Assembly: GCA_947624975.1 (NCBI GenBank)
Contig: CANQMP010000004.1
Span: forward strand, 1-64,000
Direction: 5' to 3'
From: Candidatus Gastranaerophilales bacterium
GTDB taxonomy: Bacteria > Cyanobacteriota > Vampirovibrionia > Gastranaerophilales > Gastranaerophilaceae
Length of the DNA stretch: 64,000 nt
Made by a program: the position numbers and the translations under genes
Notes under the pieces: generated by a model
What the model was told of the DNA's origin: nothing
The model's database searches: none
The model's input: the letters and a program-made list of their open reading frames with translations, nothing else
Shown here: positions 1 through 64,000 of the stretch, in pieces
Position numbering within the stretch: the first letter of the stretch is position 1
How the letters are laid out: every line of letters begins with the position of its first letter

Positions 1-107
1 TGGGTGAAAGAATTTTCATTTTACCCATCAATTATCTAAAATATAGTGAAAAGCGAATTGCGAGCGAATGCCTCAGCCTTTTAATTTGCACGAAGTGCCG
101 TAATCTT

Positions 108-998
108 TTACACACGCGGTAATAGAAATTCCCAGTCAATTTTACCTTCAACATCTATTCCATGGTAATTGTAAGGATTTGTGATAAATTCAGGGTTAAA
201 AAGATTTACTTTCATAAGCCGTTTAATAATAGAAGGCAGTAAAAGTGCACTTCCAGCTAATGTTCCGTCTTTTGAAACGGCTTTTTTCCCGTCATAATAT
301 ATCTTTTCACCTGCAAAAATACTTTCTTTTTTATTACTTTCCGTAATCGGCAGACTATCACTTATCAAAATGACTTTGTCAGCAGGTTTTGTCTTAAACA
401 CAAGCCGTAAGGCATCATCAGACACATGCACTCCGTCAGCAATAATCTCCGTATAAATATCGTCATTAACCAATGCGGACAAAGCCGTTGAAGAATTTCT
501 GTGCGTAATTCCCGACATCGCATTAAATAAATGTGTTGCCCCGTTACAATTCGATAAATCACCGCCAATACAATGCCCTGCTTGAATTTTTATATCTTTA
601 TACGTTAAATAATCTATCAGGTCAACATCAAGTTCGGGGGCAAGCGTTACAATTTTTATAAAATCATCCTCGATAAGTCTGAAATTATCCGCCGTTAAAG
701 GCAAAAAAAGCTTATCATCATGAATTCCTTTTTTTTCGGGGTTAAGAAAAATACCTTCCAAATGTATTCCGAAAATCTTCGCCATTTCAGGTGTTTGTAT
801 AGTTGATGCCCGTTTTATAACAGATATTGCACGCTTTGTGTTTTCAACAGTGTCGGTAACTATCGTCGGAAAAATCCCGCCAATACCGTATTTTTTTATC
901 TCTTTGGACAGAAATAAAATATCGTTTATGTCAGCCTTGTTAAAATCAACGCCGAACGCTCCGTGGAAATGTTGTTCGATTAATGGTTTTGTTTTCAT
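108..998 (-). CDS. nagA: N-acetylglucosamine-6-phosphate deacetylase
   Basis: Amidohydrolase motifs: EQHFHGAFGVDF, GIHLEGIFLNPEKKGIH, AGHCIGG, THLFNAMSG, IIADGVHVSD, DGTLAGSALLL. Confidence 0.9.
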   Translation of the reverse strand: MKTKPLIEQHFHGAFGVDFNKADINDILFLSKEIKKYGIGGIFPTIVTDTVENTKRAISVIKRASTIQTPEMAKIFGIHLEGIFLNPEKKGIHDDKLFLPLTADNFRLIEDDFIKIVTLAPELDVDLIDYLTYKDIKIQAGHCIGGDLSNCNGATHLFNAMSGITHRNSSTALSALVNDDIYTEIIADGVHVSDDALRLVFKTKPADKVILISDSLPITESNKKESIFAGEKIYYDGKKAVSKDGTLAGSALLLPSIIKRLMKVNLFNPEFITNPYNYHGIDVEGKIDWEFLLPRV

Positions 999-2473
999 TA
1001 AATTACACTGCCCTCAAACACTTTTCTTGCTTCTTCTCTGTCGTCAAAATGAATTGTTTTATCTTTAAGGATTTGATAATCTTCATGCCCTTTTCCCGCA
1101 ATTACAACGACATCGTTATTGTTTGCAACCCCTCTTAACAGTGAAATTGCAGCTCCTCTGTCGGGTTCAACGATAACATTTTCCGTATCAACCGATAGAA
1201 GTCCCGCAATAATATCGGTTATAATGACCTGCGGATCCTCTGAACGAGGATTATCGCTTGTTATAATGATTTTATCCGCAAGTTTTTGAGCTATTGCTCC
1301 CATTTTCGGACGTTTTGTGGCATCTCTGTCGCCTCCGCAGCCGAAAATGCAGATAAGTTTTCCGTCAGCAGGCGTTATCTCACGTGCGGACTTTAACACA
1401 TTTTCCAAACCGTCGGGGGTATGTGCGTAATCCACGATTACAAGCGGCTTTTTAACGACAACCTCAAACCTTCCCGCAACTCCTTTGACATTTTGCAAAG
1501 CTTTAAGCGAAATTTCAATATCAATTCCGAGTGCAAGCGATGCCGTAACAGCCGCAAGCACATTGTAAACGCTGAACATGCCGTTCAAGTGCAGGTTTAC
1601 TTTATGTTCTCTGCCGTTTTCACACAAGGTAAATTCCGCACCGTTTAACGAAAAATTGATGTCTTTTGCCATAACATCCGCATGAGTTTTTACGCCGTAA
1701 GTGTATTTTTTAACGCCATCGGGAACGGTATTTAAAAATCTTTCCCCGTATTTGTCATCGGAATTTATCACGGCAAAAGCACCTTGCGGAAGGTTTTTGA
1801 ACAAAATCGCCTTTGCATCAAAATAATTATCCATTGTAATATGGTAATCAAGGTGATCTTGAGTCAAATTGGTTAAAACAGCCCCGTTAAACTCGCATCC
1901 GCCCGTTCTGTTTTGTTCCAAAGCGTGTGAACTAACCTCCATTACAACATTATCAATTTTTTCAACATCTTTAATCATCCTGAGCGTTGCCTGAAGTTCG
2001 GGAGCTTGCGGGGTTGTGTGTTTAGCGTCCCTGTATTCGCCGTTTGAGGACAATTTATAACCCAAAGTCCCTATCAATGCACATTTTTGATTATTTTCTT
2101 CAAAAATTTTCTGGATTAAGTGCGTAACCGTTGTTTTTCCGTTCGTTCCCGTAATTCCGATAAGGTTAATACCTTTTGACGGACTTGAATAAAATCTGTC
2201 GGCAATATCAGCGATTTTACGGCGTGTAGAAGATACTATCACCTGCGGAACGTTGACGTTATCGAGTTTTCTTTCCGTAAGTAATGCAACGGCACCGTTT
2301 TCTAAGGCACTTTGAACAAATTCATGCCCGTCAGTATGTTCGCCGACTAAACAAACAAAAATATCACCGTTTTTTGTTGTTTTAGAATTATAAGAAATTC
2401 CCGTAATATTTATGTTTTTAAAATTAACTAAGTCTTTATAGTCTAAATGTTCAATAAGTTCATCAAGTTTCAT
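998..2473 (-). CDS. murE: UDP-N-acetylmuramoyl-L-alanyl-D-glutamate--2,6-diaminopimelate ligase
   Basis: Mur ligase ATP site GITGTNGKTT; DNPRSEDP (meso-DAP-specific DNPR motif); abuts nagA. Confidence 0.95.
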   Translation of the reverse strand: MKLDELIEHLDYKDLVNFKNINITGISYNSKTTKNGDIFVCLVGEHTDGHEFVQSALENGAVALLTERKLDNVNVPQVIVSSTRRKIADIADRFYSSPSKGINLIGITGTNGKTTVTHLIQKIFEENNQKCALIGTLGYKLSSNGEYRDAKHTTPQAPELQATLRMIKDVEKIDNVVMEVSSHALEQNRTGGCEFNGAVLTNLTQDHLDYHITMDNYFDAKAILFKNLPQGAFAVINSDDKYGERFLNTVPDGVKKYTYGVKTHADVMAKDINFSLNGAEFTLCENGREHKVNLHLNGMFSVYNVLAAVTASLALGIDIEISLKALQNVKGVAGRFEVVVKKPLVIVDYAHTPDGLENVLKSAREITPADGKLICIFGCGGDRDATKRPKMGAIAQKLADKIIITSDNPRSEDPQVIITDIIAGLLSVDTENVIVEPDRGAAISLLRGVANNNDVVVIAGKGHEDYQILKDKTIHFDDREEARKVFEGSVI

Positions 2474-4264
2474 TTATATCTCCTTCTTTTTCTGCGGAAC
2501 TTTGTCGGGTTTTAGGTTTAAAATTCTTGCCACCTGTGAGGCAACTTCATGGAAAACCGGCCCTGCAACTGTGTTACCCCAAATTGCACCTGATTTTGCA
2601 CTGTCAACCATTACATAAATCAGGATTTGCGGGTCGGAAGCAGGCAGATAACCTATTGTTGAAGTATACATAAAAGGCGTATATCCGGCGGAATTTTCTT
2701 TGGGTTTTCTTGAAGTACCTGTTTTTGCCGCAACATTGTATTTATCCATTTTTATAACCGAACGACCGTTATTTATTGCTGCCGCAAGTAATCGTGTAAT
2801 TGCCTGAGCGGTTTCGGGTTTTATTACCTGCGTATAGTGAATTTTTTGGTCATATTCTTCCTGCGAATACTTTATTATATGCGGAGTAATTCTGACTCCG
2901 TTATTTGCAATAGCCTGAACTGCCGAAATCATCTGAATTGCGGTGACGGAAGTTCCATAACCGTAAGCCATTGTAGCGTGAATTCCCTGATCCCAGTGAG
3001 CCCAGTACGGCAAAAGTCCGACGGATTCTCCGGGTAAATCAATTCCCGTTTTGCTTCCGAAGCCGAATTTCTTTAACACACCGTAAAATTCCGCAGGTGA
3101 CATTGTTCTTGCAACATTTATCGAACCGATGTTGCTTGAGTGTTCAAAAAGGTATTCAAGAGAAATGTTTCCGGGGTACGGGCGAATGTCGTAATCGTAA
3201 TTTTTAATTTCCCATTTACCGATGGTTGTTTTACCCGTGTCAAGAACGGTTGAATTTTCGTTAATTTTGCCTAAATCCATTGCACTGGCAACGGTTATGG
3301 TTTTGAAAGTTGACCCCGGCGGGAAAACATCCGTTAATGTCCAATTTTTGAGCTGCTGCGGTGTCGCGGTTTTGTAATTGTTCGGGTCAAATGTCGGATA
3401 AACCGCATAGGCTAAAATTTCGCCGTTTTTGGGATTCATTACGATAACAGTACCTCTTTCGGCATTTTTTTCCTGAACCATTTTTTCAATTTCTTTTTCG
3501 CAAACGTGCTGAATCGCCGCATCAATAGTCAGGGTGATATTTTCCCCCTTAGGATTTGTCGTTGTCGCAACAGGGTCGGTCAAAAAGTCGTATATAATCT
3601 TTCCGTCACGGGTTTTTTGGAATTTTACGGTGTTTATAACATGTTCAAGTCTGTCTTTTGCCGTGTATTCAACACCGTTTGCAATATCGGCATCAAAATT
3701 GTAGTACCCTAAAACATGTGCGGCAAGCGTTCCTTGCGGATATTCACGTGTATTTTTCTTGCCGAGGCTGATTTCTCGAAGGTGTAACTTAGCAACTTCT
3801 TTTGCGGTATTTCTGTCAATATCTTTTGCAAGAGTGATTACAGGCCCCGGTTTTTTAAGTTTTACAAGAAGTTTATCTTTAGGAATTTTTAAAATCGGTG
3901 AGAGAATTTTGGCAAGTTCTTCGGGAGTATTGTCGTAATCAGCAGGATGAGCGTAAACATCCGAAAAAACCTTATCTGTTGCGAGTTTTATTCCGTTTCT
4001 GTCAAAAATATCGCCACGCATCGAAAAAATTCTTCCGACACGCTGACTTCTCGCTCTGGCACGGTATTTACCCACATCTATTACCTGAACTACAAACAGG
4101 TAAATGATTAGTAACACCATAAATCCTATAAAAAACATGTGCAGAAAACCGAGTGTTTTCTCAAAAGTTCTGTTTCTTTTTTCAACTTCGTTTGCGGGTT
4201 CTTTTAATCTTCTTTGCACAACTAATCCCTCATATAACTTTATTTTATCACGAGTTATGCACAA
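2474..4264 (-). CDS. ftsI: Peptidoglycan transpeptidase (class B PBP, FtsI/PBP2-like)
   Basis: N-terminal TM, SxxK motif GSTFKTI, SSN motif EHSSNIGSI, KTG motif AAKTGTSRKP; adjacent to murE. Confidence 0.9.
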   Translation of the reverse strand: MCITRDKIKLYEGLVVQRRLKEPANEVEKRNRTFEKTLGFLHMFFIGFMVLLIIYLFVVQVIDVGKYRARARSQRVGRIFSMRGDIFDRNGIKLATDKVFSDVYAHPADYDNTPEELAKILSPILKIPKDKLLVKLKKPGPVITLAKDIDRNTAKEVAKLHLREISLGKKNTREYPQGTLAAHVLGYYNFDADIANGVEYTAKDRLEHVINTVKFQKTRDGKIIYDFLTDPVATTTNPKGENITLTIDAAIQHVCEKEIEKMVQEKNAERGTVIVMNPKNGEILAYAVYPTFDPNNYKTATPQQLKNWTLTDVFPPGSTFKTITVASAMDLGKINENSTVLDTGKTTIGKWEIKNYDYDIRPYPGNISLEYLFEHSSNIGSINVARTMSPAEFYGVLKKFGFGSKTGIDLPGESVGLLPYWAHWDQGIHATMAYGYGTSVTAIQMISAVQAIANNGVRITPHIIKYSQEEYDQKIHYTQVIKPETAQAITRLLAAAINNGRSVIKMDKYNVAAKTGTSRKPKENSAGYTPFMYTSTIGYLPASDPQILIYVMVDSAKSGAIWGNTVAGPVFHEVASQVARILNLKPDKVPQKKKEI

Positions 4265-4294
4265 AGATAAAAATATTAATTAATATTACGGAAA

Positions 4295-5008
4295 TCAATA
4301 ATTTGGGATAATTTTAGCATCAACCTGTTTATAGCAATTAACACTGTTATTTAGACTTTGAACCAATTCTGCGGCGGTTTGTGCGTTATAAAATTTTCCG
4401 CTTGTAACGAGTGATGTGCATTCAAGCTGGGATAAATCGTCCTCATCATCTATGTTGAATGCTATAACGTCAATTTTTACATCTCTCCTGACTTTGATAA
4501 GCTCCATAACGTATTTGCAAGGACTTTCGTCGCAATTTTCTCCGCCGTCAGTCAACAAAATTATATGTTTTTTTCCGCTAAAGCCGATAAAATCGTTTTT
4601 GATGGCTTGTTTCAGTGAATATGTAATCGGTGTCATCCCTCTGGGTTTTATTGATAATAATTCATTCCCTATGTTTGCCGAATTATTTCTGCGGATAGGG
4701 CTTACAAGTTTTGACGCTCTGCATGCCTCCATCGGAGTAAATCCCATTCTTTGCCCGTAAACCCTTAACCCGACTGAAATATTAGGGTTTAAATTCGGTA
4801 AAAGTGCTTTCATTGTGTCTGTCATTAGTTCAAATTTTCGTTTCCCGTCAAGATATTCGCCCATGCTGTTTGAAAAATCCAAAATAAATAATACCCGTTC
4901 TTCATCGTCAATGTTGTTCACAGAATAGTTATCAGGACGATAAAGGTTATATTCTTGAGCAGTTACGGGCAAAATAAGCAGGCATAAAATTAAAATCAAC
5001 TTCTTCAT
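4295..5008 (-). CDS. Secreted von Willebrand factor type A domain protein
   Basis: Signal peptide; MIDAS-like LFILDFSNSMGEYLDG and ILLTDGGENCDESPC. Confidence 0.8.
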   Translation of the reverse strand: MKKLILILCLLILPVTAQEYNLYRPDNYSVNNIDDEERVLFILDFSNSMGEYLDGKRKFELMTDTMKALLPNLNPNISVGLRVYGQRMGFTPMEACRASKLVSPIRRNNSANIGNELLSIKPRGMTPITYSLKQAIKNDFIGFSGKKHIILLTDGGENCDESPCKYVMELIKVRRDVKIDVIAFNIDDEDDLSQLECTSLVTSGKFYNAQTAAELVQSLNNSVNCYKQVDAKIIPNY

Positions 5009-5103
5009 GATATCCGAATTTTAAAACGGGTATAAAGCTTTTGTCAGCAGGCGTTTAACTATCCGATTTGACGATTATAATTTATTGAAATATTATAATA
5101 ACT

Positions 5104-6348
5104 ATGGAAGCAAAAGATTTTATAAAACAGACCGAAAAAAGTTTGGCTGAGGAATTTGAATATATAGATGAGGTTCGTGACTTCAATCAGAAAAAAGTTC
5201 TTGATGCTTTTATCAGAAATAAAGTCGCACCTGAGCATTTTTATACCGTTTCGGGTTATGGGCATGACGATTTGGGCAGAGAAGTTTTGGATAAAGTTTT
5301 TGCCGATGTTTTTCAAACAGAAAAAGCATTGGTTAGAATTCATTTTGCCTCGGGAACTCATACTCTTTGCTGTTGTCTTTTCGGTAATCTTCGACCGAAT
5401 GACAAGCTTATCAGTGCTGTAGGTTCGCCTTATGACACGATGAGAGAAGTTATAGGAACTGAAGGGGATGAACAAACCAGAGAAGATTCGCTGATTTCTC
5501 ACGGAATTTTGTACGAAGAAATTCCGCTGAAAAATAATTCCGTTGACCTTGAGGCTTTACATAACGCAGTTGATGAGAATACTAAAATGGTTTTAATCCA
5601 GCGTTCAAAAGGTTATTCTACCAGAAAATCACTCACAATAAAAGAAATCGGCGAGATTTGCAAAACAGTTAAAAATAAAAATCCGAATTGTATTTGTTTC
5701 GTAGACAACTGTTACGGTGAATTCTGCGAAAAACTTGAACCGACAGAAGTCGGAGCGGATTTAATTGCAGGTTCTTTAATAAAAAATCCAGGAGGCGGAA
5801 TTGTTGAAGCGGGCGGATACATTGCAGGCAAAGCAAAATACGTTGACAAAGCGGCAAATCGCCTTACAGCTCCGGGAATCGGCTGTGAAGGCGGAGCAAT
5901 GTTTAATCAGCACAGATTAATTTTTCAGGGACTTTTTATTGCACCTTCGGTTGTATCTGATGCGGTTAAGGGGGCTGTTTTGGCTGCAAAAATCTTTGAT
6001 GAAATCGGTTTTGACAGCTCTCCGAAATATTTCGAAAAACGTACGGATATAATTCAAAACATTATTTTCGGCTCACCAGAACCTTTAATTGAATTTTGTA
6101 AAACAATTCAGTCGCTTTCACCCGTAAACGGTTATGTAACGCCTATTCCCGAAAATATTCCGGGATATGAGGATAAAGTTATCATGGCGGGCGGAACATT
6201 TATTGAAGGCTCAACTATTGAATTGTCGGCTGACGGGCCTCTCAGAGAACCTTACGTCGCTTACATGCAGGGCGGTTTGAATTACGCACATGTAAAAATA
6301 GCTCTTACTGAAATTCTTAATAAAGTTTGGAAAAATACAAAATATTAA
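5104..6348 (+). CDS. PLP-dependent methionine gamma-lyase family protein (aluminium-resistance family)
   Basis: FASGTHTLCCCLFGNLRPNDKLISAVGSPYDT and DLIAGSLIKNPGGGI resemble the Alum_res / Cys-Met PLP family. Confidence 0.85.
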   Translation: MEAKDFIKQTEKSLAEEFEYIDEVRDFNQKKVLDAFIRNKVAPEHFYTVSGYGHDDLGREVLDKVFADVFQTEKALVRIHFASGTHTLCCCLFGNLRPNDKLISAVGSPYDTMREVIGTEGDEQTREDSLISHGILYEEIPLKNNSVDLEALHNAVDENTKMVLIQRSKGYSTRKSLTIKEIGEICKTVKNKNPNCICFVDNCYGEFCEKLEPTEVGADLIAGSLIKNPGGGIVEAGGYIAGKAKYVDKAANRLTAPGIGCEGGAMFNQHRLIFQGLFIAPSVVSDAVKGAVLAAKIFDEIGFDSSPKYFEKRTDIIQNIIFGSPEPLIEFCKTIQSLSPVNGYVTPIPENIPGYEDKVIMAGGTFIEGSTIELSADGPLREPYVAYMQGGLNYAHVKIALTEILNKVWKNTKY

Positions 6349-6451
6349 GTTTAGTAAAGTTCAAAATAACCATATATAACTAATTCTATAGAATTAGTTG
6401 TAAATTATTTTGTAAATCTGTTGACTGTTTATTTTTTATGGTAAACTGTTC

Positions 6452-8188
6452 ATGTGTCCCTATCGGGATAGTATTAAAAATAAGAGGAAGGTTTGTATGT
6501 CATTACCAAATGTTGCATATTTTTCAATGGAAATCGCTATGGATCAGTCTTTAAAGACTTATTCGGGCGGATTAGGATTTTTGGCAGGATCACACATGCT
6601 ATCTGCAGGCTATCTTCAAATGCCGATGGTGGGTGTTACAATACTGTGGTCATACGGTTATTATGACCAAAGAATTGCCCATGACGGTCAGGTCGAGGTA
6701 GCATATATCAGAAAATATTACGATTTTCTTAAAGATATTAACGTTTCAACCGAAGTTGATATCTTTGGCGAAAAAGTTAAAGTAAAAGCTTATTTAGTAG
6801 AACCCGAATTGTTCGGAACTTGCCCCGTTTATTTGCTTACAACCGATATTGACGGTAACAGCGATTGGGCAAGAAGTATCTCCCATAAGCTTTACGACGG
6901 AAATCAAAAGATTAGAATTGCACAGGAAACCGTTCTTGGTATTGCGGGTGTTAGAATTCTTCAACAAATCGGATATAAATTCGATGTTATCCACATGAAC
7001 GAAGGTCATGCACTTCCTGCAGCTTTTGAACTTTTAAGGCAGTATAACGGAAATCTTGATGAAGTTAAGAAAAAGACCGTATTTACAACTCACACTCCCG
7101 TTGCCGCAGGTAACGAAGTTCACTGGGTTGATACACTTTTGGAAGGCGGATTTTTTGCAGGCTGCTCAAGAGAAACGGCAGTTCAACTCGGCGGAGAAAA
7201 CTTCTCGCTTACGGTTGCGGCACTCAGAATGTCAAGACTCGCAAATGCCGTATCACAACTTCATGGACTTGTTTCAAACAAAATGTGGGAATGGGTTGAC
7301 GGCAGATGCCCGATTAGAGCTATCACAAACGCCGTAAATCTTCACTACTGGCAGGATGTGCGTATTAAAAACGCTCTTACACCGCAAGACTTGCTTGATG
7401 TTAAGCGTGAAATGAAAGCGGAACTCTTTGAATACGTTGCAAATGTTGCAGGTAAAAGATTTGACCCTGATGTTTTGACAATTACATGGGCAAGAAGATT
7501 TGCCGATTACAAACGTGCTTGGCTTATCCTTATGGATAATGAAAGAATTACAAAACTGCTTGATGATAACAAAATTCAAATCATTTTCGCAGGAAAATTC
7601 CACCCCGACGATGTTATGGGCAAAGAAATGTTTAACAAACTTCTTAGCCGCTCTCACAGCTTGAAAAATGTTGTCGTACTCCCCGGATACGAACTTGAGC
7701 TTTCGGCAAGATTAAAACGCGGTTCCGATATTTGGCTTAACACACCGCTCAGACCGTTTGAGGCATCTGGAACTTCAGGAATGTCGGCTAATATGAACGG
7801 TGCATTACACTTGTCAATTTACGACGGCTGGACTGTTGAAGGTACGTTTAACGGAATTAACGGTTATACCGTTGAATATCCCGGACTCGACGATGAAATG
7901 CCATGGGAAGAACGCCATTGGAAAGACCATGAATGCGTTATGAATATTATCGAAAATGAGATTATTCCTACATACTATGAAAATAAACAGGAATGGGCAC
8001 GCTTGATGCGTCAGGCTATAAGAACCTCCGAGGCTTACTTCAACTCCGACAGAATGGTTATAGAATACTATAACAGACTCTATAAACCTATAGCACACAG
8101 CGATTCCACTTCAGGAGAAGAAAAGAAAGAAATGAAAATCTCGGAAACTCCGACATTCGATGCGTGGACATTCTCAAATATTAAATAA
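6452..8188 (+). CDS. glgP: Alpha-glucan (glycogen) phosphorylase family protein; likely start at 6497 (MSLPNVAYFSMEI)
   Basis: VAYFSMEIAMD, TYSGGLGFLAGS, VIHMNEGHA, WLNTPLRPFEASGTSGMSANMNGALHLSIYDGW. Confidence 0.9.
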   Translation: MCPYRDSIKNKRKVCMSLPNVAYFSMEIAMDQSLKTYSGGLGFLAGSHMLSAGYLQMPMVGVTILWSYGYYDQRIAHDGQVEVAYIRKYYDFLKDINVSTEVDIFGEKVKVKAYLVEPELFGTCPVYLLTTDIDGNSDWARSISHKLYDGNQKIRIAQETVLGIAGVRILQQIGYKFDVIHMNEGHALPAAFELLRQYNGNLDEVKKKTVFTTHTPVAAGNEVHWVDTLLEGGFFAGCSRETAVQLGGENFSLTVAALRMSRLANAVSQLHGLVSNKMWEWVDGRCPIRAITNAVNLHYWQDVRIKNALTPQDLLDVKREMKAELFEYVANVAGKRFDPDVLTITWARRFADYKRAWLILMDNERITKLLDDNKIQIIFAGKFHPDDVMGKEMFNKLLSRSHSLKNVVVLPGYELELSARLKRGSDIWLNTPLRPFEASGTSGMSANMNGALHLSIYDGWTVEGTFNGINGYTVEYPGLDDEMPWEERHWKDHECVMNIIENEIIPTYYENKQEWARLMRQAIRTSEAYFNSDRMVIEYYNRLYKPIAHSDSTSGEEKKEMKISETPTFDAWTFSNIK

Positions 8189-8191
8189 GAA

Positions 8192-8216
8192 AAGAGGCTA
8201 TATGCCTCTTTTTTTT
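8192..8216. terminator. Rho-independent terminator between convergent glgP and FAD-oxidoreductase genes
   Basis: AAGAGGC-TATAT-GCCTCTT hairpin followed by a T-run. Confidence 0.75.
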
Positions 8217-9493
8217 AGGTATTTTACAAGCCCTTCGCCCATGGAAAAGCAGCTTGCCTGAACACGTAACGCCCCTTGTGCCTGCAAATCCGCAGAAATA
8301 CACCTGCCTGCGATAAACAAATTGTCTACATCCGCTGACATTAAGCTTTCAACGGGCAGTTCGTAATCCTGTACCGCCTCTAAGGTTGATGAATTTTTCT
8401 TTGCGGAATGAACATCCACGGGATAGTTTGACCTTAAAACGGGGTTGGCAAACTCTTTACCCGATTTTAAATCATCTATAGTGTAAATATATTTACCTTT
8501 TAGACGTCTTGAAACCCTTATTCCGAGCATATCGGCGATATTCGAAATGTAACAGTTTTCAAACCCTTTAAGATACTTTCTGCAAAAATCCGTGAGTCTG
8601 AAAATACTCATTCTTGCCTCTATGAGAGCGTTTGAGAGGTTTATCTCATTATTTATCGGTTCAATAATACGAGGGCAGTTAAAAGCCACGCATGAAGGCA
8701 TTCCCGCTACTGTAAATATCTGAAAATAGTTTCTGTCAGAGTCTTTTAATACACCTTTATCCACGGCATCATCAAACAACGGCTTTAATGCCCAGTGTCC
8801 GTCCCATGTGTAAGCCGTAGAAAAATGTGTAACATCATCTATAACCTCTACAGTAGTTACATTTCGGTCTTTATCAAAGTCCGAAATCCAATTCGCAAAA
8901 CGTTTTGTATCAACTCCGCCCATAATAAACCGCAGACTTGCAGGCTGAACTTCTTCATTATTTTCCAAAAACTCACAACCGCAAAGTTTTGCGACTTCGC
9001 AATTTCCTGTTGCGTCAATTACGTATCTCGTTTCGATAGATACTGATAACAATTTATCGGATGTTTGTGACGAAACGTTATATACTGATAACATATCGGA
9101 TGAGAGTTCAACAGAACGTATTAACCTGCAATTAAGGTTTACAGACTTGATAAATGTGTTAAAAAGCACAACCGTATTGGCTTTTTTCATCAGGTTGTCG
9201 AGTGCGATTTTGCACAGCTCGGGATTAAACCAGCCTTGATTATCCTGATAAGTAACCTGACCGCCCAGAGTCTTTAATTCAGCCGTCAAATCATTATAAA
9301 AATCAGTGTTGATTTGATTTTCGCCTGATTTCATAACCGGCAAAACAAGTCCCGAAGTAATCATACCGCCAAGATGAAGATTTTTTTCAACCAGAAGTGT
9401 TTTAAAACCTAGCTTTCCTGCCGTATAGGCAGCCGCACAGCCTGCTGTACCGCCGCCGATAACTATTATGTCATATTTTTTGTCCATAAGCAC
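8198..9493 (-). CDS. FAD-dependent oxidoreductase
   Basis: Rossmann motif DIIVIGGGTAGCAAAYTAGKLG; YVIDATGNCEVAKLCG; DNLFIAGRCISADLQAQGALR. Confidence 0.85.
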   Translation of the reverse strand: MLMDKKYDIIVIGGGTAGCAAAYTAGKLGFKTLLVEKNLHLGGMITSGLVLPVMKSGENQINTDFYNDLTAELKTLGGQVTYQDNQGWFNPELCKIALDNLMKKANTVVLFNTFIKSVNLNCRLIRSVELSSDMLSVYNVSSQTSDKLLSVSIETRYVIDATGNCEVAKLCGCEFLENNEEVQPASLRFIMGGVDTKRFANWISDFDKDRNVTTVEVIDDVTHFSTAYTWDGHWALKPLFDDAVDKGVLKDSDRNYFQIFTVAGMPSCVAFNCPRIIEPINNEINLSNALIEARMSIFRLTDFCRKYLKGFENCYISNIADMLGIRVSRRLKGKYIYTIDDLKSGKEFANPVLRSNYPVDVHSAKKNSSTLEAVQDYELPVESLMSADVDNLFIAGRCISADLQAQGALRVQASCFSMGEGLVKYLKKRGI

Positions 9494-9543
9494 ATTATAT
9501 ATTGCTTTTCAAATAATTCAAAATAGTTAAACAATATTAATAA

Positions 9544-10263
9544 TTACCACGGATAATCGTCTTTTATTTCCCAATTATCGTACATTATTAATCCTGAACA
9601 GAACACCCCATCCCTTTTTAAATTGCATGCGTAGAGATCCTCAGGATTTGTTAATGCTTTTTTGTCTAAATCATTATAGACTTCGGTTGGGATACCTCCG
9701 CCTTTGTAACCGTAAGGATATAATTTGCCGAATTTAGGTTCTATAGCATAAATAAAAATGTCTTTGCCGACGACATTGGGTTTATTATATCCGTTAACAT
9801 CAGAAACAAAAATTTTATGACTTAAACCCGGAGAGGCGACTAATCCTAATATTACGCCGTCCGAAAGAGAAACGAAAATACCGTTTTTTTGACTACACCA
9901 TACATATGCATCGCACGAACTCCCGTTTAACATTGTCATGGTATAATCAGATAAAAACTCAGACTGATTTTGTTCTGTATTTATTTTGATATAATCTCTT
10001 ATGTATTTATCAAAAAAAGTAATACCATCCAAGCTGTAGTCCCAATTTTTGGAAGTTCCGTTTTCAATTTCAGAGAGAGTTATAGCTTGATTCATGCTTG
10101 AATAAAATTTTTTTAAACGAGTTTCAACGACTTTTTTTTGATATTTGGTAACAAGTGTCGGTATAGTCAGCGCTGCAACAATACCGATTACTCCCAGAGT
10201 AATCAAAACTTCCGCAAGTGTAAAAGCATGCTTATCCGAATGTGCATTTAAAAATTTTTTCAT
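9544..10263 (-). CDS. Type IV pilin / pseudopilin-like protein with prepilin N-methylation motif
   Basis: N-terminus HAFTLAEVLITLGVIGIVAALTIPTL. Confidence 0.85.
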   Translation of the reverse strand: MKKFLNAHSDKHAFTLAEVLITLGVIGIVAALTIPTLVTKYQKKVVETRLKKFYSSMNQAITLSEIENGTSKNWDYSLDGITFFDKYIRDYIKINTEQNQSEFLSDYTMTMLNGSSCDAYVWCSQKNGIFVSLSDGVILGLVASPGLSHKIFVSDVNGYNKPNVVGKDIFIYAIEPKFGKLYPYGYKGGGIPTEVYNDLDKKALTNPEDLYACNLKRDGVFCSGLIMYDNWEIKDDYPW

Positions 10264-10405
10264 AATACCTCCCGTCTGTAAAGTTATACTAATAAATTAT
10301 TGTTCCATTTATCTATATATTGATAAATATATCATTTATTATAACAGTTATTCTTTTAATTGTCAATACTGTCAATAATTAGTAAAATAGTTCAGGAGGA
10401 AGATT

Positions 10406-10621
10406 GTGTCCGGACGAGAATTTGTTAAAATATTGCTGGCAAAAGAATGCATAACCCTTAAAGAACTTGCACGTGTTGCAACGGAAAAAGGGAATAAAAA
10501 ATTTACGCTCGACGGACTGTCGCATAAAATGCGTTTAGGCACGATACGATTTGACGATATCGAATTTTTTGCAAAACTTTACGGATACGAGATCGTTTTA
10601 AGAAAAATCGCTGAGGACTAG
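10406..10621 (+). CDS. Small conserved protein, possible HTH-like DNA-binding protein
   Basis: 71 aa ORF preceded by AGGAGGA RBS; helix-turn-helix-like composition only. Confidence 0.55.
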   Translation: MSGREFVKILLAKECITLKELARVATEKGNKKFTLDGLSHKMRLGTIRFDDIEFFAKLYGYEIVLRKIAED

Positions 10622-11808
10622 GATTTTGAAAATTCCTTTATAAATTTGGAACTTGATTTCAAATGTGAGTTTTCAACTTCGATTTTGTGAGCGGCGATTA
10701 TTGAGTCATTAAGAGCGTTTAAATTTTCGTCACGATAAAATATACCCGCTTTAGTTTTTAAAAGTCCTAAATCGAATTCTGAAAGCTCATTTTTGATAAG
10801 TGATTTATTTTTTACGGCAACAGTTCCGTTTGATTTTCCGTTGAAAGAATTTTTACCGATAAAAAAGCCTGCTTCTTGGAATGCGTTTCTTATTGATGCG
10901 GAATTTGAGTAGGTTAAAATCATGCCGTTATCATCAAGTCGGTGATAAAGTTGTTTAAAAAAGTCAAGCGTCCAAAGACAGGGGCATTTTGCGGGAGTAA
11001 AAGCGTCTAAAAAGATGTAGTTATAAGTGTTTTTATCATCAAGAATAATTTGTCTAGCATCGCCTATTGAAAGCCTAAAATCAAAATCAAATAATTTAAG
11101 GCATTTCATAGCCTTTTTATTACATGTAGATATATGGAGATAATATATATTATGTAAGAAGGCGCTTAAATTCCTTAGGGGGTGTTTCTGTATCCTCTCG
11201 TACTTAAAAAACTCGTAATATCGCTTCATAAAGCTGTCAAAAAATTCTGAATATTCTTTCGAAAAAATTACATCCTCCGTATCTTTTTGAATCTTCTCCG
11301 CTAATTTTTTTAATAGCAAAATGTTTACTTCCTTTTTTAATTTATAATTTATTTTAGTTTTTCCGCTCAACATTTTTTCTATTTTCGCATTTTTAAATCC
11401 GCAGCGATTTTTATTTGAAATTTTTTTATCGGTTACAATAAATGGTGACATGCATGCCAAATTTTTATCTTTGTCTACAGCATGTATAGAAATTTTATAC
11501 TTTTTGTTATCGGTAACTATCTTTTCGATACATTTATTTTTATCGAAACTATTATTGGTATGTATCGTTTCGTTATAGAGAAAATCAAGAAAATAATTTA
11601 GAAAACTTTTTGTGTTATATCCGATTCCAAAACACAAATCCAAAATTTGTATTTCCGAATTATTTTTGAAATCAAATTCGGCGGGCAGAATAAATTTTTC
11701 GTATGCTTCTGTTAAAGCACCGAAAGCCGAGTGATAAATATCATCATCTTCAGGCGAGTAAAGCCCTGTTGAACCGTCGTTTGTAAAGTAGGGATAAAAC
11801 TCATACAT
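10618..11808 (-). CDS. MnmC-like SAM-dependent methyltransferase
   Basis: ILDLCFGIGYNTKSFLNY, YNYIFLDAFTPAKCPCLWTLDFF, GMILTYSNSASIRNAFQEAGF. Confidence 0.75.
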   Translation of the reverse strand: MYEFYPYFTNDGSTGLYSPEDDDIYHSAFGALTEAYEKFILPAEFDFKNNSEIQILDLCFGIGYNTKSFLNYFLDFLYNETIHTNNSFDKNKCIEKIVTDNKKYKISIHAVDKDKNLACMSPFIVTDKKISNKNRCGFKNAKIEKMLSGKTKINYKLKKEVNILLLKKLAEKIQKDTEDVIFSKEYSEFFDSFMKRYYEFFKYERIQKHPLRNLSAFLHNIYYLHISTCNKKAMKCLKLFDFDFRLSIGDARQIILDDKNTYNYIFLDAFTPAKCPCLWTLDFFKQLYHRLDDNGMILTYSNSASIRNAFQEAGFFIGKNSFNGKSNGTVAVKNKSLIKNELSEFDLGLLKTKAGIFYRDENLNALNDSIIAAHKIEVENSHLKSSSKFIKEFSKS

Positions 11809-11914
11809 ACATTCATTATAACCCTAATAGAACCATATTCAAAATTGTAAAATTAGTTTAAGAATTTGTTTAAATAATATTTTGTGTTAGAATTACATTA
11901 CTGGGAAACAGCGT

Positions 11915-12856
11915 ATGAAAATAAGTGTAAAAGTACCCGCAACATCGGCAAATTTAGGCCCCGGCTTTGACTGCATGGGCATGGCATTGCCTATATATAA
12001 CACAATAACTCTTGAAGAAACCGTCCTTCCGGGCACGGGCGTTGAGATTAATGCTATAAATGATGAAGAAAATGTTGAAAATCTTATAGCCGAGCAAGCC
12101 CCGATGGATGAAAACAGTCTTATATACAAGGCTGTAGAGCTTTTATATAATTCCATCGGACAGACACCTTCGGAGCTGAAAATTACCGTTCAGACAGGAA
12201 TTCCGATAGCAAGAGGTTTGGGAAGCAGTGCTTCGGTTATTGTAGGCGGTCTGCTTGCCGCAAATGAGCTTTTGGGACATCCTGCGGATGAACAGGCGAT
12301 TTTGTCGCTTGCAACCGAACTTGAAGGTCATCCCGATAACGTTACACCTGCTATAGTCGGCGGTTTGGTTTTGTCGTCACTGGAAGACGACGGCAGAGTC
12401 GTTTATACAAAACTTAATTGGCCTGAGGAGTGGTGCATTAGCGTTTGTGTTCCTGATTATGAGCTTTCAACGGATATTGCACGTTCGGTTTTACCCAAAG
12501 AAGTTCCTATGGCGGATGCGGTGTTTAATCTTAAACATTTGGGAATGTTTATTCAAGCAGTTAACAACCGTGACCCCGAATTAATGAAACTTGCGCTAAA
12601 AGACAGATTACATCAGCCTTACAGAATGAAATTCGTTACGGGGTTAGACAGAATTGTCGAAAACTTAAAGCATGAAGAAAATGTTTTAGGCTGTGTTTTA
12701 AGCGGTGCCGGTTCAGCCGTTATAATATTTTCACTCAAGAATGACATTGAACGTATCAAATCGGTTGTCAAAGAAACTTGGGCGGAAATGAATGTAAAAG
12801 TTAATGTTATGACCCTGCCTGTTGAACAACAGGGGGCATACATTATTGCAGATTAG
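11915..12856 (+). CDS. thrB: Homoserine kinase
   Basis: GHMP kinase: VPATSANLGPGFDCMGMAL and IPIARGLGSSASVIVGGL. Confidence 0.95.
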   Translation: MKISVKVPATSANLGPGFDCMGMALPIYNTITLEETVLPGTGVEINAINDEENVENLIAEQAPMDENSLIYKAVELLYNSIGQTPSELKITVQTGIPIARGLGSSASVIVGGLLAANELLGHPADEQAILSLATELEGHPDNVTPAIVGGLVLSSLEDDGRVVYTKLNWPEEWCISVCVPDYELSTDIARSVLPKEVPMADAVFNLKHLGMFIQAVNNRDPELMKLALKDRLHQPYRMKFVTGLDRIVENLKHEENVLGCVLSGAGSAVIIFSLKNDIERIKSVVKETWAEMNVKVNVMTLPVEQQGAYIIAD

Positions 12857-12902
12857 TTGTTTTTTTCATACTTAAGTGCCGTAGTACGCACTTAGACTCC
12901 TA

Positions 12903-12925
12903 GCCCGTTATTCGGGCATTTTTTT
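12903..12925. terminator. Rho-independent terminator
   Basis: GCCCG-TTATT-CGGGC followed by T7. Confidence 0.7.
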
Positions 12926-14924
12926 ATGCATACATTTTAAAGACACGTTCTACGTTTTTATTTATCGCTTCTTTTATAGAATCGTATTCGGTTTGAAGTG
13001 AATTGTGTTCGGTGTCGATATTTTTCAATTCAAGGTCGTATTGTTTATCTTTATTTTCAATTTTGTTCATTGCGGCTTTGTATTCGGCTTCAGCTTTTGT
13101 AACTGCTTTATCTTTGGTTTCTTCGCGAATATCGCTGCAATTAGTGTAAGAAAGTGAATTCCAAGCGTTTAAGGCATCAATTTGTTCCATTGTAACAATT
13201 CCGTTTTCAAAAGCGAACTTAATCCAGTCCGCACTAGATGCAAGTCCGTCTAAAAGTACGGCATAACCTTTTGTCATACGGCTAAACAGGTTTTGATACC
13301 ATTGAGCTTTTTTCTCGGCGTTTTCGTTGTAAGAATCCGTACGGCTTGATGTATCAATCCACGAGTAATTAGGTTCACCGTATGTGTTCATAATCGCATC
13401 TAAAAGAATTGCCTGAAATACCGAGTTCATTGTTTCGGTAAATCCCGGCCCGTCATTGTACATTTTACTAACATCACCCAAATCTTCAATTTTCGGACTG
13501 TCACCTGAATAATTATCACCAAACATGAATTTACCCAATTCGATTGCCGATGCTTTGAAATCAGCATAAGCATCTTTTGCAGCATCGGTTGTTTGCCATG
13601 TAGGATTCATCGCATCCCAAACCGTATATATACCTTGTTGCAAGTTTTTAAATGCACCCTCAGCAACATTTTTCATATTTTCTAATGAATTTTTATAAGT
13701 ATATGTGAAATCACCAAATGTGCCTGAACATTCATAAAGAGTTAAATCTTTGGCCCAATTAGGCAGATCTTTCAGAGCTTCAGAACCATTTTTCTTGCTA
13801 CAATTCTCCATATTCAAATTTTTTAAACCGGTCACTTCTACATAATTTCCATCTTCGTCTTCTTCGGTGAACTGTTTTTTACTTTTATCATATTTAAATA
13901 AAAGTTCATCTATCTTACCCTTACTTTTTCCAACAATATAATAATTATCGCTAGCATCAGTCAAAACCGTATATTCATCCGCATTATAAGTATAAGTAAC
14001 GGTGTCTTCGGCATTAGCTTTGAGTGTTTTTTCCCAATCCGAGAAAAATTGATTTGCTTCATCGTAGTTCGTGCCGTCTTTATACATGTATTCTCTTGAA
14101 GAACCTGGCACTGCAGCTAATTTTAGCAATATTTCTTTCATCTTTTTTTCATCTTCGGTAGTTTGAATAAGATTTGTAACCTCAGTCACGCCTTTTCCGT
14201 CAAATATTTTTTTGACAATTTCTTCAAAGACTTCATCCATGGCAAGTGTTACAAATTCCAAATACCTGTCAAATTTTGTATTATATGTATCGAGCAAAGC
14301 CTGATAATCGTAATAATTACCTTCCTGCAAAATCTGATCATAACCGCGGTTTTCAATTTTTGAACCGTCACGCATTGTCGTTTCGCCGATACCTCTGTAC
14401 ATTCTTTCTAATTCTGCTGCCGTAAATCCAGACGGTTGATCAACAAGAACATTACCGTTCTCATCCGTTTCACCTGTTGAATAATATACCATTGCCGATG
14501 AATTATATCCGACAGGTTCGCCGTTTTGTCCGAGCAAGTTATCAAAGTATGTTGTTGTGTATTCAAGTCCGTAAGCTTTTAAAAATCTGTTTACATCTCC
14601 GCCAGCCATTTTAAAATTCTGAGAATCTCTTTCGGAAACGAGTATGTTACCCGCAGAGTTAATAAGTGCGTACTGGTTATTATACGGATTGAATGCGGTT
14701 AATGCGTTAAAGGTTAAATTTTGATATGAAGCGTTATTATCCGCATCATAACTTGTAAACATTAATTCTGATTCATTCAAAGCGGCAACATAGTTTTCGC
14801 TTACACGTGAACTTTCGGCAGCAAGACGCATTTTATCATTGTTGATAATTTGAGCTCTTAACTCGTTATCAGACATTCTCGTCGTTATTGATAGTAATCT
14901 TGCCTGTCCGGCCGCCATTCCCAT
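12924..14924 (-). CDS. Large conserved hypothetical protein
   Basis: 666 aa continuous ORF; N-terminus MGMAAGQARLLSITTRMSDNELRAQIINNDKMRLA; no family recognised. Confidence 0.7.
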   Translation of the reverse strand: MGMAAGQARLLSITTRMSDNELRAQIINNDKMRLAAESSRVSENYVAALNESELMFTSYDADNNASYQNLTFNALTAFNPYNNQYALINSAGNILVSERDSQNFKMAGGDVNRFLKAYGLEYTTTYFDNLLGQNGEPVGYNSSAMVYYSTGETDENGNVLVDQPSGFTAAELERMYRGIGETTMRDGSKIENRGYDQILQEGNYYDYQALLDTYNTKFDRYLEFVTLAMDEVFEEIVKKIFDGKGVTEVTNLIQTTEDEKKMKEILLKLAAVPGSSREYMYKDGTNYDEANQFFSDWEKTLKANAEDTVTYTYNADEYTVLTDASDNYYIVGKSKGKIDELLFKYDKSKKQFTEEDEDGNYVEVTGLKNLNMENCSKKNGSEALKDLPNWAKDLTLYECSGTFGDFTYTYKNSLENMKNVAEGAFKNLQQGIYTVWDAMNPTWQTTDAAKDAYADFKASAIELGKFMFGDNYSGDSPKIEDLGDVSKMYNDGPGFTETMNSVFQAILLDAIMNTYGEPNYSWIDTSSRTDSYNENAEKKAQWYQNLFSRMTKGYAVLLDGLASSADWIKFAFENGIVTMEQIDALNAWNSLSYTNCSDIREETKDKAVTKAEAEYKAAMNKIENKDKQYDLELKNIDTEHNSLQTEYDSIKEAINKNVERVFKMYA

Positions 14925-15061
14925 AACGGATTTTACCTTTCAGTTTTCCTTAGTAACTTTCACTATGGTATAACGGCTTATTATTCAAAAAACTTTAATA
15001 ATTTAGTAATTTTTGTAACAAAATGTAAATTAAAAATTTAATAATAAAAAACGCTAAAAAA

Positions 15062-15092
15062 AAGAGGTTCTGAATGAACCTCTGGATTTTTT
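15062..15092 (-). terminator. Rho-independent terminator-like hairpin near end of the 15096 gene
   Basis: AGAGGTTC-TGAAT-GAACCTCT hairpin; A-rich on the + side, T-rich after the hairpin on both strands. Confidence 0.5.
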
Positions 15093-15095
15093 ATA

Positions 15096-15632
15096 TTAAG
15101 AACCTGTGTAATTTGGTTTAAGATTTTGTGCTCCGTCTTTTTCTTCTTCTTTCTTCGCCTCGTAATCCTGTTTTGCGAGTTGTATTTGTGATTCCAAACT
15201 ATCTTTTCTTGTTGATAAACTTGATTCCAAATCTTTTAACGGTTCAAGCTGTGCTTCTTTTTGCAATTCAAATACGTTCTGCCACATATTCAAAGATTGA
15301 GAAAACAACTGTTGTGCTTTTGCATTAGCCATGTTCCATATACTTATATCCTCAGGACTGAATCCGCCATCCAGATTTGCTGCGGAAGGATTTGCATTCA
15401 TAAGTGAACCGTAAAGCCTGCCGCCACCTGTTTGCTGCATTATGTATTCCTGCATTTGACCTTGCAGTCTTGTTTTAAGATTTCTTTCTTGGGTTTCAAA
15501 CATTTTTTCCATGTTCGCAATTTGCTTGGTTACACGCGTATGACGCTGCGTAACCAAGGTCAGCTGGTACTGTAAGTTTCGATAGTACTTACCGGCCTGC
15601 AATTTTCCAAATGCGCCCATTAAGAAACCCAT
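15096..15632 (-). CDS. Coiled-coil hypothetical protein
   Basis: 178 aa Gln/Lys/Glu-rich ORF upstream of and codirectional with the 666 aa ORF. Confidence 0.6.
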   Translation of the reverse strand: MGFLMGAFGKLQAGKYYRNLQYQLTLVTQRHTRVTKQIANMEKMFETQERNLKTRLQGQMQEYIMQQTGGGRLYGSLMNANPSAANLDGGFSPEDISIWNMANAKAQQLFSQSLNMWQNVFELQKEAQLEPLKDLESSLSTRKDSLESQIQLAKQDYEAKKEEEKDGAQNLKPNYTGS

Positions 15633-15812
15633 GTTATCATCCTCATGTTTTTTGTTCTCTAAATATATAAAGTAATATATACTATATAAAATTGCGTATC
15701 TGATAATAAATGTTTACAAATCGTTACAAAAAAATTTATTAAAAAATATTGTTTTCCATGCTTATTAACTTATTTTGTTCTTTATGTTAAAATTCATCAA
15801 GGAGAAAAAAAT

Positions 15813-16850
15813 ATGAGTTACAAAAGATTATTTACGACAAAAAACATTATTTTTTCCGCACTGGTTATTGCGTTGCTGTTTTTACTTCCGAAAATTTCGG
15901 GAATTTTGATGTTGTTTTTCGGAGCTTACGTAATTGCTTGTGCCTTAAATCCTTACGTAACAGAGCTTACAAAAAGAATGAAAAGAGGAGCTGCATCAAC
16001 TATTGTCGTTTTGACAAGTATTCTCGCACTAATTGCACTCTTTGTCCCGATATTTTTTGTGGCGTTTAAGGAAATAAGAACTTTTATGATAACTTTACCC
16101 CAGAAAACCACCGATGCCATAACTTTTCTGACAAATTCTCAGGTTTACGGCTATAAATTTACGGATTTTATCGATTTTGAAAATATTTTGGGAAATTCGG
16201 CTATGTTCGCACAAAATCTCGTTAATAAATCACTTAATTTTACCGTCGGACTGTTCCAGCTTTTGGTAATTCTGGTTGCTCTTACAATGATAGTTTATTA
16301 TATACTTCTTGATAAAACTTATCTAAAAAATAAATTTATACAATTTTTCCCGCCCGATTTAAAAAATAAAGCATCTGAAATCCTTACGGCAATAAGCAGT
16401 AAGGTCGGTGCATACGTCAGAGCACAACTGCTTTCAATGACTGCTGTTGCAATAATGGTTATGATAGTTATGTTAGTGCTAAAAATTGATTATGCAACAC
16501 TTTTGGGCTTAATATCAGGTGTACTTGATATTATACCGATTTTAGGGCCTTCAATAGCACTTTGCGTTATTTTACTTGTCGCTTATCCTCTCGGAATAAC
16601 TAAAATAATTCTCGTTATTGCAGGATTTCTACTCGTACAGCAAATGTCAAATTATGTCGTTAGACCCGTACTTTTTGGCAAAATGATGTCTTTACATCCT
16701 TTGATGATATTTCTTTCGTTGTTTTTATGCGACCAATTTTTAGGTTTTTGGGGCGTAATTTTATCCCCCGCTATTGCCGCAACAGTATGCGTGCTTGTTG
16801 ATGAATTGTATCTCGATCAGATTAATGTGAAAGCGAATAATGAAACCTGA
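15813..16850 (+). CDS. AI-2E family transporter (PerM-like)
   Basis: Multi-TM; LLGLISGVLDIIPILGPSIAL typical of the AI-2E exporter family; RBS AAGGAG. Confidence 0.85.
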   Translation: MSYKRLFTTKNIIFSALVIALLFLLPKISGILMLFFGAYVIACALNPYVTELTKRMKRGAASTIVVLTSILALIALFVPIFFVAFKEIRTFMITLPQKTTDAITFLTNSQVYGYKFTDFIDFENILGNSAMFAQNLVNKSLNFTVGLFQLLVILVALTMIVYYILLDKTYLKNKFIQFFPPDLKNKASEILTAISSKVGAYVRAQLLSMTAVAIMVMIVMLVLKIDYATLLGLISGVLDIIPILGPSIALCVILLVAYPLGITKIILVIAGFLLVQQMSNYVVRPVLFGKMMSLHPLMIFLSLFLCDQFLGFWGVILSPAIAATVCVLVDELYLDQINVKANNET

Positions 16851-18372
16851 AGAAATATTTTTATATAAAAAGAATACTCAGTTATCCGATTTTGTTGTTT
16901 GGATGGGCTTTCCGGCTATTTATTCTTTTTCCATGTCCTCTTTGGGGTATTTGTGGATGTGCAAAAACATTGATGAAACCTGCGAAGTTGCACTTGAAAG
17001 AATTTGTTCGGATACCGAAAAAACACACTATGACATAAAAGACGTTAAAATGTTCGGATTTTCGTTTTCTTTTGATTTGGATTTTTTAACGATATTTTCC
17101 ATGCTGGATAAATATAAAATTCCGCTTCGAGCAGACGAAAGAGAAGGATTTCCGTTAATTTTTGCAGGCGGCCCCGTTGTAAGTGCAAACCCCGAACCTT
17201 ATAAAAAATTCTTTGACTTTTTTATAATCGGTGACGGTGAAGATACAAACATAAAAGCCGTAAATATCTGTAAAAAGAACAGAGAGTTGCACAAAAATGA
17301 AATTTTGCGATTACTGTCGGAAGTTGAGGGGATTTATGTTCCCTCCGTAAGCGGTAAAATCGTTAAAAAGGTTTCTGAAAAGCTTGATGAATGTATTTAT
17401 ACACCGATTTTGAGCGAAAATTCATTTTTCAAAAATACTTTTATTATTGAAATGGCACGCGGCTGCTCTAATTGCTGTGGTTTTTGCCTCGCATCATACC
17501 TGAATTTACCGCTCAGATGCGTTCCTTATGAAAAATTAATTGAAACCATTGATTTGGGGCTTAAATATACTGACAGAATTGCGTTATTAGGTGCGCAAAT
17601 CAGTGCTCACCCGCATTTTCACGATGTTTGCGATTATATATATTCCAAAATAAAATCGGGAAAGAATATTGAAATCAGTGTTTCTTCGCTTCGTGTGGAC
17701 GCAATTAATCCTGACGTCGTTAAAACCCTCGTAGCAGGCGGTCAAAAAAATTCAACGCTTGCTATAGAAGCAGGCAGTGAACGTTTAAGAAAAGTTATTA
17801 ACAAGCATTTATCGGAAGAACAGATTTTTAATGCCGTAAAAATTGCGCGTGAAAACGGACTGAAAGGTTTGAAATTCTACGGAATGATTGGACTTCCGAC
17901 TGAAACAACCGAAGATTTAGAGGAAATGCTAAGGCTTGCAAAACGTATTAAATCTGAAAATAAAGGATTTGATATATCTTTCGGTTTTTCAAGTTTTGTC
18001 CCCAAGCCTCACACGCCGTTTCAATGGTTCGGACGTGAAAATACCGCGTCACTGGAAGAAAAAAGCAATTTTCTCCAAAAAGAACTTCACAAAATCGGTA
18101 TTTCTTCACGTATTTCAAGTGTTAAATGGGATTACTGGCAGGCAGTTCTTTCTCGGGGCGATGAAAATTTGTGCGATTTTGTAGAAGAAACTTACAGAGC
18201 AGGCGGAAAACTCGGTGCTTTTAAATCTTCAGCAAAAAAACTTAACATAAACACTGATTACTACGCACTTGAAAACTATGATTTTGATAAAGAACTTCCG
18301 TGGGATTTTATCGAAATACCGCCCGGAAAAGAGTTTTTAATAAAAGAGAACAAAAGATTAATAAACAAATAA
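16840..18372 (+). CDS. Radical SAM protein
   Basis: RGCSNCCGFCLASY (CxxCxxC-type cluster), IGLPTETTEDLEEM; overlaps the upstream gene. Confidence 0.85.
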   Translation: MKPEEIFLYKKNTQLSDFVVWMGFPAIYSFSMSSLGYLWMCKNIDETCEVALERICSDTEKTHYDIKDVKMFGFSFSFDLDFLTIFSMLDKYKIPLRADEREGFPLIFAGGPVVSANPEPYKKFFDFFIIGDGEDTNIKAVNICKKNRELHKNEILRLLSEVEGIYVPSVSGKIVKKVSEKLDECIYTPILSENSFFKNTFIIEMARGCSNCCGFCLASYLNLPLRCVPYEKLIETIDLGLKYTDRIALLGAQISAHPHFHDVCDYIYSKIKSGKNIEISVSSLRVDAINPDVVKTLVAGGQKNSTLAIEAGSERLRKVINKHLSEEQIFNAVKIARENGLKGLKFYGMIGLPTETTEDLEEMLRLAKRIKSENKGFDISFGFSSFVPKPHTPFQWFGRENTASLEEKSNFLQKELHKIGISSRISSVKWDYWQAVLSRGDENLCDFVEETYRAGGKLGAFKSSAKKLNINTDYYALENYDFDKELPWDFIEIPPGKEFLIKENKRLINK

Positions 18373-18397
18373 AAAAAGCTCCTTTCGGAGCTTTTTT
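18372..18397. terminator. Rho-independent terminator (bidirectional)
   Basis: AAAAAAGCTCC-TTTC-GGAGCTTTTTT. Confidence 0.85.
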
Positions 18398-18868
18398 CTA
18401 ATATCTGTAATGAGCAAAAGCTTTATTCGCCTCAGCCATTTTATGAGTATCCTCACGCTTCTTGCAAGCAGCACCCGAACCGTTTGACGCATCTAAAAGT
18501 TCGCTTGTTAACTTATCAATAAATGACTTACCGTTGCGTTTTTTAGCCGCTTCAATAATCCATGAAGAAGCGAGAGCGAAACCTCTGTCGGCTTTAACTT
18601 CAATAGGCACCTGATAAGTTGAACCGCCAATACGTCTCGCTTTAACTTCCAAAAGCGGAGTTGCATTGGTAACAGCCTTTTGGAAAATTTCAAGAGCTTT
18701 TTCACCTGATTTTTCCTCAATTCTTGTTAAGGTTGCGTAAAATATTTTTTCGGCAAGCGATTTTTTACCTCGTCGCATAATTCTGTTGATAAATTTCGAG
18801 ATATCAACGCTGTTATACACGGGATCTGCTAACGGGATACGTTTAGCCGGTTTAGAACGTCTTGACAT
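18398..18868 (-). CDS. rpsG: 30S ribosomal protein S7
   Basis: [20 protein letters not shown]... KTHKMAEANKAFAHYRY-type S7 sequence. Confidence 0.97.
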   Translation of the reverse strand: MSRRSKPAKRIPLADPVYNSVDISKFINRIMRRGKKSLAEKIFYATLTRIEEKSGEKALEIFQKAVTNATPLLEVKARRIGGSTYQVPIEVKADRGFALASSWIIEAAKKRNGKSFIDKLTSELLDASNGSGAACKKREDTHKMAEANKAFAHYRY

Positions 18869-19254
18869 TACTTCTTACCTCCTTTAGCATCTTTCTTAGC
18901 ACCATATTTAGATCTGCTCTGTGCACGGTTTGCAACGCCTGCAGTATCCAATGTACCTCTTACAATGTGGTACCTTACACCCGGAAGATCTTTAACCCTT
19001 CCGCCTCTGATTAGAACGACACTGTGTTCCTGTAAATTGTGACCGATACCGGGGATATATGAAGTTACTTCAAATCCGTTGGTTAATCTGACTCTGGCAA
19101 CTTTTCTGAGTGCAGAGTTCGGTTTTTTCGGGGTTGTAGTGTAAACCCTTGTGCATACTCCGCGTCTTTGCGGGCAATCCATCAAAGCCGGAGATTTCGT
19201 TTTGTCTGTCAGCTTTTTACGTTCTCTGCGAACAAGCTGGTTAATTGTAGGCAT
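18868..19254 (-). CDS. rpsL: 30S ribosomal protein S12
   Basis: [48 protein letters not shown]. Confidence 0.98.
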
Positions 19255-19441
19255 TTGTTTTTCTCCTTTTTAAAATAGTAACATTATTCCACTTTTTATT
19301 CCTGAAACCCTTACGCATTCCGGAAAGTGAATCACACAATTCGGCTGTGTGTATGTCTTAATTTAACTACACCCAAAATCTTTTGTCAAGAAATTGCACT
19401 TTTTTTTGAATTATTGTATACTAATTTAAAGGGAGGTTGTT

Positions 19442-20077
19442 ATGAATATTGACATGCTTATAGAAAAGTTTAAGGATTTTGTTAAATTTTTGGTTTTTAT
19501 TGCCATATTACTAGGAATTGCATACTGGTCGGGGTATCTGAAAGGTTTTACGCCAAACGATTTTAAAAATGCTTATTATACCCTGTTTCCTTCGGCATCA
19601 AACGGTACTTCAACAAGATACAACGGCTATCTGCCCTCGGTAATTCCAAAAGAGGTCAAAAAAAGTGCTTTTGAAAACAGACTTTTCGTAAATGTACTTT
19701 CCTCCAATAAAAAAACTATATTTTATGCTTACGGAAACTCAGCTAATCACCTTTTTACAAGAAGTTTTCATGAAGAATTACAAAAATATATTAACGATAA
19801 ATCTCTTACAGCATACTACGATGTTTACGCAATGTCGTACAATTCTTACAAATACATGAGAGCAGGAAGCAGAGCCCCGTCAAACATTTGCAACAGCCTT
19901 GAAGAATGCAAAGCCCAAAGAGATCATGCTGCAAACTACGCATCTTTGCAGGCATTTTTTGAAAAATGCGCGAATTCAATGTGCATATTTAACCCGACAA
20001 AAAATCAATACGTAATTCTCAGAAAAAAAGACCCGCAAGGCGTTGTTGACATGATTAGGGATTTAAAAAACTGGTAG
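19442..20077 (+). CDS. Hypothetical membrane-anchored protein
   Basis: Single N-terminal TM, soluble C-terminal part; RBS GGGAGG. Confidence 0.6.
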   Translation: MNIDMLIEKFKDFVKFLVFIAILLGIAYWSGYLKGFTPNDFKNAYYTLFPSASNGTSTRYNGYLPSVIPKEVKKSAFENRLFVNVLSSNKKTIFYAYGNSANHLFTRSFHEELQKYINDKSLTAYYDVYAMSYNSYKYMRAGSRAPSNICNSLEECKAQRDHAANYASLQAFFEKCANSMCIFNPTKNQYVILRKKDPQGVVDMIRDLKNW

Positions 20078-20078
20078 T

Positions 20079-20573
20079 TTAATTGAGCTTAAAATCGCCG
20101 TTCTTCTTGATATGTTCGACAAGTCCGCCATCTTGGAGCATTTTTATCATAACGGACGGCAAAGGCTCAATTTGTACTATTGTGCCGTTGGTGAGATTTT
20201 TCAAAATCCCGTTTTCAATATCCAAATCAAGCTCATCACCCGCATTAATTGATGATGTGTCGCATTCGATAGCCAAAAGCCCGATATTAATTGCATTTCT
20301 GTAAAAAATTCTGGCAAAAGATTTTGCAATAACAGCCCCCACACCCGCAATTTTTATAATTTGAGGTGCATGCTCGCGCGATGAACCCAACCCGAAATTT
20401 GAACCCGCTACAACAAAATCTCCCTTCTTAACCGAGGAGGCAAAATCAGGGTCGGCATCTTCCAGAACATGCTTTGCAAACTCCGTTAGATTTGAACGTA
20501 AATGAAATAAACGACCCGGTGCAATATGGTCTGTAGATATGTTATCGCCGAATTTGAAAGCTTTCCCTTGCAT
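20079..20573 (-). CDS. leuD: 3-isopropylmalate dehydratase small subunit
   Basis: GDNISTDHIAPGR, GSNFGLGSSREHAPQII, ARIFYRNAINIGLL. Confidence 0.9.
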   Translation of the reverse strand: MQGKAFKFGDNISTDHIAPGRLFHLRSNLTEFAKHVLEDADPDFASSVKKGDFVVAGSNFGLGSSREHAPQIIKIAGVGAVIAKSFARIFYRNAINIGLLAIECDTSSINAGDELDLDIENGILKNLTNGTIVQIEPLPSVMIKMLQDGGLVEHIKKNGDFKLN

Positions 20574-20628
20574 AATTTTTCTCCTTTGATTTGATTATAC
20601 AACAAAATTATGTTATAATAAAAATGTA

Positions 20629-21252
20629 ATGTATTTTGATAGAAAGTGTAAAATAACTTTTATATGCAACGGCGAAACTATTTTTAGCGAGGATGGCAGA
20701 TTCACGGATACCGAAAACTATCCTCCTTTGAGTGATGCAGGTCAAGAGGAAATTGAAAAAATATGTAATTTCCTCAAAGTCAGAGGTGTTAAAAACGATA
20801 AAATTTATACTTCTCCGGCACTTCGTTCGGTTCAATCCGCCTCAATGATAGCAAAACTTTTTAAACAGGATTTTGAAATTATAAATGATTTACATCCGCG
20901 CAAATGCGGAGATTTTAACGGACTGACTTTTGAGCAGGTTGACGCAAAATATCCCGATGCACTTGATAAACTCATTAATAATCCTGATATTCCTACACCT
21001 GATAATGCAGAATCAGTGTCCTCCTTCATCAATCGTGTCAAATTCGTTATTAATGATATTGTTGACGCAAACATAGGAAACAGAATTATTATTGTTACGC
21101 ACCGTGATGTTATAAAAGCGTCAATCTGTTCGGCTCTTAATCTTCCGGACAGTTCAATGAACAGAATTTATATAAAATCAGGCAGTGCAACCCAGATAAG
21201 CTATTTTGAGCGTTGGGCAAGCCTTGTGTATTGTGATTATACACCTATATAG
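20629..21252 (+). CDS. Histidine phosphatase (phosphoglycerate mutase-like) family protein
   Basis: LSDAGQEEIEKI, YTSPALRSVQSASMIA, IIIVTHRDVIKA; degenerate N-terminal motif (CNGE rather than RHGE). Confidence 0.75.
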   Translation: MYFDRKCKITFICNGETIFSEDGRFTDTENYPPLSDAGQEEIEKICNFLKVRGVKNDKIYTSPALRSVQSASMIAKLFKQDFEIINDLHPRKCGDFNGLTFEQVDAKYPDALDKLINNPDIPTPDNAESVSSFINRVKFVINDIVDANIGNRIIIVTHRDVIKASICSALNLPDSSMNRIYIKSGSATQISYFERWASLVYCDYTPI

Positions 21253-21469
21253 CACTGAATTCCAGTAAGTTCTCAATGTTAGTGTCAAGCGCAGTCGCAA
21301 GTTCAAGAATTTTCCCGAGCGACATGTTCTGTCTGCCGCACTCAATACAGGCAATATAATTTTGACTTACACCCATTACTTCGGATAACTGCTCCTGTGT
21401 TAAGTCCCGCTTAATTCTTTCCAGTTTGACATTTTTACCAAATTTTTTAAGTAATTCTTGCTTCCTCAT
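21245..21469 (-). CDS. XRE-family HTH transcriptional regulator
   Basis: NVKLERIKRDLTQEQLSEVMGVSQNYIACIECGRQNMSLGKILELA. Confidence 0.9.
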   Translation of the reverse strand: MRKQELLKKFGKNVKLERIKRDLTQEQLSEVMGVSQNYIACIECGRQNMSLGKILELATALDTNIENLLEFSAI

Positions 21470-21603
21470 AAGTTATTATTATATAAACTATCAGATATAA
21501 CCTGAATAAAGTTATAATTCCTATTATAAAACTTATAACTTATATTAATTTACATAAATGCAATTTCTGGAATGTTTTAAATTTTTGTGATAAAAAATTA
21601 AAT

Positions 21604-22560
21604 ATGAGCGTTTACTTTTTTTACGGTGAAGAAGACTACGACATTGAGCTGGAAATAGAAAAGCTTAAAAAAGGGCTTGATAAAAATTTTTTTGAAATGA
21701 GTTACAAAACTTATGACTGTCCTAAATTTGCCGAACTTATATCAATTTTGCGCTCGCAGCCCATGATGTTCGGGAAAATGCTCATTGTGATTAATTGTCT
21801 TGATTATTTTTCAAAACAGTTTGATGATAATGAGATTAAACAAATTGAAAATGCACTCAATGACGTTAATGAAAACCTCGATATTGTCTTTTTGGCTCAA
21901 ATTGACAGAAATGACAGCAAAAAAATCGACGGTAGAAAAAAACTTTTTAAAATTCTGAAAAATTACAATGCGAAAGAGTTTCCGCTAATTCCGACTTATC
22001 GTACGGCGGAAATTGAAAAAAAACTTTCAAAAATGGCGAAATCAAAAGGTATTAAGCTTGATACGAAAGCCGTTAATGCGATAATAACGCAGATAGGGAA
22101 TAATTTCCGCCAAATTGACAAAGAGCTTGACAAGCTAAAACTTTACGCTTACCCGAAAGACATTATAACGGAAGACATGGTCAAAAATATCTGCATATCG
22201 AACGAGGATTTGTTTGCGTTTTCGGATTACATAATGCTTAATAACAAAGGTAAAGCGCTTCTTGAGTTCAGAAAACTACTGGACATCAGATACCCTCTGG
22301 AAATTTTGTCAATATTGCAGACTATGCTTAGAAAATGGATAATTTTAAAGGCAAAATCTAAGGAATTATCTTCCTTTGAGCTTAGCAAATTAACCGGCAT
22401 GCATGAGTATGTCATAACGTTATCACTTAAAAAATTAAAAGATACTCCGCTGACACAGCTTGTCCGCTTAAAACAAAATCTCACGGAAGCAGAATTCAAA
22501 ATCAAGTCAGGACAGTGTTTGGATATTGAAATGGAGGTTGAAAATGCAATATTCAGATAA
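21604..22560 (+). CDS. holA: DNA polymerase III delta subunit
   Basis: YFFYGEEDYDIELEIEKLK; HolA-like architecture; followed by holB. Confidence 0.8.
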   Translation: MSVYFFYGEEDYDIELEIEKLKKGLDKNFFEMSYKTYDCPKFAELISILRSQPMMFGKMLIVINCLDYFSKQFDDNEIKQIENALNDVNENLDIVFLAQIDRNDSKKIDGRKKLFKILKNYNAKEFPLIPTYRTAEIEKKLSKMAKSKGIKLDTKAVNAIITQIGNNFRQIDKELDKLKLYAYPKDIITEDMVKNICISNEDLFAFSDYIMLNNKGKALLEFRKLLDIRYPLEILSILQTMLRKWIILKAKSKELSSFELSKLTGMHEYVITLSLKKLKDTPLTQLVRLKQNLTEAEFKIKSGQCLDIEMEVENAIFR

Positions 22561-23407
22561 TGCATTAAATTCCTATCCGTTTCTGGAAAATTATTTCAAA
22601 ACTGCAGTTTTGAAAGATAATCTTGCACACTGCATACTTTTTTACGGCTCGGATATAAGTTCGCAGTACAATATTGCTCTTGAAATAGCAAGAATGCTAA
22701 ACTGCAGAGGAACGCATAATAGCGATTGCACCTGCTTAAACTGTAATTGGATACGTGAAAACAAGCACCCCGCCGTAATGACTATATCAAGAGTCGATAA
22801 TAAACCTTCAAACGATAATTCCAAAACGGTTATATCCATTGAGCAGGCAAGGATGATTAAAAATGATTTGCTTGTAACTTCCGATTATCACAGGGTTTAC
22901 ATCTTTTGCGACAGAGATAAAAACGAAGAAATATGCGGGCTTAATCAACTGAACTTTCAGGACGAAGCGGCAAATGCTTTATTGAAAACATTTGAAGAAC
23001 CTCCTGCAAATACGACTTTTTTCTTTTTGACAAAAGATGTTACGGATATGATTAACACAATAGTTTCACGTGCACAGAGTTTTTATGTGCCGTCTTTAAA
23101 AGTCACACAGAGAGATATTTCTCTTGTAAAAGAATTTATGGACGGTTATTTGGAGCTTGAAAAAAACGAAGTTCTTGATTTTATCGACAAAATCAATTCA
23201 GCTTTGAAAGATGAGGATGCGGAAAATATTTTTAACCAAATGCAAAATTATATAAACGGTTTATTAAGGACAAATTCGGACAATTCCGCTTTACAGGCTA
23301 AATTAATATCGGATTTTAAGGCGGTTGAAACGGCAAAAAAAGAAAATCGACTGAATATTAATACTCAGTCGATAGTTGAAACTTTAAGTTTTAAAATTAT
23401 ACTTTAA
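22526..23407 (+). CDS. holB: DNA polymerase III delta' subunit (likely start at 22544)
   Basis: LAHCILFYGSDISSQYNIALEIARMLNC, CTCLNCNWI, EAANALLKTFEEPPANTTFFFLT. Confidence 0.85.
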   Translation: MKWRLKMQYSDNALNSYPFLENYFKTAVLKDNLAHCILFYGSDISSQYNIALEIARMLNCRGTHNSDCTCLNCNWIRENKHPAVMTISRVDNKPSNDNSKTVISIEQARMIKNDLLVTSDYHRVYIFCDRDKNEEICGLNQLNFQDEAANALLKTFEEPPANTTFFFLTKDVTDMINTIVSRAQSFYVPSLKVTQRDISLVKEFMDGYLELEKNEVLDFIDKINSALKDEDAENIFNQMQNYINGLLRTNSDNSALQAKLISDFKAVETAKKENRLNINTQSIVETLSFKIIL

Positions 23408-24231
23408 TCTTCAAGTGATTCGTGACCGCTTTTGTGAGTTTTCAAAAGAACTCCGCGTTTTGAAGATTTGATGAATTCTATCATTTTTTCAATATATTCA
23501 TTCATCGGGATTTCCGCTTTAATTTTTTCGATAGCCTGAGAAGTGTTCAAATCCTCGCTAATAAGAAGTTTAAATGCCTCATTTGCAGCCGTTCTGATTT
23601 CTTGCGAAACACCTCTGCGTTTCATTGCAATAACGTTCAAACCTCTCGGAACTGGTGGTCTGCCTTCGCCTTTTGAGTAAGGTAAAATATCCTGACGAGA
23701 AGCTGAAAATCCGCTTATTATCGCCATATCTCCTATTCTGATATTTTGATGGAATACGCTCATACCGCCGACAAACGCACCGAATCCGACATGAACATGG
23801 CCGCCTAAAGTTACGAGGTTTGCCAAAATTACTTCATCTTCAAGCACGCAGTTATGAGCCACGTGACAACCGACCATAAGTAAACATTTTTTACCGACTC
23901 TGGTCGTAAAATCACCGCAAGCAGCGCCTCTGTGTACCGTAACATTTTCTTTTATAATTGTTCCGTCACCTATAACGACTTTTGTCGGTTCGCCTTTGTA
24001 GCCCAAATCCTGAGGTTCCGAACCGATAGTCGTAAACGGGGAAATCGTACAGTCATCTCCGATTTCTGCAAACTCAATGTGAGCGTTTGATATAACACGT
24101 GTTCTGTGTCCGATTATAACATTTTCTCCGATAACCGTATAAGGCCCGATTATCGCATCATCAGCTATTTTTGCGGACGGATGTATAATTGCTGTTTTAT
24201 CTATCATATATCTTACCTCTCTCTTTTTCAA
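23404..24231 (-). CDS. lpxA: UDP-N-acetylglucosamine O-acyltransferase (likely start MIDKTAIIHPSAKI)
   Basis: Left-handed beta-helix hexapeptides; IHPSAKIADDAIIGPYTVIG, CHVAHNCVL. Confidence 0.92.
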   Translation of the reverse strand: MKKREVRYMIDKTAIIHPSAKIADDAIIGPYTVIGENVIIGHRTRVISNAHIEFAEIGDDCTISPFTTIGSEPQDLGYKGEPTKVVIGDGTIIKENVTVHRGAACGDFTTRVGKKCLLMVGCHVAHNCVLEDEVILANLVTLGGHVHVGFGAFVGGMSVFHQNIRIGDMAIISGFSASRQDILPYSKGEGRPPVPRGLNVIAMKRRGVSQEIRTAANEAFKLLISEDLNTSQAIEKIKAEIPMNEYIEKMIEFIKSSKRGVLLKTHKSGHESLED

Positions 24232-24335
24232 TTATATTACAAATATTAAATTTGCTCTATATGTTTATATTATTTTAATATCAGGCATTAAACAGGGGGA
24301 TTAATTAAAATAAGGGTTGATTTATTTTTGTCGGG

Positions 24336-25115
24336 GTGTTATTATTTCTCGGTATGATAAACAAACCTGAAAAAGCAAAAGACAGAATTATTCTTGCATT
24401 GGATGTTGATGATTTAAAAGAAGCGGAAGAACTTGTAAAAGAATTAAAAGATTACGTCGGATACTTCAAAATAGGTTTACCGCTTATAGTTAATTACGGT
24501 TATGAGGCATTCAGGCTTTTAAAAGAACATGGAGCGAAGTGTTATTTTGACTGCAAGTTTCATGACATTCCGCATTCCGTTCAAAAAGCATGCATAAATT
24601 TGGTTAAAAACGGAATTGATTTCTTTAACGTACATATTCAAGGCGGTTCAAAAATGACTTCTGCCGTTGTAAAAGCATCTCATGCAGCGGCTAAATCATA
24701 CGGGTTTGATGCTCCGACGATTTTAGGCGTAACACTGCTTTCAAGTTTCGGACAAAAGACTCTGACGACCGAACTTTGCGTTGATAAAAATATTGAAGAT
24801 TTTGTGTTACAGCTTGCAAAAGTCGCAAAGGATACGGGGTTGGACGGTGTTATTGCAAGTGCCGAAGAAGCAAAAAGGATTAGAAAAGAACTGGGGAACG
24901 ATTTTATAATTCTGTGTCCCGCTACACGTCCGACATGGGCTTCGGTGAACGATCAGGTAAGAGTAGACACTCCGCGTGATGCGATTTTATCGGGCGTTGA
25001 TTTTATGGTTATTGGCAGACCGATTACAACCGCAGACGACAGAGTCGTTGCAGCAAAACTCGTTATTGACGAAATTGAAACCGCACTGCACGACAAAGCT
25101 AATGTATTGATTTAA
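24336..25115 (+). CDS. pyrF: Orotidine-5'-phosphate decarboxylase
   Basis: IILALDVDDLKEA, CYFDCKFHDIPHSV, FMVIGRPIT. Confidence 0.95.
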   Translation: MLLFLGMINKPEKAKDRIILALDVDDLKEAEELVKELKDYVGYFKIGLPLIVNYGYEAFRLLKEHGAKCYFDCKFHDIPHSVQKACINLVKNGIDFFNVHIQGGSKMTSAVVKASHAAAKSYGFDAPTILGVTLLSSFGQKTLTTELCVDKNIEDFVLQLAKVAKDTGLDGVIASAEEAKRIRKELGNDFIILCPATRPTWASVNDQVRVDTPRDAILSGVDFMVIGRPITTADDRVVAAKLVIDEIETALHDKANVLI

Positions 25116-27492
25116 AATTCTTTGATAAAAGATATTTATGTTTGTCGGGTTTATATAAATACACATCGTAATTTAATCCGTCAGAATTTATTCTTATTGA
25201 ATTATGTCTGTCGGTTCGATAAACTTCCGTTTTCCGCAGAACATCAAGTGTTCCCTTTGTCGGATGTCCGAACGCATTCGGGCCGGTTGAAATAATCGAA
25301 ACGGAATTATTCAAATGAGCAAGCATTTTTGAATTCACGACATTAGAACCGCCGTGATGACCGACTTTCAAAACTTCCACATTATGCGGAATATAAGATT
25401 TTAAATTATCAAACGCCTGAATTCCCGCATCACCCGTAAACAACATATCAAAATCCCCGTAACTCAAAAGAGTTATGATAGATTTTTCGTTGTCTTTGTC
25501 AAGATTAGTCATATAAGTTTTCAGGCTTAAATCATTTTCCGAATAAATTTCATCGTTATTCTTGGGAATTTTAGCCTCTAAATTCAATTTCCTGACTGTT
25601 TTGTATATTGATTTGGAGGTATTTGAATCGTCATCAAACGAATTAACGTAAACCGTTTTGACTTTTACGTTTTTCATAATATCGACTGCACCGCCCGAGT
25701 GGTCGTTATCAAAGTGAGTTATTATCATTCCCTCAATATTTTTAATGCCTTTGTCTTTCAGGTATTTGATTATGATAGAATTTGCCTGTGCTTTACCGCC
25801 TCTGAAAGCAGCTCTGCCTGTATCTATAATAAAATATTTATTTTGTGGCGTCTTTATAAGAAAACAGTCTGCATTTTGCACATCAAAAGTTATAATTTCC
25901 AAATCTTTTGACGGAATACTTATCATGGATAAAAGAAGTATTGCACTAAGTGTTATGAAATAAGTTTTAACCTGTTTTGTAAAACCCGACTTTACGCTGT
26001 ATGTCAAAATCAAAATCAGCGAGTAATAAATAATAATTTGAATTACATTGGGATGAGTGCAGGTTATCAGTGAAAAAGGAAGTTCGGAAAAGAAATTCGA
26101 CACGTAAACAATTACGTTTAAAACGATATTCAAAACATAATCCAAAACCATACAGATTTTGTTTGTAAATGGTACGAAAATAGCTAAAATTGAACTCAAA
26201 AATCCGACAAAACTTACTACACTTAAAAACGGCATGCTCAATATATTTGCAAACACCGAAAACGCACTTATCGTATTAAAATAAAACATCTGAACGGGTA
26301 TGACCCAAACTTGTGCAACAACGGGAATAAGTACGGCAGTTGCAAGCCAATTAGGAACTTTCATTTCGGAAACGGTTTTACTCAGCACGTTAGCTGTCGT
26401 TAACAGACCGAAAGTTACGATGAATGAAAGCTGAAATCCTACATCATTTATAAATGCCGGATTATAAATAAGCATAAGCATTGCAACAAGTGCAAGTAAA
26501 GAAACACTGTGTGCATCCCTGTCTATAAGTTTTCCGAAAAGAATTAAAAGAAGCATTAATGCTGCACGGATTATTGACGGCCCTAAACCTGTCATCAAAG
26601 TGTAAAGAATAACCAAAACCATACCTGATATAACGGAAAACTTAAATGGAGCTTTTATTCTTCGCATAAAAAATACCCAAAATCCGTAAATGAAAGCAAC
26701 GTTCATCCCCGAAGCCGCAAGAATATGCAGTAAACCAGAATTTTTAAAAGAATTTTTGATATAATCAGGCGGAGCAACGGCATCGTCACCAAAAACTATA
26801 CCGCCGAGAATTTCCAAATTAGGAGATTTTATATACTTTGAATGCTCTTTTAATATCTTATCCCTCAGCATATTCAAATTTTTTAAGAAACGGCGTTTTA
26901 CGGTAAGTTTTTCCTGCAAGCGTTTGCAATCCTGTTTTTGGGAGTAAAATACCGTAAATGTATCAAAATTTTTTAAATATTTCCCGTAATCGAATTGTGA
27001 CGGATTTCCTGCTTTAAAGGGCGTTTTTAAAGTGCCTTTCATTTCATAAGAGTCGCCTATTTGAAAATTATTAAAATCACCGTTATCATCATTTATCGTA
27101 ACAAAGGTTTTTCCGTGAACACTTTTGCCGTCAAGATTTTTAACCTCAAAGAAAAATTTTGTTTTGATATTATCGGAAGAATTCGGTATTGATACTATTT
27201 CACCGCTAAGAGTTACTTTTTTACCCGCCTCCTGCACAAGCATATCAGTCATATTAATTCTGAAATATGCGTTAAAAAATCCCAGATAAAATATTACCAC
27301 CCATAACAAAATATATTTTAACGGAATAGTGTTTTTTATGATAAAAATAATGGATAAAACAGTAAAAATAACCGCACACAAAAAAGCCGTATCATGAAAA
27401 TACGCCAAAATACCGCACATAAAAAGCACAGCAGTAATGAACATAACAACATTTTTATTTTGTAGTGCTGAATTTACAATATCCCTTAACAT
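25099..27492 (-). CDS. comEC: DNA internalization-related competence protein ComEC/Rec2
   Basis: LLHILAASGMNVAFIYG, GLGPSIIRAALM, metallo-beta-lactamase part THFDNDHSGG and LKVGHHGG. Confidence 0.92.
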   Translation of the reverse strand: MLRDIVNSALQNKNVVMFITAVLFMCGILAYFHDTAFLCAVIFTVLSIIFIIKNTIPLKYILLWVVIFYLGFFNAYFRINMTDMLVQEAGKKVTLSGEIVSIPNSSDNIKTKFFFEVKNLDGKSVHGKTFVTINDDNGDFNNFQIGDSYEMKGTLKTPFKAGNPSQFDYGKYLKNFDTFTVFYSQKQDCKRLQEKLTVKRRFLKNLNMLRDKILKEHSKYIKSPNLEILGGIVFGDDAVAPPDYIKNSFKNSGLLHILAASGMNVAFIYGFWVFFMRRIKAPFKFSVISGMVLVILYTLMTGLGPSIIRAALMLLLILFGKLIDRDAHSVSLLALVAMLMLIYNPAFINDVGFQLSFIVTFGLLTTANVLSKTVSEMKVPNWLATAVLIPVVAQVWVIPVQMFYFNTISAFSVFANILSMPFLSVVSFVGFLSSILAIFVPFTNKICMVLDYVLNIVLNVIVYVSNFFSELPFSLITCTHPNVIQIIIYYSLILILTYSVKSGFTKQVKTYFITLSAILLLSMISIPSKDLEIITFDVQNADCFLIKTPQNKYFIIDTGRAAFRGGKAQANSIIIKYLKDKGIKNIEGMIITHFDNDHSGGAVDIMKNVKVKTVYVNSFDDDSNTSKSIYKTVRKLNLEAKIPKNNDEIYSENDLSLKTYMTNLDKDNEKSIITLLSYGDFDMLFTGDAGIQAFDNLKSYIPHNVEVLKVGHHGGSNVVNSKMLAHLNNSVSIISTGPNAFGHPTKGTLDVLRKTEVYRTDRHNSIRINSDGLNYDVYLYKPDKHKYLLSKNFKSIH

Positions 27493-27569
27493 AAATCAAT
27501 TTTATTTCAAACAAATTTTAATTACAAAATATTTGAATTTGTAAAATTTTATATTTATGTTAACATGGA

Positions 27570-28592
27570 ATGTGCGAGGAAGTTTTTATGTATATAAACA
27601 AAGAACAACTTGTAAGCTATATAAAAAGATTAAACGAGCCGAAAATACTTGTCATAGGGGATTTAGCACTTGATGAGATGATATACGGAGATGCCGAAAG
27701 AATTTCAAGAGAGGCACCCGTTTTAATTTTAAGACACTCGTGTACAAAGTTAATTCTCGGAGCAGCATCAAACGCAGCCCATAACGTTTCGACGCTAAAC
27801 AACGGAAAAGTCAGCGTAATCGGTGTTTGCGGGGATGATTATCAAGCCGGACAATTAAGAGAAACCTTTGAAAATGCAAACGTAAATTGCTCAAGACTTG
27901 TGGTAGATCCGACAAGAAAAACCACCACAAAAACGAGAATTTCAGGCTCTATAACTACTTCCATAACCCAGCAAATAGTCAGAATTGACAGACAGACAAA
28001 CGGGTTTTTGTCACCCGAAATTGAAGCAGAAGTTCTTAAACAAATTGAAAGAGCTATCCCTGAAAATGATGCGGTGATTCTTTCCAATTACCATATCGGA
28101 ACGCTTACGGACAACATAATTCAAAAAACAATAGAACTTGCAAACAAAAATAACAAAATAATTGTCGTTGACGCTCAAAAAGACCTTGAAATATATAAAA
28201 ACGTCACATCAATGACTCCAAATCTTCCCGATACGCAAAAATCCGTCGGTTTTACCATCGAAAGCGAAGATGATTTAAAACGTGCGGGCGATAAACTTCT
28301 TGAACAGACAAATGCCAAAGAAATTTTAATAACCTGCGGTGCTGACGGAATGTTTGTTACAAGACCGAATTCAAATTATACCAAAATCCCCGTGTTTAAC
28401 AAATCTGAAGTGTTTGATGTTACAGGTGCGGGGGATACGGTCACGGCTGTTTATACTCTGGCACTTGCGGCGGGAGCTGACGCGGTTTATGCGGCAGTTA
28501 TCGGAAATATAGCGGCAAGTATTGTCGTCAGACAATTCGGCTGTGCAACAACTACGATTAACGAGCTTTTACAGGCTGTCGAAAATTTATAG
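27570..28592 (+). CDS. hldE: D-glycero-beta-D-manno-heptose-7-phosphate kinase (RfaE1/HldE kinase domain); likely start 27588
   Basis: PfkB family: ILVIGDLALDEMIYGDAERISREAPVLIL, GAASNAAHNV, VFDVTGAGDTVTAVYTLALAAG. Confidence 0.88.
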   Translation: MCEEVFMYINKEQLVSYIKRLNEPKILVIGDLALDEMIYGDAERISREAPVLILRHSCTKLILGAASNAAHNVSTLNNGKVSVIGVCGDDYQAGQLRETFENANVNCSRLVVDPTRKTTTKTRISGSITTSITQQIVRIDRQTNGFLSPEIEAEVLKQIERAIPENDAVILSNYHIGTLTDNIIQKTIELANKNNKIIVVDAQKDLEIYKNVTSMTPNLPDTQKSVGFTIESEDDLKRAGDKLLEQTNAKEILITCGADGMFVTRPNSNYTKIPVFNKSEVFDVTGAGDTVTAVYTLALAAGADAVYAAVIGNIAASIVVRQFGCATTTINELLQAVENL

Positions 28593-28604
28593 GAGAAAGA
28601 CTTT

Positions 28605-29162
28605 ATGTGTAAAGAATTTTTTAAAAAGATAAGAACAGTTGATTTAATCATTATTGCGGGTGTAATTATAGCCTTAATTGTCGGATTTTTCACTTACAAA
28701 AACTTCAGACAGACCGCATCAAACCAAATTGAAGCTGTTTCAAAGATTTCGTTTCAGGTTTTTATTCGCGGAGTAACGCTTACGGGCAATGAAATCCCTT
28801 TACAGGCAAATGAAAAGACTTTTATCAGCATAAGAAACGTTCCTTACAACGATTTAGACATACTTAACGTTAAAGCGGAACGTAAAAAAGTTGTATTACC
28901 GACATTAAACAACAAAAAAGTCGTTATTGTGGACGATGTTTCACAAGCCAATATGTACGATATAACGGTAACTTTAACTGATACCGCAAAAATTACCAAA
29001 GACGGTGCGGTAGTCGGCGGAAACAAAATAAAAATCGGCTTACCGATTACTTTAGAGGGTGAAGATTACAAATTTACGGGAACTGTTTCGGATTTAAAAG
29101 TCATGACAGAAACTGACCACGAAGAAATCCACAATTCACTGAACACTAATGACAATGTTTAA
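28605..29162 (+). CDS. DUF4330-like membrane-anchored protein
   Basis: N-terminal TM VDLIIIAGVIIALIVGFF; position between heptose kinase and O-antigen-ligase-like genes. Confidence 0.65.
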   Translation: MCKEFFKKIRTVDLIIIAGVIIALIVGFFTYKNFRQTASNQIEAVSKISFQVFIRGVTLTGNEIPLQANEKTFISIRNVPYNDLDILNVKAERKKVVLPTLNNKKVVIVDDVSQANMYDITVTLTDTAKITKDGAVVGGNKIKIGLPITLEGEDYKFTGTVSDLKVMTETDHEEIHNSLNTNDNV

Positions 29163-30477
29163 TAATTCATTTCAAAAATATTTATACGAAAACAGTCTTT
29201 TTTTGCAAAATATTGACGGATTTATATTTGCATCAATAGTTTTGGTGTTTGTTTCATCGACATTTATGTCATCGGATGTAATCGGTTTTTTAGCACTAAT
29301 AACGTTTTTTCTAACTGTTTTAAAATACTTTTTTACTCCTGATAAAAAAATTCCGTTGAACAACTCCGATTTATCGCTTATAGCTTATTTTATGCTTGTT
29401 GTCATAAGTCTTGCGGGTTCAAGTTTGTTTTATCTCAGCCTGAAAGGATTTTTTAAAACATTTACATATCTTTCTTTTTACGTATCCGTTTTGCGATATT
29501 TCAGCACTAATAAGGGTAAAATACCTTATATATTCGGTGTAATCGGACTTTGTGCGGGATTTGAGGCAATAATCGGATTTATGCAGAATTTTGCACACGT
29601 TTCGGAAATTTCGACATGGCAAGATGTTTCAAATCTCAATGCGGAACAGGTTATGACAAGAGTTTACGGAAGTTTAAAACCTCTTAACCCGAATTTGCTC
29701 GGCGGATATTTCGTTTCGGCAATTCCCGCATTGTACGGTTTGAGTGCGTATCTTTTTGTTGATAAAAAGTACAATTTTTCCTTAATGGCTCTGGTTTTGG
29801 CTTTAATTTCCACGGTAACACTCTTTTTAACAGGCTGTCGAGGCTCTTACATAGGTATGTTTGTAATAGTTGCGGGAATTTTTGCCGTATCCGCAAAATA
29901 TTTATGGAAGAATTACAAAAAGATTTATTTATCGTTTACAGCTTTTGTTTTTGCGGTTTTTACGGCGGCATTGCTTACGGTGTCGTCACTTAGGGCAAGA
30001 TTTTTGTCTATTTTTGCCATGCGGCAGGATTCGTCAAACTCATTCAGATTTAACGTTTATCATTCGTCTTTGGAGATGTTCAAAGATAACTGGCTTTTGG
30101 GAATTGGCGTCGGAAACATGAATTTCCGTGAAATATACGGTTTGTATATGAAAACGGGGTTTGATGCATTGAGTGCATACAATATTTTCCTTGAAATTGC
30201 CGTTGAAAGCGGGATTTTTGCTTTAATTGCGTATCTGGGATATTTGATTACGTTAATAAAAAATTCCGTTAAGTTTATAATAAAATCTGATGACGTAAAA
30301 TCGGTTATAATAGTTTCAACGGCTTTGCTATCTGTTCTTGCGGTAAGTATACACGGATTTGTAGACACGGTATTTTTCAGACCGCAGATACAGTTTGTTT
30401 TTTGGACTATGGCTGCTGTTTTAAGGTGCAATTCAGATGAGAAACTCTGCAAGAGCAATAACTCACTCTCTCAATAA
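29149..30477 (+). CDS. O-antigen ligase/polymerase (Wzy_C-like) membrane protein
   Basis: ~10 TM segments; GCRGSYIGMFV, LGIGVGNM, AYNIFLEIAVESGIFAL. Confidence 0.85.
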   Translation: MTMFNNSFQKYLYENSLFLQNIDGFIFASIVLVFVSSTFMSSDVIGFLALITFFLTVLKYFFTPDKKIPLNNSDLSLIAYFMLVVISLAGSSLFYLSLKGFFKTFTYLSFYVSVLRYFSTNKGKIPYIFGVIGLCAGFEAIIGFMQNFAHVSEISTWQDVSNLNAEQVMTRVYGSLKPLNPNLLGGYFVSAIPALYGLSAYLFVDKKYNFSLMALVLALISTVTLFLTGCRGSYIGMFVIVAGIFAVSAKYLWKNYKKIYLSFTAFVFAVFTAALLTVSSLRARFLSIFAMRQDSSNSFRFNVYHSSLEMFKDNWLLGIGVGNMNFREIYGLYMKTGFDALSAYNIFLEIAVESGIFALIAYLGYLITLIKNSVKFIIKSDDVKSVIIVSTALLSVLAVSIHGFVDTVFFRPQIQFVFWTMAAVLRCNSDEKLCKSNNSLSQ

Positions 30478-30584
30478 ATACCTTGTTTTAATGTTCTTGC
30501 AAAGAATAATCAGAAATTTAATAGTTATAAAGTATTGAAGAAGTATATATTTACATATAAAAAATTTACAAATATAATCAAAGT

Positions 30585-31226
30585 ATGTTTAACCTTACAG
30601 CATTGCCCAAAATAGATTACGACATAAAAACGTACCGTAATCACAGAAAATATGGAACTCCCCAACAAAAAATAAAGGATGAAGTCACAATAGGTGCAAC
30701 TGCAGGAACATTGCTGCCTCTGATTTTCTTTGCAAAAAGACAGAACAAAAACATTTTTAACATAAAATACGGACTTAAAGAAATGATTAGCGTGAGTGCA
30801 GGCGGAATTTTAGGCGGTGCGGCAGCAGGTCTTTTGTTCGACAAAAAAGAATACGGAAAACAAAAGGTTAATGAAGCCGTATTTCAGTTCATGAATGCTT
30901 CCGTGCCGTCTGTTTTTGTCGCTGGACTTTTAAAATTATCCGAAAAATTCAAATCTCTTAACAACAAAAAAGCTAAGCTGTTATTGATTATAACAGGATT
31001 ATTCGGAGGAATGCAAACGGCATCATGCCTCTCAAATAAGATAAATGACCCGTTTAACAAAGTTCCTGACCGAAAAGTCACTCTAAAAGACTCTGTGGCA
31101 AACGTTGACGATGCCATAGGCGCACTTGTACTTGCAAAAATTCCCGTTGCACAAAAAATTCATGCAGAGAAATTTTTGCCTGTTATATACGGTTGGTGCG
31201 GATATAGAGCAGGGTTAAGCAACTAA
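30585..31226 (+). CDS. Hypothetical membrane protein
   Basis: 213 aa ORF with Gly-rich hydrophobic segments. Confidence 0.55.
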   Translation: MFNLTALPKIDYDIKTYRNHRKYGTPQQKIKDEVTIGATAGTLLPLIFFAKRQNKNIFNIKYGLKEMISVSAGGILGGAAAGLLFDKKEYGKQKVNEAVFQFMNASVPSVFVAGLLKLSEKFKSLNNKKAKLLLIITGLFGGMQTASCLSNKINDPFNKVPDRKVTLKDSVANVDDAIGALVLAKIPVAQKIHAEKFLPVIYGWCGYRAGLSN

Positions 31227-31504
31227 TCATACAATTTTATTTTGATTTCGCCGTTCTCGTTGGTAAATTCAGGATTTTCAACAGGAAGTGCTTTTTCCGA
31301 ATGGATATCGGGAATTGAATTTTTCTTCCAATAACGTTCTTTTTCTTCTTGAACTTCTTTGTAATCGTTAATTTCTTCAATACGAAATCTCTGTTGTTGA
31401 AGTGTTTGCATATCATGAGTCGGAATTACCGCCGCATCGGGAATAAAAGCACATGCAGGTAAAACCGTTGAAAGTAAAAATGTCGATAAAATAATCTTTT
31501 TCAT
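31223..31504 (-). CDS. Hypothetical secreted protein
   Basis: Signal peptide MKKIILSTFLLSTVLPACAFIP; RBS AAGGAGA. Confidence 0.5.
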   Translation of the reverse strand: MKKIILSTFLLSTVLPACAFIPDAAVIPTHDMQTLQQQRFRIEEINDYKEVQEEKERYWKKNSIPDIHSEKALPVENPEFTNENGEIKIKLYD

Positions 31505-31515
31505 ATAAATTCTCC

Positions 31516-32235
31516 TTATTTTACATAAAATACCACATTTGCAACCGCAGTAACTTTCTTATCTATAGTTGTTGTATCGTTAATACCCATATCACTAACG
31601 TTAGTCGAATCAACCGGAGTAATTTGGAAAACGCCCATTTGAACCGACTGGATTTTACCCGTTCTGTTGTTTGTTGCTTTTAACATAGCAGAAGCACGGG
31701 CTTTTGCATCTTTTGTCGCATCCTGAAGTAATTGAACTTTTAAATCGGATAATTTTGAATAGTAATACTCCGTCATGTTCACGTTTATATCTATTCCCTG
31801 TTCAAGCAGGCTTTGAATATCCGAAGAAAGTTCTTTAATTTTTTCAACATCTTTGGATTTTACAACAACAGGCTGAGAAAGATTATAGTAAGCAATATCG
31901 TTTGTCATAACGCCGTTTGGACTGTATTTATAAGAGTTATATCCTCTTGTTGCCTGAACTTCAATATCAGTTAATCCTTTTTCTTCAAGGTATTTCTTTA
32001 CGACGGGAAGTTGAGCTTTAACCGTGTTATATGCAGTTTGCTTATCGGGCTTTCTTGCCGTAATTTCAAATTCAATACGTCCCGAATCGGATTTTACTAT
32101 ACTGTAAGCCGAACCCGTGACTGTGATTTTATCCTTTGACATTGATGTCGTTCCGATTTTTACGGCAATAAGAATTCCCAATGCCAAAATCAGTGCAAGC
32201 CAAATAAGTTGTAATTTTTCTAATTTTTCAAACAT
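31516..32235 (-). CDS. SIMPL (DUF541) domain protein
   Basis: ITVTGSAYSIVKSDSGRIEFEIT; IDINVNMTEYYYSKLSDLKVQLLQDATKDAKARASAML. Confidence 0.8.
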   Translation of the reverse strand: MFEKLEKLQLIWLALILALGILIAVKIGTTSMSKDKITVTGSAYSIVKSDSGRIEFEITARKPDKQTAYNTVKAQLPVVKKYLEEKGLTDIEVQATRGYNSYKYSPNGVMTNDIAYYNLSQPVVVKSKDVEKIKELSSDIQSLLEQGIDINVNMTEYYYSKLSDLKVQLLQDATKDAKARASAMLKATNNRTGKIQSVQMGVFQITPVDSTNVSDMGINDTTTIDKKVTAVANVVFYVK

Positions 32236-32239
32236 AATT

Positions 32240-32680
32240 TTACTCCGTAATTCTGAATATTTCGTTCAATACATCCGCCCGACAAGCATTTGGAGATTTT
32301 TTCATGAGTTTATATTCGTTGTGAGTACAAAATTCTTTGGTAATATTAACCAAATAGTCATATTCGGCATTGTTAACATCGACCGAATAATCGGAAATGT
32401 ATTTCGGGTATTTCTCGTTATAGCCTGCCTCGTAGGAGTTAGGATACGGATAAAGAACACCGATAGCCCTTTGTCTGTCCGCTTCAAACAGAGTACATCT
32501 AGTTCTGAGATAACTCGTAAACTGTACATTCCTGCGGAAATTCGATATTAAACGGGAATAAAGCTCGTGAATGTCCGAATTGCTCTTTGCCATAACTTTG
32601 TAAGGATTTGTTTCCTCAACGGCAGAAAAAGCGGATACGGGAATTAAAAACAATAACAATACTAAAAATATATTCTTCAT
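32240..32680 (-). CDS. Hypothetical secreted protein
   Basis: Signal peptide MKNIFLVLLLFLIPVSAFSA; 146 aa. Confidence 0.55.
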   Translation of the reverse strand: MKNIFLVLLLFLIPVSAFSAVEETNPYKVMAKSNSDIHELYSRLISNFRRNVQFTSYLRTRCTLFEADRQRAIGVLYPYPNSYEAGYNEKYPKYISDYSVDVNNAEYDYLVNITKEFCTHNEYKLMKKSPNACRADVLNEIFRITE

Positions 32681-32714
32681 AGCTTTATTATATTACAATT
32701 TTCAAATATTTGCA

Positions 32715-33548
32715 CTATTTTTTTACATTAGTTAATAGTGGAAGCGATATGTTTAAAATATACGTTTCACCTTTGCTTTTAACCTTTATACTTCCGCCGT
32801 GAGCCTTTATTATTTGTTTTGCAAGATAAAGCGAAAGCACCGTGCCGACTTTGTCCATATTATCCTTTGAATTTATTTCAAATACTTCAGGGCAAAAAGT
32901 TGTACTGCTAAAAGCAAATTCCACGGATATATCTTTTTTTGATTCCATAATCTTGCAGGAAATTTCTGTATCCTCTTGTGCTGTAGTCACGCACTGTTCA
33001 GTTATTTTTTCAAACGCTTTTTTAATCTGAATTTTATCCGCTCCCGCAGTTAAAGAGTTGTCATCAGGAAACAAATTTATTGTTAAATTTTTGCTTGAAA
33101 CTAATTGTGAACATTTTGCGAAACAACCGTCCAAAAGAGGGTAAAGACGAACACCTTCAATGTGAAGCGGCAAACGATTATCGAATTTATAAGTATCAAC
33201 AATGTTTGAAAGCATCTCATAAACGAGTTTCCCCGAATCAAGCGTAAGTTCCATCAATTCTCTCTGCACTTTATTCAAATTGCCCGTATTTTCTTCCAAA
33301 AGAAATTTTATAGCCCTAATCTGAGCCAAAACAGGAATTTTTATGTCGTGATTAATTATTGAAATATAAGTTTCACGTTGAATTTCGGAAGATTTCAAAG
33401 CTTTGCCCTTAAACAGAAAAGCGGCACACAAGAGGATGATAAACGCCAAAAGCCATGCCGTAAATCCGCTGAAAAAATTAAAAACTGCAAATACCGCTAA
33501 ACTTAAACCCAAACAACATAAAAAAATATTCAAAATTAAATCCTTCAT
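32715..33548 (-). CDS. Sensor histidine kinase-like protein
   Basis: TM anchors; HisKA-like ISIINHDIKIPVLAQIRAIKFLLEE; HATPase-like C-terminus. Confidence 0.75.
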   Translation of the reverse strand: MKDLILNIFLCCLGLSLAVFAVFNFFSGFTAWLLAFIILLCAAFLFKGKALKSSEIQRETYISIINHDIKIPVLAQIRAIKFLLEENTGNLNKVQRELMELTLDSGKLVYEMLSNIVDTYKFDNRLPLHIEGVRLYPLLDGCFAKCSQLVSSKNLTINLFPDDNSLTAGADKIQIKKAFEKITEQCVTTAQEDTEISCKIMESKKDISVEFAFSSTTFCPEVFEINSKDNMDKVGTVLSLYLAKQIIKAHGGSIKVKSKGETYILNISLPLLTNVKK

Positions 33549-33599
33549 TTTATATTCAAAACCATTTTAATATAAAAAAACTTTTTTTTACATCAAATT

Positions 33600-34472
33600 T
33601 TATCTTTTATTGCAAACGGGACTTCCGAAAATCAACCTTAATCCGCCAAAAGGTTTTTTCATTGTACAATTCAGTCCCGCTGTCATTTCTTCAACATTAC
33701 ACAAAACCCGATTAACCTGCTTTATCGTACAGCCGATATTCGGTGCGGTTTCGCTGAAATCGCCCGTAATACTTTTTATATTGCCCGTAACCTCTTTGAG
33801 ATTTTTTGAAGTTTCATCAAGAATTTCTTGTGATAAAGAATTATTTATATTTTTAGTTAAATCATCGGTATTGTTTGAAATTTGAACCAATTTTTCACTG
33901 CTCTGTTTTAAATCGTCTGAAACCTGAACAACATTAGGTTTAACCTCGCTGACAACAGAATTTAAGTTTTCAAATAAATCGCCGAGAAGTTGGATAGTAA
34001 TGTTCAGATTTTTAACACTTTCCGCAATATCTGCTTTTATGGCATCTAACGAGTCAGGGTCTTGATTTGCGAGATATGATTCCAATTCGACGGTAGTTTT
34101 GCCGGCAATTTTGTCACCGTCTTTGAGGTAAAACACTGAAGGCGACGAGGGATAAATTATATCAATATAGTCAAATTTATTATCATTCCTGTCTTTTTCT
34201 TTTTTCAAATTAGCAACTACGTTCACGGGAAGCTTTATGCCGTAGGGATGAAGTTCCATCGTTACTATAGATGCCGTATAAGTTTTATTTGGTCTGACTT
34301 TTATTACTCTGCCAATTTTGTAGCCGTTTAAATATATCGGTGCTTTTGTATGAAAAGGTCTTAAATTCTTGAATTCAGCCGTTACATAGGTGTTTGAACG
34401 GTAAATCACGTACGCCGCGCCGATAATAAAAAGCATTGTTAAAATAATCAACGATTTAAACAAGTTGTTCAT
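33600..34472 (-). CDS. MlaD/MCE family lipid-transport protein
   Basis: N-terminal TM then FKNLRPFHTKAPIYLNGYKIGRV MCE-type fold; coiled-coil C-terminus. Confidence 0.8.
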   Translation of the reverse strand: MNNLFKSLIILTMLFIIGAAYVIYRSNTYVTAEFKNLRPFHTKAPIYLNGYKIGRVIKVRPNKTYTASIVTMELHPYGIKLPVNVVANLKKEKDRNDNKFDYIDIIYPSSPSVFYLKDGDKIAGKTTVELESYLANQDPDSLDAIKADIAESVKNLNITIQLLGDLFENLNSVVSEVKPNVVQVSDDLKQSSEKLVQISNNTDDLTKNINNSLSQEILDETSKNLKEVTGNIKSITGDFSETAPNIGCTIKQVNRVLCNVEEMTAGLNCTMKKPFGGLRLIFGSPVCNKR

Positions 34473-34604
34473 ATTTGAAATTTTATTTTGTTAATGCAGA
34501 AATTACATTACCCGAAAGATTATATTAAAAAATTTAAAGATAAATGGTTATTATTTCATGTTTATCGTATATTATTAGTGTTTAGAAAATAGAAGGGATA
34601 TTAT

Positions 34605-37600
34605 ATGAAAAAGTTTTTGCTATTCACGGGGTGTACAGTTGCGGGATTAATTATTTTAGTTTATTTGGCATTTCTGTTTTATCTTCCGCGTGCGATTGAT
34701 TTAAACACGTATTTGCCTGAAGTTCAAAAAATTGCTAAAGAGCAGGCAAATATTGATATTTCCGTCGAAAACCCGAAAATTGTAACGACTTTTAACCTTC
34801 AAGCAGGTTTAAAGACCGATAAAATAAGTGTTAATCTTCCTGACGGCTCAAATTTGCTTTCGGCAGAAGGAATTCTGATTAGAATATCCCTCCCGAGGCT
34901 GCTTTTGTTAACGATAAAAGTTCCTTGTGCAGAGGTTATTTCGCCTAAAGTTAACCTTGAAATAGCAAACAATGAACAATTTAAAGTCGTTCAGCTTGTT
35001 GAAGATATTTTGAACAAACAGAAAAACGAGCCCCCGAAAATCTCTCCGGAAGAAGGTTTTACCTTCGACCCGTCAATTATAAAAATTCAAGTTCCCGGAA
35101 TAAAATTAACGAATTATATCGCCGTAATCAATGATTTAAAATCAGGTCACACGCTTACTTTGCGTGGTGAAAAGCTTTTAGCCGGCTACAACAACGGCAA
35201 AACCGCTAAAGTCAAAACTTATGCAGAACTTCTAAGCGATGATAACACAAATATTACCGCAAATATAGATATCGACACGCTTATTCCCGAACCGAAACCC
35301 GAAGATCCTGATGATGATCCCGTTGAAAAAATCGTACTTCCCTTCGTTAACCCCGTTTTAATTTACAGAGATTACGATTTAAAATCCGATATTGATACGA
35401 AAATTAAAGTAAGACTTGATAAAGAAGGCATGCCGATTTTGAAAGGTCACTTTAATGTTGACAATACAACGATTAACCTTTCAGGTTTACAGTTGCCAAA
35501 ATCGTACATAAAATCCGAATTTTTCGGTAAATCGGCAAATATTGATTCAAATCTTGTTATTAAAGACGGACAAGAAATTAATACCGTCGGAAAAATTCGT
35601 TACGACAAAAATCCAAAGCTTGATATGAATATCGTTACCGACAGAATTTATTTCAACGATATGATAATTCTTGCAAGGGCATTTTTAGACACACTTCACA
35701 TAAAAAATGACTTAAACAGCTTGAAAGCTGAAGGTTACTGGGCAGCAAACGCACAAATCAATACCGATTTCAAAAAAATCAAATCGCAAGGCTGTGCTAT
35801 CGCCCGTAACGGAAAAATTTCCAACGCTTCGGCAGGACTTCTGTTTGACAGAATTCATTCCAATTTGATTTTGCAAAACAATTCGTTCGATATTTCTGAT
35901 ACTCACATGTACATCAACGGAAATATCCTTAAAGCAGACGGACGCATTAACTCAAATTCGTATGCAAATATTACGGTCGAATCCGATAAATTGCCTCTGC
36001 CCGGATTATTCAGGGCTTTCGCACCATCAGATGTCAAGAAAAACCTCGTTATGAAATCGGGCGATATAACGATTAACGCCCACATTATGCAAGAATTGAC
36101 AAAACCGATGATTTTTGCAAATGTCGTTTTAGATAACCTCCAAATTGCAGACAAGGCAGAATCTTTCATTTTATCAAACGAAAAATTAATGACATCTGTC
36201 GTTACCGACATTGATTCGTTTGACGGCAGAATTAAAAACAAAAATTTAAGCATAAACTTACCGCAAACAAAATCGGTAATCACAAATCCGAGTTTAAATG
36301 TGGTTATGGATAAAAAAGACGTAAAACTTGATCCGCTGGATATTTTATTAAACGACACTTCAAAAATAATCGTACTCGGCAATGTGGCAAATTACACCAC
36401 AGATCCGCAAATAGATATAATTTCGGCTGGAAAACTCAACGCCGAAGGCATAAGAAAATTTGCGGGACGTGATGCAGAACCCTTTATCGCCGCACAGGGA
36501 AATATTCCTTTAAGAGCAACGATTAAAGGGGATGCAAAAAAACAATCCGTCGTGCTTCAAATCAAATCAGATGCCCAAAACTATATTACACCCGTTCATA
36601 TTCAATCTATGCAAGGAAATCAGTCTATCTTGCAGGCAAAATTTGACTACAAAGGCGACAGACTTCATATTAGAAATACAGGCTTATACACGGGTGTATC
36701 GGGATTTTCAAACGATATTGAAGCGAACATGGCTAACGCACGCCCCGTTGCGGAACTTTCAGGCACAATAGTCAACCTTGATACGGCTGACCCGTTCATA
36801 AACCTTATCAAATTTAATATTCCCAATGAAATCAGCGGAAAAATTTCCGCATTCAATAATTCATCTTTCAATGCGAACGGAAAACTTCTTGTTTTCGGCA
36901 GACTCGCTTCACCGCTTATGAGAGGGAATTTCAAAGTTCAAAACCTTTCAATACCCGAATTGATGACTAAAATGGATGAAACGGACATTAATCTTTCGGG
37001 CAAAAACATCGTTGCAGAGGTTAAAAATCTTCTGCTTAACGGTTCAGATATTAATATAACGGCAAGAACTGATATTAATCCGCACCCGATGTTTACCATA
37101 TCGGGACTTGACGTTCGTTCAAACCTAATTGACTTGGATAAATTGATGCCCGTAACGGAAGCATTGGCAAAATATCAAGCGCCGCCGCTCCCGAATGCGA
37201 AACCTGCAAAGGATATTCCCGTTGTTATCTCAAACGGAACGATTAATTTAAGAAGAATTAAGACTGGCAACATCGTTGCGACCAACACTACAGGCAGAAT
37301 TTCAATGCACAACAATAATTTCTACCTGCAAAGACTCCGAACGACTGCATTTGAAGGTATAATCAGAGGTAACATCGTCGCAAACTTAATAACAATGGCA
37401 CTTGATATTAAAACACGCGGTACAGGACTTGATTCCGAAGCTGCTTTGCTTGCTCTTGCAAATATGAAAGACACACTGACAGGGGATTTGGCATTTACAA
37501 CCGACATTCAACTTCAGGGTGTGACAATGGAAGAACAGATGAAAAGTCTTAAAGGTACGGTTAACTTTACCATGACAGACGGTCAACTCGGGCCTTTCGG

Positions 37601-38300
37601 TAAACTTGAAAACATGATTTTAGCCGAAAACATCAGAGAAAATCAGTTTTTCCAGACTGCACTGGGCGGTGTAATCAATAACCTTGCAACGGTTGATACT
37701 TCTCATTTCAGCGAAATGAAAGGCAAACTTACCTTTAAAGACGGTATTGCCCACATAAATCCTATTTCATCAACGGGTAACGTAATGTGTTTGTACATAT
37801 TCGGCGATTTTAATCTGCTTGAAAACAAAGCTGATTTGAAGGTTCGTGCAAAACTCGGTTCGGTTATCGCAAATCTTCTCGGGCCGCTTGCACAATTAAA
37901 CCCGATAAACCTTGTTCAGGCTACTCCGGGACTGAATGTTGTTATGGCGAAAATGTTCTTCCTGTTCTGTGAACAGCTTACACCGGAAGAATCTGCCGTA
38001 ATTCCCGATTTACCCGCAAAATTGGACGATAAAATGGCGACAAAATTCCAAATTGTGTTAAGAGGTGACGTTGCAAAGCCGTTAACACTTATCAAATCGT
38101 TCAAATGGCTTGCACTGGCATCGGAAATCGAACAGGCAGAAAGCTTTGTAAATTCACTTCCTGATCCTTCGCTTGTGGAAGACCCAAATAACGCTACGTT
38201 AGAAGCTGTAATGGCGGCACAAGAGGCAAAGGCAAAAGAAGATGCAAAACTTATAAACAAAGTAAAACGATTTTTCAAAAAAGAAAAAGAGTCAATTTAA
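34605..38300 (+). CDS. AsmA-like/TamB-like large periplasmic protein
   Basis: 1231 aa; N-terminal TM, beta-rich repeats, C-terminal TGDLAFTTDIQLQGVTMEEQMKSLKGTVNFTMTDGQLGPFGKLENM typical of AsmA_2. Confidence 0.85.
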   Translation: MKKFLLFTGCTVAGLIILVYLAFLFYLPRAIDLNTYLPEVQKIAKEQANIDISVENPKIVTTFNLQAGLKTDKISVNLPDGSNLLSAEGILIRISLPRLLLLTIKVPCAEVISPKVNLEIANNEQFKVVQLVEDILNKQKNEPPKISPEEGFTFDPSIIKIQVPGIKLTNYIAVINDLKSGHTLTLRGEKLLAGYNNGKTAKVKTYAELLSDDNTNITANIDIDTLIPEPKPEDPDDDPVEKIVLPFVNPVLIYRDYDLKSDIDTKIKVRLDKEGMPILKGHFNVDNTTINLSGLQLPKSYIKSEFFGKSANIDSNLVIKDGQEINTVGKIRYDKNPKLDMNIVTDRIYFNDMIILARAFLDTLHIKNDLNSLKAEGYWAANAQINTDFKKIKSQGCAIARNGKISNASAGLLFDRIHSNLILQNNSFDISDTHMYINGNILKADGRINSNSYANITVESDKLPLPGLFRAFAPSDVKKNLVMKSGDITINAHIMQELTKPMIFANVVLDNLQIADKAESFILSNEKLMTSVVTDIDSFDGRIKNKNLSINLPQTKSVITNPSLNVVMDKKDVKLDPLDILLNDTSKIIVLGNVANYTTDPQIDIISAGKLNAEGIRKFAGRDAEPFIAAQGNIPLRATIKGDAKKQSVVLQIKSDAQNYITPVHIQSMQGNQSILQAKFDYKGDRLHIRNTGLYTGVSGFSNDIEANMANARPVAELSGTIVNLDTADPFINLIKFNIPNEISGKISAFNNSSFNANGKLLVFGRLASPLMRGNFKVQNLSIPELMTKMDETDINLSGKNIVAEVKNLLLNGSDINITARTDINPHPMFTISGLDVRSNLIDLDKLMPVTEALAKYQAPPLPNAKPAKDIPVVISNGTINLRRIKTGNIVATNTTGRISMHNNNFYLQRLRTTAFEGIIRGNIVANLITMALDIKTRGTGLDSEAALLALANMKDTLTGDLAFTTDIQLQGVTMEEQMKSLKGTVNFTMTDGQLGPFGKLENMILAENIRENQFFQTALGGVINNLATVDTSHFSEMKGKLTFKDGIAHINPISSTGNVMCLYIFGDFNLLENKADLKVRAKLGSVIANLLGPLAQLNPINLVQATPGLNVVMAKMFFLFCEQLTPEESAVIPDLPAKLDDKMATKFQIVLRGDVAKPLTLIKSFKWLALASEIEQAESFVNSLPDPSLVEDPNNATLEAVMAAQEAKAKEDAKLINKVKRFFKKEKESI

Positions 38301-38323
38301 AAAACGGCGAAAGCCGTTTTTTT
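38299..38323. terminator. Rho-independent terminator
   Basis: AAAAAACGGC-GAAA-GCCGTTTTTTT. Confidence 0.8.
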
Positions 38324-38325
38324 AT

Positions 38326-38538
38326 TTAAAAATTCAACAGTTCGGAAAGTGAAATTTCAAAACCGTCGGCAATTTTTTGCAAAACTTCAAGGCTCGGATT
38401 TCTTTCGGTTCTTTCAATTCTGCCTATGTAAGTTCTGTCAATATTGCACAACAAAGCCAAATCTTCCTGAGAAAGATTTCTTTCCGTTCTCAATTTTTTT
38501 AACCTGTTTGCGAAAAGTTTTAAAATATCACTTGACAT
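38326..38538 (-). CDS. XRE-family HTH regulator
   Basis: LRTERNLSQEDLALLCNIDRTYIGRIERTERNPSLEVLQKIADGF. Confidence 0.9.
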   Translation of the reverse strand: MSSDILKLFANRLKKLRTERNLSQEDLALLCNIDRTYIGRIERTERNPSLEVLQKIADGFEISLSELLNF

Positions 38539-38643
38539 ATAAGTAAATTTATGACATTATGTGACAATAGTCGACAGCCGATTGGCACATGGAAAACAGA
38601 TTACTAACGTGACGAAACTGGAAAAAACAGAACTTTAAAGGGA

Positions 38644-38859
38644 TTATTTTTCTTCAAGTAACGACGAATTTTTAATATTCAAAACGCTTGCGATTTTGTC
38701 GAGGGTTTTTAGGGTAACGTTTTGTCTGCCTGTTTCGATTTTGCATATATGTTTTTCGTGAACTCCGAGCAGCTCGGCAAGTTGAGCCTGTGTCAGCCCT
38801 CTTTTCATACGTTCAACTTTCAGGTTAAATCCAAATACTTTTAAAACATCGTCACTCAT
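38644..38859 (-). CDS. XRE-family HTH regulator
   Basis: VERMKRGLTQAQLAELLGVHEKHICKIETGRQNVTLKTLDKIA. Confidence 0.9.
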   Translation of the reverse strand: MSDDVLKVFGFNLKVERMKRGLTQAQLAELLGVHEKHICKIETGRQNVTLKTLDKIASVLNIKNSSLLEEK

Positions 38860-38977
38860 ATTATAATGGTATAGTATTACAATAATTAATAAACAGTATT
38901 ATAATTATTATTAAGTAATATTATAGTATTGACAATTTAAAAAAAGCGGTTATAATAAGAACAGAAAGGACGAAGAT

Positions 38978-39700
38978 ATGAAAAAAGGTTTTACTCTTGC
39001 AGAAGTTTTAATTACTCTCGGCATAATCGGAGTTGTTGCAGCAATGACAATGCCTGTATTGATAAATAAATATCAGGAAATTGTAACGGTTACAAAAGTT
39101 AAAAAGTTTTATTCTTTAATATCACAAGCGCTGCAGCTTTCATTTATTGATAATGGTTATCCGGAGAATTGGGATGGAACTTCCGGTGGTATATATGAAA
39201 AGATTAAACCTTATTTGAAAACATTAGACAGTTGTTGTGAAGCATGTACTCCGGAAATATCATGTGATAAAATTAAGATACAAGCCGATTCTATGACTTA
39301 CCTCAACGGTGATAAATGGTCAGTGGAATATAATAACAAATCATATCCAAAATTAATACTTTCCGATGGTACTGCAATGTGGTTTAGAGGCGCAGGATCT
39401 CCTTCAAGGAATAATTGTGATAATGATACATCTACGAATAATCCCGAATATGGCGCTGGTAATGTTTGTGGTTTATTTTGGATTGATACTAACGGACTTG
39501 ATAAAGCTCCAAATCGGTTAGGAAAGGATATTTTTTCTTTTTACCTGAGTCGAAATGGCTTAATGCCTCATGATAATGCCAGTGTTAAGAAGAGTGAGCC
39601 GTTTAATTGCTATTTAGATAGTATGGGATGGGACTGTTCCGCTTGGATTTTAAAATATGGTAATATGAATTATCCGAAAACCAAGCCTGATAACCAATAA
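38978..39700 (+). CDS. Type IV pilin / pseudopilin-like protein
   Basis: MKKGFTLAEVLITLGIIGVVAAMTMPVLINKYQ; RBS AGAAAGGA. Confidence 0.88.
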   Translation: MKKGFTLAEVLITLGIIGVVAAMTMPVLINKYQEIVTVTKVKKFYSLISQALQLSFIDNGYPENWDGTSGGIYEKIKPYLKTLDSCCEACTPEISCDKIKIQADSMTYLNGDKWSVEYNNKSYPKLILSDGTAMWFRGAGSPSRNNCDNDTSTNNPEYGAGNVCGLFWIDTNGLDKAPNRLGKDIFSFYLSRNGLMPHDNASVKKSEPFNCYLDSMGWDCSAWILKYGNMNYPKTKPDNQ

Positions 39701-39703
39701 AAA

Positions 39704-40275
39704 TTTGTTGGGGTAGAAACCCCAACTTACATTTTGCCCCCTCGCATTTGCAGTTCGCTTACGCTCACACAACTGCTCCCTCTCCCGCACGAAGGTCAAT
39801 TCGACGGGGAGAAGGGATTAACCCACCCTTAGCCCATCCCTTGGAGGGGAAAAAATTTGTTCCTTCCCTTTTTAAGACTCTGCCGAGCGGAACAATCCGG
39901 TGAATTGTTCCGCGAGAGGGAAATTTCTTAATGAGCCATGCGAATTTAGAAATTTCGGTTAGGATGGGTTTTATTTGCTGAGGCATTCGCTTGCAATGAC
40001 GGACAAGTTTTGAGGTTTCATGTTGAGAATTAAACCCACCCCAACCCTCCCTTGAAAAGGGAGGGAGTTGACCCCTCACCCGCATTTGCAGCTCGCTTAC
40101 GCTCATACAACTGCTCCCTCTCCCGCAGGAGTAGAGGGAAATTTTTATGCAAGGGATGAGGAAAAATCTCACGTTAATACCATATATTGCGTGCAGACTT
40201 AGTCTGCCACTTTTTAAAAAATTTGTTGGGGTAGAAACCCCCAACTTACATTTTATCTGCACGAAGTGCCGAAAT
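39704..40275. repeat. Intergenic repeat island: duplicated palindromes and GC-richer modules
   Basis: GTTGGGGTAGAAAC(C)CCCAACTTACATTTT near 39708 and 40226; GCATTTGCAG(T/C)TCGCTTACGCTCA(C/T)ACAACTGCTCCCTCTCCCGCA near 39736 and 40081. Confidence 0.8.
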
Positions 40276-40317
40276 GGTCTTTTCACTTTTCACCATTTAC
40301 TTATTCTTAAAATTAAA

Positions 40318-40959
40318 CTACCAATTAGTTCTTGTAAGGATTTGTTTTGCGTTTTTGTCGTACATTTTGTCTTTGTACCATGCTCCGCGGAATGTTTTAT
40401 CCTCATTATACATATATTGCATATCGTGTGAGGTGAAATATATTGCACTGACTAACTTTCCGTTCGCACGATATTGTTTTGACATATAAGGGAAATTCGG
40501 GTAATTATCGGATAAAATATCGACATAACGCAGTCTTCCCAATGCATCATAATAATAAACCGTTTTCAAATCGTCTTTATATTGAATTGCGTAACTGATA
40601 AGCAGGTTTCCGCTGTAAAAACCGCACAGGTTTTCTTTATCCGTTTCGGTTACGCCGTTTCTTACAAGCATATAATGCTTTTTCGCATCCAAATCTTTTA
40701 AATAATCTTTGTACTTTGCTCGGAAATCCTTCTTTTCAAATTTATAAACCGTATCATCGGGAAACAATTCCGTCTGATACTTTAATATAACTGCATCACG
40801 GTCAATTTGTGAGATGTTAAGCCAGTCAAATATAATGTTTCCCGTCAAAACAACAGGTGCGGGAGTTTCTTCAATAATAGGTTTAACTTCCTCTGATAAT
40901 GCAGTTTTTCCTACAAGTAAAATACATAAAATTATAATTATCTTTTTCATAAATAACAT
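40318..40959 (-). CDS. Hypothetical secreted protein
   Basis: Signal peptide MKKIIIILCILLVGKTALS; 213 aa. Confidence 0.6.
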   Translation of the reverse strand: MLFMKKIIIILCILLVGKTALSEEVKPIIEETPAPVVLTGNIIFDWLNISQIDRDAVILKYQTELFPDDTVYKFEKKDFRAKYKDYLKDLDAKKHYMLVRNGVTETDKENLCGFYSGNLLISYAIQYKDDLKTVYYYDALGRLRYVDILSDNYPNFPYMSKQYRANGKLVSAIYFTSHDMQYMYNEDKTFRGAWYKDKMYDKNAKQILTRTNW

Positions 40960-41098
40960 TTTAGCACAAAAAATTATTTTATATAAGAGGCTTGACAGTC
41001 TGTTTCAATGATATCAAAGCTTTTCGCCCCGTAAAATCAATACTCTAACATATTGTTACAAAAATTTAACATATTTTTTTAAGAATGGCAATTTTTTC

Positions 41099-41126
41099 TT
41101 GACGTCAAAAATTGATGTAATATGAT
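41099..41126 (+). promoter_or_regulatory. Putative sigma70-type promoter of rpoB-rpoC1-rpoC2
   Basis: TTGACG - 16 bp - TATGAT, about 200 nt upstream of the rpoB ATG. Confidence 0.6.
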
Positions 41127-41332
41127 AAAGGAACATGGTAAATTTAAGTTAGGTGTACTATGCCTAAATTTTAGAAATACCGAAAGTTCATTTTAACTGA
41201 AACGCAGTAAAATGAAAGGTTTACAGCCTCAAGTTAGATTTTTTAAAAATTATGTTAAAACCTTGAATATTTCAGGGATTTGATTTAATAAAAATATTTT
41301 TTTTAGTACGTACACACAAATGAGGTGAATTA

Positions 41333-44300
41333 ATGTCTAACACAAAATACGCAGAAAGAGTAACTCCAATGGGTATTCCTCATACTCGTTTGGATGATTT
41401 ACCCGACCTTATTGAAGTGCAGAAAAAATCCTTTGAATGGTTTTTAAAAGAAGGTTTGAAAGAAGAATTGCTTTCTTTCTCTCCGATTAAAGACTATACG
41501 GGACGTTTGGAACTGCATTTCTTACCCAACTATACTTTTGATAATGCAAAGTACACAGTTGAAGAAGCAAGAATTCATGATGCGACTTATGCAAAACAAC
41601 TTCGTGTTATGGTAAGACTTGTAAACCGTGACAGCGGTGAAATTAAAGAACAGGAAGTATATATCGGCGATATTCCGACCATGACCGACAAAGGTACATT
41701 TATCGTAAACGGTGCGGAACGTGTAATCGTTTCACAAATCGTAAGATCCCCCGGTGTATATTTCAAACGCGAAGTATCTCCCGCAGGAAAACGTTTGTAC
41801 AACGCTACAATGATTCCGAACAGAGGTGCTTGGCTTAAAATAGAAACGGATTCTAACGATTTAATCTATGTAAAAATAGATAAGAACAGAAAAATTCTGG
41901 CTACAACTCTGTTGAAAGCTATGGGTATAACCGTTTCCGAGATGGAAACTCTGTTCACTCACTTTGAATTTTTAAAGAAAACTTTAGACAAAGATACAAC
42001 GGAAACTACCGATGATGCTTTAATCGAAGTTTATAAAAAATTAAGACCCGGCGATCCCGCATCCGCTGCGGGCGGACGTTCCATTCTGGAAGCTCGTTTC
42101 TTTGATGAAAAGAAATACGACATCGGTCGTGTCGGACGTTACAAATTGAATAAAAAATTAAACTTAAATATTCCTAAAAACCAAAGAACACTTACTGTTC
42201 AAGATATCGTTGCATCAATCGAATACTTAATTAACCTGACTTACGATGAAGGTACGGTTGATGACATCGACCACTTGGGAAACAGAAGAATTCGTTCGGT
42301 TGGCGAATTGCTGCAAAACCAGTTCAGAGTCGGACTTTCAAGAATTGAAAGAATTGTTAAAGAAAGAATGACTTTGCAGGATTCGGAAACATTGACTCCG
42401 TTGAATTTGTTGAATACCAAACCTTTGGTAGCTTCTCTGAAAGAATTTTTCGGAAGTTCACAGTTATCACAGTTCATGGACCAGATTAACCCACTTGCCG
42501 AACTTACTCACAAAAGACGTATTTCGGCTTTAGGCCCCGGCGGTTTGATGAGAGAACGTGCAGGATTTGCGGTTCGTGACATTCACCCGTCACACTACGG
42601 ACGTATCTGCCCGATAGAAACTCCTGAAGGCCCGAATGCCGGTCTTATCGGTTCTTTGGCTACTCACGCAAAAGTCAATGACTACGGATTTGTTGAAGCT
42701 CCGTTCTTTGTCGTTAAAGACGGAAAAGTTACGGATGAAGTAGTTTATATGACAGCCGACGAGGACGAAGATTTCAGATGTGCTCCGGCTGACGTACAGT
42801 TGAACCCTGATAAAACATTTAAAGACGAATACGTTCCCGTTCGTTATCGTTCGGAATTTACGATGGATCAGTCAAAAAGAGTTGACTTTGTGGGTGTTTC
42901 ACCTATCCAAATCATCTCCGTTGCGACATCTTTAATTCCGTTCATTGAACACGACGACGCAAACCGTGCCTTGATGGGTTCTAACATGCAGCGTCAGTCA
43001 GTTCCTCTTTTGATTACTCAAAGACCGGTTGTCGGTACGGGTATGGAAAAAAGAGCCGCTAAAGATTCCGGCATGGTTCTCGTATCCGACTGCGACGGTG
43101 TTGTCGAAAGAGTCGTCGGCGAAGAAATTATTATCAGAGATAAAAATAATAATCCGCATATATATAACCTTATGAAATACGTAAGAAGCAACCAGGACAC
43201 TTGTATTAACCAAAAACCGCTTGTTCATGAGGGCGACAAGGTTAAAGAAGGCGATATAATTGCCGACGGTGCTTCCACAAACTGCGGAGAACTTTCACTC
43301 GGTAAAAACGTAATCGTTGCGTATATGCCGTGGGAAGGCTATAACTACGAAGATGCTATCTTACTATCCGAAAGATGCGTTCACGATGACATCTTCACAT
43401 CAGTTCACATTGAAAAATTAGAAATAGACGCACGTCAAACAAAACTCGGTCCCGAAGAAATTACCCGTGAAATTCCGAATGTATCGGAAGATGCTTTAAG
43501 ACATTTGGATGAACGCGGTATTGTTCGTATCGGTGCAAGAGTTTACGCAGACGATATTTTGGTCGGTAAAGTTACACCCAAAGGTGAATCCGAACATCCG
43601 CCGGAAGAAAAACTGCTTCGTGCAATCTTTGCCGAAAAAGCAAGAGATGTTAAAGATAACTCTTTGAGAGTTCCTCACGGAGAAGGCGGACGTGTACTCG
43701 ACGTTAAAGTATTTGACAGAGAAAAAGGCGATGAATTGCCGCCGGGTGCTAACACGGTTATAAGAGTTTATATAGCTCAAAAACGTAAAGTATCCGTGGG
43801 TGATAAATTATCAGGACGCCACGGTAACAAAGGTATCGTTTCAAGAATTTTACCGAAAGAAGATATGCCTTTCTTGCCTGACGGAACTCCTGTTGATATC
43901 GTATTAAATCCGCTCGGCGTACCTTCCCGTATGAACGTAGGTCAGACTTACGAGTTATTGTTAGGTTTGGCTGCGTATCTGACCGGAAATTACTACGAAA
44001 CTCCGTCATTTGACGAAAGATACGGCGATAATCAGTCTGAAATCGCTACAAAAGCAGAATTACTGAAAGGTATAAAAGCTTCTGGATGCGATTGGGTTAA
44101 CGAGGACGGTAAAGTCAGACTTATCGACGGAAGAACGGGCGAACCGTTTGATGAACCTGTTGCTGTCGGACTTTCATATATCCTTAAACTCGTTCACCTT
44201 GTTGATGATAAAATTCACGCACGTTCTACAGGCCCATATTCACTCGTTACACAACAGCCTTTGGGCGGTAAAGCTCAGTTCGGCGGACAAAGATTCGGTG

Positions 44301-44653
44301 AAATGGAAGTTTGGGCTTTGGAAGCTTACGGTGCAGCTTATACTCTGCAAGAAATGTTAACCATTAAATCAGATGACGTTAACGGACGTAACAGAGCGTA
44401 TGAAGCTATCGTTAAAGGTGACAACATTCCAAGACCGGGTATTCCCGAATCATTCAAGGTACTTGTAAGAGAACTTCAAAGTATCGGTTTGGATATTACG
44501 GTAGCGAAAAAAGACGGTGTAGAAGTCGATTTGATGACTGATATGGATGATTTGAGAAAATCAGCTCCAAGAAGAACATTGTCAGATATTGATTCCGAAT
44601 TGTTGAATATCAACTTCTTTGAAGCACCTACAACGTCATTTGGAGATATATAA
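41333..44653 (+). CDS. rpoB: DNA-directed RNA polymerase subunit beta
   Basis: [74 protein letters not shown]. Confidence 0.99.
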
Positions 44654-44705
44654 AAAGGCTCAAGGGGATTTTTCCCCTGCCTTTAAAATAAAGGAGAAAA
44701 ATTAA

Positions 44706-46415
44706 ATGTCAACAAGCATAGATTATTTTGACTATATAAGAATAAGTATCGCTTCACCGGAAAGAATACTGAAATGGTCTTACGGCGAAGTTACTAAACC
44801 TGAAACTATCAACTACCGTACATTAAAACCCGAACGTGACGGCTTGTTCTGCGAAAGGATTTTCGGACCGTCAAAAGACTGGGAATGTTTCTGCGGTAAA
44901 TACAAAAGAGTAAGACACAAAGGTATTATCTGCGAACGCTGCGGCGTTGAAGTTACGGACAGTAAAGTAAGACGCCAGAGAATGGGACATATTAAACTGG
45001 CTGCTCCGGTTTCCCATATTTGGTTCTTGAAAGGTATTCCTTCATATTTGGGCTTGCTTTTGGATATGACCTTAAAAGATTTGGAACAGGTAATTTATTT
45101 TAACAATTACGTTGTTTTAAATCCGGGCGAAAGTGAATTCAGAAAATTACAACTGCTGACCGAAGAAGAATATGAAGATTACATGACCGAACACGAAGAT
45201 TCCGAACTCAAAGTAGGAATCGGTGCAGAAGCCATCAAAGAACTTTTATCGGAAGTAAACACAAAAGAACTTGCGGAAGAAATTAGAAATGAACTTGCAG
45301 GTTCGGTTAACTCCGTACAAAAGAAAAGTAAATTGATTAAACGTCTGAGATTGTTAGACAGTTTGATTTCATCGGAAACCGATCCTACATGGATGATTAT
45401 GGATGTACTTCCCGTTACACCTCCGGATTTAAGACCGATGGTACAGTTAGACGGCGGACGTTTCGCAACATCTGACTTAAACGATTTGTACAGACGTGTA
45501 ATCAACAGAAACAACCGTTTACAAAGACTTTTGGAAATGGGTGCACCCGAAATTATCGTAAGAAACGAAAAACGTATGCTTCAAGAAGCTGTTGATGCTC
45601 TAATTGATAACGGCAGACGCGGAAGAACCGTTGTCGGCCCGAACAACAGAGCATTAAAATCTTTATCTAACATAATTGAAGGTAAGCAAGGTCGTTTCCG
45701 TCAAAACTTGCTCGGTAAACGTGTTGACTACTCAGGCCGTTCGGTTATCGTTGTCGGCCCGCAGCTTAAACTTAACCAGTGCGGTCTGCCAAAAGAAATG
45801 GCTATTGAATTGTTTAAACCGTTTGTTGTTAATAAATTGATAGAAAGAGGATACGTTCAAAACATTAAATCAGCTAAAAAGAAAATCGAACGTTCCGAAG
45901 CTATCGTTTGGGATATATTGGAAGAAGTAATTGAAGGACATCCGGTATTATTAAACCGTGCCCCGACACTTCACAGATTAGGTATTCAGGCGTTTGAACC
46001 GAAACTTGTTGAAGGTCGTGCAATTCAGCTTCACCCGTTAGTATGTACGGCATTTAACGCCGACTTCGACGGGGACCAGATGGCTGTTCACGTACCTTTG
46101 TCAATAGAAGCTCAAACCGAAGCAAGAATGTTGATGTTAGCTACAAATAACATCCTTGCACCTGCAACGGGTAAACCTATCATCACTCCCACACAGGATA
46201 TGGTTTTGGGTATGTATTACCTGACAATACTTAAAAATCCCGAAATGGAGCCGAAAGGTTATTTCTACAACTTCCAGGATGCAATTTCCGCTTTGGAAGT
46301 AGGTGTTATCGACCTTCACGATAAAATCGTCGTAAGGGATGAACACGGTGAAAGACTCGAAACAACCGCAGGCAGAATTATATTTAACGAAGCTGTCAGA
46401 AATGCTTTAGTATAA
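44706..46415 (+). CDS. rpoC1: DNA-directed RNA polymerase subunit gamma (N-terminal part of beta')
   Basis: [12 protein letters not shown] catalytic motif; zinc-binding CFCGKYKR...CERCGVEV; ends at ~569 aa. Confidence 0.96.
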
Positions 46416-46439
46416 CAATAAAATTATAAGGAATAAATA

Positions 46440-49400
46440 ATGGAAACAACTTACAATCACGGTAAAAAGACTCTTGATTTCATTAACAAGCAAATGGATA
46501 AAAAAGGATTAAACAATTTGCTTTCACAGATGTATCTTGAGTTTGGCGGTGCAAAGACCGCAGAATTGGCTAACAGCCTTAAAAACCTTGGCTATAAGTA
46601 TGCTACAAAATCCGGAACAACAATCTCTATTGCGGATTTACAAGTTCCTGAGGTTAAAAAAGAGCTGCTTAAAGATGCCGAAAAAGAAATCGAAAAATCA
46701 ACAAACAGATATTTGAAAGGTGAAATCACCGAGGTCGAAAGATATACAAAGGTCATTGACACATGGTCAGAAACGACTGCAAAATTAACAGCATCGGTTG
46801 TTGAAAATTTTGACAGATTAAATCCTGTGTATATGATGGCATTTTCAGGTGCAAGAGGTAACTTATCTCAGGTATCACAGTTAGTCGGTATGAGAGGTTT
46901 GATGGCAGACGCACAAGGTCAAATCATTGACTTGCCGATTAAATCAAACTTTAAAGAAGGCTTATCCGTTACCGAATACATCATTTCTTCATACGGTGCA
47001 AGAAAAGGGCTTGTAGATACGGCGTTGAAAACAGCCGACTCGGGTTATTTGACAAGACGTTTGGTTGACGTTGCACAGGATGTTATTATTCGTGCGGATG
47101 ATTGCCATACGACAAAATCAATTAACATGAAGTCCATAACTGACGGTGACAATGTCATTGTACCTTTAATTGACAGACTTTTAGGCAGAACTATTGCTGA
47201 AGATATCAAAGATACGGACGGAACAGTTCTTGTAAAAGCAGGAACAACAATGAACAGAGATGATGTCAAGAAAGTCGCTCACTTGAATTTACAGGAATTG
47301 AAAGTTCGTTCCGGCTTGACTTGCGGACTTGAATACGGTATTTGCCAGAAGTGCTACGGCTGGGCAATGACAACACAAAAGCTTGTAGATATCGGCGAAG
47401 CTATCGGTATTATTGCAGCGCAGTCTATCGGTGAACCCGGTACACAGCTTACAATGAGAACATTCCACACGGGCGGTGCCGTCGGCGTTAAAGATACGAT
47501 AAGAGAAGTTATTGCAAATATCTCGGGTGAAGTCGTTTCAACGGTTAAGACCAGAGAATTGAGAACTCGCCACGGTGATGTCGTAAATATTTCTAACTAC
47601 GAAACCGATATTGAAATTAAAGGTTCTAAAAAGACCGAAAAATATCATATCCCCGCAGGTTCAACCATATTCTTTACAAACGGCATGAAAGTGGATAAAG
47701 GATTTAAACTTGCTCAATATGAACCCGCATCACAGGGTTCAGGCTCACGTTTAACCGAAAAAGCCACCAAAGATATCACATCCGACTTGTCAGGTGAAGT
47801 CATGTACGAAGATTTTGTTGCCGATGAAAAGAAAGACAGACAGGGAAATGTTTCCAGAACAACAAATAAACAAGGTATTATTTGGGTTCTCGGCGGCGAT
47901 GTTTATAACCTCCCCGGCGGTTCTAAAGTTCTTGTAAAAGACGGTCAGAAAATCAATGAAGGCGAAAAACTTGCAGAAACTTTAACCATATCGGAACACG
48001 GCGGAGAAGTTCGTTTCGGTGAAGATTTGGCTATTGAAGATGTAAAATTTGAAGGCAAAAACATCAAAAAAATCGTTCAAGGTAAAGAATTGACGATAGT
48101 AATAGCTTCGTTAATGCCTGAAAATGCGTCTTTTGAACAAACCAAGAAAGAACAAATCTGGACAGTCGATAAAACAGGCGAAAAATATATCGTAAAAGCT
48201 CCCGTTGACACGACGGTTGAAAACGGCATGATTATCGCCGAATTGTTGGATGATGACTGTGCAGTTACTTCATCGGGCGAAATCAGATATATTGATGTCG
48301 AAGTTGATGATAATCAAATCATTACAAAACCCGGTTCTGTCGTATTTATTCCTGAAGAAGTTCACCAAATTAACAAAGATGTATCTTTGAAAATGGTTGA
48401 AAACGGAACTCAGGTTACGGCAGGCACGGAGGTTGTAAAAGACGTATACTGCCACATCGACGGTATCGTTGAATTCAAAGAATACAACGATGTAATTCAC
48501 GAAATTACAATTCGTCCCGGAGAAATTCACACACTCCCGAGCGTATCGGAATTGAAAGTAGACGAAGGCGAAGTCGTTAAGAAAGGTACCGTAATTGCTG
48601 ACGGTATTAAAGCAAAACAAACTTCCATCGTTACGATTATGGATTCATCTCTTGATGATTTGGATATTGACGATTTGGATGAAGAACTTGATTCATCATT
48701 GTCACTTGATGAAGATACTATTTCAAATCAGCCTATACAAATCCTTATCAGACCCGTTCAGGTATTGAAAGTTCAACAAAAGAATGTTTCGATTAAATTC
48801 AACGCATCTGATGATTTAATTGACATCGTTCCGGTTACTCAACTTCAATACAAAGACGGTGCAAGGGTTAGAAATCTTGACGGTTCGACAATTACGAGAA
48901 CAAGTCTTGTACTTCAAATGCAGGGCTATCTTTCTCACCTCAAAGGTATGGTTGAACTTGATGACAAGGGAAGTTTAAGAATTGTCGTTCTTGAAAACCT
49001 TATCGTTCGTCGTGAATTTGAAGGCAACTCAAAACTGATGTCATCGCTTCAAACCGAACTTCTTGTAAAAGACGGTCAGACTATTGAACCTAAAACACCC
49101 GTTGCAAAAACACAAGTTTTGGCTATCAATAACGGAACTGCAGCGATTAAAGAAGAAAAAGAGGATGCAAGAAGACTGTTATTGACAAGTGAAACCTATG
49201 AAACGGTTGTTTCCGTAAAAGGTAAAGCAAACGTTAAAAAAGGTGACTTTGTGAGATTAGATTCAATTATAGCTGACAGCGGCGAGAAATCAACTGTTTC
49301 AGGTATGGTAACATCTGTTACGAAAGGCAAAATTACAATCCGCAATGGACGTCCTTACTTAATCAGTCCGGGAACAATGCTTCAGGTTGAAGAAGGTGCA

Positions 49401-50306
49401 CTTGTTCTCCGCGGTGATATTATTGCAACACTTGTATTTGAAAGACAAAAAACAGGCGACATCGTTCAAGGTTTGCCTCGTGTTGAAGAACTTCTTGAAG
49501 GCAGAAAGCCGAAAGATTGTGCGATATTAGCAGAAGAAGACGGTGTTGCGGAAATTGAAACCGATGATGATCTGCCAAGACTTTATCTGGTAACGGAAAA
49601 CGGCAGAACTGAAATTAAATACGCAATAGATGCAAACATCGTTGTACAAAATAAACAGCAGATTAAGAAAGGGCAGCCTTTGACAAGCGGGCCTTTAAAT
49701 CCGCACGATGTCATCAGACTTTGCGGAGCTGAAGCTGCTCAACAGTACCTTGTAGATGAAGTACAACGTGTATATCGTTCACAGGGCGTTGAAATCGCCG
49801 ATAAGCACGTTGAAATTATCGTCAGACAGATGACTAAGAAAGTAAAAATCGTTGATGCGGGCGATACGAAGCTTCTGCCAGGTGAACTTGTTGAAATGCA
49901 GACATTTGAAAAGGAAAATCATGAAGTTGAAGAAAAAGGCGGTCAACCTGCAACTTGTGAATACATGTTATTAGGTATTACAAAAGCATCGTTGAACACG
50001 GAAAGCTTCATTTCTGCAGCTTCATTCCAAGAAACAACGAGAATACTTACGGAAGCCGCAGTTGACGGAAAGAAAGACTTATTGAGAGGTTTGAAAGAAA
50101 ACGTTATCATCGGTCGTTTAATTCCGGCAGGAACAGGTTTCCACCACCTTACAAATGCTAACGAAGAAAAAGAACGTGAAGAAAGAAAACGTGCTGTAGC
50201 CCAAAGAAATCAGGCGCGTAAACCTTCCGCAATTCTTGAAGAAATCGAAGGCATGTTTGGTGCTCCTGATTTCAGAATAGGAAATACACAGGAGAGTGAC
50301 GAATAG
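46440..50306 (+). CDS. rpoC2: DNA-directed RNA polymerase subunit beta' (C-terminal part)
   Basis: CQKCYGWAM, GEAIGIIAAQSIGEPGTQLTMRTFHTGG; long internal insertion; own RBS AAGGA and ATG. Confidence 0.96.
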   Translation: METTYNHGKKTLDFINKQMDKKGLNNLLSQMYLEFGGAKTAELANSLKNLGYKYATKSGTTISIADLQVPEVKKELLKDAEKEIEKSTNRYLKGEITEVERYTKVIDTWSETTAKLTASVVENFDRLNPVYMMAFSGARGNLSQVSQLVGMRGLMADAQGQIIDLPIKSNFKEGLSVTEYIISSYGARKGLVDTALKTADSGYLTRRLVDVAQDVIIRADDCHTTKSINMKSITDGDNVIVPLIDRLLGRTIAEDIKDTDGTVLVKAGTTMNRDDVKKVAHLNLQELKVRSGLTCGLEYGICQKCYGWAMTTQKLVDIGEAIGIIAAQSIGEPGTQLTMRTFHTGGAVGVKDTIREVIANISGEVVSTVKTRELRTRHGDVVNISNYETDIEIKGSKKTEKYHIPAGSTIFFTNGMKVDKGFKLAQYEPASQGSGSRLTEKATKDITSDLSGEVMYEDFVADEKKDRQGNVSRTTNKQGIIWVLGGDVYNLPGGSKVLVKDGQKINEGEKLAETLTISEHGGEVRFGEDLAIEDVKFEGKNIKKIVQGKELTIVIASLMPENASFEQTKKEQIWTVDKTGEKYIVKAPVDTTVENGMIIAELLDDDCAVTSSGEIRYIDVEVDDNQIITKPGSVVFIPEEVHQINKDVSLKMVENGTQVTAGTEVVKDVYCHIDGIVEFKEYNDVIHEITIRPGEIHTLPSVSELKVDEGEVVKKGTVIADGIKAKQTSIVTIMDSSLDDLDIDDLDEELDSSLSLDEDTISNQPIQILIRPVQVLKVQQKNVSIKFNASDDLIDIVPVTQLQYKDGARVRNLDGSTITRTSLVLQMQGYLSHLKGMVELDDKGSLRIVVLENLIVRREFEGNSKLMSSLQTELLVKDGQTIEPKTPVAKTQVLAINNGTAAIKEEKEDARRLLLTSETYETVVSVKGKANVKKGDFVRLDSIIADSGEKSTVSGMVTSVTKGKITIRNGRPYLISPGTMLQVEEGALVLRGDIIATLVFERQKTGDIVQGLPRVEELLEGRKPKDCAILAEEDGVAEIETDDDLPRLYLVTENGRTEIKYAIDANIVVQNKQQIKKGQPLTSGPLNPHDVIRLCGAEAAQQYLVDEVQRVYRSQGVEIADKHVEIIVRQMTKKVKIVDAGDTKLLPGELVEMQTFEKENHEVEEKGGQPATCEYMLLGITKASLNTESFISAASFQETTRILTEAAVDGKKDLLRGLKENVIIGRLIPAGTGFHHLTNANEEKEREERKRAVAQRNQARKPSAILEEIEGMFGAPDFRIGNTQESDE

Positions 50307-50312
50307 TATAGT

Positions 50313-50343
50313 AAAAAGGCACTTCTTACGGAGTGCCTTTTTT
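50313..50343 (+). terminator. Rho-independent terminator of the rpo operon
   Basis: AAAAAGGCACT-TCTTACGG-AGTGCCTTTTTT. Confidence 0.85.
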
Positions 50344-50403
50344 ATTATTAACTAACATTCGTATTGACTTTTTAGCATTTCTTTTTTATTATAAAGAAAC
50401 GGT

Positions 50404-50474
50404 GGCGACATGGCCAAGTGGTAAGGCAGAAGCCTGCAAAGCTTTTATCCCCCGGTTCGAATCCGGGTGTCGCC
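50404..50474 (+). tRNA. tRNA-Cys (anticodon GCA)
   Basis: Cloverleaf GGCGACA...CTGCAAA anticodon loop...GGTTCGAATCC...TGTCGCC. Confidence 0.93.
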
Positions 50475-50681
50475 TTTTTTTATTGCTTAAATAAGACTTT
50501 TTTATCCTAATCAAATTTGTGTTTACTGTCGTTAATTGAGTAATTAAATATTTCTATATTTATTAAACATGCTCAACTTTATCTTTTAACTCTATAACTT
50601 GTATATAAATCCCCGACTTTTTATATTGCATAAAAAATATATCCAAGCTATACTAATGAAAGATAAGAGCAGTTTAGTTTT

Positions 50682-52007
50682 ATGAAAATATTTGCTTTAA
50701 AAAAAAGTAATAATTCCTTTTATACACAATATCAAATAACTATTTTTGATATCGTTATTGCTTATAAACAATTTTCAAAAAATTATAACACCTATTTTAA
50801 ACAGTTAAAAAAATATAAGGAAAAGAAAAAAGACAATATTACCAGAAGATTATTCTTAACATCCGGAAATTTAAGTTTAATTAATGCTCTTGCGATTATC
50901 AATCAAAAGGGTTTAAATAAAAATAGCGAAAACAGCATTTTAATTTGGTCGCATATATCAAATCAGGAATTTGAAGAAGTTTCTACCCAAATCAGCCATT
51001 TAACAAAAATAAAAAAACTTTTTAAATTTTGTAATTGTACACTTGATGATTTATTTAAGTATTTCATAAATAATCATTTAGCTGAATATGATGAGATATA
51101 TCTTATAAATTGCAGGTATATGTTTTTAATAAAAGATTTTCTTTTTCCGAACATAAAGTACTATATTTTTGATGAAGGAGTTTGTGTACTCTTTAAACAC
51201 AAAGGCATTGACTATTCTGATGTCAAAAAATGTTTTTTTATAAAATATTTAGATAAAATAGATTTTTTAGGAGCTGATAATGAATTAAATGAAAAAATTG
51301 AATTTTTAGATAAAAGAGAATTCTTAAAAGTTTCTCAAAGTGCAGCAGAACTTTATCCTATTGGTTTGAATTTAAATCCTGAGGACAAAAACATAATTTT
51401 ATGCGGAACTGGCGAAGGATGTGGCTTTTGGAGTTTTGATGAAATATTTAATTATCAAAATAAAATAATAGATGATTTAAATTTACATGGCTATAATGTA
51501 TTATTTAAACCTCATCCCAGAGATAAATTTAAGTATCAGGAAAAAGAAAATTTCAGAATTATAAATACAAAGCTACCTCTTGAGTGCTACGATTTAAAAG
51601 ATAAATGTCTTGCGGTTGTTTCATTATTTTCTTCTGTTTCTGCTCAAATGTATAGTTTTCATAATATTCCCGGATTTTGTGCACATGGTTTTATAAATGA
51701 TGTTAAAGATATAGGGATAAAAATTGTAAAATATTATTCACCATCTTATGAAATGCTTCTTTCAATTGATGTTAAAACAAAAACATTTAATGAAGTTCAG
51801 AATGAAATTTTGTCTTTATATACAAACTTTTTAAATAAAAAAACATTAATGTCCCAAAATAGTGCCTTAGCCAATAACTACGCGCAATTGCCCCCCCCCC
51901 CCCCATGCATCTCTGAATCTGAAATACGGGATATTATACATATCAATGAACAAAAAAATAAAAAAACATTAGTTTTAGGAAGACTAAATCTTTTTTTGGC
52001 GGACTAA
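50682..52007 (+). CDS. Putative sialyltransferase-like GT-B glycosyltransferase (GT52/polysialyltransferase-like)
   Basis: Motifs reminiscent of bacterial sialyltransferases: YYIFDEGVC (D/E-D/E-G), VLFKPHPRDKF (HP), SLFSSVSAQMYS (SS); C14 tract near 3' end encodes PPPPP. Confidence 0.65.
   Translation: MKIFALKKSNNSFYTQYQITIFDIVIAYKQFSKNYNTYFKQLKKYKEKKKDNITRRLFLTSGNLSLINALAIINQKGLNKNSENSILIWSHISNQEFEEVSTQISHLTKIKKLFKFCNCTLDDLFKYFINNHLAEYDEIYLINCRYMFLIKDFLFPNIKYYIFDEGVCVLFKHKGIDYSDVKKCFFIKYLDKIDFLGADNELNEKIEFLDKREFLKVSQSAAELYPIGLNLNPEDKNIILCGTGEGCGFWSFDEIFNYQNKIIDDLNLHGYNVLFKPHPRDKFKYQEKENFRIINTKLPLECYDLKDKCLAVVSLFSSVSAQMYSFHNIPGFCAHGFINDVKDIGIKIVKYYSPSYEMLLSIDVKTKTFNEVQNEILSLYTNFLNKKTLMSQNSALANNYAQLPPPPPCISESEIRDIIHINEQKNKKTLVLGRLNLFLAD
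51891..51904 (+). repeat. Poly-C tract T1 (C14) in sialyltransferase-like gene
   Basis: caattg-C14-atgcat read directly. Confidence 0.95.
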
Positions 52008-52020
52008 AGTCCACCCTACA
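51995..52020. repeat. Palindromic repeat R1
   Basis: GGCGGACT-AA-AGTCCACCCTACA; contains the stop codon of the upstream CDS. Confidence 0.75.
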
Positions 52021-52022
52021 AA

Positions 52023-52781
52023 CTAATTTCTTAAATAATCGTGCCCGCCGTATTTCTTACTTGCTTTATCCCTTAATAAAATCCTGATATCATCTTTATA
52101 ACAGGGTATGTCCCAGCCTTCGGGGTAGCCGTATTTACAAGGTAAAATCCTATATTTTCGATTTATAATATATTTGTTTATTTGACTTTCGTCATGCCAA
52201 AGCGCTATTACATTATTCTCTAAATCATCATGGATATTTTTGCTCAATTCTTCGCATAACTTTAAATATTCTTCACTCAAACCCCCGTTAAATCCTCCCA
52301 TCACATAGCTAATACCCCCCCCCATGGGAATATATGCTTTTGACTTAGGATTTCTGTCATAAGTAAATTCTAAATTTGTTTTATCATAAAACCCCGGGTG
52401 TTGAGTTACCATAATTCCGCCATGGGCGTATTTATCAGGCAAAATATCTTCTTTAATTTCTTTTTCAAAAAGAATATTTGCATTACAAAAGAATAAATAA
52501 TCATACATTTTAAGCTCATCCTTTTGAGATAAAAACATATCAAAACGCATTAGGGTATCATAAGGCCAACCGAGTTTTTTTTGATAAATTTTTTTAACTT
52601 CTTTTTTGTTGTCGTAGTCAATGTGGTCACTATCTGTAAAAACAAAATAAGATTTTTTATGCTTTTTTAGAAAATATTTTTCACAAGATTCATAAAAATC
52701 TTTCCAAAAAACAGTATATTTTCCTGTACAAATGTAAAGAATTGCTATATTTAATTTTTTTGCCATTTTATTTTTCTCCAT
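52023..52781 (-). CDS. GT6 family glycosyltransferase (histo-blood-group ABO / alpha-1,3-Gal(NAc) transferase-like); likely start at MAKKLN (~52766)
   Basis: ILYICTGKYTVFWKDFYESCEKYFL, LGWPYDTLMRFDMF, FFCNANILF (bacterial NXN in place of DXD), AYIP...MGGFNGG, WHDESQINKYI, YGGHDYLR. Confidence 0.9.
   Translation of the reverse strand: MEKNKMAKKLNIAILYICTGKYTVFWKDFYESCEKYFLKKHKKSYFVFTDSDHIDYDNKKEVKKIYQKKLGWPYDTLMRFDMFLSQKDELKMYDYLFFCNANILFEKEIKEDILPDKYAHGGIMVTQHPGFYDKTNLEFTYDRNPKSKAYIPMGGGISYVMGGFNGGLSEEYLKLCEELSKNIHDDLENNVIALWHDESQINKYIINRKYRILPCKYGYPEGWDIPCYKDDIRILLRDKASKKYGGHDYLRN
52315..52323 (-). repeat. Poly-G (coding strand) tract T2 (G9) inside GT6 gene
   Basis: + strand aata-C9-atggga; coding ATG GGG GGG GGT ATT. 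Confidence 0.95.
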
Positions 52782-54577
52782 TCCAAAGGTATTATTGTGC
52801 TACTGTTTTCAACAAAAGGATCAGGAGCTAAAACAACCCCTGAAGTATCTTTTCTAAGCCATGCTCCCCACCAGCTAAAAGTTGAATTTGCAATAATTGC
52901 GTGTTTGCATTGGCTCATTAAATACATATCTTTCCAATCTTCTTTGTTATTATAGTTATGATTACCAATAAATTCTACAGGCGCATCTATTTTAAATGTA
53001 TTGAAAAAATCTTCGCAATCAGTTCCAAAAACAAAGAATTCAGGGTTTTTTATATTTTTAGATATAAAATCAAGAGCCTTTTTGTAATAATCCCTATTTA
53101 ATTCCCAGCCCAAATTTAAATAATCCCCCCTTCGTATATGAATAAATACAGGGTTTTCACAAGATTTTATCTTATTTAAAATATTCAAATTATATTCATC
53201 TTGAATATCAGGAAAAGTAAAATCTTTTCTGAGAATATCTTCAATTCCTTCTAAATATTTAGAGTTTTGAAAATAACCTTCATAATATATTTTTTTTGAG
53301 AGGAATAAATTTTCATCATATTCAAAAGGATTTTTTTCTTGAATAATCTTAGTTTCATATTTTGCCACTTTGAACATTTTTCTCAAGAAACCAAAAGGCA
53401 GAGTTTTTTTCATTTTTTTAGCCTTTTGAATATATTCCAAAGAAGCAAATTTTATATCAGGATTAAAAATTCCGAGTTCATATTTTCTAGCGTACGTTCC
53501 GTTAGGCAAAACTCCGTTATGATTAATCTCATTAATTTCATCAAACCAATTTTTATCATAAAGAACTTTACAGCGGCATACTTTCCTTAATTTCACTCCG
53601 AAAGCATATTGAAACATTTGATTTCCAAGACCGCCATTTAAATTAACTATCTTTTTAATATAGCAATGGAGGGGGGGCAGTTTATCACTATTTTCAACTA
53701 TTTCCACCTTTCTTTTAAATTTAATCCCAAATATACATAAAACATTATGCACTTTATTATTTGCTGAATATTGTTTTTTTAAAGAAAAGATTTTTTCGAT
53801 AAATTTATATTTTAGTTTAGTAGTATTATTCGAATTAATACTTTCTCTTATTTTATTTTTTATTTCCTCGTTGTCGGTTAAAAAATCAAGCATATTATCC
53901 TGAACAATCATACTTGCAGTATAAATTTCAGGTTTTAGAGATAAATTGTCCCCATGCAGGCGATATTTTAAAAGAATAGTTGGAAGATTATAAAAATTTA
54001 AGTATCTTATGGCTCTTGACCAGAGTTCATAATCCTCACAGCTTAATCCTTCTTTATATCTCAAATTATATTTCTTGAAATCCTCTTTTCTGAGCATAAC
54101 TGCAGGATGTGCCATAAAGCAACCTTTTAAGAAATCAAAATATTTGGGATTTTGTGGATAACGCCAAATTGCATTTTCTGTCCCGAACACCTCAACTGCA
54201 CCTCCGACTATTGAATACTCAGGATTATTCTCCAAAAACTCAACTTGGAGTCTAAACCTATCGGGAAGAGAAATATCATCGGAATCCATCCTTGCAATAT
54301 ATTCACCCTGAGCAATATCAAAACCGTAATTAAGTGTTTTTACTATACCTTGATGTTTTAACCTGATATAAGTAACCCTACCCTGAACATCCTTATATTT
54401 GTTTATAATTGTTTCAATATTATTTGTAGAACCGTCATCCAATATTAGAAATTCAAAATCTTTATAAGTTTGATTTAAAATACTTTCAATAGCTTCTTTA
54501 AGATATTGTTCATCAGGATTGTAACAAGGCATTATAACTGAAATTCTAGGCATACGATAACCAAAACCTTTCTTCAA
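52751..54577 (-). CDS. Fusion of GT2 glycosyltransferase and GT11 alpha-1,2-fucosyltransferase; likely start ATG at 54553 (MPRISVIMPCYN)
   Basis: GT2: ISVIMPCYNPDEQYLKEAIESILNQTYKDFEFLILDDGS, ARMDSDD; GT11: LNGGLGNQMFQYAFG, VFIHIRRGDYL, ANSTFSWWGAWL. Confidence 0.9.
   Translation of the reverse strand: MKKGFGYRMPRISVIMPCYNPDEQYLKEAIESILNQTYKDFEFLILDDGSTNNIETIINKYKDVQGRVTYIRLKHQGIVKTLNYGFDIAQGEYIARMDSDDISLPDRFRLQVEFLENNPEYSIVGGAVEVFGTENAIWRYPQNPKYFDFLKGCFMAHPAVMLRKEDFKKYNLRYKEGLSCEDYELWSRAIRYLNFYNLPTILLKYRLHGDNLSLKPEIYTASMIVQDNMLDFLTDNEEIKNKIRESINSNNTTKLKYKFIEKIFSLKKQYSANNKVHNVLCIFGIKFKRKVEIVENSDKLPPLHCYIKKIVNLNGGLGNQMFQYAFGVKLRKVCRCKVLYDKNWFDEINEINHNGVLPNGTYARKYELGIFNPDIKFASLEYIQKAKKMKKTLPFGFLRKMFKVAKYETKIIQEKNPFEYDENLFLSKKIYYEGYFQNSKYLEGIEDILRKDFTFPDIQDEYNLNILNKIKSCENPVFIHIRRGDYLNLGWELNRDYYKKALDFISKNIKNPEFFVFGTDCEDFFNTFKIDAPVEFIGNHNYNNKEDWKDMYLMSQCKHAIIANSTFSWWGAWLRKDTSGVVLAPDPFVENSSTIIPLEWRKIKWQKN
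53671..53677 (-). repeat. Poly-C (coding strand) tract T3 (C7) at the GT2/GT11 junction
   Basis: + strand atgga-G7-cag; coding CTG CCC CCC CTC CAT. Confidence 0.9.
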
Positions 54578-54580
54578 AAA

Positions 54581-55618
54581 CTAATCTGACGCAGTGCCCC
54601 CCATCGATGGTTTAAGGGGAGAAACGGGTTCTTTTTTAACGGGAATACCAAATACTTTGTATATTCTTTCCTCATTTTTTATTTTTTCACGATATAAAGT
54701 TATATTAAAAACAGATATTTTTTTATCTGATTTTGAAAATTTCACAAAAATTAGATAAGGTATTTTAAAAGCAAAGAAATTAGAATAAAAATCACTGTAT
54801 TTAATTTTTTTGATAATATCTTGCGCCATTTTTTCGTCATATCTTTTTTCAATATATGAAATGGCATCGTTAAGCACGCTTTTATATTGTCTTAACCTTT
54901 CTTTTTTGTTTTCTTTTTTAGTCATATTTGAAATCAAAGAATTTTTTCTTTTTCTATACATTACAACCGGATCTTCAATGCAAGAAATTTGAGGAAAATT
55001 AGAATATATTTTAATAAAAAAGCCTTCATCTTCATGAATTAAATTTTCATCAACAAATGTAATGTTATTAGATATAAGAAAATCTTTTTTAATCAATCTG
55101 CCCCATGCTGTATGATAATTCATATCATAGAATGAATCAAAATTCTCCGGAGTTATTTTTAATTTTGCTGCCATATAGGGCTGTTGAAAAAATTCATTTG
55201 ACTGTTTAACGGAAAGCTTAAATTCCTCATCTACCTCCTGCGTGAATGACCTTACTTTTCCTTGAGCAATATCGGTGTTATCCTGCAAGATTTTTCTATA
55301 CAATTTTTCTAATATATTTTCATCAAATAAATAGTCATCAGAATCTAAAAAGAAAATATACTCGCCTGAAGAAGATTTAAGTCCCGTATTTCTTGTTACG
55401 GCTAAACCTTTATTTGATTTATGGCAAATTAACTTTATACGGTTGTCTTTTTGCATAAAACTTTTTACGATGCTTATAGAATTGTCTTTTGAACAATCAT
55501 CAACGCAAATTATTTCAAGATTTTTATAGCTTTGCGAAACAACACTTTCAAGGCATTGCGCGAGATATTCTTCTACATTATATATTGGAATAATAACGGA
55601 AATTTTTGAAGTATTCAT
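54581..55618 (-). CDS. GT2 family glycosyltransferase
   Basis: KISVIIPIYNVEEYLAQCLESVVSQSYKNLEIICVDDCSKDNS, FFLDSDDYL. Confidence 0.9.
   Translation of the reverse strand: MNTSKISVIIPIYNVEEYLAQCLESVVSQSYKNLEIICVDDCSKDNSISIVKSFMQKDNRIKLICHKSNKGLAVTRNTGLKSSSGEYIFFLDSDDYLFDENILEKLYRKILQDNTDIAQGKVRSFTQEVDEEFKLSVKQSNEFFQQPYMAAKLKITPENFDSFYDMNYHTAWGRLIKKDFLISNNITFVDENLIHEDEGFFIKIYSNFPQISCIEDPVVMYRKRKNSLISNMTKKENKKERLRQYKSVLNDAISYIEKRYDEKMAQDIIKKIKYSDFYSNFFAFKIPYLIFVKFSKSDKKISVFNITLYREKIKNEERIYKVFGIPVKKEPVSPLKPSMGGTASD
54597..54602 (-). repeat. Short poly-G (coding strand) tract T4 (G6) at 3' end of GT2 gene
   Basis: + strand agtg-C6-atcgatgg, 14 nt upstream of the stop codon. Confidence 0.8.
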
Positions 55619-55750
55619 TTAGCCTCCAAAGGTGTTTGTAATTCTGCTAAACAAATATCTTTTTTATAAAATTTTATATCCGATAAATTAAGAATAATTT
55701 CTTTCACATCGGCTGTGCATTTATTAATAACAAAGAATTTAAAGCATTTT

Positions 55751-56638
55751 TTAGGCGACATTTTGCCCCCCCCCCATCAGGGCAAAGAATACAAAGGAGA
55801 GTAAAAAGCCGACTATTAAAACAAATTCGACAATCACCGCGATAAGAAGAATATTAAAGAGTTTTTTATATTTCTTGCTTCTTCTTTTAATTTTTTTGAA
55901 ATCAACAAAGCTTGAATCCAAAAAGGCATCTGTAAACTTTTTATTATTTAAATAAGTTTTAATGTGATGAGAAAGAATTAAAAATTTTATTAAATCAATA
56001 TTTTTATCATGAATATGAGTTCTGCAAGCTTCATCACCCAATTTGCGATAATGATATAGAACTTCATTTATTTTATAAAACTTGAATCCTTTTTCAAAAA
56101 ATGTAATCCATAATTCCCAGTCCTCACAACCGATATCATTAAGCCATTTTTTATATCCACCTATTTCTTCAAAATGTTTTTTTCTAAACATTGAGGAAGA
56201 TATTAAACAATTAAAATATAAGATTTTTTCTTCATCAAAATTACAATATATGTCATAATTTTCTGCTTGAAAATATTTAACATCACAATAGACAACAGAA
56301 TATTCCGGATTGTCATCAAGTGCGCGGACAAATTTTTCAATATAAGTTTCATCAAGGATATCATCGGCATCAAAAGGAAGAATGTACTCTCCTTTAGCCA
56401 TGTTAATTAATTTATTTCTTGCTGCACAAACTCCGATATTCTCTTTTTCATTAATATAAATAATTTCGGGATGGTCTTTTATTATTTCTTGAATAATATC
56501 CGCACTTTTATCTTCAGATGCATCGTTTAATACTAAAATCTCAATATCTTTATATGTTTGTTTAAAAACAGACTCAAGTGCTTCTTTAACATACTTCTCT
56601 TTATTATAGACAGGTATGACAACTGATACTTTAACCAT
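55751..56638 (-). CDS. GT2 family glycosyltransferase with C-terminal hydrophobic segments
   Basis: KVSVVIPVYNKEKYVKEALESVFKQTYKDIEILVLNDASED, LPFDADDILD; C-terminal TM-like region running into a G10 tract. Confidence 0.88.
   Translation of the reverse strand: MVKVSVVIPVYNKEKYVKEALESVFKQTYKDIEILVLNDASEDKSADIIQEIIKDHPEIIYINEKENIGVCAARNKLINMAKGEYILPFDADDILDETYIEKFVRALDDNPEYSVVYCDVKYFQAENYDIYCNFDEEKILYFNCLISSSMFRKKHFEEIGGYKKWLNDIGCEDWELWITFFEKGFKFYKINEVLYHYRKLGDEACRTHIHDKNIDLIKFLILSHHIKTYLNNKKFTDAFLDSSFVDFKKIKRRSKKYKKLFNILLIAVIVEFVLIVGFLLSFVFFALMGGGQNVA
55766..55775 (-). repeat. Poly-G (coding strand) tract T5 (G10) at 3' end of GT2 gene
   Basis: + strand ttttg-C10-atcaggg. Confidence 0.95.
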
Positions 56639-56769
56639 AGAATTATTTTACCACAAAAAAATTTATAAATGTTTTTATATATTTTAAATTGTAAATTTTT
56701 GCGGGCAGCGGGGGAGATTTTGGTCCGGATTTTTGTTTTCTCGGCGGATTTGGCGGGCTGTTTTATCCG

Positions 56770-56845
56770 TAGGGTAGACTTTAGTCTACCGTTTAAACAT
56801 TCTTGGCGGATTTGGCGGACTCGGTGGACTGAAGTCCACCCTACA
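56770..56845. repeat. Inverted pair of palindromic repeats R2 and R3
   Basis: GTAGGGTAGACTTTAGTCTACCG (R2) and CGGTGGACTGAAGTCCACCCTACAG (R3), opposite orientation; plus repeated GGCGGATTTGGCGG. Confidence 0.8.
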
Positions 56846-56856
56846 GCTTAGGAATG

Positions 56857-57798
56857 TTAATGTGTTAAATTGTTGCAAAAATCTTCATAAACCTTTTTTA
56901 TACCCTCTTTAAGAGAAGTTTTTGCCTTAAAACCTAAAGAATTTATTTTTGAAATATCCATAACTTTTCTCATAGTGCCATCCGGCTTTGTTTTATCAAA
57001 AACTATCTTACCTTTGTAACCGACTACTTCTTTTATTAAATCAGCGAGTTCTGATATTGAAATTTCTTCCCCTGTACCGATGTTAATTATTTCCCCTATA
57101 TCTTTTGCTGTTTTATTTTCCATAAGATATACAACTGCACGCGCTAAATCACCTGCGAACATAAATTCCCTTAAAGGTTTTCCGCTTCCCCAAACCGTAA
57201 CGGATTCCGCGTTTGAAACTTTTGCATCATGAAATCTTTTCAAAAGCATTGGAAGAACGTGGGCGTTTTGTTCATGATAATTATCATTAAAACCATACAA
57301 ATTGCAAGGCATCACAGATATAAAATCAGTGCCATATTCTCTATTATAAGCATCACACAGCTTTAATCCGCCAATTTTAGCCAATGCGTACATTTCATTT
57401 GTTTTTTCAAGTTTTGAAGAAAGTAAATATTCTTCCTTTAAAGGTTGCGGAGCGTTTTTGGGATATATACAACTGGAACCCAAAAATAACAGCTTTTTAA
57501 CATTATATTTATAGGAATTTTCAATAACATTAAGCTGAATTTTCATATTTTCTGTAAAAAATTCAACAGGATATGTATTATTAGCATATATTCCCCCTAC
57601 TTTAGCCGCAGCAAGAATAACATAATCGGGTTTATTTATTGAAAAAAATTCACTAACGGCAAAAGAGTCGGATAAATCAAGTTCTTTATGACCTTTAAGA
57701 ATTAAATTGTTATAACCTTTTTCTTTTAATTCTTTTGTTATCGCAGAACCGACAAGCCCCTTATATCCCGCAACAAATATTTTATCATGTTTTTTCAT
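56857..57798 (-). CDS. fcl: GDP-L-fucose synthase
   Basis: KIFVAGYKGLVGSAITKEL, KLLFLGSSCIYPKNAPQPLKEE, MYALAKIGGLKLC, GSGKPLREFMFAGDLARA. Confidence 0.95.
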   Translation of the reverse strand: MKKHDKIFVAGYKGLVGSAITKELKEKGYNNLILKGHKELDLSDSFAVSEFFSINKPDYVILAAAKVGGIYANNTYPVEFFTENMKIQLNVIENSYKYNVKKLLFLGSSCIYPKNAPQPLKEEYLLSSKLEKTNEMYALAKIGGLKLCDAYNREYGTDFISVMPCNLYGFNDNYHEQNAHVLPMLLKRFHDAKVSNAESVTVWGSGKPLREFMFAGDLARAVVYLMENKTAKDIGEIINIGTGEEISISELADLIKEVVGYKGKIVFDKTKPDGTMRKVMDISKINSLGFKAKTSLKEGIKKVYEDFCNNLTH

Positions 57799-58892
57799 TA
57801 TATCTCCAAAGAATTATATACTTTGTAACCGTTTTCTTTTAACATTCTTTCTTTTTCAGCCAATTCAAAGTCATTTTCAACCATTTCATCAATTAACATA
57901 TCAAGATTATACTTTGGTTTCCAATTAAGTTCGTTTCTTGCTTTAGAACTGTCCCCTAAAAGTAAATCAACTTCTGCGGGTCTAAAATAGCGTGGGTCAA
58001 CCTCAATAACAATTTTGCCCGTTTTTTTATCTATTCCTTTTTCATCAAGCCCTGAGCCTATAAATTCCAAATCCATATCCAGACGAGCAAAAACTTTTTT
58101 ACAAAAATCTCTTATTGATGTTGTAATACCCGTTGCTAAAACGTAATTATCCGGTTTTTCGGCTTGCAATATTAAATACATTCCTTCAACATAATCTTTA
58201 GCATGCCCCCAATCTCGTTTTGCATTAAGGTTGCCTAAATATAACTTATCCTGTAGTCCCATTTTTATTTTTGAAGCTGCCATTGTTATTTTTCGTGTAA
58301 CAAAAGTTTCACCTCGTCTTGGTGATTCGTGGTTGAATAATATTCCGTTTGAAGCAAATATATTAAAACTTTCACGGTAATTAACACAAATCCAATAAGC
58401 GTATAATTTTGCAGCAGCATAAGGAGAACGCGGATAAAAAGGTGTTGTTTCTTTTTGTATCGGTTCTTGTATAAGTCCATACAACTCTGATGTTGAAGCC
58501 TGATAAAACTTTGTTTTATTTTCAAGCTTGTTAAGCCTTATTGCCTCAAGCAGCCTTAATGTGCCTAAAGCATCAATATCTGCAGTATATTCAGCACAAT
58601 CCCAAGAAACTTTTACGTGTGATTGAGCTGCCAAATTGTAGATTTCATCGGGTTCAATATCGTGTATTAATTTTATCAGATTTGATGAATCGGATAAATC
58701 TCCGTAATGAAGAATAAAATTTGAGCTGTCGTGTATATCTTGATAAATATGGTCAATTCTTTGAGTATTAAAAGAACTCGCACGTCTTTTTATACCATGC
58801 ACTTCGTAACCTTTTGAAATTAATAATTCGGAAAGATAGCTTCCGTCTTGTCCTGTTACTCCCGTTATTAAAGCTTTTTTCATATCATTCAC
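57798..58892 (-). CDS. gmd: GDP-mannose 4,6-dehydratase
   Basis: [60 protein letters not shown]. Confidence 0.97.
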
Positions 58893-58969
58893 AACCTATT
58901 TTGTATTTTATCTTCATTTAAATAATAACACAAACATTTAAAATGCACATTGTGTTAAAAACTGTTTTT

Positions 58970-59000
58970 GGGTAGACTGTAGGATAGACTTTAGTCTACC
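58970..59000. repeat. Palindromic repeat R4, left inverted copy flanking the GT10 gene
   Basis: GGGTAGACTGTAGGATAGACTTTAGTCTACC; reverse complement matches R5 at ~28/30. Confidence 0.85.
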
Positions 59001-59053
59001 TCTTTAATTTTTCAAACCTTGTTTTCAAATCGAGATTATGTTAATATTTTTTC

Positions 59054-60010
59054 ATGAAAATCCGAGATAAAATAACAATTAAAATAGCTTATTGCGATTT
59101 TTGGGCAAACTGTAAATTTGACGAATTACATTTTACAAAAATTTTAAATGAAAAATATAATTTAGTGTACAGCGATGAACCTGATTACCTTTTTTGTTCA
59201 TGTTTTGGAAGAGAACATTTTAAATATAAAGACTGTATTAAAATATTTTATACTGGAGAAAATTGTGTATGTGATTTTAATCTTTACGATTACGGATTGT
59301 CATCTTGTTATATGACATTTACAGACAGGCATTTAAGATTTCCTCAATGGATACCTTATGATTTAAATCTAATAAGTTTAATGGAATATGGCAGAGAAAA
59401 AAATCCTGACTTAGATAAAAAGAAATTTTGTAATTTCATATATTCAAATGCGCATTGTGCGGAACAATTCCGAGAAGTGTTTTTTGAGAAATTATCAAAA
59501 TATAAAAAAGTTGATTCAGGCGGGAGTGTTCTAAATAATTTAGGATATAAAGTTCAAAATAAATTAGATTTTATTAAAGACTATAAATTTACCATTGCTA
59601 TTGAGAATTCTTTTGTTCAAGGTTACATAACAGAAAAACTAAGCGACCCTTTAATTGCAGGTTCTATGCCTTTATATTACGGCGACCCAATGGTTGGCGA
59701 AGAATTTAATACAAATTCTTTTGTGAATTTAAGAGATTTTAAGTCAATTAACGAAGCTATTGAATATATTGTTGAGCTTGATAAAAACGATAAATTATAT
59801 TTAGAAAAATTACAAAGTCCTTGTTTTATTCATGCTAATGTTGAGAATTATTACAGAAATAAAACTATTGATTTTTTCAGTAATATTTTTGACCGCGAAA
59901 AGGAAGAAGCGAAAAGAGTAACCCGATTTGGCTGGACTAAATATTATGTAGATGCCATCGCCCCCCCCCCCCCATCGCCTTGGTTTAAAAAAATATTAAA
60001 AAAATATTAA
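59054..60010 (+). CDS. GT10 family alpha-1,3/4-fucosyltransferase
   Basis: YTGENCVCDFNLYDYGLSS, YKFTIAIENSFVQGYITEKLSDPLIAGSMPLYYGDP (FucT C-terminal signature). Confidence 0.93.
   Translation: MKIRDKITIKIAYCDFWANCKFDELHFTKILNEKYNLVYSDEPDYLFCSCFGREHFKYKDCIKIFYTGENCVCDFNLYDYGLSSCYMTFTDRHLRFPQWIPYDLNLISLMEYGREKNPDLDKKKFCNFIYSNAHCAEQFREVFFEKLSKYKKVDSGGSVLNNLGYKVQNKLDFIKDYKFTIAIENSFVQGYITEKLSDPLIAGSMPLYYGDPMVGEEFNTNSFVNLRDFKSINEAIEYIVELDKNDKLYLEKLQSPCFIHANVENYYRNKTIDFFSNIFDREKEEAKRVTRFGWTKYYVDAIAPPPPSPWFKKILKKY
59961..59973 (+). repeat. Poly-C tract T6 (C13) near 3' end of GT10 gene
   Basis: gccatcg-C13-atcgcct; encodes APPPPSPWFKK. Confidence 0.95.
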
Positions 60011-60015
60011 AAAAA

Positions 60016-60046
60016 TGGTAGACTAAAGTCTACCCTACAGTCTATC
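60016..60046. repeat. Palindromic repeat R5, right inverted copy flanking the GT10 gene
   Basis: GGTAGACTAAAGTCTACCCTACAGTCTATC. Confidence 0.85.
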
Positions 60047-60070
60047 TTAAAGCTAAACTCTAACAAAAAT

Positions 60071-61027
60071 TTAATTCGGTCTATCCATATCCCCATCCCC
60101 TTTAAAAAGTATTATTCCTTTCTTTGAGCTTGAATAACATATATCTATATTCCTTTGTTCAAAAGGAGAAAAATATTCCGGTATTATATTTTCGCTGTTT
60201 TGAATTTCAATAAAACCTGCATCTTCAAACAGTTTATTTGAAATGCCTGAATTATAGCAATCAATATATTCAATATTATTTTTTTTCATATATTCATCAA
60301 AATATGCTGTTATAACGGGAATTTTATTATAATTCCCTAAAATATCAACTATTCTTAAACATTTACTCGAATTACATTCTTGAAGCCTTGTTATAACAAT
60401 TAAATCATCATCAAATAAATTAACGTTATATTTAAAAACAGGGTGGTTAAAATATCTTCTTTCTATATAATCAATACTTTTTGGTATTGCGTTTGTATCA
60501 TATTTAAAACCCTTTGGTATTTCATCAACCGATTTTAATTCTTTAACAGTTACAGAGCTCCTTTTAATTTCAGGAATTAATTTATCAATAACTTTTGCAA
60601 TTTTATACTCTGCAAGTTCGTTTAATCTGAAATAATGGTTCATTTTCCCTAATTCATAATCAAAGAAAAGATAAATTTCTCCGGAAGTTTCAATATTAAC
60701 TCCGACTGTTGCAATAAGCTGTGTTTTCAATTCATTCATTAAAAATTCAAATAATTCCATGCCAATAAATGAGTCTTGAGCATTTAATGCTTTCCATAAC
60801 GCCAGTGAAATAATGCTATGGGACTTATCATAAGGGATATAACCAATTACTCCGTTTATTTTGTCTTCCTTATCTTTTGATATCGCAAAATTAACTCTGT
60901 CTTTGTCTGTTATATAAAGATATTCGAAAAATTTGCGGTTTGCTGCAAGGATATGTCCATGCTTCCAATAGTTTTCTATAAAATCCATAATATCAGCTAT
61001 ATCATTTTTTGTTGCAAATTTAATCAT
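60071..61027 (-). CDS. GNAT-like N-acyltransferase
   Basis: KFATKNDIADIMDFIENYW, GVIGYIPYD; two-domain GNAT-like layout. Confidence 0.6.
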   Translation of the reverse strand: MIKFATKNDIADIMDFIENYWKHGHILAANRKFFEYLYITDKDRVNFAISKDKEDKINGVIGYIPYDKSHSIISLALWKALNAQDSFIGMELFEFLMNELKTQLIATVGVNIETSGEIYLFFDYELGKMNHYFRLNELAEYKIAKVIDKLIPEIKRSSVTVKELKSVDEIPKGFKYDTNAIPKSIDYIERRYFNHPVFKYNVNLFDDDLIVITRLQECNSSKCLRIVDILGNYNKIPVITAYFDEYMKKNNIEYIDCYNSGISNKLFEDAGFIEIQNSENIIPEYFSPFEQRNIDICYSSSKKGIILFKGDGDMDRPN

Positions 61028-61565
61028 AATGTTTTAATATCTCACTTTCAGTGTATCTGGTTATATTCATTTCAGTTTTTATATTCGCATAAATTGAGCA
61101 AATATAATCTTCTTCAATCCATTGTATAACATTCATATCAAAATTAAAAGCTGTTGTATCAATTTTAAAAAAATCTTCACTTAATCCTAAAGATGTATAT
61201 TTTGAATAGGCTTCTTTTAAAGTCCAGATTTTATAGAATTGTTCTTGTGTCATATTTTTGTAATATTCAAGTTCGTTTTTATGAAATACCATGTCAAAAA
61301 TATCTTTTGGAACTTCTTTTATTTCCTCAATATCAACTCCAAGGTTGTTATTTTTATCAACGCAGCATAATATCATATTATTTGAATGAGATATATTAAA
61401 ATTTATATCTCCATCTATATAGGGTTTATCATTTACCCCTTTTTGGATTTTGATAGTTTTCCAATTTTTAACTCCCTCATTTTTTAACATTACTCTTAGT
61501 AATAATTTAGAAAAAAAAGAAGTTCTATAAGGTTTTGAGATTAATTTTAAAAGTCCTGTTTGCAT
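61020..61565 (-). CDS. Sfp-type 4'-phosphopantetheinyl transferase
   Basis: FNISHSNNMILCCVDKNNNLGVDIEEI and FYKIWTLKEAYSKYTSLGLS. Confidence 0.88.
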   Translation of the reverse strand: MQTGLLKLISKPYRTSFFSKLLLRVMLKNEGVKNWKTIKIQKGVNDKPYIDGDINFNISHSNNMILCCVDKNNNLGVDIEEIKEVPKDIFDMVFHKNELEYYKNMTQEQFYKIWTLKEAYSKYTSLGLSEDFFKIDTTAFNFDMNVIQWIEEDYICSIYANIKTEMNITRYTESEILKHYD

Positions 61566-61572
61566 ATTTTAA

Positions 61573-62712
61573 TTATACATCATAGTTTTTATTAAAGTCT
61601 TTTTGGGGTGGAGTGAAGTCCACCCTACTCCTACCGTTATATATGTTCAAATAATACCTTATTATTCTATTATCATTTATAAAAGAAATATAATACATTA
61701 ATCTTAAATGAGAAAAACTCCTATAATTAGTTTTTTTCTCTAATTCAAAAAAGTTAGTATTAAAAAACTCATCTATTTTAATACTTTTACTCTTATATTT
61801 GTCTTTCATTTTTTCATAAACAAGTTTTTTCATATCTTTTAAGTGTATCCAGAAAAAACCTATAGGAAAGATTTTTTGCATTAATTTATTATCATTTTGA
61901 AATCTTTCAATTATTCTGTTATTTTCGTTATCATAAAAAGGAATATAATAAGTATCAGATGACACGGGAAAACAAACAGTATCAAAAGTCCCGTTAAATG
62001 GCGACAATAGATCAGGTGTTTCAAAACTACCCAAAGGTATTTTACCTTCAAATAAATTTATTCCGGAAAAAGAAGTTATTATTTTATCATTTTGGATTTT
62101 TTTCTTTATGTAAGAAATCAAATTCTTAATAAAAAATTTTGGGATTAAAAAATGACAACTAAAAGAATTTAGATAATTTGAATGTTTTAATATTTTTTTA
62201 TATAACTTTTGATAATATTTGAACGCAAGCTTCTCTTTTAATAAAATTTTAACCTTATCTTCTCTTTTATATAAATCCAATATTTCTTTAAATTTATCAC
62301 TGAAATAAATCTGATCATCATCAATTTTTATTGCATATTTATATTTTGCTTTAGATAGCGCAAAATTATAATAGTTACTTAATAGATGAATTGAATTTTT
62401 AGGAAGATTTAAAGCATAATCATATTCTTCTTCAGATAAATTATGAGAATATACTTTTGGCTCATAAAAATAAACTCTAATTTTATCAGGATACTGTTTT
62501 TGTTTTTCAATAATTATTTTTTCGGTATCATCAAAACTTTCCTGATAAACAATAATTAATTCATCAAGAGCATTTATACAGGAATCAATACAATCCGAAA
62601 TAAAATCTGCACCGTTTTTTGCTCTTAATAACCCGCTTATACCAATAGGACGTTCTTTTGTAAAGTCTGAAATATTCACGGCAAAAGAGCTGCCCCCCCC
62701 CCCCCCCTGCAT
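61573..62712 (-). CDS. Glycosyltransferase (GT2-like); probable native start upstream at ~62761, out of register in this sequence
   Basis: GISGLLRAKNGADFISDCIDSCINALDELIIVYQESFDDTEKII, KYAIKIDDDQIYF. Confidence 0.7.
   Translation of the reverse strand: MQGGGGGSSFAVNISDFTKERPIGISGLLRAKNGADFISDCIDSCINALDELIIVYQESFDDTEKIIIEKQKQYPDKIRVYFYEPKVYSHNLSEEEYDYALNLPKNSIHLLSNYYNFALSKAKYKYAIKIDDDQIYFSDKFKEILDLYKREDKVKILLKEKLAFKYYQKLYKKILKHSNYLNSFSCHFLIPKFFIKNLISYIKKKIQNDKIITSFSGINLFEGKIPLGSFETPDLLSPFNGTFDTVCFPVSSDTYYIPFYDNENNRIIERFQNDNKLMQKIFPIGFFWIHLKDMKKLVYEKMKDKYKSKSIKIDEFFNTNFFELEKKTNYRSFSHLRLMYYISFINDNRIIRYYLNIYNGRSRVDFTPPQKDFNKNYDV
61605..61630. repeat. Palindromic repeat R6, inside the 3' end of the 61573-62712 CDS
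   Basis: GGGGTGGAGTGAAGTCCACCCTACTC; encodes the SRVDFTPPQK tail on the - strand. Confidence 0.7.
62693..62707 (-). repeat. Poly-G (coding strand) tract T7 (G15) at 5' end of GT gene
   Basis: + strand agctg-C15-tgcattt. Confidence 0.95.
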
Positions 62713-62838
62713 TTGATTTGTTCATATTTATTATAGTATTTTTATTTGAATTTTGCATCATTTTCTTTTTTTATTATATTTATCCTTTTTTATTATACAA
62801 TAAAATTTTTATTAAGTTTATGGTAAAATTTTCTTATA

Positions 62839-63633
62839 ATGAAATTGGATATGAAAAAAATTTTTAGCATAGAAAAAGTTAAAAGCAGGGAATATAAGCA
62901 CATTTATATAACCTTATTTTTTATAAAATTTTCTTTTAAATATAAAAATAGAGATAAATATATTGAAAAGTATTTAATAGAAGATGAATCTAACAAAATC
63001 TATATTAAAGAAAACGGAATTTTAAGAGAAACTCAAGAAAAAATCCCGGGACTTGACATTGACTTAAAGGGGGCTAATAACACAATTATTATTGAATATC
63101 CTACGCATTTTATAGATTCTCGCATCGATTGTAAGGGTAATAATGGCAAAATTATTATAGAACAAACCAAAAATAAATTAATTAATTTGAAAATATATAT
63201 GTCCTCTAACGACAATGAAAAACTTCTGGAAAACAGATATGTTCATATAAAACGTAATGCATCCTCGGGAGGAGGTGGAGGCTTGAGTATTTTCTCATGG
63301 TCAGAAAACTCTAAGGTAATTATAGGCGAAGATTGCATGTTTTCATGTGGTATAAAGGTATTCTGCGGGGATGGGCACTTATTTAAAGATAAAAAAACAG
63401 GTAAATATATAAATAATTATGACGGATGTTTTGTTGAAATAGGCAACCACTGCTGGATTGGAATGAATGTCGTTGTGTGTAAAAATACAAGAATCCCCGA
63501 TGGTTGTATAATAGGGGTAAATTCTGTCGTAACAAAAAGCATTAATGAAGAAAATGTTGTACTTGCGGGCAATCCTGCAAAAATTGTAAGAAAAGATATT
63601 GAATGGGAAAGAAAAGTTAAATATTTAAATTGA
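62839..63633 (+). CDS. LbH/hexapeptide-repeat acyltransferase
   Basis: VEIGNHCWIGMNVVVCKNTRIPDGCIIGVNSVVTKSINEENVVLAGNPAKIVRKDIEW. Confidence 0.85.
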   Translation: MKLDMKKIFSIEKVKSREYKHIYITLFFIKFSFKYKNRDKYIEKYLIEDESNKIYIKENGILRETQEKIPGLDIDLKGANNTIIIEYPTHFIDSRIDCKGNNGKIIIEQTKNKLINLKIYMSSNDNEKLLENRYVHIKRNASSGGGGGLSIFSWSENSKVIIGEDCMFSCGIKVFCGDGHLFKDKKTGKYINNYDGCFVEIGNHCWIGMNVVVCKNTRIPDGCIIGVNSVVTKSINEENVVLAGNPAKIVRKDIEWERKVKYLN

Positions 63634-63919
63634 AAACTTCAAATAAACTCAAAATTTCTTCAGATGTTATTTCTTTTATATAATTTTCAAACTTGAATTT
63701 ATGCAAATTTTTAATATTTTCTCCGATTAAACTTCTTTCAAGTTCTTCTAAATCACCAAGAGCAAAAAAATCACCGCTAAATTCGATATTTTTTATTATA
63801 CAGTTTTCTATTAAACAATTAATTTCAACCGTACCAAAATCAAATCTTTTTTTGTTTGAAAAATTAAATTCAGGCATTTTGTTATAATTCCATTCTGATG
63901 TTTTATATTTACTATCCAT
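63617..63919 (-). CDS. Hypothetical protein (possibly extends upstream)
   Basis: 100 aa ORF at the window edge; no family recognised. Confidence 0.4.
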   Translation of the reverse strand: MDSKYKTSEWNYNKMPEFNFSNKKRFDFGTVEINCLIENCIIKNIEFSGDFFALGDLEELERSLIGENIKNLHKFKFENYIKEITSEEILSLFEVFNLNI

Positions 63920-64000
63920 AAGTTTTTTTATTTCGCTGCATTCATTAAAAGATACATTATATTCTTTATCAATCGGGAATTTTTTGATAATCTTACTTTT

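Follow-up and report, generated by a model that had tools for sequence, protein, structure and literature searches.

A poly-G tract as a probable on/off switch of an ABO-type GT6 glycosyltransferase gene in a gut Gastranaerophilales bacterium

Blood-group-like glycans of gut bacteria are believed to influence both immune tolerance and the human antibodies against A and B, and an A/B-type transferase turned off by a single base would make antigen exposure vary from cell to cell. A glycosyltransferase gene of family GT6, found in a Gastranaerophilales genome with a run of nine G in its coding sequence, raises the question whether the length of this run decides if the enzyme is made. We think that it very probably does: expression of GT6 would be switched by slipped-strand length change in the poly-G tract, toggling an H-like against an A/B-like glycan. 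The window (the whole stretch of 64,000 nucleotides that was analysed) lies on contig 4 of a genome of 1.91 Mb in 59 contigs, whose RpoC is split into two genes, as in cyanobacteria. The closest named relative of the GT6 gene comes from a Candidatus Gastranaerophilales genome of the rabbit gut.

The GT6 gene and its tract of nine G

The open reading frame of GT6 (Table 1) matches PF03414 with an E-value of 1.2e-31 (110 bits against a Pfam cut-off of 25) and the family 6 model of NCBIfam (Gltr_6, NF041524) with 2e-91 (306 bits against a cut-off of 250). A phmmer search of the PDB retrieves BoGT6a of Bacteroides ovatus at 1.9e-70. The AlphaFold2 model of the protein, obtained with 27 aligned sequences, has a mean pLDDT of 95.8; its best matches among solved structures are those of BoGT6a (PDB 4ayj, 4cj8), 48-49% identical over the fold, with a TM-score of 0.93 and an rmsd of about 1.5.

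Residues D192 and S194 of the WHDES catalytic motif are invariant in the 27 sequences, with H191 and E193 nearly so. An NXN motif replaces DXD, its N95 being invariant and its N97 nearly so; K234, a lysine near the C terminus, is invariant too. BoGT6a shares all three features with the protein of the window, having NAN for DXD, WHDES and the conserved lysine. It is from work on BoGT6a that NXN and the C-terminal lysine are known to play a role in metal independence. By its sequence, the gene is a predicted metal-independent GT6 transferase, related to BoGT6a and to the human ABO transferases. The earlier note had called it an ABO-type GT6, and membership in family 6 is borne out by the two family matches, both above their cut-offs, and by the GT-A fold of the model. 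Translation more probably starts at a second in-frame ATG at position 52766, giving 247 residues, because there it would overlap the last part of the GT11 gene upstream and agree with the starts of relatives.

Table 1. Positions in the window of the GT6 gene, its tract and its neighbours, and loci of the prepilin-like genes.
Feature	Position	Strand	Basis or remark
Polysialyltransferase-like gene	50682..52007	+	PF07388 3.2e-12; C14 tract 51891-51904 in 3' part
GT6 glycosyltransferase gene (ABO-type)	52023..52781	-	ORF of 252 aa; PF03414, NCBIfam, phmmer, AlphaFold2 model
G9 tract (putative switch)	52315..52323	- (nine C on +)	Third base of Met148, then codons of Gly149, Gly150 and Gly151; nine G keep the frame
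Fused GT2-GT11 ORF (GT11, alpha-1,2-fucosyltransferase family)	52751..54577	-	PF00535 1.2e-34, PF01531 2.6e-22
GT2 gene	55751..56638	-	PF00535 1.4e-35; G10 tract 55766-55775 at 3' end
GDP-L-fucose synthase (fcl)	56857..57798	-	NCBIfam GDPFucSynFcl 1.1e-136, 455 bits, below cut-off of 500
GDP-mannose 4,6-dehydratase (gmd)	57798..58892	-	TIGR01472 3.6e-173, above cut-off
GT10 fucosyltransferase, 13-base tract near 3' end	59054..60010	+	PF00852 1.6e-21, PF18025 8.2e-25
C13 tract (coding strand), last 20 codons of GT10	59961..59973	+	Length change affects C-terminal tail only
GT2 gene	61573..62712	-	PF00535 9.5e-08; G15 tract 62693-62707 at 5' end
Prepilin-like genes	G000 loci L069, L070, L073, L078, L081-L086, L088, L091, L094, L095, L097, L101-L105, L107-L114, L125

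The coding strand reads ATG GGG GGG GGT ATT AGC TAT at the tract, the ATG codon supplying the first G. When tract lengths from 6 to 16 are simulated, the frame stays open at 6, 9, 12 and 15, with 246-249 residues; every other length meets a stop at 151-156 residues, upstream of WHDES. Ten G give GGG TAT TAG and eight give GTA TTA GCT ATG TGA, with products of 152 and 154 residues instead of 247. All of this agrees with the earlier note, which had read the tract in these codons, had placed both truncations near residue 155 before WHDES and had called the present register ON; nine, the length in the assembly, is indeed in frame. The locus has the layout of a phase-variable gene, a coding tract of nine G in which a change of ±1 breaks the frame of GT6. 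Runs of this kind exceed chance in the window, since dinucleotide shuffles yield a run of eight G 0.14 times per window, against five observed runs of 9 to 15.

The same note had also taken the tract for a substitute of a conserved stretch of the enzyme, and here the alignment of 27 GT6 proteins disagrees. Gly149 and Gly151, both encoded by the tract, are nearly invariant and the residue between them is variable: the tract consists of the codons of a conserved Gly-x-Gly. Relatives without a tract have, for example, IPYGKGKHY at this site, and nine G preserve the family length exactly. By this alignment, the tract grew out of the conserved Gly-x-Gly. Pairwise alignment places the site at residues 147-150 of BoGT6a, which has PEGEG in place of the tract-encoded MGGG. 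Loop 1 of BoGT6a spans residues 126-150; it is disordered in the substrate-free enzyme and becomes ordered when substrate binds (PMC3961637). The number of glycines is probably tolerated at this site.

In two further GT6 genes a tract is found at the conserved Gly-Gly that follows, GGFNGG: that of locus L146 has 13 G, in frame, and that of L066, in a Bacilli genome of the rabbit gut, has eight, out of frame. Conserved glycines have therefore given rise to a tract on at least two further occasions. Locus L066 holds two near-identical tandem GT6 copies (L066:5991-7138), the first being the copy with eight G; the second enters masked sequence.

Tract length and selection among relatives

The relative from the rabbit gut (L062; CANQLG010000063.1, 4.1 kb) has a GT6 protein 89% identical to that of the window and ten G at the same codon. 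Its gene is out of frame because TAA directly follows the ten G; as two other bases after the tract differ as well, the open lengths in L062 are 8, 11 and 14. In another genus of the same family (L137), GT6 is about 80% identical, starts with GTG and has 11 G at the same site, in frame. At one codon, three species thus have lengths of 9 (in frame), 10 (out) and 11 (in), as given by one consensus assembly per species, in which a run may be miscounted by one. The codons flanking the tract have changed between genera while the tract stayed where it is.

Could the tract be an artefact of sequencing or assembly, with spurious poly-G calls or a wrong length? Short reads do miscount long runs, and several contigs start or stop within a poly-G run. 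However, assemblies of three different species all have the tract at one and the same codon, where it specifies conserved glycines, and the gene is in frame in two of the three. The readable runs at contig edges mostly fit the leader repeat of the prepilin-like genes described below, which accounts for the contig breaks at poly-G. We regard an artefact as exceedingly improbable.

Between the window and L062, dN is 0.057 and dS 0.727 before the tract (148 codons); after it, in a small sample of 95 codons, dN is 0.057 and dS 0.453, a ratio of 0.13. As judged from this pair of sequences, the ratio shows that purifying selection has maintained a part of the gene which, in the L062 assembly, lies beyond the reach of translation. 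The post-tract dN/dS of the window against L137 is saturated. In a wide DNA alignment, the window and L062 are mostly unaligned beyond the GT6 gene.

Such constraint argues against the out-of-frame gene of L062 being a dying pseudogene whose decay the tract marks, an explanation for which the TAA right after the tract would speak. There is no other stop or frameshift within that gene, and the other two orthologues with the tract keep an open frame; decay is very improbable. Altogether, the on/off switch proposed in the earlier note is well supported by the comparison between species, that is, by three lengths at one codon and by selection downstream of an out-of-frame tract.

It could also be that polymerase or ribosome slippage on the G run sets the amount of full-length enzyme, all lengths yielding some product. 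Slippage during expression is known on bacterial homopolymers and could add to a DNA switch, but alone it leaves the differences in DNA length between species unexplained, and we consider this account distinctly unlikely.

The preferred reading, a switch through the length of the DNA tract, would operate as follows. Slipped-strand changes would alter the number of G in the GT6 gene; with nine (or 6, or 12) the frame would be open and the full-length enzyme made, and with any other length the protein would end at about residue 151-156, without the WHDES catalytic motif. The tract would lie at the end of a flexible loop that closes over the substrate, and since its triplets encode the conserved Gly-x-Gly there, a change of +3 or -3 should only gain or lose one glycine. 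The toggled step would be the addition of an alpha-1,3-linked Gal or GalNAc onto a Fuc-alpha-1,2-Gal end, the cell alternating between an H-like and an A/B-like glycan, presumably at its surface.

Neighbouring genes and the likely glycan

Upstream of GT6 and overlapping its start lies an open reading frame in which a GT2 and a GT11 domain are fused. The two are also fused in L137 and are separate genes in L062. At the GT2/GT11 joint of the window (region 53670-53690) there is a run of seven C, which may be an old tract. The order of GT11 and GT6, followed on the opposite strand by a GT10 gene whose tail holds a tract, is common to the window, L062 and L137.

GT6 enzymes of this type use Fuc-alpha-1,2-Gal ends as acceptors. 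Because of this, and because the neighbouring genes make GDP-fucose and encode GT11 and GT10, the product of the cassette would likely be a switchable, A/B-like fucosylated glycan. Which sugar is added may be a matter of two donor-selecting positions, 266 and 268 in the human enzymes, where the A transferase has Leu and Gly. The B transferase has Met and Ala (PMC4202792). The protein of the window has Met and Gly there and that of L137 has Gln and Ala; one may guess that the donor differs between species.

For the GT2 gene at 61573-62712, the state of the tract depends on the choice between two start codons. Two tandem genes elsewhere (L073:6169-8770) resemble the polysialyltransferase-like gene of the window; the halves tested gave no Pfam match, and each gene has a mid-gene tract, one in frame and one out.

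The genome-wide tract set and known systems

Counting runs of nine G or more that follow a base other than G, the genome contains 74. We took the distribution of run lengths from 1.05 Mb of it, in stretches chosen around tracts, so that the rates are not those of a random sample. Run lengths fall steeply to 7-8 and rise again at 10-13, with the maximum at 11-13; for this second peak a first-order chain predicts a total of about 0.25 runs.

Leaders of prepilin-like genes hold 35 of the 78 runs in this set. Their common layout is a shared start, ATGAARAAGATT...CCATC, then the tract, the tail of the leader and FTLAEVLITL. There are about 35 such genes, with a near-identical promoter and leader and the poly-G tract before the cleavage site; those sampled match the N-methylation motif, mostly together with DUF6613. 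Of the 30 complete leaders, 6 keep the frame and 24 do not. Other genes with tracts encode GT2, GT8, GT61 and GT-D glycosyltransferases, an FkbM methyltransferase, an epimerase, a polysaccharide deacetylase and a pyruvyl transferase, and in several of these non-prepilin genes both halves are open in different frames. The longest run seen in the genome, of 26 G (L092:10404-10429), lies in a gene for a glycosyltransferase of GT-D fold.

This distribution over genes also bears on the possibility that the tracts arise neutrally, from a mutational bias towards poly-G growth, and have no role in switching. Their great number would be expected of such a bias, as would the location of some outside clear genes. 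Most assignable tracts, however, lie in prepilin-like, glycosyltransferase or sugar-modifying genes (in regions chosen around tracts), and bias alone would not lead one to expect a tract kept at one codon between genera, as in GT6; we hold neutrality to be unlikely. We reject a lack of mismatch repair as the reason for so many tracts, since both MutS domain I and the MutL C-terminal domain are present. With MutS and MutL in the genome, the tract of GT6 may be less unstable than those of Campylobacter or Helicobacter.

Tracts of nine G occur in 34 of 35 genomes of the genus and tracts in 322 of 387 genomes of the order, with a maximum of 176 per genome. We considered whether poly-G is a general trait of the phylum; photosynthetic relatives have runs of nine G too, but fewer per megabase than this genus. 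In some relatives within the genus (L051, L060, L043, L048), several runs of ten G lie outside long frames, after a repeat like TGTAAACCCTCTCTA..TTT.ATCCTGTC, which may mark a further tract-bearing repeated element.

We lean towards the view that gut Gastranaerophilales have among the largest poly-G phasomes known, in genomes that retain MutS and MutL. These would join a switchable ABO/Lewis-like cassette to a family of about 35 prepilin-like genes, each switched through a tract in the leader peptide that cleavage would remove, and each cell would show its own small subset. With so wide a set of tracts, this uncultured and little-known gut lineage would become a candidate for extreme surface variation, and broken genes would be miscounted when its strains are compared for gene content.

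Poly-G switching of surface glycosyltransferases is already well known from Helicobacter, Campylobacter and Neisseria; a search of the open-access literature returned no report of phase variation in Gastranaerophilales or Melainabacteria. In the Lewis-antigen fucosyltransferases of H. pylori, as cited in PMC2846917 (its reference B77), a coding G/C tract switches the translation of a blood-group-type glycosyltransferase, as proposed here. The genes switched there are GT10 and GT11 in Campylobacterota, whereas here an internal tract would act on the GT6 step, in a lineage of cyanobacteria that is non-photosynthetic and has MutS and MutL. The blood group A/B transferase of Helicobacter mustelae, HMU12050 (BgtA), likewise belongs to GT6, produces an antigen of blood-group A type and adjoins a fucosyltransferase gene, as in the window; homopolymers are listed for 12 genes there, and the passages of PMC2846917 and PMC4202792 consulted describe no switch tract in this GT6 gene. 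Tracts at the 3' end that change only the tail, like those of GT10 and of the GT2 gene at 55751-56638, correspond to the C-terminal sequence switching of Helicobacter canadensis, in other genes and another phylum (PMC2823697). In Campylobacter, as analysed with PhasomeIt, poly-G is the main repeat type and lies mostly within genes, as here; draft genomes of C. jejuni have a median of 20 poly-G tracts at a cut-off of 7, and tract lengths peak at 9-10 (PMC6321876), against 11-13 and 74 tracts of at least nine in the genome of the window, and up to 176 in its relatives. Compared with the proposed switch in GT6, the extent of the tract set and the placement of the tract in the leader of a prepilin family are more novel.

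Follow-up and report, generated by a model that had tools for sequence, protein, structure and literature searches.

Does a run of seven cytosines at the boundary between two glycosyltransferase domains act as a switch that joins two enzymes into one polypeptide or lets them go apart, or is it a run that arose by chance and stayed? The question is raised by a reading frame on contig C4 of a Candidatus Gastranaerophilales genome (1.91 Mb in 59 contigs), lying within a 64,000-nucleotide stretch of that contig that was analysed as a whole and is called the window here. In this frame a GT2 domain is followed by a GT11 domain with the run, C7, between them (Table 1). Our best reading is that C7 is a slow or latent switch between a fused and a split form, situated in a disordered linker, to which we give a chance just short of even; that C7 is a fixed chance run is nearly as likely. 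In the named collection, the window's relatives are MAGs labelled 'Candidatus Gastranaerophilales' that bear 'Lapin' sample names. The rpoC gene of the window is split in two (569 + 1288 aa), and a split rpoC is a cyanobacterial trait.

Results

Pfam assigned residues 13–149 of the fusion reading frame to PF00535 (GT2; E 1.2e-34, 120.2 bits against a curated cut-off of 23.3) and residues 426–585 to PF01531 (GT11; E 2.6e-22, 79.8 bits against a cut-off of 23.9). The GT11 domain is of the fucosyltransferase type, and the GT11 part of an 18-row alignment (A1) contains HIRRGDYL, which fits HxRRGDY, the motif of GT11 (PF01531). Translation likely begins at the ATG at 54553 (residue 9, compare the paralogue MPKISVV...), which would make the protein about 600 aa long. 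Relatives of the GT2 half have their C-terminus at the position of the junction and are mostly stand-alone proteins, so that the natural end of GT2 lies where a first-pass annotation of this DNA had put it; what that annotation had said of the sequence itself, namely the reading frame, the position of C7 and the junction, was borne out throughout. The reading frame depends on the length of C7, being in frame at C7 with the product altered at C6 and C8. With tract lengths set in silico, C4, C7 and C10 gave fused products of 607, 608 and 609 aa, C5 and C8 gave 306 and 307 aa with the C-terminus ..PPLLY, and C6 and C9 gave 309 and 310 aa with the C-terminus ..SIAILKR, in agreement with the stops calculated earlier for C6 and C8. 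An Rfam scan of the window matched a tRNA alone, and scans of the window for promoters and terminators gave matches no commoner than in shuffled sequence.

Table 1. Features of the GT2–GT11 junction and C tracts of the surrounding glycan genes (window coordinates).
Feature	Position	Strand	Remarks
C14 tract	51891..51904	+	near 3' end of polysialyltransferase-like gene 50682–52007
C9 tract (C on +)	52315..52323	-	inside GT6 gene 52023–52781
GT2–GT11 fusion ORF, 608 aa	52751..54577	-	Pfam; AlphaFold2 model with two folded domains
C7 run (G7 on +)	53671..53677	-	GT2/GT11 junction, codons 301–303; then T-CC-AT
TTG	53695..53697	-	aligned with GT11 start ATG of L167; joins GT11 frame at C5/C8/C11
AGGTG, Shine-Dalgarno-like	53705..53709	-	7 nt upstream of TTG; kept in L167
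C6 run (C on +)	54597..54602	-	near 3' end of upstream GT2 gene 54581–55618
C10 tract (C on +)	55766..55775	-	near 3' end of GT2 gene 55751–56638
C13 tract	59961..59973	+	near 3' end of GT10 fucosyltransferase gene 59054–60010
C15 tract (C on +)	62693..62707	-	right after start codon of GT2-like gene 61573–62712 (MQGGGGG..)

An AlphaFold2 model of the fusion was built from alignment A1 (mean pLDDT 82.8, pTM 0.56). Its longest stretch with pLDDT below 50 covers residues 292–306, the residues encoded by the tract included, and the first strand of GT11 is formed by residues 308–312. To judge by the model, C7 probably encodes part of a disordered linker between GT2 and GT11, and the tract residues seem to be needed by neither domain.

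In one relative, locus L167, the two enzymes are encoded by separate genes whose GT2 stop and GT11 start overlap as TGATG, with AGGTG upstream. A DNA alignment places an AGGTG and a TTG of the window at positions equivalent to the AGGTG and ATG of L167, and the N-terminus of the L167 GT11, MKIKFCLPAFFWYIKKIVN, resembles the C8 reading of the window from the TTG, (M)KIVINCPPLHCYIKKIVN. From the TTG the frame leads into GT11 at C5, C8 and C11 (314–316 aa) and meets a stop after 13–17 codons at C4, C6, C7, C9, C10 and C12. Features of translational coupling are thus present in L167, while in the window the TTG site is out of frame at C7. Since the TTG is in frame with GT11 at C8, slippage by +1 should yield two separate enzymes, and GT11 would probably still be made from the TTG at C8; TTG is a weak start codon. 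The earlier claim that slippage silences the fucosyltransferase holds for C6 and C9, where GT11 is lost, but probably not for C5, C8 and C11, where TTG and AGGTG are available.

A scan of the 608-aa protein against genome contigs gave four loci. L166 has a fused reading frame of 587 aa (59% identical); in L167 GT2 is 69% and GT11 82% identical; L168, in an Alphaproteobacteria MAG, has a 427-aa reading frame (45% identical) made of the C-terminal part of GT2 and GT11; and L169 has the GT2 region alone (31%). No C/G run of at least 6 was found at the junction of L166, L167 or L168. The gene in L168 (6001–7284), which is a GT2–GT11 gene minus the N-terminal part of GT2, comes from a roe deer reticulum MAG, and its presence there suggests that the gene has moved between phyla or that the contig was misbinned.

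A search with the GT11 half covered 383 genomes of the family and gave matches in 65 of them; 30 loci were fetched (L170–L199), the window's own among them. A similar GT2 was joined to GT11 or stood just before it in 7 of these 30. It was fused in the window and in L173, which lies on the same contig as L166, and separate genes, which the first-pass annotation had proposed to seek in relatives, were found in L171 (the same as L167), L172, L174, L178 and L182. Among these seven loci a junction run of at least 6 is present in the window only, while L188 and L192 have a run of at least 6 near the GT11 start without such a GT2. Six further places with long frames were inspected (L200–L205): L201 and L204 are more distant GT2–GT11 fusions without any run of at least 7 in the locus, L203 is a DUF1796–GT11 and L205 a GT11–GT6 fusion, L200 has a GT11 match alone, and L202 resembles L200 by look. 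The L205 fusion (190–1782, genome G259) is 530 aa long, and its N-terminal end carries a run of 9. Two orthologues of the pair have a tract elsewhere: L206 (2417, genome G034) has G12 inside GT2 with the gene out of frame, and L207 (1864, genome G243) has a run of 9 just ahead of the GT2 start codon.

A first GT11 tree left out 21 of 37 loci that went unrecognised by a motif filter; the second was made from 16 loci taken by choice, of which L204 and L175 were dropped and 14 used. These 14 rows require four transitions between the fused and the unfused state, at least three of which are forced by well-supported branches. The fused and split relatives without a tract, taken with these changes, indicate that fusion and separation have alternated without any homopolymer. 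This tells against the control of coupling that had been ascribed to the tract at first, for the fusion is found tract-free in L166 and L168 and in the distant L201 and L204.

The length of C7 was compared with chance. A Markov estimate per 64 kb predicts about one C/G run of at least 7 (0.60 + 0.45), and the whole genome contains 95 such runs. Counted by exact length there are 59 runs of 6, 8 of 7, 8 of 8 and 5 of 9, then 12 of 10, 15 of 11, 18 of 12 and 15 of 13, and finally 7 of 14, 3 of 15, 2 of 16, 1 of 19 and 1 of 26. The drop from 6 to 7 is like that of a chance tail, with no surplus of runs of exactly 7, and the lengths 10–13 form a separate peak. By the criterion for contingency loci, C7 is neither above background length nor in the hypermutable range, and since it lies inside the background tail its length alone is not significant. 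What makes it notable is its position at a domain junction within a cluster of five longer tracts (9–15) in 11 kb. All five fall within 51.9–62.7 kb of the window, and the 51.9 kb before them contain no run of at least 7.

Could a run of this length slip? Table 1 of PMC4235727 puts >7G in the hypermutable class and 6G–8G in the mutable one, with a rate of 1e-7 to 1e-5 per division, and PMC4965091 counts C. jejuni tracts from seven up. C7 would accordingly fall in the slowly mutating class (6–8 G, PMC4235727), unlike the neighbouring tracts of 9–15. No length variants of C7 were seen in the material, which is one genome; the junction pattern had 0 matches in viral_contigs and, among 213 loci, none apart from copies of the window's own genome. 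The sequence C7-T-CC may represent a run that an interruption has stabilised. Non-pilin tracts tend to follow G (32 of the genome's own 73 runs of at least 9 with both flanks, the remainder being mostly prepilin leaders), and C7-T-CC is as long as C10, which makes a derivation of C7 from an interrupted C10 appealing but unproven. In non-pilin C tracts of the genome itself and of L161–L164, G (often TG) nearly always stands before the run and A or G after it; the flanks of relatives' tracts were taken from 16 chosen loci, many from genome G001, which contains N runs. The run just upstream of the pair is 6 long in the window as against G11 in L166 and G12 in L167, there at a contig edge, so that lengths at this site vary widely.

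The fusion belongs to a glycan cluster that starts at 50.7 kb and comprises, by Pfam, polysialyltransferase-like, GT6, GT2–GT11, more GT2 and GT10 fucosyltransferase genes, together with what are presumably, by the look of their sequence, GDP-fucose synthesis genes (56857–57798 and 57798–58892). The internal tract of GT6 is conserved: it is in frame with 9 in the window and G11 in L166 (8201), and out of frame with G10 in L167 (2308), where the gene is broken into reading frames of 156 and 110 aa. In GT10 the tract measures 13 in both the window and L167, and 11 in L166. Downstream of the window the assembly of contig C4 has a polysaccharide deacetylase broken at C11 (68597) and a second polysialyltransferase-like gene broken at G12 (70784). 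From such patterns the surroundings of C7 look as if they undergo phase variation, and C7 is the shortest tract of this cluster. Other tracts were considered as fusion switches and rejected: of six with long frames beside them that were inspected by eye, five appear to cut a single gene and the sixth has its long frame wholly downstream.

Discussion

A slow or latent switch at C7 would work as follows. The GT2 and GT11 halves, which are also found as adjacent genes with features of translational coupling, are here connected by a probably disordered linker that C7 encodes in part. At C7 (or C4, C10) a single polypeptide would be made. At C8, GT2 would stop soon past the run and ribosomes could initiate GT11 at the conserved TTG, so that two enzymes would result; at C6 GT2 alone would be made, since neither start leads into the GT11 frame. 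With a run as short as C7, switching would be rare (of the mutable and not the hypermutable kind), and the fused form would be effectively fixed in most cells. We infer that C7 slips in nature, that the TTG serves as a start of GT11, and that fusion versus separation matters for the glycan. If C7 slips, the switch would be between fused and separated rather than between on and off, and the structure of the glycan could change without the loss of an activity.

It may quite possibly be, however, that the protein is an established two-domain enzyme, always fused, and that the C7 in its linker arose by chance or was left over and has no switching role. Runs of exactly 7 occur at background frequency (8, against 59 of length 6), the four tract-free fusions named above do without it, no other pair examined has a run at the junction, and the form C7-T-CC would slip less. 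Chance accounts less easily for a C7 placed precisely between the two domains, where 28 kb of contig C4 hold 11 other runs of at least 9, or for the fact that its length is what holds both frames together; moreover, the closest relative is split, and its start site is kept in the window, out of frame.

A more ambitious proposal, which we regard as unlikely, is a three-state coupling switch in which C(3n+1) would give the fused protein, C(3n+2) separate enzymes through re-initiation at a conserved start and C(3n) GT2 alone, all within a family-wide poly-C/G contingency system by which gut non-photosynthetic cyanobacteria would switch their prepilins and those surface glycans that are host-like (fucosylated, sialylated, GT6-type). 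The hypermutable on/off phase variation advanced in the first-pass annotation, with frequent slippage freeing GT2 and silencing the fucosyltransferase, would suit the tracts of 9–15 in neighbouring glycan genes, some of them out of frame; it is improbable for C7, which is the shortest run of its cluster, would probably still yield GT11 at C8 via the TTG, and showed no variants in the one genome. Ribosomal or transcriptional slippage on C7, by which one DNA sequence would give both fused and separate products with CCC-CCC-C as a possible slippery site, is the least probable of all, the site not being conserved in relatives. Some precedent for it comes from H. pylori, where futC expression is possibly influenced by a translational frameshift according to PMC2752801.

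The slow or latent fused/split switch can be set beside known systems. The C. jejuni type IIG restriction-modification genes cj0031/cj0032 have an internal G9 whose length changes split the gene into two frames (PMC4889913). C7 is likewise a G/C homopolymer at which a length change separates one gene into two frames; both parts of cj0031/cj0032 belong to one enzyme, whereas here two complete enzyme families with stand-alone relatives are involved, and the second part, GT11, may own a start. In H. pylori the fucosyltransferases futA, futB and futC (the last an alpha-1,2 enzyme) are controlled by poly-C through slipped-strand mispairing (PMC2752801). C7 too is a poly-C tract in a fucosyltransferase gene, but the H. 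pylori tracts lie within a single gene and turn it on or off, while C7 lies where two enzymes meet. Overlapping, translationally coupled gene pairs form a class among the GeneTack clusters (PMC3711429), which L167 resembles in its frame transition at a stop/start overlap; the window differs from it, its two domains being fused and the corresponding start not in frame. Since a splitting tract in cj0031/cj0032 and poly-C control in H. pylori are known, C7 is of a known kind, and the twist of fused versus split is what is novel.

Poly-C/G tracts are widespread beyond this locus. Runs of at least 9 occur in 32 of 33 genomes of the genus, with up to 176 per genome. For runs of at least 10, a phylum sample of 386 genomes gave up to 176 within the family, many members having few or none, 0–5 in the genomes of the same order (3) and the same class (10) that lie outside the family, and a maximum of 38 elsewhere in the phylum. 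Loss of mismatch repair was rejected as the cause, judged on MutL, which is present in the genome itself (E 1.1e-158) and above the cut-off in 32 of the 33 genus genomes. In the literature consulted, no description of a poly-C/G tract system in gut Gastranaerophilales was found; a paper that came up for phase variation in Melainabacteria is on flagellins. What is new on a wider scale is how abundant these tracts are in gut Gastranaerophilales, 35 prepilin leaders included, and such a tract system would let surface variation in a little-studied lineage be tested from ordinary metagenome reads.

The 35 prepilin-like genes of the genome carry G8–G19 in the leader peptide, in the arrangement MKKITISALNPS-G(n)-FSPSKGF..AFTLAEVLI; an example starts at 15932 of L093 (contig C4:79932). 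The 5' end is intact in 29 of these genes; the frame is kept in 6 of the 29 and lost in the other 23, and on these frames the prepilin repertoire looks phase-variable. The same arrangement of a tract in a prepilin leader is seen in the relative G001 (L162–L164). Contigs C5, C8, C10, C38 and C39 end in or beside tracts situated within or close to a prepilin leader, and the assembly thus breaks at these repeats.
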